Below are positions 1 through 32,256 of a stretch of 32,256 nt of DNA, one piece after another (the first letter of the stretch is position 1; each line of letters begins with the position of its first letter). Position numbers and translations under genes: made by a program. This DNA comes from a virus: positions 1 through 32,256 of the IMG/VR virus record IMGVR_UViG_3300050120_000202; one strand, written 5' to 3'. Below the pieces are notes generated by a model. It worked only from the letters and a program-made list of their open reading frames with translations, was not told where the DNA came from and made no database searches.

Positions 1-239
1 TGCAGCAGGTCTTGTCTGGTGTGAACGAACTGCTTGATCGGCGCGGCCAGGTCCAGGCGAAGGGTGACGTGGGCGCGGGTGTCATGCTTCGCCGTGAACC
101 CGTTGCCCTTGCAGTCGATGCACCGCGCGTCGATCCTGCCGGCCTCGATCGCGTCGGCCAGCTCCCGCAGCGCCGCCGCCAGGTCTCGGTCCATCGCCGT
201 CTGGATCTCGTCGGGCATAAAGGTGAAGCTCTCAAACAT
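1..239 (-). CDS. Small unknown protein with a CxxC pair, cut by the left edge
   Basis: This gene runs off the left edge, so only its first 79 codons are visible. The ATG at 239 is preceded by a clear AAGGAGG ribosome site, which decides the start. It overlaps the stop of the upstream gene (TGA at 234-232). The visible protein starts MFESFTFMPDEIQTAMDRDL. It has an amphipathic, probably helical segment (residues 11-34) followed by CIDCKGNG (40-47), a CxxC knuckle that could hold half of a zinc site. The partner cysteines would lie beyond the edge. I do not recognise a family. It is the last visible member of the small operon that begins with the ATPase at 2469. Confidence 0.7.
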   Translation of the reverse strand, partial: MFESFTFMPDEIQTAMDRDLAAALRELADAIEAGRIDARCIDCKGNGFTAKHDTRAHVTLRLDLAAPIKQFVHTRQDLL

Positions 240-516
240 CCTCAGCCTCCTTGGTGGGCGGCGCATTCGTCTCGCTCATGAGAGTTGCCAGCGCCTCCGC
301 TTTTTGCAGGGCCAAGATAGCTAGTTCCCCTGCCTTTGTCAGCTCACAGCGCAACCCGATTACATACTGGTTAGAGACGCAGAACGTCTCTTCCCCGCCT
401 GCCCAGGACTCGGCAATCATCTCGTAGGTAGAAGGACGCAACGGCGCGTGCGGTTCGATGTTCTTGACCACTTCCCGCGCCGCTTCCATCTTTTGCTCAA
501 AAGTAAACTGGCTCAT
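232..516 (-). CDS. Hypothetical protein, 94 aa
   Basis: This is a small acidic protein (MSQFTFEQKMEAAREVV...) that is probably mostly helical and has no recognised domain. The ORF can be extended upstream, but the ATG at 516 has a GAGGTG ribosome site about 7 bases before it. The extension starting at 540 lacks one, so the short form is preferred. Its C-terminus (ALATLMSETNAPPTKEAEDV) is a flexible acidic tail. Its stop overlaps the start of the left-edge gene, suggesting translational coupling. It belongs to the leftward operon under the promoter near 2530. Function unknown. Confidence 0.6.
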   Translation of the reverse strand: MSQFTFEQKMEAAREVVKNIEPHAPLRPSTYEMIAESWAGGEETFCVSNQYVIGLRCELTKAGELAILALQKAEALATLMSETNAPPTKEAEDV

Positions 517-521
517 CGTTG

Positions 522-770
522 TCACCTCAACCAAAGACATTCGTATTCCGGGTTTTTGTAAAACTGATCGCTGGTCGACGCCACGATCGTACCGTCTGCG
601 AGGGATTTGCCGATGCTCCAGATCCAATGATCGTTGGCCGCGTCGCAGTAGTCCACGCCTGGCTCGAAGGAGTTAAGAACAAACAGGCCGTCTCCAAGGG
701 AGCGGCCTATCCGGTTCACGTCGATGCACTCGCCCAGGTCCAGCTTTTCGCGCATTCGCAGGTTCTTCAT
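522..770 (-). CDS. Hypothetical protein, 82 aa
   Basis: This is a small protein whose C-terminal part (GLFVLNSFEPGVDYCDAAND followed by HWIWSIGKSLADGTIVAS) reads like a compact beta-rich fold with an ASTSDQFYKNP loop. The start at 770 has a GAAGGAAGG ribosome site and overlaps the upstream stop as ATGA (770-767), so the two are probably translated together. The pattern 'identity of a displayed or computed value plus GTIVASTSDQFY' resembles small phage-encoded proteins of unknown role. I cannot name a family. No signal peptide or membrane segment is seen. Confidence 0.6.
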   Translation of the reverse strand: MKNLRMREKLDLGECIDVNRIGRSLGDGLFVLNSFEPGVDYCDAANDHWIWSIGKSLADGTIVASTSDQFYKNPEYECLWLR

Positions 771-1054
771 GCTTTACCTTCCTTCGTGGTGGCAGCGTCC
801 CAAGTGGGATGGTAGGGCCGCTCGCTGATCTCGGGCCGGTTCAAACCTTCCTGTAGCAATCGCTCTATATCCTTCGGTTCAAGGTTTGCGCCTCCGATCT
901 TCAAAATCTCCTGAGCGAGCCATACATGATCGGGCGCGTAAGCCAGGACCACGGATTTATCCGAAACCACAGCGAGACGACCCGCGCGCAGCCGTTCGAT
1001 ATTACCCGGCTCAAGAATGATGATCTTCGCGCCATTGCTTTGGAGATAGATCAC
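767..1054 (-). CDS. Hypothetical protein, 95 aa
   Basis: This small protein (MIYLQSNGAKIIILEPGNIE...) shows alternating hydrophobic strands in its first 45 residues, with IIILEPGNIERLRAGRLAVV resembling a small beta domain. A helical segment (HVWLAQEILKIGG) and a charged tail follow. Its ATG at 1054 lies 4 bases inside the 3' end of the ATPase gene (ATPase stop at 1051), and its own stop overlaps the next start as ATGA. Three genes in a row are therefore coupled, which suggests a shared role with the ATPase. No family is recognised. Confidence 0.6.
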   Translation of the reverse strand: MIYLQSNGAKIIILEPGNIERLRAGRLAVVSDKSVVLAYAPDHVWLAQEILKIGGANLEPKDIERLLQEGLNRPEISERPYHPTWDAATTKEGKA

Positions 1055-2469
1055 TTCTCGACCTCCACATCCTCGCCCGTCGCCTCGCCGTCTTCCATGA
1101 TGACGCTAACCTTGCCGCCCGTCTCCACGCGCTCGATCCACACCTGGAAGTTGTGCCCCTTGGCTGCGTCCGCGACGAGCTGGAGGCTGGTGTCGTCCAA
1201 CAGGCTCCCATCGCTGATCCGCAGCACGCGCAGCTTGGGGTTGGCGGCCATGCCGATCGCCATGCTGACGCGGATCTGTTCGGCGTTCGATGCCTGGCTC
1301 AGCGGCAAGCCGCCATACACAACCTCACCGTTGGCGATGGAAAGCTTCTCGATGGGCATCTTGGCGCGCGCGATCGCCGCCTCGCGCTCCGTGTCGCGCT
1401 GCTTCATGCGCTGGTCGATCGCCGCCCACGCCTCGTCTGCCGCGTCCAGCTCCTTCTCCAGTTGGCGGTAGTAGGTGGCCGACTGGATGGCGCGGTTGGT
1501 CTCGTTCGCCCTGGTCAGCTCGGCGGCAACCTCGGCGGTGTCGATCTCCGTTCCGATCTCAAGTGCGGCATAGGCTTGCTGGGCTGCGTGGGCTGCCCCT
1601 TTCTTTTTGGGTTTTTCCGCCACGCTGTAAATCGTCTCGTGCCCGTCCAGCGCCTCGGCTGCCGCGATCATCTCCCTGATGGCCGTCCGCATCTTCGCGG
1701 CCTCGTCCAGAATGTCGTTATAGCTCTTGAGCGCATCAGCCTTCGCCTGTTTCTGCGCTGCAACCGCCGTGTTGTGCGTGGCCGCATTTTGCAGCTTGAG
1801 GGTTATCGCCGCCGTGTCGATCGCTTCCAGTGGCAAATCCGGGGCGGGAATGGCCATCGCAGACACGCGGTTCTTGAGCGAATCGACCAGCCGCCCAGCT
1901 TCGCGGCGCGCGTCATAGTCGGTCTTCTGGGTGGCGTCCAGCGCGTCAATGTCCACGTCGAACTCGACCAGTCCCCGCAGCTCCTCCAGTTGGTCGTCGT
2001 CATCCTTGCGCATGAAGGCCATCGGGTCAAAGCTGATCTTGCCTAGCAGCTTGTCGAGCAACACCTGGGGGCTGGGGAAGGCCTCGCCGCGCTTTCCAGT
2101 GACGACCAGCTTCGAGATGTAGGTGCGCCCGTCCGCACTCTTCTCCTCGTCGACGACGGTAAAGTGCCGCGTCACGATGAAGTCGCCGATGTCGATCTTG
2201 ATGCTGCCGCTGCGCTGGCCCTTGCGGATGGGATAGCGCGGCACCGACGAAACCCCCGTCAGCCCCCAGCTAATCGCGTCCAGCAGCGAGCTTTTACCCT
2301 CGCCGTTCTTGCCGGCGATGACGATGGTATTGCCCTTGGGCTTGACGTGCGCGAACTTAACCCGCTTGATGTTCTCGATGCGCATCTCGACGATGTGCAT
2401 GTTGTCGCTGCTGGACGCAACGATGGCGTCGACCTGCGCGTGCCGCTCTTCCTTGGGAATCCGTGCCAT
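1051..2469 (-). CDS. Rad50/SMC-like AAA (ABC-type) ATPase
   Basis: This is a phage-type ATP-binding protein of the RecF/Rad50/SMC group, 472 aa. Walker A is GKNGEGKS at residues 53-60, and 'MRIENIKRVKFAHVKPKGNT' just before it is the usual N-terminal strand of this group. A long charged, coiled-coil-prone middle (about 160-350) is followed by an ABC-signature-like segment ASNAEQIRVS (393-402). A Walker B/D-loop-like ISDGSLLDD (418-426) comes next. It is much shorter than host Rad50 or SMC, as usual for phage versions found next to recombination genes. The start at 2469 is set by an AAAGGAG site. A longer in-frame extension to 2661 crosses the promoter and is rejected. It probably acts in phage DNA replication or recombination; the partner nuclease is not visible and may lie left of the window. 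Confidence 0.85.
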   Translation of the reverse strand: MARIPKEERHAQVDAIVASSSDNMHIVEMRIENIKRVKFAHVKPKGNTIVIAGKNGEGKSSLLDAISWGLTGVSSVPRYPIRKGQRSGSIKIDIGDFIVTRHFTVVDEEKSADGRTYISKLVVTGKRGEAFPSPQVLLDKLLGKISFDPMAFMRKDDDDQLEELRGLVEFDVDIDALDATQKTDYDARREAGRLVDSLKNRVSAMAIPAPDLPLEAIDTAAITLKLQNAATHNTAVAAQKQAKADALKSYNDILDEAAKMRTAIREMIAAAEALDGHETIYSVAEKPKKKGAAHAAQQAYAALEIGTEIDTAEVAAELTRANETNRAIQSATYYRQLEKELDAADEAWAAIDQRMKQRDTEREAAIARAKMPIEKLSIANGEVVYGGLPLSQASNAEQIRVSMAIGMAANPKLRVLRISDGSLLDDTSLQLVADAAKGHNFQVWIERVETGGKVSVIMEDGEATGEDVEVEK

Positions 2470-2497
2470 GGTGCGTCTCCTTTGACATCTTTGTTTC

Positions 2498-2534
2498 GTA
2501 CCTAGACAATATAGGTATGGCATGGGGATGTCAA
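2498..2534 (-). promoter_or_regulatory. Leftward promoter with palindromic operator upstream of the ATPase operon
   Basis: Read on the minus strand, TTGACA (2534-2529) is followed after 17 bases by TATTGT (2511-2506), or after 15 bases by TATATT. The -10 region sits inside a perfect inverted repeat, TACCTA-N7-TAGGTA (2499-2517), a likely repressor site. The ATPase start lies about 35 bases downstream. The block CATACCTATAT also occurs in the promoter at 27949-27979, so one regulator may control both. Confidence 0.6.
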
Positions 2535-2560
2535 AGGAAAGCTGCATCCACGCTCGGTAT

Positions 2561-4885
2561 TTAGTGGCACGTCCATGCGCTGCCGTTGTAGATAGCGACC
2601 ATATAAGCGGAGCCGCTGCCCGTACACGCTGCGTTCGCAGCTCCAGCACCGTCAGAGACAACGTACTGAGTCCCTGCGATGATTCCTGTCGGGAGCGCCG
2701 CTACCGTGGACACCGGCATCCTCAAACCAGCGGTGGCAGTTGAAAAATCCATACCCATTGCGGATGGTGCCGTATAGTTTGGGTCAGCCAGCAGTTGCAT
2801 ATAAACTGCCGGCAACGTCCCGGTAGCAGGGGCAACCCTAAAGCATGCTCCGGTCCTACCGGGCGAAGATCCTCCCCATATGCCCGCTAATAAGCAAAAC
2901 GGCGCTGACGCGAAGTTGGCGCTAGACGTGGCTACCCCTGTTGGAATGACTTCGTTTGTCGAGGAGACGAATGCAGTTTTATAAATAGATGAAGTACTAG
3001 TGGCTCCTGCATCGAAGCCGCCCAGACCTGAGTTTCCGTTGAAGCCTTGTATCCCACCCAGGGCGCCCGGTGCTGCTCCGACTCGTCCAATCCCGTTTCC
3101 AGTGACTGAGATGGGACAAAGGAGAGATGCTGGCGTTGAACCCCACGCGGTTGAGGCGGAGCATAGAGAGGCTGCGTTATTACCGCCCGCCGATGGGCCG
3201 ACAAGAATCGCGCCATAGATGCTCGATGATGTTAGAAACTCAACATTAGAGTGTTGCCGAAACAGGAGAATTCCAGGGTTCCACGCTGTTGAAACGCCAT
3301 CGGTGTTGGTAGGATTTGGAGTCCAAAAAGTCGAGGGGTTGAGAGGCGTGACTACAGGGGCATAGATATTTGCCGCCCCATTTTGCAGGTTCGTAGGGGC
3401 ATACGTCAGAAGCGATGGAATGGACGCTCCGGTAATTACAGCCATCGCCGCATGGCCTGTGTTGTTCGGGTGCAGCGAGTCAGCATAGCAGTTCGTAAAC
3501 ATGACCGACACGCTGCCATTGCCGCACGATGCGGCGGCCACCATTCCGTCCCGAGTATTTGAATAAGTGATATTCAGGCCGTACCCCGAGAGTTGAGTTA
3601 CGATAGCTTGCTCAAATCCCGCATAGGTTCCGGAGAGGCTGTCATTGGCGTTGTTTTGATGATTCGGGCTGATAACGACTGCATTGGGATTGAGAGTCGA
3701 GGATGCCGGGATTGAACCGGCGAATCCGATTTCGACCGGGGCCGCCGTGGTGCTTGCCGCTGTGGTTGTGAAGACAACGGAGACGACGGTGTTGGGCGTA
3801 AATCCGGTAAAGACCTGGCCGGCGAATCCTGTTGTGGTGTTGTTCGCTGTGGTGATCGTTGAACTCCCATCACCGAAGGCATCGAACGTAGTCCCCAGGG
3901 AGCCGATGGCGTCTGTCTGGAGTGTCCCATTCACTTTGATGGTGAAGGTTCCTGTCCCGCCGTTGGAGATGCGATAGAGTACCGCAACATCCCCGCTGGC
4001 ATCTGTATTGACGGGGCAGGTTAGAACATCTCCACTCGCCGCCGTCGATTTTCCAAACCCGTTTCTGAAATTGTTATCGAGCGTGGCGAATCCGGTAGTA
4101 GATGTGCAGGTTTGCGCCCAAATCTGATTTGCTTTTGGGATCGAGGCCATAAGCAAATTGCCGGTAAGCACTCGCTTGAATACCGTTTGCAGATTGGCGT
4201 TGGTGTTGTAAGTCGTAACGTCGTTCGTACCGCACTCATTGATTGATGTCGGATAACTCCCGGCCGGAAATCCTGCGTTTCCAACGATAGACACGGAAGC
4301 ATCTAAACACTGGTCTCCCGAGTTGGAGTAGTTGATCTCAACGCCGCCGATCGGTGTTCTGAGCAGCTGAGCGAAGCCATGATTCAGGTCAGAGGCTCCG
4401 ATGCCAAATCCGATGGAGTCACCAAAAACGTCATAGCCTGGCGGGGTTGCCAGCGTCGCCATGATGTCGCGTGCCGTCCCCGCCCCCGATGCGGTCGAAG
4501 CGATCGAGACATCTCCTCCGGTGTTCGTAAGGGTAATGTTGGTTCCGGACTTGAGGTTGAGCAATGACTGGCTGCCGTTGTTCGCCCCGTTCGTCTGGAG
4601 CGTGGTGGCCGCGCCTGGGGGTCCTTGCGGTCCAGTTGGCCCAGGTCCTCCGGTTCGTATCTGCCATCCGTCCGCGCCGCAGGTGTAGTACGTGTTCGGC
4701 GTGATCGAGGTGTCCTGGTACGGCTGGAGGTAGTTGGTCGACGTACACGCGGAGGTCGGCGCTCCGTGTCCCGTCGCCAGCGGCCAGTTGATTCCTGTAT
4801 TCGGGTTCACCTTCTGTTGTCCCATCGCCGCGCCGCAGAGTGCCAGCGCCGCCATCATGATTCGTCCCTTAGAAGCAAAGCGCAT
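2561..4885 (-). CDS. SGNH/GDSL-hydrolase tail protein with collagen-like neck
   Basis: This is a 774-aa virion (tail-fibre or tailspike type) protein carrying an esterase-like domain. Residues 1-22 look like a signal peptide (basic RFASKGR, then MMAALALCGAAMG). A short collagen-like stretch, GPGPTGPQGPPGA, spans about 80-92. The SGNH blocks are FGDSIGFG with the GDS serine at 155-157, ECGTNDV with GTND at 219-222, and DSLHPN with the D469/H472 pair. About 100 residues rich in Thr, Gly and Val (290-390) lie between blocks III and V and read as an inserted beta-sandwich. The C-terminal 300 residues are Ser/Ala/Gly-rich, as in fibre distal parts. It probably deacylates host surface polysaccharide. 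The start at 4885 overlaps the upstream gene by 17 bases; ATG at 4858, with an AAGGGA site, is an alternative. Confidence 0.75.
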   Translation of the reverse strand: MRFASKGRIMMAALALCGAAMGQQKVNPNTGINWPLATGHGAPTSACTSTNYLQPYQDTSITPNTYYTCGADGWQIRTGGPGPTGPQGPPGAATTLQTNGANNGSQSLLNLKSGTNITLTNTGGDVSIASTASGAGTARDIMATLATPPGYDVFGDSIGFGIGASDLNHGFAQLLRTPIGGVEINYSNSGDQCLDASVSIVGNAGFPAGSYPTSINECGTNDVTTYNTNANLQTVFKRVLTGNLLMASIPKANQIWAQTCTSTTGFATLDNNFRNGFGKSTAASGDVLTCPVNTDASGDVAVLYRISNGGTGTFTIKVNGTLQTDAIGSLGTTFDAFGDGSSTITTANNTTTGFAGQVFTGFTPNTVVSVVFTTTAASTTAAPVEIGFAGSIPASSTLNPNAVVISPNHQNNANDSLSGTYAGFEQAIVTQLSGYGLNITYSNTRDGMVAAASCGNGSVSVMFTNCYADSLHPNNTGHAAMAVITGASIPSLLTYAPTNLQNGAANIYAPVVTPLNPSTFWTPNPTNTDGVSTAWNPGILLFRQHSNVEFLTSSSIYGAILVGPSAGGNNAASLCSASTAWGSTPASLLCPISVTGNGIGRVGAAPGALGGIQGFNGNSGLGGFDAGATSTSSIYKTAFVSSTNEVIPTGVATSSANFASAPFCLLAGIWGGSSPGRTGACFRVAPATGTLPAVYMQLLADPNYTAPSAMGMDFSTATAGLRMPVSTVAALPTGIIAGTQYVVSDGAGAANAACTGSGSAYMVAIYNGSAWTCH

Positions 4886-5738
4886 AAACGGTGTCTCCCT
4901 CGTTAGTTGAAAAGTTCAAAGTAATAACCTCACCGACAGTGGTGTAGTCGATGCCCAGCCGCTGAAACACGCCGTCGTACGCCACCGCGACAATCTGGCC
5001 GGTCGCGGTGTAGACGGTGCCGGGGATTGCGCCGGCGCAAGGGGTATAGACCAGCATCGAAGCGCCGGGGGCAAGTGAGGAGGCGATGACGACGGTACAC
5101 AGCGCAGTCACCGTGTCGCCTTCCTCGGTTTCAAAGGTAAGGTTGATCTGCTTTCCGCCCGCGCTCAGGGTGTAGTCGATGCCTGGTCTCTGGAAGACGC
5201 CGTTATAAAGCGCGGCCACCACGACTCCCGCAGCGCGGTAGGTTGTGCCTGGCACGGCTCCGGTGCAGGGGAGATACGCGATGCTGTTGGTGGGCACGAT
5301 CTGCGGCGCGTTGCTCAGGTCGATGGTCAGGGTGCCGGTGAACTGATACATCCCCGACTGGACGATGTTGTCCTCTCCATCAAGAATGGTCACGGTGTAG
5401 TAGGTGCCAAGCGGGGTGATGACATCGTTTCCCCAAAGCAGGACCGTCAGCAGTCCTCCAGTACTCAGATAGTCGGTCGGTCCGATCTTCGCCAGGGTCG
5501 CGGTTCCCTGGATCTGAGGGATCACCAGGCCAAAGCCGCACAGCGCGATGCGCAGCTTGGCCGGGTTTGCGACGGTGCCGGCTGCCGCGCCGTTGATGTC
5601 GTCGAGCGTGGCCGTCAGAGTGATTTGCGGCGTTAGGGAGGCTCCCAGGCCTGCGGGCTTTAGCTCCGGGCTGGCAACAAGTTTTTCGGGGGGAGGGCTT
5701 GTGTCTTCTACAGCTTTTTTCTTCGTGCGGGCAGCCAT
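4869..5738 (-). CDS. Virion-associated protein with a duplicated C-terminal module
   Basis: A 289-aa protein lies directly upstream of the SGNH tail protein and is probably part of the fibre or its attachment. After a basic, Pro-rich N-terminus (AARTKKKAVEDTSPPPEK) and a beta-rich middle domain, the sequence carries two copies of one module. Each copy has PCxGAxPGTxY, then a VAxYxGVFQRxGIDYT segment, then EGDTVxALC at its end. Each copy spans about 60 residues and together they reach the last residue. The start at 5738 has GAGAGG 4 bases upstream. An ATG at 5750 overlaps the previous stop as ATGA but has no ribosome site. Assignment to the tail is from position and repeat style, not from a recognised family. 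Confidence 0.6.
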   Translation of the reverse strand: MAARTKKKAVEDTSPPPEKLVASPELKPAGLGASLTPQITLTATLDDINGAAAGTVANPAKLRIALCGFGLVIPQIQGTATLAKIGPTDYLSTGGLLTVLLWGNDVITPLGTYYTVTILDGEDNIVQSGMYQFTGTLTIDLSNAPQIVPTNSIAYLPCTGAVPGTTYRAAGVVVAALYNGVFQRPGIDYTLSAGGKQINLTFETEEGDTVTALCTVVIASSLAPGASMLVYTPCAGAIPGTVYTATGQIVAVAYDGVFQRLGIDYTTVGEVITLNFSTNEGDTVYALCF

Positions 5739-5746
5739 CTGGCCTC

Positions 5747-6205
5747 TCATTCAATGAAGATCATTAGTCCCATCTGGGTACGGCTCTTGTGGTTTTCCCG
5801 GTCATCCAGAATGTTCTCCTTGAACCAAGGGCGCATCGGTCGTTGCAGGAAACACCAGTATTTTTTCTCGTGCTTCTCTTCGGTCAGCGACGCCTCCATG
5901 CTGATTCCTTCGTCGCTCGACTGTCCCCAATCGCTGTTGCTGAAATAGATGTCGTCGATCTCGCGCAGCAAGCGTTGCAGCTCCCGGCTGTCGGGGTTGA
6001 GCACAACAACCGGGTCGGGATCGTGCGCCGCGGACTCGGACGCCTCCTCGATCGCGCGCAGCCAGTTGCCGTCATGCCATCCCGCGCGGACGCGGTTGCG
6101 CATACAAAAGCAGATCGCTTTCATCTGCTCCAGGCTGGCCTTTGGACCTGCCTCTTTCACGGCAAACGCTACGAGCTGGGCGCGTTGGAAGTCGCTCATC
6201 GTCAT
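5747..6205 (-). CDS. Hypothetical protein with a weak SleB-like (cell-wall hydrolase) N-terminus
   Basis: This is a 152-aa protein. The N-terminal part (QLVAFAVKEAGPKASLEQMK, then AICFCMRNRVRAGWHDG, about residues 9-45) recalls the helix-Glu-helix-NRV pattern of SleB/Hydrolase_2 cell-wall hydrolases, where the Glu before 'AG' is catalytic. The rest does not clearly fit that family. The C-terminus (RPWFKENILDDRENHKSRTQ and MGLMIFIE) looks like a separate compact end. The start MTMSDF at 6205 overlaps the previous stop (ATGA) and has a GAGAGGAC site. A lysis or virion lytic role is only a possibility. It is equally fair to call it unknown. Confidence 0.55.
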   Translation of the reverse strand: MTMSDFQRAQLVAFAVKEAGPKASLEQMKAICFCMRNRVRAGWHDGNWLRAIEEASESAAHDPDPVVVLNPDSRELQRLLREIDDIYFSNSDWGQSSDEGISMEASLTEEKHEKKYWCFLQRPMRPWFKENILDDRENHKSRTQMGLMIFIE

Positions 6206-6441
6206 GCGGCATGTCCTCTCAGTTCGCAGCGGTGCGGCCACATGCGTTCCAGATTGATCGCGTGGCGGTTCTTGTCATGAAATGACTCCATGCAGCGTGC
6301 GCACAGCTCTAAACGCAAAACAATCTCTTCCGTGTCGATGTCGTCGCGCAGACCAAAGAAAACGTGCGTCGCCCGGCGCGGGCAGTAGTCGCAGGTTTTA
6401 TCGAGATGGCACACTCGCCGACAAAGGAAGGTTGAGGCCAT
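6202..6441 (-). CDS. Small zinc-ribbon-like protein, 79 aa
   Basis: This short protein has cysteine pairs at residues 17/20 (CDYC) and 47/50 (CARC), the four-cysteine layout of a zinc ribbon. Cys7, Cys11 and His12 lie just before. The start at 6441 overlaps the preceding stop as ATGA, and its own stop overlaps the next start the same way, so it sits in a translationally coupled string of unknown genes. A much longer ORF in this frame (to 6666) runs antisense-like through the upstream gene with no ribosome site and is not used. Its role is unknown; such proteins often bind nucleic acid or another protein. Confidence 0.65.
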   Translation of the reverse strand: MASTFLCRRVCHLDKTCDYCPRRATHVFFGLRDDIDTEEIVLRLELCARCMESFHDKNRHAINLERMWPHRCELRGHAA

Positions 6442-7499
6442 CAGTTCACCATCTTTGCTTTGTTGCGTCGGGTGTAGAGCTGCTTGAGATACCAGTCCGA
6501 AGCATGGCCGCTGTCCACCGGGAAGGCCTTCTGCGCCTCCTCCTCGGTGATGGCGCGATTGCGCACCATCGTCAGCAGTGCGGTCCTCCAGCCTAGAAAC
6601 TTCGCCGTCGTCGGCACGCCGTATTCGTTGAAGTTCATCATCATCCACTCGGTTCCCAGCGGCCATTGCAGGATGGCGACACGCAAAAACTCCTTGGGCG
6701 CGGCGGCCTCCTGTTGCTGGCGCTCCATGTGGATCTCAGTCGCCGCCTGGATCATGTCGCCGGCCAACAGAAATTTCTTATCGGCCTCCGCGTCGTGGTG
6801 CGCCTTGCGCAGCCGCCGCGCCTTCACGATCTCGTGCTCCGCGTTCTCTTTCAGCTCTGCCGCCTTCACATGCGCCATTGCCAGCAAGCCTGACCCGCCT
6901 CTCCACTCCGGATTCTTCACATACAGGCCGATGCGTCCGCTCTTGGCGTCGGGGCTGCTTCGGTGCAGCTCCTCGCTCAGAATCACGCGGCCAATCCCGA
7001 TCACGTCGCAAAGCTCTTTGTAGAACTCCTTCGGCGTGAGGACGCGGCCACGCCGCATCTCTTCGTTTTCTTCGCCCTGCCAGCGCTCCTGTCCAGCCCA
7101 CTTGTTCTTTTGGCTGGCGGCTTCGTTGACCTCCCACAACATGCAGCTCATCTCGATCGACTCCTGCGAGTCGGGATGGTCGTCGATCTCCTGCTGCATC
7201 TTCGCCATCGCCTCCACCACGCGCGGGTGTCGCCCCAGCTCGTTCATCTCGCGGGTAAACTGCATCTCCTCCAGCGTGCGCCGTTCTCCGGTGCCTACGC
7301 CTCGCGCCGTGCCCGCCGAGAGGGACAATCCCAGGCCGTCGAGCGCGCTTTCTCCGTTCGGGTCGTGTTCGGGCACATAGCGGCCTTCGTCGATCTCTAG
7401 CGCGGCTTTCAGGATCTCGGTGTCGGCCCAATGCGTCTTCGGCGCGCTCTGGTGCTTGCGCGGAATGTGGACGGCGGGTGTAACGGATTTATTGCTCAT
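6441..7499 (-). CDS. Hypothetical phage protein, 352 aa
   Basis: This is a soluble, largely helical protein with no recognised domain. A flexible N-terminus (MSNKSVTPAVHIPRKHQSAP) leads into an acidic helical region (about 75-150). A segment with GRVLTPKEFYKELCDVIGIG and GLYVKNPEWRGGSGLLAMAH follows, then a long charged helix around KENAEHEIVKARRLRKAHHD. The start at 7499 has an AAAGGA site and overlaps the end of the large gene upstream (stop at 7489). Position after the ejection-type proteins and before the tail genes suggests a virion or assembly role, but nothing in the residues proves it. Confidence 0.6.
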   Translation of the reverse strand: MSNKSVTPAVHIPRKHQSAPKTHWADTEILKAALEIDEGRYVPEHDPNGESALDGLGLSLSAGTARGVGTGERRTLEEMQFTREMNELGRHPRVVEAMAKMQQEIDDHPDSQESIEMSCMLWEVNEAASQKNKWAGQERWQGEENEEMRRGRVLTPKEFYKELCDVIGIGRVILSEELHRSSPDAKSGRIGLYVKNPEWRGGSGLLAMAHVKAAELKENAEHEIVKARRLRKAHHDAEADKKFLLAGDMIQAATEIHMERQQQEAAAPKEFLRVAILQWPLGTEWMMMNFNEYGVPTTAKFLGWRTALLTMVRNRAITEEEAQKAFPVDSGHASDWYLKQLYTRRNKAKMVN

Positions 7500-9840
7500 C
7501 TTTTCCTTTCTCTTCTTCCTGCGGTGGCTGGTTCTCCTGGATCATCGCAGATGAGATTAACCCAGCCGCGACTTTGGGGGTCACGTTATTGCGCACGGCG
7601 TAGTCGAGCAGCTTGCCGACGCGCGGGCTGGTCGCCGCCATCTGCAACATCCAGCGCTCGGCTCTCGCGCCGGCATAGGCTCCCGCGACCGCTCCCTCGT
7701 AGCCCATCAACTGGTGGCCGAGATACGCGCCGGCGAACCCTCCCACCTTGCCGTGGGCGATGTTGTGAAAGACGCTCATGCTGATGCCCTTCAAACCCTC
7801 CTGCGCCTTCGGCGTATTCAGCAGGTCGGACATCCGGGTCATGTTCTCCATGCCCTCCTGTCCGATGACGCTCTCCAATCGCTGTTGGCCGTAACGCTTG
7901 ATGAGCTGCTGCATTCCGTTCTGCATCCGCACTCCGCTCAGAACGCGGCCACCCTTCACCTGCGAGGCGTACTTGTCGTCGACGTTGGCGGCGTGGTTCA
8001 CCACATCATTCAGGCCGTCCAGAACCTTCGACTTGTTCCATAGCTTCGTGACCTGGCTGCGATCGGGCTGTGAGATCCCCGGCGTGTTGTCGATGAGCTG
8101 GTCGATCTGGTTCTCGTAGTCGTCCTTCGCGGTGAAGTCGCCGCGTTTGCCGGCTGCGGCTCTGGCGCGGTTGAGGTCGCTGAACTGGCCGTCTGTTGCC
8201 TGGTCGTACTTCTGATAGATCGGCTTGGCCGCGTTCTGGAGCTGGTCGGCGGCTTCGCCAAAATGCCCGACTCCATCCGCAGCTCGTGCGGAGTCGAGGG
8301 GATGGAAGTTCGGCAATGTGTTCTGGTAGCCGTGATACATATCCATCTGCTCCTGCAACCCGTCGCGCGCCTGGGTGAGCGCCTTGAGCTGGCCGGGCGT
8401 GGCATCGGGCGGGGGATGGTCGACCAGATCATTCAACCGGCTCAAGTGCTTCTGCGCCGTCTCCGGGTCGGCGGCGACGAGATCTCCTGCGCCTGTCACC
8501 TTCGTACTTCCTGTTTCTTGACCAGGTTTGAGGTCGGTGAGGTACTGAAAGACCGGCTCTTTGTGGGTCGGGCCTTGGAACGGCTCGGAGTCATTGACGG
8601 GCGGCAACGGCTCCTGGTCGCCATACTTAAACGCGCCTTCGTTGTACGGCTCGGAGTTGGGTGAGCTGCCGGAACCTTTTCCCGCGACAAACTGCGTGTC
8701 GATCTGTTTTTTGCGCGGCTCGGTGCCGCCTGGAAGGTCTTCGGACTCCGCACCTGGTCCTTCGATGGTGAACGGGTAAGGCTTCGCGCCTGCCGGCGCT
8801 GGCAACATCCGGGCGGGGTCGGTGATCTGGTTCGCCACCACGCGGCCCTGGTTGGCCTCCTCCAGCGCGTCGTGGGTGGCCTTCTGCGCGAGATTGCGAA
8901 ACACGCGCGGGGCTGCTGCCTGTTGCGCTGCGCCAACCTTGGGAACCTCGTTCACCGTCACATCGCCGCGCGGTCCCGTTCCGGGACGCTGCGATGCAAG
9001 GGTTTGCACATCCTCCCCGGCGATGTTCTCGACGGCTGGGGCGGTGCGCTTGGCAAACTCTCCCACCGCACCCATACCGCCCTCCAGCAAGCCTCCAGCG
9101 GCTCCGGTGACAGCTCCGGTAGTCGCGGCCTGTCCTACGTCCGCGCCATGCGCTCCTGCCTGTGATGTGCCCACTACGCCGCTTCTGATGGCGGTGTCGA
9201 TCGCTTTAGCCAGATAGGGACTCTTCTCCATCAGCTTCGCAATGGGTGCGAGTTTGGCCAGCTTCTCGCTCCAGGTCAGCCCTTTCAACAGCTCGTCTCC
9301 GGCTGAGAACTCCAGAATGTTCTCGATCGTCGATCCGGCCACGGCTGCGGGGGTATCGTTCGGCGCGTTGGCGCGGGCTTCGTCTGCGGCCTCGCTCTCC
9401 TGAAACCCCTTGCTGCTGGCTAGAATCCTTCCCAGAATAGGGGTGCTCGTCAGCGCCTTCTCTGCGGTGCGTCCTGTCTGCGAGAGTGCGCCGGTAAATC
9501 CTTTGTTGAGATCCGTGAGCTGCTGTCTGGGGTCGTTGGCCGCGTCCTTGGTGTAGCGCTCGGCGTCGGTGTCGGCCAGGTTGAATCCATGCTGAGTTGC
9601 CGTCTTCACCTTGGAATAGGGAACGCCTACATTCCCGCTCGGTCCCTGCATCTGGTAGGTGCCTTCACCGTTGGGATTGTCGGTCAGTCCGGTAGGCGCG
9701 GGCGTGCCGGCGAGCTTCGCTCCGGATGGCAGCGGCGGCAACCCTCCGCTGGGCGCGGCTGCTGGCGCGGTCGGTTGTGCCATCGTCGCGCCTGGTGGCA
9801 GAGGCGGCAATCCTGTTACTGGTGTTGTGCTGGAACCCAT
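7489..9840 (-). CDS. Large internal virion (ejection-type) protein, 783 aa
   Basis: This is the third and largest of three consecutive genes that look like the ejection-protein set of short-tailed phages; the call rests on order and composition. The N-terminus carries two copies of GLPPLPxGA (about 10-18 and 33-41). A small domain follows with 'GNVGVPYSKVKTATQHGFNL', a motif style common near the start of such phage proteins. Gly/Ala-rich stretches (for example VGQAATTGAVTGAAGG and the C-terminal GGFAGAYLGHQLMGYEGAVA) look amphipathic and could insert in membranes. A charged helical middle lies between them. The start at 9840 has a GAGGA site and overlaps the previous gene by 25 bases. No lytic transglycosylase motif was seen. 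Confidence 0.6.
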   Translation of the reverse strand: MGSSTTPVTGLPPLPPGATMAQPTAPAAAPSGGLPPLPSGAKLAGTPAPTGLTDNPNGEGTYQMQGPSGNVGVPYSKVKTATQHGFNLADTDAERYTKDAANDPRQQLTDLNKGFTGALSQTGRTAEKALTSTPILGRILASSKGFQESEAADEARANAPNDTPAAVAGSTIENILEFSAGDELLKGLTWSEKLAKLAPIAKLMEKSPYLAKAIDTAIRSGVVGTSQAGAHGADVGQAATTGAVTGAAGGLLEGGMGAVGEFAKRTAPAVENIAGEDVQTLASQRPGTGPRGDVTVNEVPKVGAAQQAAAPRVFRNLAQKATHDALEEANQGRVVANQITDPARMLPAPAGAKPYPFTIEGPGAESEDLPGGTEPRKKQIDTQFVAGKGSGSSPNSEPYNEGAFKYGDQEPLPPVNDSEPFQGPTHKEPVFQYLTDLKPGQETGSTKVTGAGDLVAADPETAQKHLSRLNDLVDHPPPDATPGQLKALTQARDGLQEQMDMYHGYQNTLPNFHPLDSARAADGVGHFGEAADQLQNAAKPIYQKYDQATDGQFSDLNRARAAAGKRGDFTAKDDYENQIDQLIDNTPGISQPDRSQVTKLWNKSKVLDGLNDVVNHAANVDDKYASQVKGGRVLSGVRMQNGMQQLIKRYGQQRLESVIGQEGMENMTRMSDLLNTPKAQEGLKGISMSVFHNIAHGKVGGFAGAYLGHQLMGYEGAVAGAYAGARAERWMLQMAATSPRVGKLLDYAVRNNVTPKVAAGLISSAMIQENQPPQEEEKGKDEQ

Positions 9841-11708
9841 TGGCCATTCCTCACGACGAGCGTTGTCTTACCGTCTGCTGCGACTGCTGTAGGCTCACCC
9901 TGCTTGATGGTCGCCGCCTGTCCAGCTCCGGGTGCTGCCAGTTGTTCTCCGACCATGCGGGCGTGGTAGCGCGGATCGAGCGCGGCGCGCGCATTCTTCG
10001 CGTCCTTGTCGACGTTAGGCATGGGTGCTTCGTAGGCGCTGCTGGGCGCGGCGTTCTTCCATTGCTGCTCGAAGCTGTCGAACTTGTCTCCCATCGACTG
10101 AGCCTGCGTGGTGATCGCGCCGTGCCTGCCGCCTGGAACCTGCGTCGTCAGCGTCGACTTGATGTGTTGAATCGCGGGAATCGTGGAGTCGCCATAGAAC
10201 GCTGCCAGTTCGGTTGAAAGGGTGTCGGCCTTATTCATGTACTTCACATAGGCTGACGTTCCGGGAACGTGGCTGGCGACGGTGTTGAGTGCGTCCAGCT
10301 CCTTCAAGTGCTTCAAGGCCGTGCCGCCCGCATTGAGCGCGCCTCCTGCAGTGCCCTTCTTCGTGCTGGTGAACTCTTTGTAAACTGCCGGGTAGCTTCC
10401 CACTTTGGAGCCGTCGAAGTCGGGATATTTCTGCGTAACGGCGGTAAGTAGTTCGGGATTGCGCGAGAGGAGATAGGCCATTCGTTCCGGGGCGATCTTC
10501 CCTGTGCCGATCGAATCGACGAGAGGGGATGATCCTCCTGGTCCCGTTCCGGTCAATGTTCGATCCTTCGCCGCTGTTGCTTCGCTGGCATCGGCTCGGG
10601 CATTGCTGGCACGGATCTCGCTCGGCAGTTTTGCAGTGGTCGCGTTTGCGGTCGCGGTCGCCGATGCTGTCTGCGCTGCCTTCAACGCGGCTGACTGCTT
10701 GTCGCTGGCGAACTTCTGTTGCGCGATTCCCGCCGCGTGCTCGTAGTCGTCGCGCTCTCCTGCGGTCATGGGGTCGGCGCTCTTGTGCTCGACGTACTGC
10801 CCTGTGGTCTGGTCGAAGGTGTGGAACGTGGCTCCAGCGGGCAGCATGGTTGTACGGTAGCCTGTGGGCATCTTGACGACGGTGATCCCGCCTGCGGAGC
10901 CGTCCTCGTTGTAATGGGGCATGATCTCGATCTGATGTTTCACAATCATGTCGTGCATCACGTCGGGGTTCACTTTGAGGATGCCGCCGATGTCGCCGGG
11001 GTGCTCTGCGGTGCCTAGCACCGTCCCGCCCTCCTTCACCAGACGGTCGACCTGTCCCTCGGCAAACTGGACATCCTGATGGGTGGCTTCCACTTTGAGC
11101 CGGGTCGCGCGCCATGCCTGCTCTGCCATGTTCTGGCGCAACATCTGATTGTTGGCGTTGTCGAGGTTCTGCTGCCGCGCCTCGGCGGTCATGTCCTTCT
11201 CCTGCTGTTGCTGCTGCTGTGCGTCCTGCTGTCCTGCCTGCACGCCGGCTTCTGCGGCTCGTCCCATGTTGCCCGCGCCCTTCCCTGCGGCGAGGCCTGC
11301 GGCGGCTCCCTGGATGGCTTCGCCGGCGATCCGCGTCCACTGCTGACCGTGGGTGAGGCTGGTTTGCTTGACGTACTTGTTGCCCTCCTGGTCGGTGCCG
11401 ATCTCCGGTTTTGTGGTTCCGGTCAGCGCTCCCAGAATGCCGTCCATCACGCCAAGAATGCCTCCCGGCTTCTGTGACGTCACCACTACAGGCGGCGGGG
11501 TGTAGCTCGGCGCTGGCTGTCCGGGGATGGTCGCCGAGCTGGTGGCTGCATCCTGGGTTGCCACTGGCTGCGCGGCCTGTTGCCAGCTCGCCTGGTCGCC
11601 TGACGCTGCGGGGGTCGGGGTGGGTGGGGTTTGTGCCGGCGGCGGCGTCGGGGCTGGGGTGGGAGCCGGTGTTTCGGATGCGTCGGGAGTCGTCGGTGCT
11701 GTGCTCAT
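9816..11708 (-). CDS. Internal virion (ejection-type) protein, 630 aa
   Basis: The first 75 residues are a Pro/Ala/Thr-rich disordered arm (APTPAPTPPPAQTPPTPTP). A hydrophobic glycine-rich patch, GGILGVMDGILGALTG (about 82-97), and an Ala/Gly-rich region come next, followed by a Gln run (QQQQQQ, about 170). Then there is a long coiled-coil-prone stretch and a helical C-terminal half. This build, and the position between a small MCG-starting protein and a still larger protein, match the middle ejection protein of podoviruses. Function is inferred, not shown by a catalytic motif. The start at 11708 has an AAAGGGA site. It overlaps the following gene by 25 bases. Confidence 0.6.
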   Translation of the reverse strand: MSTAPTTPDASETPAPTPAPTPPPAQTPPTPTPAASGDQASWQQAAQPVATQDAATSSATIPGQPAPSYTPPPVVVTSQKPGGILGVMDGILGALTGTTKPEIGTDQEGNKYVKQTSLTHGQQWTRIAGEAIQGAAAGLAAGKGAGNMGRAAEAGVQAGQQDAQQQQQQEKDMTAEARQQNLDNANNQMLRQNMAEQAWRATRLKVEATHQDVQFAEGQVDRLVKEGGTVLGTAEHPGDIGGILKVNPDVMHDMIVKHQIEIMPHYNEDGSAGGITVVKMPTGYRTTMLPAGATFHTFDQTTGQYVEHKSADPMTAGERDDYEHAAGIAQQKFASDKQSAALKAAQTASATATANATTAKLPSEIRASNARADASEATAAKDRTLTGTGPGGSSPLVDSIGTGKIAPERMAYLLSRNPELLTAVTQKYPDFDGSKVGSYPAVYKEFTSTKKGTAGGALNAGGTALKHLKELDALNTVASHVPGTSAYVKYMNKADTLSTELAAFYGDSTIPAIQHIKSTLTTQVPGGRHGAITTQAQSMGDKFDSFEQQWKNAAPSSAYEAPMPNVDKDAKNARAALDPRYHARMVGEQLAAPGAGQAATIKQGEPTAVAADGKTTLVVRNGQWVPAQHQ

Positions 11709-11720
11709 GGTTTCCCTTTC

Positions 11721-12326
11721 TTACGGCTTGTGTGTCAGCGCCGCGCCGCCGATGGTGCCGCCTGCGCCGATGGCCGCATTGATCCAGCTATTCTGCTGGC
11801 TGGCGATCTGGTTGGCCGTGTCCGATGCGGCGCTTCCGGAGCTGGTCGCCGCGCCCTCGTAGCCCAGCGGGTTCTCCCCGGCTGCGATCGACTGCAACCC
11901 TCCCGCCGCGTTCTGCCACTCGTTGTAACCCTGCGAGTAGTTCGCGGCGTTGATCGTGTTCTCTTCGCTCGATTGCTCCTGCGCTGCGGAGTTGGCGACC
12001 TGCTGCTTGAGCTGGATCTGGCCGCCGCTGGGCAACGGATTATCCCCCCCGCCCTCTGCTGCCAAGCTCTCGTTGACGGATTTCGCGGCCTGGGAATAAT
12101 TGGTCGCGGTTCCCTCGACAGCCTGCGCGTTCAGACTATTCAACTCAGGCGTCGAGAATCCCGTCTGGTTCGGTCCCTTGGCGAAGATGGATTGAAACTG
12201 CGTGGCCAGCGGGCCATAGATGGCCTGCTGGTTGGCGTACTGCTTGGAGGTGAGATCCTGCGCCTGCTTATAGGCCGCGATCTGCTCATCGCCGATTTCC
12301 GTCTGTTGCGCTGTCGCTCCGCACAT
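11721..12326 (-). CDS. Small internal virion (ejection-type) protein, 201 aa
   Basis: The protein starts MCGATAQQTEIGDEQIAAYK. Phage internal proteins of this size often begin with a similar MC-G/S/A stretch. The body is Gln/Asn/Ala/Ser-rich and helical (QYANQQAIYGPLATQFQSIF). The C-terminus ends in a glycine-alanine hydrophobic patch (AAIGAGGTIGGAAL) that could cross or bind a membrane, as expected for a protein passed into the cell with the DNA. The start has a GGAG site 6 bases upstream. Together with the two larger genes downstream it forms the 201/630/783-aa series, comparable in order to the three ejection proteins of T7- or P22-like phages. This is an inference from size and order. Confidence 0.6.
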   Translation of the reverse strand: MCGATAQQTEIGDEQIAAYKQAQDLTSKQYANQQAIYGPLATQFQSIFAKGPNQTGFSTPELNSLNAQAVEGTATNYSQAAKSVNESLAAEGGGDNPLPSGGQIQLKQQVANSAAQEQSSEENTINAANYSQGYNEWQNAAGGLQSIAAGENPLGYEGAATSSGSAASDTANQIASQQNSWINAAIGAGGTIGGAALTHKP

Positions 12327-12343
12327 ATCGTTCTCCGTGATGC

Positions 12344-12643
12344 TTACAGCGAATAACCGCTCTGCGCGGCGATGGCGTTGTGGTGGCCGTGCTTCATTCC
12401 ATCGCGCATCTTGCTTCCGCGCTTCGTCGTTTTCTTGCCGGCCTTTTTGTCTTTGTCGATGCCCGGATACTTCTCATGCACCTTGCGGTCGACGGCGGTC
12501 TTCACAGCGGGCGACTTGTTCGCCGCGCGCGCCAGGGCATTGCGGGCGTGGCTCTTGTCGCCGATGGGGTACTTCCGTTTTCCCGGCAGCGCAAAATCAC
12601 TGCTAGGCAGTGCGTTTCTCTTCTTCGCGTTTAACTTCGCCAT
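12344..12643 (-). CDS. DUF6582-like small basic protein
   Basis: This 99-aa, strongly basic protein has the sequence LPSSDFALPGKRKYPIGDKS followed by HARNALARAA near residues 12-40. I recognise this as the DUF6582-type phage domain, whose members carry 'SSDFA-P--R-YPI-D--HARNALAR'. The C-terminal half is rich in Lys and Arg (KDKKAGKKTTKRGSKMRDGM) and may bind DNA or a virion partner. The start at 12643 overlaps the 3' end of the GNAT-like gene by 41 bases, and an AAGG site precedes it. Its molecular role is not known; homologues sit among phage structural genes. Confidence 0.75.
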   Translation of the reverse strand: MAKLNAKKRNALPSSDFALPGKRKYPIGDKSHARNALARAANKSPAVKTAVDRKVHEKYPGIDKDKKAGKKTTKRGSKMRDGMKHGHHNAIAAQSGYSL

Positions 12644-13094
12644 ACGTCACCTTCCTTTCGAGTCGTCTCCCGTCCCACGCAAAACCCATGCGCTTTTCGC
12701 AGAACCGAATCAGTCCAGGCCTGCGGCTGTGAAAATAGAGCGTCTTAAATCCCGCACTGGCCAAACGCTTCTCCAGCCATGCGAACCCCACGAGCAATGC
12801 ATTCATGACTCGCTCCCGTTCCGCGAGACCGTCATCCGGGCTGAATTGAATGTGTACCTCGATGTCGCGGCCTTCATTCATGACCTGCATACGAAAGAAG
12901 AAGATGGGCCGGTGTTGAGCGTCTTCGAGGAGGAGACTGTTGATGTCTGCGGACTGACGCACCCAGAACCACGGAATCGTCGTCGCGTGGTCTGGATCGG
13001 CTGCGCTCCACGCCGTCGCCAGGGGAAGATCCTCGGGCATGGCGATGCGTAGCGTGTAGTCGTCGAAGTGGAAGGGTGGCATCAGCTCACTCAT
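12603..13094 (-). CDS. GNAT-like (acetyltransferase-fold) protein
   Basis: This 163-aa protein shows the strand-helix pattern of the GNAT fold. A central strand, IFFFRMQVMNEGRDIEVHIQ, is followed by a helix of a 'nALLvGFAWLEKRLASAGFK' type. A strand, TLYFHSRRPGLIRFCEKRMG, with the typical end 'FCEKRMGF' follows. The usual acetyl-CoA loop Q/RxxGxG/A is not obvious, so catalysis is uncertain. The start MSELMPPF at 13094 has a GGGGAAG site. A longer in-frame extension to 13271 covers the 5' neighbour and is rejected. Its place among tail and ejection genes suggests a virion-linked or host-modifying acyltransferase role. Confidence 0.6.
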   Translation of the reverse strand: MSELMPPFHFDDYTLRIAMPEDLPLATAWSAADPDHATTIPWFWVRQSADINSLLLEDAQHRPIFFFRMQVMNEGRDIEVHIQFSPDDGLAERERVMNALLVGFAWLEKRLASAGFKTLYFHSRRPGLIRFCEKRMGFAWDGRRLERKVTYGEVKREEEKRTA

Positions 13095-13102
13095 GTCTTC
13101 CC

Positions 13103-13567
13103 CTATTTCCCGATCGCAAAGATCAGCGGCGTCACGATCATGTCGCCATGATCGGTATTGCGCTGGTAGTAGTAGGAGACCGAGGTCTCGTCCCATTCGG
13201 TCACGCTCCACACCGGATACTCGCCATAGTCGGTTCCGGTCGTCTTGCCCGAGACCGTAGCGAAATAGCACGCAGTCGGAAATGGAATGGGGAAGTCTGT
13301 CGAAAATACCGTTCCGTTATCGGTGCCGTCCCGCGCTGTGCCCTGTATCCACTGAAAAATAGTTCCGTCCGGCAATATCACATGGTCGGTCGAGCCGCTT
13401 CCGCTTGGCGTTGCCACGATTGCTCCGCTGGTCACGGCCTGAATGGTTCCGTTGGGATTGACGAGCACCTGGGCATTGGGATACGTGCCTGGTGCCAAAG
13501 GTCCGGTCGCAATCTGCGGGCGGGATGCCAGCTCTTGGGCCACTGCGACATCGCGTAGGTTTGCCAT
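13103..13567 (-). CDS. Tail-fibre tip protein with gp53-like C-terminal domain
   Basis: This is a 154-aa protein. Its second half has the layout of the phage tail-fibre gp53-like C-terminal domain. LPDGTIFQWIQGTA (about 65-78) is followed by a FSTDFPIPFPTACYFATVSG strand pair, then VWSVTEWDETSVSYYY and a final hydrophobic strand, TPLIFAIGK. The first 60 residues are a short linker or attachment region. The domain usually trimerises and binds the host surface. The start at 13567 joins the upstream stop as TAATG, so it is probably made by coupling with the large tail protein. Being short, it is more likely a tip or adaptor than a full fibre. Confidence 0.75.
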   Translation of the reverse strand: MANLRDVAVAQELASRPQIATGPLAPGTYPNAQVLVNPNGTIQAVTSGAIVATPSGSGSTDHVILPDGTIFQWIQGTARDGTDNGTVFSTDFPIPFPTACYFATVSGKTTGTDYGEYPVWSVTEWDETSVSYYYQRNTDHGDMIVTPLIFAIGK

Positions 13568-16452
13568 TAGGTCTTCGCCGCCTGTTCCTCGCGCTCATTC
13601 TTCACGGTTGCGAAGATTCCCCAATCCAGCAGTTCGTCCGGTTCGGCCTGCGTGCCATAGTCGAACTTCGTCAACAGGCAGTCTCCCGAGTCGTCGACGC
13701 CGTTCTGCGCCAGCACATAGCGGTCGCTGTAATAGCTCAAGCTGCGCTGTTGCAGCGGTGGGTCATTGCTCTTGTCTTTCAAGTGCAAAACGTTATAGGG
13801 GCGCTCGCTCGATGGCGCAATCTCACCCATCAACACGCTGACGACTGGACGCTTGCCAACCGCCGCCGACTTCGCGCTGATGTGCGCGACCTCGGCGATC
13901 TCTCCGGTCGAGCACAACAGGTTCACTCCCTTTGCGTCCCATGCCGGATACGCACTGCCGTTGTCGCTCCATACCGTTCCTGTCGTATCGCGCATCAGGA
14001 TGGGTCCGGGTGTGCCTGCCGCGGGTCCGATGAGGAGCTGATACTTTCCCGGTGCGGTCTTTACGCTCTGCACCGCGCTGGTGCCTCCGACGATCCCCCG
14101 CCGCGTGTTCCAGCATAGGCCGCTCTCGGGCGGGTTCACGATCCCCATGCGGAACCATCCCACCGCGCCATCGGCCACGTACATCCCCGTATCCTTCGAA
14201 CTGGCGACACACCAGCTCACATAAGCGGTGGCAGGATCGTAGAGTGAGGCGTTGATCTCTCCGGTCGTCACCTCTAAAAACTGGTCGCCGATCGGGAAAC
14301 CGATCTCCGCATATCCGGTCTGCGGGTTGAAGGGATATTCGATCGCAAGCGTTGAAACTTTGTGGTTCGACTCCATCATGAAGACGGAGTTTTGATACAC
14401 GTCGACAGCGGTAAAACCGCTGATGCCGACTGACGAAAAATAGATCGTCGTATAGAACGGATCGGTTGCCGTTCCGGTGCCGAGGATAATCCAAAATCCA
14501 TCGGTCGTCAGTACCAGGATGCCGCCGCCCTGCACCGTCATCGGAATCAGACAAATAGGCTGAGACGTGTACGGGATCTCGTTAAGCGGAGCGAAAGCGG
14601 TATTGCCGTTGCCCACGATCGCGTCCGGACCCTGCGAATAAACGACGTTGTAGCCGTCGATTCCCCATATCCGTTGCAGATGATAGATCGGCCCTGTAAA
14701 GCCTGGGGGCGGCGGCTCTGCGGACTTGGCGACGGGCGCAGGAATGAACGGATTGAGCGCCGGGCTGCCATTCGCTGATGTGTCCGGGATGCCACGTTCG
14801 AGGTACTGGAAGATGGTCGTCGAGTCATAGATATTGTCGATCGCAATCTGGTCTTCGAGAATGAGCGTGGGCTGTCCCTGCGCTGTTCTCCATATCCAGA
14901 TTTGATCGGCCTGGAGATCGGAAGTCTGAACGCCGGTTACTTGAAGATAGGGTTGCGTCGAATCGAGCGAAGATCCCACGATCGGCCCTAGAATCGTGGC
15001 CTTGCTCGATGACGTGCATACCGTTCCATCGATGCCGTGCCAGCTATAGCCATAGCTCACGTTGCCGGTGGTGAGCTGCGCTCCGGGATCGAGACACGTC
15101 CAGGTCACGTTATTGTCGACGGTCGTATCTCCAAACGTCGTTGCCCAGACTGGTTCGGTTCCTCCTGTGGTTCCATCGCCTGTGGTGTTGCTGCAAAACT
15201 GGAGATTGTGATTCGAGTCCAGGATGACTGAGGGTTCCGGCTGCACGAAGTCCGGCATCCAGGTCAAGATCTTCCCCATATTCATCCAGGTAATTACGCC
15301 GTCGCTGGTAGAGCCAAACATATCCGTCGCCCAATTCGGATAGGTCATGCCGGTTGTGTAGACTCCGGTGGTCGAAACAACCGCCAACTGCACATTCTGG
15401 TATGGATCAATCAGGCTGTAGTGGACATAGAGCGCCGCCTGCGGCATCCACCATCGCGCGCCGTTCAGTGGCGTCAGGGTGGGCGCGGCGGTCGGCGATG
15501 CGATTCCCCAACCCTGAATCGCCGAACCATACGACTTCCACTGTTGGCCGGCATCGGCGGTCACTGCAAAATGGGCTGGAAGGAAGGTCGGCGCGCTGGC
15601 TCCAGTGGTTCCGTTGCCTGTCGTCGCGCTCCCGGTGTCGGCGGTCTTGTCATAAGCCCCAGACGACGCCTCGACGATGAAGATTCCCTGCGTGGACGAA
15701 ACCACGGCATCGACCAGCAGGGTTTGTCCATTCAGAAAAGTGGCGAAGCTCAGACCTGAAAAACTCATCTTCGCGTCGACCAGATTGGGGAAGGATTCGG
15801 GAAGGTCCGAAGGATCGACATAGACCATTACCCTGAAATTCGGTGTCCCGGTGGCCGATGTTGCCACAATTTTCAGGTTCATGCCGCCCAGCGCCACGTA
15901 AGCGGTGCCTGGCTCGGCTCCCTGATTAATCAGCGTTCCCGGATCGGTTGCCTTGCTTGCCTGCCAGCTCCCCGGATAAAGCCACTTCTTCTCTTCCTGG
16001 CCGTCGCCGAAAAAAAGCTCGGTGTTGATTCCGAGAAACCGTGCCGGCCCAGCTCCGGCGCTCTTGCTAAACAACGTCGATTTTTGTCCCGGTGTCGCGT
16101 CGTAGATGTTTCCATCCATGCCGTCCGCAATGATGCGGATCGTCTCGGCTCCGTTCTGCAAGGACTGATAGGAGTAGAGGGACTTGAGCGCCGGAAAAAT
16201 ATTCGAGTTGAAGACATCGCTTCCGGGACTGCGCTTGTCGGTGAGCTTCGGCGAGATCTCGCGGTTGTATCCATCCCAGATGGAATCGAAGCGGCTGGCC
16301 GAATAATACTTGGCCTGGATGTAAGGCACGGCGGCATCGCGGAACGGGCTGCGCTGGGTGTCCAATCCGGTCATCTGCCGCGCACCCATCGTCAGCGCGC
16401 CATAGCGCGTGGGGTTGCTGACGGCTCCGGTTGAGGGGATCGGTCCCGGCAT
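13567..16452 (-). CDS. Large tail protein, nozzle/tubular-protein-like, 961 aa
   Basis: This is a long beta-rich structural protein beginning MPGPIPSTGAVSNPTRYGAL. It contains many short strands with Trp, Gly, Asn and Asp turns, such as WDGYNREISPKLTDKRSPGS, LFFGDGQEEKKWLYPGS, and repeated 'TTGNGTTGASAPTF'/'TTGDGTTGGTEPVW' units (about 310-500). These are the sort of repeats seen in beta-propeller or receptor-decorated tail proteins. The size and place after two adaptor-like genes correspond to the tail tubular protein B (nozzle) position of podoviruses. That is an inference; no catalytic motif is seen. The start at 16452 has GGGAGG and joins the previous stop as TAATG. An upstream extension to 16650 has no ribosome site. 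Confidence 0.6.
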   Translation of the reverse strand: MPGPIPSTGAVSNPTRYGALTMGARQMTGLDTQRSPFRDAAVPYIQAKYYSASRFDSIWDGYNREISPKLTDKRSPGSDVFNSNIFPALKSLYSYQSLQNGAETIRIIADGMDGNIYDATPGQKSTLFSKSAGAGPARFLGINTELFFGDGQEEKKWLYPGSWQASKATDPGTLINQGAEPGTAYVALGGMNLKIVATSATGTPNFRVMVYVDPSDLPESFPNLVDAKMSFSGLSFATFLNGQTLLVDAVVSSTQGIFIVEASSGAYDKTADTGSATTGNGTTGASAPTFLPAHFAVTADAGQQWKSYGSAIQGWGIASPTAAPTLTPLNGARWWMPQAALYVHYSLIDPYQNVQLAVVSTTGVYTTGMTYPNWATDMFGSTSDGVITWMNMGKILTWMPDFVQPEPSVILDSNHNLQFCSNTTGDGTTGGTEPVWATTFGDTTVDNNVTWTCLDPGAQLTTGNVSYGYSWHGIDGTVCTSSSKATILGPIVGSSLDSTQPYLQVTGVQTSDLQADQIWIWRTAQGQPTLILEDQIAIDNIYDSTTIFQYLERGIPDTSANGSPALNPFIPAPVAKSAEPPPPGFTGPIYHLQRIWGIDGYNVVYSQGPDAIVGNGNTAFAPLNEIPYTSQPICLIPMTVQGGGILVLTTDGFWIILGTGTATDPFYTTIYFSSVGISGFTAVDVYQNSVFMMESNHKVSTLAIEYPFNPQTGYAEIGFPIGDQFLEVTTGEINASLYDPATAYVSWCVASSKDTGMYVADGAVGWFRMGIVNPPESGLCWNTRRGIVGGTSAVQSVKTAPGKYQLLIGPAAGTPGPILMRDTTGTVWSDNGSAYPAWDAKGVNLLCSTGEIAEVAHISAKSAAVGKRPVVSVLMGEIAPSSERPYNVLHLKDKSNDPPLQQRSLSYYSDRYVLAQNGVDDSGDCLLTKFDYGTQAEPDELLDWGIFATVKNEREEQAAKT

Positions 16453-17159
16453 TACTGTTGCCTCCCCGCGATACCGCTCTGACTCATTCCCTGGCTGCGC
16501 AGCGAGGTGCGACCGTTGTTGAGCATCTGGTCGTAGAAGATGTTTTTGGCCTGCGCGTCGAGGCCATCCTGCGTTGCCAGCATCCCCGCGATGAAGTCTT
16601 TTTCCCAGATAGGAAAGCGCGAATCGCTGACCAGCAGCGCGCCCTCGCACAGCATTCCTTTGTTGAAGAGATAACCGAACTCATCGGGCACCGGGCCAAA
16701 GGTCATTCCCGGACCGGTCAGAATCATCGGCTTCATCTGGTAGTCGAAATTGGCGGTGTACTCCTGCTCCGGAATCGAGTTGAAGCGGAAGGTGATGTTG
16801 CCCTCGTTGTCGTCGTACACCGGCGCGACCTCGACGGGTCGCCGCATTGAGCTGACCTTGGCGATCGACTGCGACCCTTTCAGCTCGAACATATTGCCCT
16901 TGTCATCGTTGAGCCATTGCGTCTCGATGCGGCCAAGGTCAGAGACGGTCTGGGTGTAGTCCGTCCCTCCCGCCTCCGAGATCGGGAAGGTGATCGTCGA
17001 CCGATTGAAACGCCAGATGAACGGCGCGCCCAGCATCCTTTGCAGGACAATGTTTCCCGTCGTCAAGGCCGGCTCCTGGTTGTTCACGAAGAGGGATTGG
17101 TTCTTGAGAATGGTCTGAACGTAGACGATCGAGTTCTGGAGACTGATTGAGACGGCCAT
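16452..17159 (-). CDS. Head-tail/tail completion protein candidate, 235 aa
   Basis: The N-terminus (MAVSISLQNSIVYVQTILKN) is helical. A beta-rich centre follows, with 'LGAPFIWRFNRSTITFPISE', 'YTQTVSDLGRIETQWL' and 'GNITFRFNSIPEQEYTANFD', and then a helical end with 'IFYDQMLNNGRTSLRSQGMS'. Composition and place between the 326-aa adaptor candidate and the large tail protein suggest a connector or tail-base component. The start at 17159 has only a weak GCGAGAAAAG site. The upstream intergenic stretch contains a perfect GGAACC-C-GGTTCC palindrome (17178-17190), possibly a local hairpin. I do not recognise a named family. Confidence 0.6.
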   Translation of the reverse strand: MAVSISLQNSIVYVQTILKNQSLFVNNQEPALTTGNIVLQRMLGAPFIWRFNRSTITFPISEAGGTDYTQTVSDLGRIETQWLNDDKGNMFELKGSQSIAKVSSMRRPVEVAPVYDDNEGNITFRFNSIPEQEYTANFDYQMKPMILTGPGMTFGPVPDEFGYLFNKGMLCEGALLVSDSRFPIWEKDFIAGMLATQDGLDAQAKNIFYDQMLNNGRTSLRSQGMSQSGIAGRQQ

Positions 17160-17177
17160 CGTGCTTTTCTCGCTTGT

Positions 17178-17190
17178 GGAACCCGGTTCC
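17178..17190. repeat. Small perfect palindrome between two late genes
   Basis: GGAACC and GGTTCC flank one C in the 40-base gap before the 235-aa gene. In RNA this could form a 6-bp stem just upstream of a weak ribosome site, and so might tune translation. Other roles are possible, and it may be chance. Confidence 0.35.
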
Positions 17191-17199
17191 CCTGCTCGG

Positions 17200-18180
17200 T
17201 TAGTAAGGTTGGTTCGCTGTGTACGGTCGGCCTTCGCGCCATCGCTCCTCGACCACTCCCGTAGCGGGTTGAAGGGCGTAGATATTCATCTCCCGGTCGC
17301 CCTGCTTCATCGCGGCCAACATGGAATTGATCGCCGCGACCTTGGCCTCCTGGCCGCGCTTGAGATCTCCGGGGTTGGGGCTGGCAATCAGCCACTCCGA
17401 TTCGAGGGTGCGGTAGAAGTAGCGGCTGAAGCTGTCCGGCATCGGGTCGAGTAGCTGCTTCATCGCCGTAAAAATGATTGGGTCAATCTGGTAGTACGGA
17501 ATCACCTTGTAGGTCGGCCCGGTCGCGTTAGGCAGGTTGTCGATTCGGAACCCCTGACTGGTCGGGCTGACGCACGTCCATACCACGGAGCCGTCCTCGA
17601 CCGTCAATCCCTCGGCGCTGCCGGCTGGAAGAAACGGTGCTACGGTGCCGGTGGTGCCGAACGTGGTCACGATGAGAATGTTTCCGTTCTTGTCGGTCAT
17701 GCTCATCAGCGGATTTTGCGGCTGCGCCTGGGTGGTGATGAGTGGGGAGTAGATGACGGACGCTCCCGGCCATTCCCCGATGTATAGATCCCGGTTGTAC
17801 ATCCAGCAGATGTTTCCCGTCCTCCACATGCTTGTGTTGTTGCGGCTCAGGCCGCGCCGCCACTTCACATTCCATAGCGGCTTGGGAGAGGAGGTGTTGT
17901 TGATGTCCACGATGTCGCAGTCTTCGCCCCAGCCGATGATTCCGTTGGGCTGCGTGAGCTGCGGGTAGTCCTGCTGCCAGCTATTCGTATAGAACGGCGT
18001 CGCGGTGGCGCGGTTCCACTTCCAGTTAAAGCGCTCACACACGATGTCGGCCATCACCTGCGTAGCCAGGTCGAGCGCCAGCATGTCGCCGTAGCCCGAA
18101 GCATTCCCGCGCGGATCGGGAATGCCTTTGGCGGCGAGTGTATCGCAAACCTGTTGCAATTTGATGGTCGAGTTCGACAT
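17200..18180 (-). CDS. Head-to-tail adaptor candidate, 326 aa
   Basis: This protein begins MSNSTIKLQQVCDTLAAKGI. The N-terminal part is helical, containing GYGDMLALDLATQVMADIVCERFNWKWNRAT. The body holds beta segments separated by N/G turns and a 'MPDSFSRYFYRTLESEWLIA' helix near the C-terminus. Mixed helix/strand proteins of 200-330 aa directly after the capsid gene are typically head-tail adaptors (gp11 / tail tubular A position). Here the assignment rests only on gene order. The start has GAGGAG 7 bases upstream. There is a weak 'TTGTVAPFLPAGSAEGLTVE' segment similar in style to the repeats in the large tail protein, which may reflect shared interaction surfaces. Confidence 0.55.
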   Translation of the reverse strand: MSNSTIKLQQVCDTLAAKGIPDPRGNASGYGDMLALDLATQVMADIVCERFNWKWNRATATPFYTNSWQQDYPQLTQPNGIIGWGEDCDIVDINNTSSPKPLWNVKWRRGLSRNNTSMWRTGNICWMYNRDLYIGEWPGASVIYSPLITTQAQPQNPLMSMTDKNGNILIVTTFGTTGTVAPFLPAGSAEGLTVEDGSVVWTCVSPTSQGFRIDNLPNATGPTYKVIPYYQIDPIIFTAMKQLLDPMPDSFSRYFYRTLESEWLIASPNPGDLKRGQEAKVAAINSMLAAMKQGDREMNIYALQPATGVVEERWREGRPYTANQPY

Positions 18181-18184
18181 TGAA

Positions 18185-18466
18185 TTACTCCTCGTGGTCG
18201 AAGTGGATGCCGTGCTGCTTGAGCTTCGCTACAACATCTTCGAGGGTCGGCGGCTTGGTGCGCTTCGGCTTCGCTGGCGGCGTATCCTGCGGCAAGTCCT
18301 GCGCCTTGGGATCGTAGGCGGTGCCGGGAATCACGATTCGGTTGGTCCGGTTCTCCGGTTCGGCTTTCGTCAGATGACCATCAGCCTTGGTGTAGCTCCG
18401 CGTTACGGGCGCGTCCTTCTTGGCGGTGACTTCTTTCAGTGTTGCGGGCTTCTTCCGTGGTGGCAT
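18185..18466 (-). CDS. Small basic Lys/Pro-rich protein, 93 aa
   Basis: This protein starts MPPRKKPATLKEVTAKKDAP and is rich in Lys, Pro and Thr, so it is probably mostly disordered. A final short helix has the sequence PPTLEDVVAKLKQHGIHF. The start at 18466 has AGGAG 5 bases upstream. An in-frame ATG at 18481 lacks a ribosome site. It lies between the zinc-site protein and the adaptor candidate and may be a head-completion or linker peptide. No family recognised. Confidence 0.55.
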   Translation of the reverse strand: MPPRKKPATLKEVTAKKDAPVTRSYTKADGHLTKAEPENRTNRIVIPGTAYDPKAQDLPQDTPPAKPKRTKPPTLEDVVAKLKQHGIHFDHEE

Positions 18467-18481
18467 CTTCGCTCCTGACAT

Positions 18482-18520
18482 TGACGGTTAAAATTTCATA
18501 ACCAAAAATTTCTTCACGCT
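18482..18520. other. AT-rich intergenic gap in the late block
   Basis: This 39-base stretch is notably AT-rich compared with the surrounding genes. It could hold a weak internal promoter, but no convincing -35/-10 pair with 16-18 bases between them was found on the minus strand. I see no stem-loop in it. Confidence 0.3.
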
Positions 18521-19087
18521 CTAGCTGAATTGCAGCGCGTAGCTGTCGGACGGTCGGGGTCTGTAGACCGGCATTCCGTCCGCGTCGGTCACGCGAATCT
18601 TCACGCCGCAGTCCATCGCCTGGGTCGACTCCTCGGTCAGTCCCTCGGTCGCCTTCTCCAGCATCAGGTCGAAGAATTTCTTGTCGGCGTGGAACTTTTC
18701 GACGCGATGCTTCATGTCGTCTTTGGTCTCTCCCGCCTTTACCTTCTGGCTCATGTTGCCGGGGAAAGGGCTGTACAGATTCAGGCGACAAATACTGCAT
18801 TGGATCATGATGGTGAAGCCGTCCGGCATCTTGATGACATTGAGCGCGGTCGGGCCTTTGCCCTTGAGCGGGTTCTTCGGGGTCGCGCCCTGGCGGTGCG
18901 AACAGAGACGCGCGACCTCGCGCCGTCCCGCGTTGTCGATGCGGAGCTGCCCCTGCCGCTGCGCGTTCATGCGCGCTTTCTGGGCCTTCTTCGCGGTGTT
19001 GACTGCGATGCGGTCTCTGGCCTCTTCGAGCGTGAGCCGCGCCGTTTGGAGCTGAATTTCTCTAAGTTCGTCGTCCTGGTTCGCCAT
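18521..19087 (-). CDS. Putative zinc-site protein downstream of the capsid gene, 188 aa
   Basis: A helical, charged N-terminus (about 1-60, e.g. AVNTAKKAQKARMNAQRQGQ) is followed by a compact region. CSH (residues 62-64) and CSIC (97-100) there look like a split zinc site. The phrase 'GKGPTALNVIKMPDGFTIMI' lies between them. The C-terminal part contains a 'KFHADKKFFDLMLEKA' helix and a beta end. The ribosome site AGGAG precedes ATG at 19087. Direct placement behind the major capsid gene makes a head-associated role plausible (decoration, neck or portal interaction). I cannot name the family. Confidence 0.6.
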   Translation of the reverse strand: MANQDDELREIQLQTARLTLEEARDRIAVNTAKKAQKARMNAQRQGQLRIDNAGRREVARLCSHRQGATPKNPLKGKGPTALNVIKMPDGFTIMIQCSICRLNLYSPFPGNMSQKVKAGETKDDMKHRVEKFHADKKFFDLMLEKATEGLTEESTQAMDCGVKIRVTDADGMPVYRPRPSDSYALQFS

Positions 19088-19164
19088 TGCATCTCCTGTC
19101 CCGGAGCGCCTGTCACAAGCGCGCCCCGGTTGCCGCTGGGTATTGCCGTCAGTGGTTGTATGGG

Positions 19165-20343
19165 TTAGGTGGTTTGCGGCACAGCGCCGGCGATACGCAT
19201 ACGGCTGGTGGTGTCAGGGGGAAGCCCGATGCCGAGCACGCAGTTGTAGCCCGTACCGCCCAGAATCAGGCCGTTGGGGTCGTATGCGGTGCGGTCCTTG
19301 TACTCACCTGCCCACAGGTTCATATTCATCCAGCGTGGGTCGATGGTCGTGTGCCGCTTGTTGGGGAAGTTGACGAAGACAATGGCATCCATGCCCGCGA
19401 GATAGGTATAAATCGCCGTCTCTCCCGAGCCTTCCCAGTTCGCAACCTGCGTCTGGTTGGTGCTCTGCCTCCAGTGGCAACCGAAGAGTTCGATGATCTT
19501 GGTTGGCTGGTCTCCGGTCGCGCCGGGATCGGTCAACTCTTCGAGCTTCAACTGTCCGGAGTCGGTGTGCTTCCAGATGTCGACGATGGAGTTGTTGGTG
19601 TCGTCGATCGCCATATCCGAGACGAAAAACGGGTGGATGCTGCCGTTGTACCATCCGTCTTTCATCGGGGGCACGGTCGCGCCGCTCAACGAGCCGGGCA
19701 TCTGCTCAATGATGTTCTTGCTGAACTGATACGGGGTGGTGGCGGAGTCCTGGTTGGCCGTCCGCGTGTCGTAGATACGCAGATAGTTCATCATGGCGTT
19801 TATCAGGTCGTCGATCGTGAGACCGAGCTGGTAGGCCATGATTTGGCGGTTATTCTCAAGATCGTCTGAGATCGAGGTCATAAACGCGAGGTCAGAGATG
19901 TTGTTGTAATTGGCCCACTGTCCCACAACGATGTCGTTGAAATCGACATTGATCTGTTCGGGCGGCCCGATGGTACCTTCGGTCTGCTGCTGGAGATCCG
20001 CTGGGAGAGGGATTGCCATGAAGTTGCGGAACGTCTGACCGCTCTTTTCCGGCAGATCCATATGCGTACACATCAAAAGTTTATTGAGGTTCGCATAGAG
20101 AAACTTCATGAAGATGCGGTTGTAGTGGATCGTGAGCCGCGCTTGCGGCATGTTGGCGCTGGTCTGCGCCGCTGGGCTGGGTCCGTCTGCAACCATCGCA
20201 GCATGGGCGGCCTGGCCGCCCATCGCCAATACGGTTGCTCCTGCCACCATGAACGCGCTGCCAAAGGCGGCAATGACGCGCACACACGCAACAAGAACGT
20301 CGGACACACCCCGCGAGAGTCGGAGTTGTGTTTCGGATTTCAT
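19165..20343 (-). CDS. Major capsid protein, N4-gp56-like family
   Basis: The 392-aa product contains the pattern of N4-gp56-type major capsid proteins: KFLYANLNKLL (80-90), LPEKSGQTFRNFMAIPLPAD (97-116), TEGTIGPPEQ (121-130), and then QWANYNNISDLAFMTSISDD. That family forms the HK97-fold shell. A clear AGGAGACGACCGA ribosome site fixes the start at 20343. The first 49 residues are unusual. A charged start, KSETQLRLSR, is followed by a hydrophobic stretch (about 14-41) and an AHA motif (46-48), as in a secretion signal or membrane anchor. Capsid proteins assemble in the cytoplasm, so this leader needs an explanation. The scaffold candidate lies immediately upstream. Confidence 0.75.
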   Translation of the reverse strand: MKSETQLRLSRGVSDVLVACVRVIAAFGSAFMVAGATVLAMGGQAAHAAMVADGPSPAAQTSANMPQARLTIHYNRIFMKFLYANLNKLLMCTHMDLPEKSGQTFRNFMAIPLPADLQQQTEGTIGPPEQINVDFNDIVVGQWANYNNISDLAFMTSISDDLENNRQIMAYQLGLTIDDLINAMMNYLRIYDTRTANQDSATTPYQFSKNIIEQMPGSLSGATVPPMKDGWYNGSIHPFFVSDMAIDDTNNSIVDIWKHTDSGQLKLEELTDPGATGDQPTKIIELFGCHWRQSTNQTQVANWEGSGETAIYTYLAGMDAIVFVNFPNKRHTTIDPRWMNMNLWAGEYKDRTAYDPNGLILGGTGYNCVLGIGLPPDTTSRMRIAGAVPQTT

Positions 20344-20360
20344 TCGGTCGTCTCCTGCGC

Positions 20361-21200
20361 TTACGCGCGGGCTGGCACGCCGAAATACAAATCGCACGCT
20401 TCCGCGTAATCCTTATCGTTGGACTCTAAGAGTCTGCGGCTTTTGGATTCAGGCATCGTCCGAATGTCTTCGGCTGTGTACTTGGGAGTCTTCGGCAAAG
20501 CTACCTGAGACGCACTGAAGCCATTGCTTCGTGCGCCCGTGGCAAATTGGCCGCGTGGTCTCTCCGTTGTACGCTGAACCAGGCTTTCACCGGGAAACGA
20601 GGGGGAGTTGGGGGGGAGGTTAGGGTTGTCGTTGGACGGCAGCTCTGGCGCGTCGAAGATCTCGCCTCGCTGTCGCAGGGTGTTAAACGCGCTGGTCAAG
20701 ATGTCTTTCGTGACCATCGTGAGATCGCCGCCAGCCATAAATTTAGCCTGGTCGGTCAAAATTCTTTTGTTCGCGGGGTGCGCGTAGAAGTCTGGATGCT
20801 CATTCTGCCATTCCATAGCCATCCGGCTAAACTCCGCAATAGCCATTTGGTGTAAGTCGACTCCGGTTTGGTCCTGAATCAACCGGGTCATGGCATTGCC
20901 GGCCTTGGCCGGATTTTGCAGGTCAGACGTTGCCTGCATCACCTCGTCCGAGGTCATGCGCTTGCGTGGCGCGATCGACGCCGGCGTTGCGGCTGGTCCT
21001 GCGGACGGCGCGGCGGCGCGGCGGGCGAGCGCGGCCTGGGCGTGGGCCTGGGTCACGGACAGCTTTTCAATCACTTCGTCTTTCGTCTTGCCATAGGTGT
21101 AGATGGGATTGATGCCCTCTACCTCCGTAACCCAGCACACCGTACCTTCGTCGATGGGGTTGCCGTTCGGTCGCGTGTCAGTCCAGTAGCCAGCAGCCAT
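20361..21200 (-). CDS. Scaffold protein candidate, 279 aa
   Basis: The start at 21200 (MAAGYWTDTRPNG) has GAGGAG 7 bases upstream. The N-terminal part is a small domain (GTVCWVTEVEGINPIYTYGK). It is followed by an Ala-rich helix (VTQAHAQAALARRAAAPSAG) and a helical middle (AIAEFSRMAMEWQNEHPDFY). A disordered Pro/Asn/Ser-rich section (PSNDNPNLPPNSPSFPG) precedes a charged C-terminal helix. Mixed disorder and helix, with a place directly before the capsid gene, fits a scaffolding role. The N-terminal 'TDTRPNGNPIDEG' region does not match a recognised protease. The call is by position. Confidence 0.55.
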   Translation of the reverse strand: MAAGYWTDTRPNGNPIDEGTVCWVTEVEGINPIYTYGKTKDEVIEKLSVTQAHAQAALARRAAAPSAGPAATPASIAPRKRMTSDEVMQATSDLQNPAKAGNAMTRLIQDQTGVDLHQMAIAEFSRMAMEWQNEHPDFYAHPANKRILTDQAKFMAGGDLTMVTKDILTSAFNTLRQRGEIFDAPELPSNDNPNLPPNSPSFPGESLVQRTTERPRGQFATGARSNGFSASQVALPKTPKYTAEDIRTMPESKSRRLLESNDKDYAEACDLYFGVPARA

Positions 21201-21201
21201 C

Positions 21202-21633
21202 TTATTGCTCCTCTTTGCGTAACACTTGCAGCTCGGTGTCGAGCATGGATTCGAGATCCATTCTTGCCATTTTGTAGGCCACGACATAGGCCCACTTCTC
21301 ACCAATCTCTCGGGATTTTCCCAAAGGATCGTTATGGCTCATAGTTATAGCCGCTTTTTCGAGCTGAAGAAACCTTTTTTCCAAGATTCGCATCAGCACC
21401 GGCCAGCCTTCGCTCTGTCGCAACTCTCGCAAGTCCAGTCTTTCGCCCTTGGTCAGCTCCCGTTGCGAGTCCTCGATCGGCGCACGTTTGGCGGTCGCTT
21501 TCTCGACGGGATGCTCTACCAGGTCGACCTCGCCGCGCTGCACCGCAGCCAGCTCCTCATTGAGCGGTTTTCGCTCCAGGTAGTTGCTATACCGCTCCAT
21601 CGTGCCTTGGAAGTCTTCGAGTTCGTTTGCCAT
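21202..21633 (-). CDS. Helical hypothetical protein between portal and scaffold, 143 aa
   Basis: This small, mostly alpha-helical and highly charged protein includes LEDFQGTMERYSNYLERKPL and ERLDLRELRQSEGWPVLMRI. The second half, MRILEKRFLQLEKAAITMSH, may form a coiled coil. The start MANELE at 21633 lies 4 bases after the portal stop. A longer form from 21657 would overlap the portal and has no ribosome site. Its place between portal and scaffold suggests an assembly factor, but no domain is recognised. Confidence 0.55.
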   Translation of the reverse strand: MANELEDFQGTMERYSNYLERKPLNEELAAVQRGEVDLVEHPVEKATAKRAPIEDSQRELTKGERLDLRELRQSEGWPVLMRILEKRFLQLEKAAITMSHNDPLGKSREIGEKWAYVVAYKMARMDLESMLDTELQVLRKEEQ

Positions 21634-21637
21634 CGCT

Positions 21638-23911
21638 CTATGACCCCCCGAATCCATGTTGCAGTAGGTCCATATCGGTGTTGCGGCTCAACCGTGCCTC
21701 TGCCAGATCGAGCGGAACCGAGCCGCTGGTGTGGTCGGGTGCGGCGGGCTGCCCTTGCGAGAGGGGAACCTCGCCGCTGATGTGGTCGAGGGTCTTGTCG
21801 ACGATGGTGTGCTGAACGTCCAACGCTCCCTTGGTCTTGATCTGCTCCAGCTTGCCCTCCTGCTTCAACTTCTCCAGCAACTCCATAATCTGCGCCTTCA
21901 TCGCGTTCGGGTTCATCTGCTGGACCTGCTGTTTCTCCTGGTCGGACAGCGGAACAATGATGTCGTCGGCACCCTGTAGCTCACTCACGCGCAGAAAGAT
22001 TTTCTCGATCGCCAGAAAGTTAACCGTCCATCCCTTCTCGTGCATGTACTGCAAGAGCTGGGGCTGTTGGACGAGCTGCAACAGGAACGGAATAATCTGC
22101 GCGATGGCCTGCCGCGCTGCCAGCTTCTGGCCGGCCAGAATTTTAATGTTGAAAGTGGCGTTCAACAGGATTTGAGAATCGATGAGGTCGATGATCGCGT
22201 CCGAATACTTGTCGCTCAAGATGGCGCGAATCTCGGCGATGGGCATGATCTCCGTCACCATGTCCCAAAGGAAGCTGTACCAGCGCGTCATCACATATTC
22301 GAGATGCTGGACCGGCGTTGCGATGTTCTCGTCTGCCTTGCCGCCGATGCGGTTCACGCCCGCGGCGGTGCGCAGGGCGGTCGCGCCTGGTCCTCCCACG
22401 TTGCCCTGCATGGTGGTCGAGTTCGCGCCGACAATATCCTCGCCGCCCTCCTTGCCCAGCTCGTAGATCTTCCACGCATCGGCGGGGATCACCGGCATCT
22501 GCATAAAGCCGAATGCCTTGCGCACGTCATTATCGGGCGCTTCCACACCCCAGAAAGTTCCCATTCCTTGAACGACATTTTGCGTGGGTGCGTTGCCGCT
22601 GGCGCTGTTGTAGAGGATCGGCGCATTCATGGGGAAGGCGATCATCTTGAGCACTTCGTTTAAGACACCTTGATCCATACGCTGATCGCCGGCGTTGAGC
22701 CTTCCCTGGCCGATGCCATAACCGGAGTTCTCGATGTTCCACCATGTCGCGGAGTAGCCCAGGCCATGATCGCCGATCGGGGAGTCTTCCTTGCGGATGA
22801 TCTTCCTGCCGCCCGGATAAACCAGCATCTCGGCCACCGACTCGCACGTCCAGTAGCTCAACTTCATAATCGGTTTGCGCAGCGGGTTCTGGCTGGTGTT
22901 GGCGTGTTCGCCCTCGGCGTGAAGTACGTCGCTGGTCTGGGTATTCATCGACTGTGCGACCTGCGATCCGACTTGCGCATCTCCGTTGGGGTTCTGGAGA
23001 AAATAGGTCTCTAGCTGCTTGTCGTCGGGAATGTCTTTGTAACATTCCTTTTTGCGCATCTGCTGGAGATCTTGCATGGAGACATAATCGATGTCGATGC
23101 GGATTCCGGCGCTCAGGTCGGGGCGGTTCGGCGTTCTCCACTTGGGGTCATAGATCGTTGTTCCCAGGCGGCGATACTCGAAGCACGGCCAGCTTTCCTC
23201 AACCTCTTTCGAGACAGTTTTGTACTTATCGCTTTTGAGGGTGTGGATCTTCCTTTTAGTTCCATCCGGCATCGAGATTTCTTGCGGCGGCTCCACTGGC
23301 TTGCGCGTCTTTTTGACGACGGTCTTCTGCTCCCAGATCGGGATGGCGATAGCGGTTCCCTGCAACACCTGGCAGTCGATAAAAAGCTCCATGTTGTATT
23401 CAAGCTCTCCCCGTTTATCCAACACGCTGAAAATCTCGGTGATGGCGTCGACATAGATCTGCACATCGGGAAGGCCGGCAAACTTGCCGATCGGTTCTAT
23501 CAGGAAGGGGTTGGCATCGGCGAAGATTCCACGCCGTACCTGCGTGCTCATGGTGTTGCGGTTCTTGGCTACATTGAAGCGGCTGATGCGCGCGGGCCGG
23601 CTGCTCTGCGTTCTCCAGTCGCCGTCGTAGTTGGGACTCTGGTACAGGTAGTCCACGTATTGCCACTCGGCCAGCCAGGAGTTGTTGTCGAGCCACTGCA
23701 TGAAGCGCTGGAAGTCGTACCAGATGATGGTCGCCATCGCGTCGTCGTCGAAGACGGCGGGTTTCACGCCACCGTCCGATGTCTCAACCTGGTGCGCGCC
23801 GATCATCGGCGTCATCTCGTTGCCGAGCGGGAAGCCGTCGCCACCTACGCGCGCGGCGATGTCGTCGGTCTCGGTCTCTTCCAACTCGTCCAGCTCCAAC
23901 TCATCAGCCAT
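21638..23911 (-). CDS. Portal protein, podovirus type
   Basis: The 757-aa product fits the large portals of short-tailed phages by size and position, directly after the terminase and before scaffold and capsid. An acidic N-terminus (MADELELDELEETETDDIAA) precedes a conserved-looking helix-rich region with RFMQWLDNNSWLAEWQYVDYL and 'NYDGDWRTQSSRPARISRFN'. Long helices near the end include KQQVQQMNPNAMKAQIMELL, as in the barrel region. The start at 23911 has GGAGG 5 bases upstream and overlaps the terminase stop by 8 bases. It would form the dodecameric ring at one capsid vertex through which DNA passes. Confidence 0.75.
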   Translation of the reverse strand: MADELELDELEETETDDIAARVGGDGFPLGNEMTPMIGAHQVETSDGGVKPAVFDDDAMATIIWYDFQRFMQWLDNNSWLAEWQYVDYLYQSPNYDGDWRTQSSRPARISRFNVAKNRNTMSTQVRRGIFADANPFLIEPIGKFAGLPDVQIYVDAITEIFSVLDKRGELEYNMELFIDCQVLQGTAIAIPIWEQKTVVKKTRKPVEPPQEISMPDGTKRKIHTLKSDKYKTVSKEVEESWPCFEYRRLGTTIYDPKWRTPNRPDLSAGIRIDIDYVSMQDLQQMRKKECYKDIPDDKQLETYFLQNPNGDAQVGSQVAQSMNTQTSDVLHAEGEHANTSQNPLRKPIMKLSYWTCESVAEMLVYPGGRKIIRKEDSPIGDHGLGYSATWWNIENSGYGIGQGRLNAGDQRMDQGVLNEVLKMIAFPMNAPILYNSASGNAPTQNVVQGMGTFWGVEAPDNDVRKAFGFMQMPVIPADAWKIYELGKEGGEDIVGANSTTMQGNVGGPGATALRTAAGVNRIGGKADENIATPVQHLEYVMTRWYSFLWDMVTEIMPIAEIRAILSDKYSDAIIDLIDSQILLNATFNIKILAGQKLAARQAIAQIIPFLLQLVQQPQLLQYMHEKGWTVNFLAIEKIFLRVSELQGADDIIVPLSDQEKQQVQQMNPNAMKAQIMELLEKLKQEGKLEQIKTKGALDVQHTIVDKTLDHISGEVPLSQGQPAAPDHTSGSVPLDLAEARLSRNTDMDLLQHGFGGS

Positions 23912-25628
23912 CTAAACCTCCGGGCATGGGTGGCATACTCCAAGTCGTCGCTTTCTGCATCGCCTGAATGTGCGCCTTGGCTTTTTGTTCCATCTGTTGA
24001 TCGACCTGCGGCATCCCCTGTTGCTGCAAGAATGAATTTAGCATCGCGTCTTCGCGCCGCCGCGTCTGCCACTCCAGCTCGTCCTCTTCCATGTTGGCGC
24101 GGAGTTGCGAGATGGGAACCATGTCGGCGAGCTTCGATACGCACTCGATGATGCCGTTGTCTTCGACCAGACCGAAATGCACGAATTGCTTTTTGCACTC
24201 GGCTCCCTTGGTCATGTCGCGGGAGAAGAGAATGCGTCCCACCTTCAACATCGGCTCCATCAGCTTGATGCCGTTGTTGCGCAGGTTCTCGTTGTCTTCC
24301 CAATCGCTCCACTGGATCCGGATGCTGAGGTTCTTCTTCCCTGCCTCGTTGCGAACGTGCGGCACGAACCCATCGCAGCCCGGCGTATTCAAAAGCATCA
24401 GGCCATCGGCTGAAAGCTCTTTGTGGATCTGCACCATCCTCTCGGCCTGATGGCTGGGCGTGCCGCCGATTCTCCAGCAGTCGATGACGTAGACCTTGCC
24501 GGCGATGATGCGCGCCGCCGCGCCCTCCAGAAACTTGCTCGTCGACGGCTTGCTGCCATAGGGCAGACGCCAGCACACAAAGGTCTCGCCGCCGTACATG
24601 GGGATGCGCTCGGCATCGGCCTCGCATGAGGCGTACAGCTTCTCATCGAAGGTCGGGGTGTGGCCGCCCTGCGGATCGTTCTGCTGCTGGCACATGTACG
24701 TCTCATAATTCTCCTTGAACTTCGAGCGCAGGTCTTTGTAGGTCATGCCCGGCAGTTCGGAAAAATGAATCGTCAGCTCATCCTCTGGGGGGAACTCTCC
24801 AGGCAGAAAACGGGAGCCATCCTTGGGAGTAGCAGAATGCCGGATGAGCGTCTTCCACTCTCCGGGGTCCATGTCGTCGAGCCTCACGCCGTAGAGATCG
24901 AAGGGGTGATAGCGCGTTCCGACGAGATACAGGTATCCGCCCGGAACCAGTGTGTTTTTGTTGGTATCGAAGGTTTCGATAACGCCTTGACGCGCGTCCG
25001 CAGTGGCGCGAATGCCGCTGTTCTTCGTGGCCACCATGTCGTCGCAGTTCAGAATCCAAGGGTGCCATCCTGATTGTTCGGTCTGGGGTGAGGTAAAGGA
25101 GATGGTCTCGTCGAGCGCGCTCATGTCGTGGCTTTTGGTGCTCCATGTATCGCCAAAGCTGAACGGCGCTTTGTCGACGACCAGCTCGGGAAAGCAGAGC
25201 TGAAAGCGCGTCGGCTGCTGATACTTCGGGCAGTAGAAGAAGTTGGCGATGCCCTTGGAGATGGCCTTAGCCAACGGCTGCGTTGCGGTCTGGTTTAACA
25301 AAGTGATGATCTTCGGAAACGCAGTAATCCATTGCACCTTATCCACACGGTTCCATGTGGTCTTGTAGGTGAATCGCGGATCGAGATGCATCCGTTTTTT
25401 GATTGGGTCCTGGTCTTCGATCGCCCGGAGAGGATTCTTTCTGACGTAGAGATCGGCGACTGGCTGATGCAAGATCGGATGGAACTCCCACCCTAACATT
25501 CTTCCCGCGAAAAATGGATCGGTAATAAAGCGATGCCGCAAATCATCGCGATAAGCGGCATCCTTGACGATGCGTTCGTTGTCGTCTTCGAGGATCAAGG
25601 CTGCCCCGCTACTGGCCTGGAGCGCCAC
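23904..25628 (-). CDS. terL: Large terminase subunit
   Basis: This 574-aa protein has the order of motifs of a phage packaging ATPase-nuclease. A degenerate Walker A (PRFTYKTT, 84-91) is followed by a Walker B-type strand, WILNCDDMV (191-199). Coupling motif III, LVGTRYHPFDLYG (235-247), is next, then the start of the RNase H-like nuclease half with KVYVIDCWR (378-386). Nuclease catalytic acids are less clear: the usual first Asp (in a 'DPA'-like strand near 350) is not obvious. The apparent start is GTG at 25628 inside the end of the previous gene. The ribosome site is weak, so the true start could be slightly different. It pumps DNA through the portal encoded next. Confidence 0.85.
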   Translation of the reverse strand: MALQASSGAALILEDDNERIVKDAAYRDDLRHRFITDPFFAGRMLGWEFHPILHQPVADLYVRKNPLRAIEDQDPIKKRMHLDPRFTYKTTWNRVDKVQWITAFPKIITLLNQTATQPLAKAISKGIANFFYCPKYQQPTRFQLCFPELVVDKAPFSFGDTWSTKSHDMSALDETISFTSPQTEQSGWHPWILNCDDMVATKNSGIRATADARQGVIETFDTNKNTLVPGGYLYLVGTRYHPFDLYGVRLDDMDPGEWKTLIRHSATPKDGSRFLPGEFPPEDELTIHFSELPGMTYKDLRSKFKENYETYMCQQQNDPQGGHTPTFDEKLYASCEADAERIPMYGGETFVCWRLPYGSKPSTSKFLEGAAARIIAGKVYVIDCWRIGGTPSHQAERMVQIHKELSADGLMLLNTPGCDGFVPHVRNEAGKKNLSIRIQWSDWEDNENLRNNGIKLMEPMLKVGRILFSRDMTKGAECKKQFVHFGLVEDNGIIECVSKLADMVPISQLRANMEEDELEWQTRRREDAMLNSFLQQQGMPQVDQQMEQKAKAHIQAMQKATTWSMPPMPGGLDG

Positions 25629-25890
25629 CGCCCTGCGTCGGGTCCGGCGTGACGCCCTGGGACGCTGCTGGGTCCGGTGCTGGTGCGCTGTCGTTCATGC
25701 CCATCTGCTCGGCGACGTGTTGGCCGGCCTCGTCGGAGGTTTGGCTGGTAGCCACATTCTCGCGCTCTGGCTCGTCCTTGCCGTCTTCGCCCTGGTAGGT
25801 GTGATGATGAACGTGGGTTCCATCATCCGCGTGCCGCGTGCGAATCTCGACCAGGCGTTTCCGCTTTTTCTTCTTTCCTTCTTCGGCCAT
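25609..25890 (-). CDS. Small basic/disordered protein upstream of terminase, 93 aa
   Basis: MAEEGKKKKRKRLVEIRTRH has a strongly basic N-terminus. It is followed by a short strand with 'DGTHVHHHTYQGEDGKDE' and a Pro/Gly/Ala-rich disordered C-terminus. The 'ADDGTHVHHHTY' stretch could bind a metal. AAGGAGAG sets the start at 25890. It overlaps the terminase gene by 20 bases. A small-terminase role is possible by place, but no helix-turn-helix is visible and the composition does not suggest it. Unknown. Confidence 0.55.
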   Translation of the reverse strand: MAEEGKKKKRKRLVEIRTRHADDGTHVHHHTYQGEDGKDEPERENVATSQTSDEAGQHVAEQMGMNDSAPAPDPAASQGVTPDPTQGGGAPGQ

Positions 25891-25900
25891 CGTTCTCTCC

Positions 25901-26494
25901 TTAACCGACGCTGAACTTCTGCACGTTGACCGAAGTCGGCAGCGGTCCGGTGGCGGCGCTCGATGTCACGGTGAGCGAGAACTGCGCAACGGGATTGTTG
26001 AGGTTGCTAACGTTGGCGGGGAAGTTGGAGAAGGTCACGGCGGCGACGACAATTTTGTTGACGTAGAAATCAATCTTGCCGGCGAGGGTGCCCGAGACCG
26101 AATCGTAGATGAGCTGCGCGTGTGCCCACCATGCCGCTGTGCCGATGGTCTGGGTGATGGCTCCGCTGCTTCCCAGAAGCTGGTTGCTGGCAATCGTGAC
26201 CGAAACACCCGAATACAACTTAAGTGTTATCGTGCCGGTTGCGGCGGTCTGTTTGAAGTATCCGGACGCGAAAAGATCAAGTACGGTCTGCTCGTCGGCG
26301 GTGGCTGGGGGCAGAGCGATGGAGAGGGGAACGAGCACATTTTCCGCGCTCATGATCTGGGTCTCTGTCGCTACGGAAACAAGCTGCAACACTGGCAAAG
26401 GCCCTGCCTGCGCTGCTTGTACGTTCAACGGGGTGCGGTTGGGAACGCTGGCCGCACCCGAAATGGGTCCATTGGGTCGATCTGACAGAGCCAT
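25901..26494 (-). CDS. Beta-rich virion protein candidate, 197 aa
   Basis: The start MALSDRPNGPISGAASVPNR at 26494 has AAGGAG 7 bases upstream. The product is rich in Val, Thr, Ala and Ser with many strands, for example ATGTITLKLYSGVSVTIASN, GKIDFYVNKIVVAAVTFSNF and FSLTVTSSAATGPLPTSVNV. It has no cysteines or charged patches. This composition is typical of decoration, fibre or jelly-roll proteins. It is the first gene of the late leftward block, before the basic protein and terminase, an unusual place for a virion protein. No family identified. Confidence 0.55.
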   Translation of the reverse strand: MALSDRPNGPISGAASVPNRTPLNVQAAQAGPLPVLQLVSVATETQIMSAENVLVPLSIALPPATADEQTVLDLFASGYFKQTAATGTITLKLYSGVSVTIASNQLLGSSGAITQTIGTAAWWAHAQLIYDSVSGTLAGKIDFYVNKIVVAAVTFSNFPANVSNLNNPVAQFSLTVTSSAATGPLPTSVNVQKFSVG

Positions 26495-26567
26495 GCTTAC
26501 TCTCCTTGGGGGCGATGCAATTTGTTGCACATTCTCGGCAAGTCTACTCTTACCCTGTTTCGTGCAA

Positions 26568-26762
26568 TCAATTATTTTTCTCCGGTGCGCGGCGCAGTGC
26601 CTTCCGATTAAGGATGGCAGTGAAGCCATCCTCGAAACGCACCTGCACGTCGCCGATGGTGTTGCGCACGCCGATGATCTCGCACCGCTGCCCCTTGCGG
26701 TTCAGTCGATCCCAGCGCAGAACATGGGGAAAGGGTTGGCTCTCTTCCGACAACGGCATCAT
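26568..26762 (-). CDS. Small protein, 64 aa, SH3/KOW-like strand pattern
   Basis: MMPLSEESQPFPHVLRWDRL leads into RKGQRCEIIGVRNTIGDVQV and RFEDGFTAILNRKALRR. This strand order recalls small SH3-like barrels that bind nucleic acid or proteins, but no family is firm. The start is at 26762 or 26759, with GGAG nearby. It overlaps the end of the upstream 61- to 63-aa gene by 4 bases. It belongs to the string of small early genes. Confidence 0.5.
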   Translation of the reverse strand: MMPLSEESQPFPHVLRWDRLNRKGQRCEIIGVRNTIGDVQVRFEDGFTAILNRKALRRAPEKNN

Positions 26763-26944
26763 TTCGTTATCTCCACTTCGCGGAGGTCGCCGACGATCCG
26801 CAGCAAGTCGCCTGGTGTGGTGGTTACATCCTCGATCACATCGACGAACTCCTGCGCTTCGTCCGTGCGCATGTAGGCCACAAGGATGTCGACGAGCGCC
26901 ATCTGCTGGCTCCTGGTCAAGCGGAGCACCAAACTAACGCTCAT
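26759..26944 (-). CDS. Small hypothetical protein, 61 aa
   Basis: MSVSLVLRLTRSQQMALVDI contains a hydrophobic first strand, then a helix with DEAQEFVDVIEDV. This is a compact alpha-beta size without a recognised motif. GTG at 26950 is an in-frame alternative start. The ATG at 26944, preceded by GGTG, is preferred. Its 5' end overlaps the preceding gene's stop (26934). Function unknown. Confidence 0.45.
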   Translation of the reverse strand: MSVSLVLRLTRSQQMALVDILVAYMRTDEAQEFVDVIEDVTTTPGDLLRIVGDLREVEITK

Positions 26945-27140
26945 AGTCACCCACCGCGTCGCTCAGCTCCCGCAACAGGCTCACGCTGACCTCGATCACT
27001 TCGGTATCCGCGATCTCGTCCAGCTTCTCGCCTGGATGAAGCGACTCGTGGATCTCGTTGCTCACTTCGAGCGCCGCGCGATAAAGTCTCGCCTGCACTC
27101 GTCGACGTTCGACTGTTCGCGTCCCTACGTGATCGCTCAT
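26934..27140 (-). CDS. Small helical hypothetical protein, 68 aa
   Basis: The start MSDHVGTRTVERRR at 27140 overlaps the previous stop as ATGA and is probably coupled to it. A basic first part (RTVERRRVQARLYRA) is followed by an acidic C-terminal helix with 'ADTEVIEVSVSLLRELSDAV'. It may bind DNA or another protein. No family is recognised. Longer upstream forms in this frame overlap the zinc-finger gene and have no ribosome site. Confidence 0.5.
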   Translation of the reverse strand: MSDHVGTRTVERRRVQARLYRAALEVSNEIHESLHPGEKLDEIADTEVIEVSVSLLRELSDAVGDYER

Positions 27141-27463
27141 TTTTTTCTCGACTCCGCGAAGGCTTCGGGGGTTGGTGTGCCGCCGCTGGCCTTCCATTCT
27201 TCAAAGGCATCAGGATAGAGCAGGTCGGGGCGCTTCCGTTCGAGCGTGCGAAACCGCCTGTATGCGTCGCGCTCCTCGGGGGTGCTGGGACGGCGGCAGT
27301 AGCGGCACTCTTTCTTGTCGGTGATCGCCTGGAGCTGGGCGCGTCTCAGTTTGGCGTGTTCCTTGGTGCATGTGATCGCGCCACGCATCAGGCGTTCTTT
27401 GGGAACCTCGTCAGAGCAGATGACGCAATGCGTTTTGATGTCATCATAAGTTTTTCTAGCCAT
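27137..27463 (-). CDS. Small zinc-finger protein, 108 aa
   Basis: The protein has CVIC (Cys13/Cys16), CTKEH (Cys32/His36) and CRYC (Cys53/Cys56), so one classical zinc finger and a further knuckle are likely. A charged helical C-terminal half follows (EERDAYRRFRTLERKRPDLL). The sequence 'C-V-I-C...R...ITCTKEHAK' resembles small phage zinc-finger proteins, sometimes of recombination or packaging context. GGAG lies 6 bases before ATG 27463. It follows the RusA-like gene with no gap. Role unknown. Confidence 0.65.
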   Translation of the reverse strand: MARKTYDDIKTHCVICSDEVPKERLMRGAITCTKEHAKLRRAQLQAITDKKECRYCRRPSTPEERDAYRRFRTLERKRPDLLYPDAFEEWKASGGTPTPEAFAESRKK

Positions 27464-27901
27464 TTAATTCTCCATTCTTTCAACGATGAAGTGGGTTCGG
27501 GGATCGTGCCGCTGGTCCTTGACGATGATGGCTTTGGACTCCAGAACAAAGGCGTCAGAGTGCAACACACCCGCATACGCAAGCGCGTCGATGGCTACCT
27601 TGAGGGAGTTGTCGCTGTCGAGCCGTTGCCCTTTCCCGAGATAGACCTGCACTTCGACGCGGTATTTGACGCGCCGGCGCTCGGCGTCGGTGACGGGCGC
27701 GACGGTACAACCGCGCGCGAAGATTGCGACTGCATCCTTATAGGCTTTGGCTTCCTTGGTTAGCTTTTTGCCGTGATGGGAGAACCCGTCCTTGCCGGTG
27801 TACATGCAGGGCTTGGTGTAGTGATTCGTGCTGGGCGGGGTAAGTCCAGGGACAGTGAAAGAGACGATCCGCTCAGGTTCCGGGTAAATCGATCGCGTCA
27901 T
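27464..27901 (-). CDS. rusA: RusA-like Holliday-junction resolvase
   Basis: This 145-aa protein fits the RusA family, which cuts Holliday junctions in recombination intermediates of phage DNA. The N-terminal FTVPGLTPPSTNHY (15-28) is the usual first strand. The catalytic core is present: DSDN with D95 and D97 (DxDN), K101, D105 (in 'KVAIDAL') and D116 (in 'LHSDAF'). A second usual Asp before D116 is replaced by Ser. The start MTRSIYPEP at 27901 has GGAG 8 bases upstream. GTG at 27955 and ATG at 27937 are less likely. It is the first gene of the leftward small-gene string and lies back-to-back with the rightward regulator promoter. Confidence 0.8.
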   Translation of the reverse strand: MTRSIYPEPERIVSFTVPGLTPPSTNHYTKPCMYTGKDGFSHHGKKLTKEAKAYKDAVAIFARGCTVAPVTDAERRRVKYRVEVQVYLGKGQRLDSDNSLKVAIDALAYAGVLHSDAFVLESKAIIVKDQRHDPRTHFIVERMEN

Positions 27902-27948
27902 CCGATTTGCTCCGGTGAAATAAGGGGGATTTCGCATATATGATGGAT

Positions 27949-27979
27949 TTGACACCTCGCAATTTCATACCTATATAAT
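27949..27979 (+). promoter_or_regulatory. Strong rightward promoter sharing an element with the ATPase promoter
   Basis: TTGACA (27949-27954) is followed by TATATA after 17 bases (27972-27977), or by TATAAT after 19 (27974-27979). The block CATACCTATAT around the -10 region also occurs in the promoter at 2498-2534, including its TACCTA half-site. Transcription would start near 27984-27986, at or just before an ATG, so leaderless translation is possible. The regulator gene at 28031 is the target. Confidence 0.6.
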
Positions 27980-28030
27980 ATGGGCATGAAAACTAAAAGT
28001 GTAAAGAAAAAGACAGTTATAAGGAAAAAA

Positions 28031-28258
28031 ATGGTTAAGCTGGGCAGGCCAAAGTCTCACAAAACCTTTGTCGAGCTGGGGCTACGTGCAACAACTGAGG
28101 AGCGGACACTACTTGATAAAGCAACGGTTGTAGAAGCGAAGCGTTTAGGGATCACTGGATCACGGAATAATTTCTGTATGCGCGCTGCGATCGCGGCTGC
28201 AAAGAAGGAGCTGCGCATCGTCGATGATGAGGTCATCACGGAAGATGCGCAGCTCTAG
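28031..28258 (+). CDS. Putative ribbon-helix-helix-like DNA-binding regulator, 75 aa
   Basis: The start MVKLGRPKSHKTFVELGLRA at 28031 has AAGGA 5 bases upstream. Longer forms begin at 27986 (MKTKSVKKK, perhaps leaderless) or 27980, which lies inside the -10 region. 'GRPKS' looks like an AT-hook. 'KTFVELGLRATTEERTLLDK' followed by helices resembles ribbon-helix-helix antitoxins of the DUF1778/Arc-like type, but the match is weak. It is the only rightward gene before parA and has its own strong promoter, which suits a regulator. Its stop overlaps the stop of the convergent helix-turn-helix gene by 4 bases (CTAG, 28255-28258). Confidence 0.6.
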   Translation: MVKLGRPKSHKTFVELGLRATTEERTLLDKATVVEAKRLGITGSRNNFCMRAAIAAAKKELRIVDDEVITEDAQL

Positions 28259-28818
28259 GACGCACGCTGCGCCTCCATCTCACCCAACTCCGCAAACATT
28301 CGCTTCACGTCTTCGACTGCTTCATTCACTTCGTTCTTTTTGACTGGCTCGTACACTCGCGCGAACTCCTCCAAGTCGTCATCCAGAATCCGCGCCAGAA
28401 TGTAAAGCGTCCGCACCAGGTCCTCCGTCGTCTCGAAATCGATCTTGAGATGGCCTCGCGCCAGGCGCAGCGCGTCGGGCACCCCGGCCAGGCTGACGGG
28501 TGTTCGATCCCGGCGCACCATGCTGCGGACCGAGCGGCGAGATGGCGCTTTCTTCTCTGCCCTTAGCCGGCGCATCAAGGTAGTTACGTCGTCGGTCTCG
28601 GAGATGCGGTCCAGAAACGCCAACAAACCCTCGCGCTCCGCCAAGTAGCCGCTATTCACGCGCAGGGTGGGTACCACTTCCATCAACCGCGACGCCGCGC
28701 CCTGCTGGATCTGAAACAGAACCTCCAACTCGCTCCGGGTGTAGTGCGACCGCACCGAGTCGGCCACCGAGCGGCGAATTTCGTGCAGCCTGGGCAGCCA
28801 TGTAATCGGTCGCGCCAT
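28255..28818 (-). CDS. Helix-turn-helix DNA-binding protein candidate, 187 aa
   Basis: The start MARPITWLPRLHEIRRSVAD at 28818 has AAGGGG upstream; a TTG two codons earlier is an alternative. Residues about 27-72 (YTRSELEVLFQIQQGAASRL and TLRVNSGYLAEREGLLAFLD) have the look of a helix-turn-helix followed by a hydrophobic wing, as in proteins I associate with Acidobacteriota. The middle is basic (LRAEKKAPSRRSVRSMVRRD). The C-terminal part holds acidic helices with 'DDDLEEFARVYEPVKKNE'. It could regulate the phage or plasmid genes around it. No exact family is claimed, and its divergent position to parA fits a control role. Confidence 0.6.
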   Translation of the reverse strand: MARPITWLPRLHEIRRSVADSVRSHYTRSELEVLFQIQQGAASRLMEVVPTLRVNSGYLAEREGLLAFLDRISETDDVTTLMRRLRAEKKAPSRRSVRSMVRRDRTPVSLAGVPDALRLARGHLKIDFETTEDLVRTLYILARILDDDLEEFARVYEPVKKNEVNEAVEDVKRMFAELGEMEAQRAS

Positions 28819-28918
28819 CCTCAAACCCCTTTCCCGAGTGAAGCCTGCGCCCCTTTAAATCTGCGGGGTATTAGCAAAAGCTCTCACCATAACCCTTATA
28901 GCCCCTTTTCTGTCTTTG

Positions 28919-28940
28919 TTGTAATACAAACGCATTACAA
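28919..28940. promoter_or_regulatory. Inverted repeat in the parA control region
   Basis: A perfect TTGTAAT-N8-ATTACAA repeat lies about 95 bases before the parA start. Within it, GTTGT-AAT-ACAA (28918-28929) matches the half-sites of similar elements near 31329 and 32063. Partition loci often carry operator or centromere sites here, so RHH or ParA binding is plausible. A weak promoter may overlap: a TACAAT hexamer lies 17 bases after TCTTTG. The AT-rich gap 28825-29033 holds nothing else that I can support. Confidence 0.45.
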
Positions 28941-29033
28941 TTGTCGGTGTTACGTGTGTAAGTTTTCTTTTGTCCGAAAACGTACACACTTATGCACTAC
29001 AAATGTATGACGCTGGCGGCTATCGTCTCCCTT

Positions 29034-29771
29034 ATGCCCATTATTCTCGCCATCGCAAACCAGAAAGGCGGCTGCGGAAAGACCACAACCGCAATGAACC
29101 TCGCGGGTGGTCTCGCGCGCGCCAAGTATTCCGTCCTGGTCGTCGACGCCGATCCGCAAGCCAGTTCGACCGTGTGGAGTCTCGCGCAAGGGCAGGGAAG
29201 CCTCCCGTTCGAGGTCAGGCCGGCGCGCCAATTCAAATGGCGCTTCTCGGCGCTGGAGGGTGCCGAGGAGGAGCTGGTACTGGTCGACTGTCCTCCTGGC
29301 ATCACCGAACAGGACGAGGCCGCCAAGTTCACGCGCGCGGTGCTGCATGGTGCCGATGGAATCCTGGTCCCGCTCAGGCCGTCGACTCTCGACTTCTCGG
29401 CGGCGGCTACCTTCGTGCGCTACCTGCGGCAAGAGAAAGCACCCGAAACCAAGGTGGCCGTGCTCGTCAACGCGCGCAAGAATACCGTTCTCGGTCGACA
29501 GGCGCAGGAGACGGCGGCGGTTATCTTTGCGCCGATCGACACGGCGCTCGTGCTCAAAACCACCATCGGAGACCGCGCACCCATCACGGAAGTCTCGGGT
29601 TCCGGCAAAACCATCTTCGACTATGCCCCCAGCCATGCAGCGGCCAAGGAGTACGTCGAGCTAACCAAGGAGATACTGCAATGGCTCACAAACGCGCCCA
29701 GCTCGCCGGCTACGCCCTCGAAGACCTACACACACACATTGACCCCATCCGAGACCGCAAATCGCCTGTAG
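29034..29771 (+). CDS. parA: ParA-family partition ATPase
   Basis: This is a 245-aa deviant-Walker ATPase of the plasmid partition type. KGGCGKTTT (11-19) is the Walker A with the signature Lys. VVDADPQ (36-42) is Walker A'. LVDCPPG (83-89) is Walker B. A short N-terminus without an added DNA-binding domain marks the small type. MPIILAIANQ is the usual start, although no ribosome site is seen; upstream Met codons at 28992 and 29007 are possible. It would dynamically move plasmid copies over the nucleoid. The partner gene overlaps its 3' end by 91 bases. It follows an operator-like repeat and is convergent with repA. Confidence 0.9.
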   Translation: MPIILAIANQKGGCGKTTTAMNLAGGLARAKYSVLVVDADPQASSTVWSLAQGQGSLPFEVRPARQFKWRFSALEGAEEELVLVDCPPGITEQDEAAKFTRAVLHGADGILVPLRPSTLDFSAAATFVRYLRQEKAPETKVAVLVNARKNTVLGRQAQETAAVIFAPIDTALVLKTTIGDRAPITEVSGSGKTIFDYAPSHAAAKEYVELTKEILQWLTNAPSSPATPSKTYTHTLTPSETANRL

Positions 29772-30025
29772 AGCCTCCTAGTGAGATCCCCGACACTCTT
29801 CCTGAGCCTTCGACGAAGCTCCGCACCTTCCGCGCCAACCCGTTGCCTGTCGAGCAACCGTTTCCCTCTGTGGCGAAGGCGTCGGCGAAGGACCGCCTCG
29901 TGTCGTACTCGGTGCGGCTGCGGCTAAGTCAGATCGAGCGCCTGGAGGAGTTGAAGGCCGAGCGCGGCATTGTGCCAAGTGAACTGTTGCGCGACTTCAT
30001 CGACCGCTGTCTGCCGCAAGTCTAA
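29681..30025 (+). CDS. Ribbon-helix-helix partition partner (ParB/ParG-like), 114 aa
   Basis: MAHKRAQLAGYALEDLHTHI has a disordered Pro-rich middle (about 28-65), which could touch ParA. A C-terminal ribbon-helix-helix follows: DRLVSYSVRLRLSQIERLEE and LKAERGIVPSELLRDFIDRC, about residues 71-111. This arrangement, a short centromere-binding protein after a small ParA, is known from plasmid Type Ib partition. The start at 29681 has AAGGAG 8 bases upstream and lies within parA in another frame. It probably binds sites such as the TTGTA/ACAA repeats listed here, but this is not shown. A longer ORF in the same frame that starts upstream of parA is not used. Confidence 0.8.
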   Translation: MAHKRAQLAGYALEDLHTHIDPIRDRKSPVEPPSEIPDTLPEPSTKLRTFRANPLPVEQPFPSVAKASAKDRLVSYSVRLRLSQIERLEELKAERGIVPSELLRDFIDRCLPQV

Positions 30026-30052
30026 AAAATGGGGTACTCCGAAGAGTACCCC
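30024..30052 (-). terminator. Intrinsic terminator between convergent parA and repA genes
   Basis: GGGGTACTC-CGAA-GAGTACCCC (30031-30052) is a perfect 9-bp stem with a 4-base loop. Read on the minus strand it is followed by a T6 run (from 30029 to 30024), so it fits a terminator for repA and the small membrane-protein gene. On the plus strand the run after the stem is weak, so any effect on parA transcripts would be partial. Confidence 0.75.
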
Positions 30053-30093
30053 TAGCTTCACTTCGCAATTCCTCTCAGGCGCACTGAGAGATT

Positions 30094-30237
30094 TTATGGA
30101 ACCCCTTTTGCTTCGCGCTCCAGCCGGGACGCGCGCAGCTCGTTCCGAATGTCATGCATCGTCAGCAGCAGGTCGCAGACGAACAAGATGGCGATGAAAC
30201 ACCCGACCCCCTTGAGTACGTCGCTGACGATCAGCAT
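30094..30237 (-). CDS. Small single-span membrane protein coupled to repA, 47 aa
   Basis: MLIVSDVLKGVGCFIAILFV is the first half of one membrane helix (about 4-28, ending LLLTM). A charged cytoplasmic-type tail follows (HDIRNELRASRLEREAKGVP). The ATG at 30237 shares bases with the repA stop (TGATG), so its translation would depend on repA. The terminator lies just downstream. Nothing like it is recognised by name. Roles such as entry exclusion, copy control or toxin can be imagined, but none is supported. The reading frame continues to 30435 in a repA-antisense-like sense without a ribosome site and is not used. Confidence 0.6.
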   Translation of the reverse strand: MLIVSDVLKGVGCFIAILFVCDLLLTMHDIRNELRASRLEREAKGVP

Positions 30238-31247
30238 CAGCCAAGGTCCACCTTTACGCGCGGCGCGATGGCCGGCTTGCTGACGTGAATCTCCAGGCCG
30301 CCGCCCTTGGCGGGATAACCAACCTTGAGTCCTGGGTGGGCGAGCTTCACCTTTCGCATCGCGGACTTGATTTTTTTCTTGAGATCGTGCAGGTCGCCGT
30401 AGTCGCAGCCGAGCTGCTGGCCGAGCATCTTCCAACTTAGAAAATGTTTATCCCTGCCGCGCTGTTTCAGGTTCGCGCCGATGTAGTTGCAGAACAAATA
30501 TAAATCCAGTGCTAGCGGAGATTTTCGTAGTACCGAGATGGCCCGCATATCGAATGGAATGGCGCTTTCCATGATGGCCGCAAAGAAGGTGGGGCTGAGG
30601 TCGATATAGCTTGCGAACATGGCTCGTTTTCCGGGAGTCCACCATCCGATTTGGCTCTCCTCGACGATCGGTTGCTGCCGCATATATTCCGTCTCAGCGC
30701 GTTGTAGCTTTTCTCCATCCCAGGCGGTGTCCTGGTATCTGGTTCGATAGCTGATGTGCGACCCGATGAGACGTGCGAACTGCTCTTTAACCCGCGCGGT
30801 GTCGCTCCGTTTTCCGCCTTTCGATGTGTCCAGCCCCAGCTCATGCGAAAAGTCCGCCATGCGGCCTCCCAGATGCAGCCGACGAACCCCTGTTCGCTTC
30901 GCTTCTGTCACCATCCAGATGAGGATCAGGCGCGGCAAAATGCCGTAGGGATACCCCATCTGGCAATCGTTGCGGTCGTCCCATCCGGGCTGGATGACAA
31001 GTGTGTAAGCGCCGTTCTTACGCTTCCACACCGGCACCTTGCCGGGGTCTTTGTGAGGGAGTGTGCATTGCACCAAAAAGCGCGCGAGAAAGGCCGTTTC
31101 TCCCAGCGGATCGCCTTGGATTTGTTCGATCCCTTGAATCAGTTTTAGCGCCGCCTTTGATGCGTCGTTGGCGGCTGCGGCGGTCCCTATTTCTTTTAGG
31201 CCCGTTGATTCTGCTACCTCTGCGATGGAATTGGGGAGATCGTTCAT
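30237..31247 (-). CDS. repA: Plasmid replication initiator RepA
   Basis: The 336-aa protein matches the RepA_C-type plasmid initiators. GYPYGILPRLILIWMVTEA (98-116) and LGGRMADFSHELGL (126-139) are typical of the family, followed by a second wing-helix-like part (SDTARVKEQFARLIGSHISY). The C-terminal third is basic (DLHDLKKKIKSAMRKVKLAH) and fits DNA contact. The start has AAGGACTT upstream of ATG 31247. The protein would bind the iterons found at 31550-31768 and open the origin. It is leftward and convergent with parA, and it shares its transcript with a small membrane-protein gene. Confidence 0.9.
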   Translation of the reverse strand: MNDLPNSIAEVAESTGLKEIGTAAAANDASKAALKLIQGIEQIQGDPLGETAFLARFLVQCTLPHKDPGKVPVWKRKNGAYTLVIQPGWDDRNDCQMGYPYGILPRLILIWMVTEAKRTGVRRLHLGGRMADFSHELGLDTSKGGKRSDTARVKEQFARLIGSHISYRTRYQDTAWDGEKLQRAETEYMRQQPIVEESQIGWWTPGKRAMFASYIDLSPTFFAAIMESAIPFDMRAISVLRKSPLALDLYLFCNYIGANLKQRGRDKHFLSWKMLGQQLGCDYGDLHDLKKKIKSAMRKVKLAHPGLKVGYPAKGGGLEIHVSKPAIAPRVKVDLG

Positions 31248-31328
31248 AAGTCCTTATCGGCTGCCATCTTACCTGCAAGCCTCACATGCCACCTTACATT
31301 ATTTCTTCATTTTGTCTAGGGATTTCAC

Positions 31329-31344
31329 TACAACCTTTGTTGTA
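31329..31344. promoter_or_regulatory. Inverted repeat upstream of repA
   Basis: TACAAC-CTTT-GTTGTA is a perfect 6-bp inverted repeat about 85 bases upstream of the repA start. Similar GTTGT/ACAA half-sites occur near parA (28918) and near 32063. It could be an operator or partition site; this is an inference. No sure promoter with consensus hexamers is seen between it and repA. Confidence 0.45.
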
Positions 31345-31361
31345 CATGTATCTACCCCAGG

Positions 31362-31475
31362 GCGCAGAGAAAGCGAACGGTTTTCCATGGGTGCAACGGT
31401 ACCCCCGTCCATCACATTACCCTTGATTGGAGAGGGTGTTTACATCACTTCCTCTTTTCAGGTCTTCGCTTTTTC
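31362..31475 (+). repeat. Duplication arm A of the origin region
   Basis: This 114-base block is an imperfect direct copy of 31576-31689 with the same spacing throughout (offset 214). Shared stretches include GCGCA..., AAGCGAAC, an iteron position (here decayed to GTGCAACGGTACCCCC), CATCACWTT, GTRTTTACATCA and TTCGCTTTTTC. It indicates that the origin grew by duplication. Confidence 0.7.
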
Positions 31476-31549
31476 GTCACCACTACCAGACTCTTTCATC
31501 CAATCAAACTATTTTTCCACCGAGCGGTGTGTATCGCAAAAGTTTTCCA

Positions 31550-31768
31550 CGCTGAAACGGTCCCCCCCCCCTCAAGCGCATAAAAAGCGAACAGTTATCG
31601 ACCGCTGAAACGGTCCCCCCCCCTTCAACCATCTCCTTTATTGAAAGGGGTATTTACATCATTCCTTAATTTTTAATATTCGCTTTTTCATTGCCCTATA
31701 TTGAATTATTTGTATTTCTTATGACCGCTGAAACGGTCCCCCCCTCGACCGCTGAAACGGTCCCCCCC
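31550..31768 (+). repeat. Iterons of the RepA origin (four copies)
   Basis: Four copies of CGCTGAAACGGTC, each followed by a C-tract, start at 31550, 31603, 31726 and 31750. The C-runs are 10, 9, 7 and 7 long. Copies 2-4 read GACCGCTGAAACGGTC, an inner inverted repeat GACCG/CGGTC. A decayed fifth copy lies near 31391. Such short repeats beside repA are the usual RepA-binding sites. The long C-runs are unusual. Confidence 0.8.
31576..31689 (+). repeat. Duplication arm B of the origin region
   Basis: This block pairs with arm A (31362-31475). It is better kept at the iteron (GCTGAAACGGTCCCC) and much more AT-rich at its end, CCTTAATTTTTAATATTCGC. Arm B carries the functional-looking iteron 2. 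Confidence 0.7.
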
Positions 31769-31774
31769 AAATAC

Positions 31775-31813
31775 CATGTAGTTAAGGCATGTAGTTAAGT
31801 ACCATGTAGTAAG
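31775..31813 (+). repeat. Three short direct repeats beside the iterons
   Basis: CATGTAGTTAAG occurs at 31775 and 31788, and a shorter version, CATGTAGTAAG, at 31803 (starts 13 and 15 bases apart). They lie right after the last iteron and could be a second set of protein-binding sites or part of the origin. Confidence 0.6.
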
Positions 31814-31837
31814 GCGGGGCAGCATTTCTGTGGAAAA

Positions 31838-32111
31838 TGTGCAAAACCCCTTCCCGATCCCCTCTGCACCCTCCAGGCGATTCGAGACCCTTTCCCCTGC
31901 GTTTCCCTCCGTACAACTCATCATCCCCTTGGAACATGGTTCCACAGCGTATATGTAAGCCTCCATAGAGTCTTGTTGCCGACCCTAACGGAGCTGCAAA
32001 AAGCGCTCTCAAGTGCCAGCGAGTGGGCGATCCAGGGGGAGAGAGGGTGCTGGTGGTAAAACGTTGTTCTACAACCACATACAAACAGCGAATAAAGAAC
32101 AACAACAAGCA
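31838..32111. other. Right-end intergenic stretch without a supported gene
   Basis: No convincing gene is seen. Short ORFs on the minus strand lack ribosome sites and cross the origin. It contains the inverted repeats GGAAC-ATG-GTTCC (31931-31943) and GTTGT-TCT-ACAAC (32063-32075), and becomes A-rich after about 32076. Confidence 0.5.
32063..32075. promoter_or_regulatory. Inverted repeat GTTGT-N3-ACAAC
   Basis: This perfect 5-bp inverted repeat with a 3-base spacer has the same half-sites and spacing as GTTGT-AAT-ACAA at 28918-28929 in the parA control region. It is a candidate partition or operator site; chance cannot be excluded. Confidence 0.4.
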
Positions 32112-32256
32112 ATCAAATAAAGAAATAGACAAAACAATGAAAAAAAGCTTAGCCTAAATACTGATTCACGAAACACTTCCTGCAAGCGACATTCTCAGAG
32201 CTTTCAGTATTTAGGCTAAGCTTTTTTTCATTGTTTTGTCTATTTCTTTATTTGAT
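32112..32256. repeat. Perfect 53-bp inverted repeat at the window end
   Basis: Bases 32112-32164 are the exact reverse complement of 32204-32256, with a 39-base non-matching centre. The right arm stops at the last base of the window, so the true arm may be longer. It is AT-rich, unlike the coding part. It could be a hairpin-type DNA end, a replication or resolution structure, or an assembly fold-back. Confidence 0.85.

Follow-up and report, generated by a model that had tools for sequence, protein, structure and literature searches.

The right end of the window, a 32,256-base IMG/VR virus record that was analyzed over its whole length and is reported without end repeats, is probably the natural terminus of a linear phage-plasmid, capped by a hairpin whose tip was rounded during assembly. 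A perfect 53-bp inverted repeat with a 39-base center that ends on the last base had been described here in the original prediction, and its coordinates were found to be exact, with 53/53 bases of the inner arm identical to the reverse complement of the outer arm, and the outer arm finishing at 32256, the final base of the record. The runner-up among the close inverted repeats of the window was only 14 nt, and the predicted DNA fold of the terminal repeat was −37.5 kcal/mol (z = −13.5). According to the hairpin reading, the contig would follow one strand to the tip, cross the 39-nt loop, and return for 53 nt on the other strand, where the assembly stops. Once past a hairpin tip, a contig can only proceed as the reverse complement of what it has already covered; thus, the "arms" would be the two strands of one duplex, with the outer arm representing the opposite strand of 32112-32164 after passage of the tip rather than separate genomic DNA. 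This relationship would account for (i) the perfect arms of the window, as both strands come from the same duplex; and (ii) the coincidence of arm ends with contig ends, the range of arm lengths (28-98 nt), and the absence of anything beyond, as arm length would reflect how far the assembler got. Reads folding back on the same strand, previously listed as a separate possibility, reduce to the same explanation. We infer covalent closure of the tip in vivo.

Gene content of the window and conservation of the inner arm

Judged by its genes, the window is a tailed phage-plasmid, as RepA, four iteron-like repeats, ParA, a RusA-type resolvase, the terminase large subunit (TerL), and a major head protein were found within it (Table 1). 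The record probably covers the greater part of a linear phage-plasmid genome, one end included; several kb are missing at its left compared with relatives, since the homologue of window 1051-2661 is located at 7.2-8.6 kb in G009. The repeat had also been placed next to an origin, and this held: the iteron-like repeats were positioned 0.4-0.7 kb inward of the terminus and, taken together with RepA, about 0.4-2 kb inward. The nearest plasmid RepA proteins were from Granulicella tundricola (about 40% identity), which is a hint and no more of an Acidobacteriota host. When the window was used as a DNA query, phages gave no match and plasmids matched only at ParA. The SbcC/Rad50-like ATPase was conserved (window 1051-2661, minus strand; L168:7202-8602; L171:1870-3420), with no partner nuclease noticed in an unsystematic inspection.

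Table 1. Positions of the terminal repeat, genes, and predicted sites in the window
Feature	Position	Strand	Remarks
SbcC/Rad50-like ATPase	1051..2661	-	Pfam AAA_23 E 2.1e-13; PHROG 1499 E 5.5e-89; PHROG 77 SbcC-like E 3.9e-10
Terminase large subunit (TerL)	23904..25628	-	Family-defining gene; PHROG 38 E 1.6e-12
RusA-type Holliday junction resolvase	27464..27955	-	DxDN..K motif; candidate terminal resolvase; PHROG 34 E 2.8e-11; Pfam PF05866 E 5.8e-5; E. coli RusA 1q8r E 0.0027
ParA partition ATPase	28992..29771	+	PHROG 164 E 1.9e-41; Pfam AAA_31
RepA plasmid initiator	30237..31247	- (inward from terminus)	Pfam PF04796 E 2.3e-20; 40% identity to Granulicella tundricola plasmid RepA
Iteron-like repeats (n = 4), GCTGAAACGGTCCCCCCC	31550..31775 (starts 31551, 31604, 31727, 31751)	+	Presumed RepA origin
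Palindromic operator-like site GGAACATGGTTCC	31931..31943	.	Similar sites near both ends of close relatives
Inner arm	32112..32164	+	Terminal genomic DNA at the right (RepA-side) end, in outward orientation; 53/53 match to outer arm
Outward promoter-like motif TAGACA-N18-TAGCCT	32126..32155	+	9 nt inside loop; weak in window (p 0.065)
Loop	32165..32203	+	39 nt; inferred apex of terminal hairpin
Outer arm	32204..32256	-	Perfect identity; ends exactly at contig end, like three relatives

An exact search of viral contigs with the arm returned 0 matches. Contigs 3300050821_007408 and 3300000904_000003 carry DNA homologous to the inner arm at the same end, and a portion of the arm, AATAGACAAA-N14/15-TTAG(C/G)CTA, was common to the window and relatives. 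Searching with the conserved stem pattern retrieved only three known relatives, with each match about 60 nt or less from the contig end. The relatives G002 and G004 could be aligned to the inner arm, and both stop within about 30 nt beyond it. A by-eye resemblance between the loops of the window and G017 (TTCCT..GCAAG) was dropped as a sign of loop conservation (p 0.17), and a claim on flip/flop loop orientation was likewise dropped, the loops of the relatives being too diverged for orientation to be read.

Fold-backs and gene-to-end distances in the family

Contigs related to the window were gathered by TerL, RepA, and clamp-loader searches. The resulting 28 family contigs, derived from many samples, were 37.3-43.0 kb in length, and none was reported as circular or as having terminal repeats; many of these records are probably near complete. 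TerL was positioned 1.9-7.0 kb from the same end in all 28 contigs, in six close relatives the RepA start was 0.62-0.89 kb from the TerL-side end, compared with 1.0 kb in the window, and the start of an AAA clamp-loader-like gene was within about 0.36 kb of the opposite end in nine relatives. Random breaks in a circle would not produce such fixed gene-to-end distances. The RepA domain (PF04796) was found in 11 of 25 family genomes. Neither TerL nor RepA relatives were found in 84,980 species genomes, plasmids had no TerL relatives, and TerL matches in phages were of only 21-26% identity. Long inverted repeats joining both ends were also not found, the longest shared match within 400 bp of the two contig ends being 8-16 nt, a value to be read with the caveat that contigs may stop short of the tips. 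With regard to the left terminus, a GGDEF diguanylate cyclase gene, an unusual phage cargo, was present nearby in relatives (L168:1598-2260, plus strand; L027:2677-3384; PF00990 E 2.3e-41), and the clamp-loader-like gene of G005 (L027:1050-1948, minus strand) was truncated or rearranged, with IS1595-type transposase-like ORFs close by, as judged by eye.

Terminal fold-backs were detected at the same genomic end as in the window in three relatives: (i) G017, with arms of 98 nt and a loop of 30 nt; (ii) L159, with arms of 28 nt and a loop of 15 nt; and (iii) L078, with 18 perfect nt, or 28 nt with one mismatch, and a loop of about 39 nt. Each time the outer arm started on the terminal base of the contig. 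Together with the conserved linear ends, these fold-backs support the hairpin telomere that was among the structures first proposed for this site. Among 92,000 anchors placed at random internal positions in these sequences, none gave a perfect arm of at least 18 nt. Read length was considered and rejected as the cause of arm length, as the spans of 145, 226, 95, and 71 shared no common limit. Counting against the hairpin reading, a convincing fold-back was present in only 4 of the 71 right-end contigs, and the arm lengths had no exact match to a common assembler k-mer.

Inverted chimeras are familiar as an artefact of sequencing, and a random chimeric fold-back produced during amplification or library preparation, with no relation to genome structure, could in principle give a repeat of this kind. 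Such an origin is highly improbable here, as the four strong cases were all at the same genomic end and came from separate samples, while none was detected at 21 fragment ends (0/21) or at the control ends (0/11), the latter consisting of 10 ends of unrelated contigs and the left end of the window. A random assembly artefact is unlikely for the same reason, namely that the fold-back recurs at one genomic end in independent assemblies.

The repeat might instead be a discrete genomic stem-loop that serves as an origin, resolution site, or terminator within a genome that is longer or circular, with the assembly having broken at this point. The nearby origin is compatible with this explanation, and de Bruijn assemblers may fail at inverted repeats that are long and perfect. 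We nonetheless consider it very unlikely. No contig among the 71 right ends continued past the structure, all of the 37-43 kb contigs had the same ends with none reported circular, and the stems of relatives, at 28 nt, are not long enough to interrupt an assembly but still finish on the last base, which is unexpected for an internal stem-loop and expected for a turn at a tip. The single-strand origin and internal resolution site of the original prediction are thus disfavored, as no family contig continues past the structure.

The main rival to a hairpin cap is a natural linear end that is open. Its 3′ tail would fold onto a short match by snap-back, whether in vivo or in the library, and extension by a polymerase would then create a perfect arm. 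This alternative, which we regard as unlikely, explains most of the data, including the perfect arms, as copying would give these, and the position at a natural end, which it accounts for equally well; at the tip of the window, only four base pairs (TCAG/CTGA) would be needed. It fits the mismatched stems less well. The mismatches in the L078 and G015 stems would not be made by copying, and the palindromes therefore look genomic, at least near the tip. The terminal palindrome of G015 (14 nt with one mismatch, loop of 2; baseline 0.0007) would not be yielded by a pure copying artefact, and G025, a relative of G015, stops exactly at the tip of this palindrome. In addition, open ends would be expected to give stops at one equivalent base, whereas the contigs of the close group halt at slightly differing points, all within about 260 bp of the tip. 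Scattered stops over this distance would follow if adapters could not be joined to the last fragment. At the opposite end, G022 had a weak fold-back with an 11-nt arm that overlaps operator-like repeats; it may be part of the operator repeat and is given little weight.

Candidate enzymes and known hairpin systems

The protelomerase search that had been proposed as a check gave no match in the window or its near-complete relatives: a ResT/TelK family enzyme (PF16684) was found in 0 of 28 family records at E <= 1, a threshold that a very divergent enzyme could escape. Tyrosine integrases/recombinases (PF00589) and protein-primed family B DNA polymerases (PF03175) were each found in 0 of 25 family genomes. 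To our knowledge, protelomerase-type enzymes are the only ones known to make hairpin caps in bacteria and phages, and none was found in the family. A virus-encoded Holliday junction resolvase was present in the form of the RusA-like protein of the window and of 18 of the 25 family genomes (not detected in the other 7). Replication from the RepA/iteron origin might copy round the tip to give head-to-head junctions, which would extrude as a cruciform or four-way junction; an enzyme specific for such structures, for which the RusA-type resolvase of the window is a possible candidate, could then cut the cruciform, and sealing by ligase would regenerate the hairpins, as modelled for rudiviruses and poxviruses. 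The assignment of RusA as terminal resolvase, drawn by analogy, is weak because many phages carry RusA for unrelated reasons. The RusA-type family also differs from Hjr and from the poxvirus resolvase.

The telomere phages N15, PY54, phiKO2, and NAR688 resemble the window in being tailed phages with RepA and partition genes and, as is probable for the window, in being kept as a linear plasmid with hairpin ends (PMC12042878, PMC10612081), and they are recognised by searching for the protelomerase gene (PMC12042878). The likeness extends to plasmid replication and partition, with RepA in 11/25 genomes and ParA in the window. Unlike these phages, the family of the window had no detected ResT/TelK-family enzyme or tyrosine recombinase. 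Its replication genes are beside the terminus and its putative apex is a loop of 15-39 nt, compared with the near-perfect palindrome at the telomere-phage apex. N15 TelN inhibits SbcCD and in this manner shields hairpins (PMC12624138); by analogy, the SbcC-like protein of the window might be a candidate for protecting hairpin ends, which is speculation.

Sulfolobus rudiviruses such as SIRV2 have a linear virus genome with hairpin ends, as proposed for the window, and a virus-encoded Holliday junction resolvase, and in vitro SIRV2 Hjr cuts hairpin four-way junctions into nicked hairpins that can be sealed by ligase (PMC3157427). SIRV2 is, however, an archaeal virus with another resolvase and replication protein, whereas the window is a tailed phage-plasmid with an iteron RepA. 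The flip-flop termini of poxviruses, ASFV, chloroviruses, and Kaumoebavirus have incompletely paired terminal hairpins like that proposed for the window, and in assemblies such termini were revealed by the hairpin joining both strands (PMC7909422, PMC8956199); for Kaumoebavirus, a similar contig-turn argument was made with reads (PMC7909422). These viruses are eukaryotic, and Kaumoebavirus has terminal inverted repeats of about 1 kb, whereas no long repeat linking the two ends was found in the family of the window. Borrelia, Agrobacterium, and "Ca. Phytoplasma mali" (PMC2459194) have covalently closed ends on linear bacterial replicons, a state that may hold for the window as well. Their telomere resolvase is proven or proposed and they have no virion genes, while in the family of the window no such resolvase was detected and virion genes are present.

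A broader proposal, which we put forward tentatively, is that the window belongs to a widespread lineage of tailed phage-plasmids that form covalently closed imperfect hairpins without protelomerase, by Holliday junction-type resolution, with outward promoters near each tip that start RNA at or near the loop. If true, a lineage with ends like those of telomere phages but no protelomerase would escape gene-based searches, and a way of completing chromosome ends that is known so far from archaeal and eukaryotic viruses would extend to bacteria. Moreover, real genome termini could be recognised in public viral data from contigs whose ends fold back, and the linear labels on all family records, despite many being probably near complete, would be explained.

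Promoter-like, operator-like, and G-rich sites near the ends

Outward sigma-70-like sites near the tips were detected at p <= 0.05 in 13 of 31 near-terminal ends, compared with 1 of 31 for the inward orientation. Versions stronger than that of the window were present at the ends of relatives (e.g., TTGACA-N16-TATAAT in G017), and the −10 box was within 10 nt of the contig end in several contigs. Based on these motifs, we hypothesize that RNA may be initiated at or near the loop from the outward sites. Operator-like palindromes were observed near both ends of one genome in G001-G003, G005, and G022 (ATGGATG--CATCCAT in G022); these sites seem to co-vary, which suggests that one regulator may act at both ends. 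Just inside the outward promoter-like site, a G-rich strand (e.g., GGGGTAGGGGAG) was found at the left ends of G009, G010, G011, G015, and G026 (L102, L105, L106, L114, and L137, respectively).
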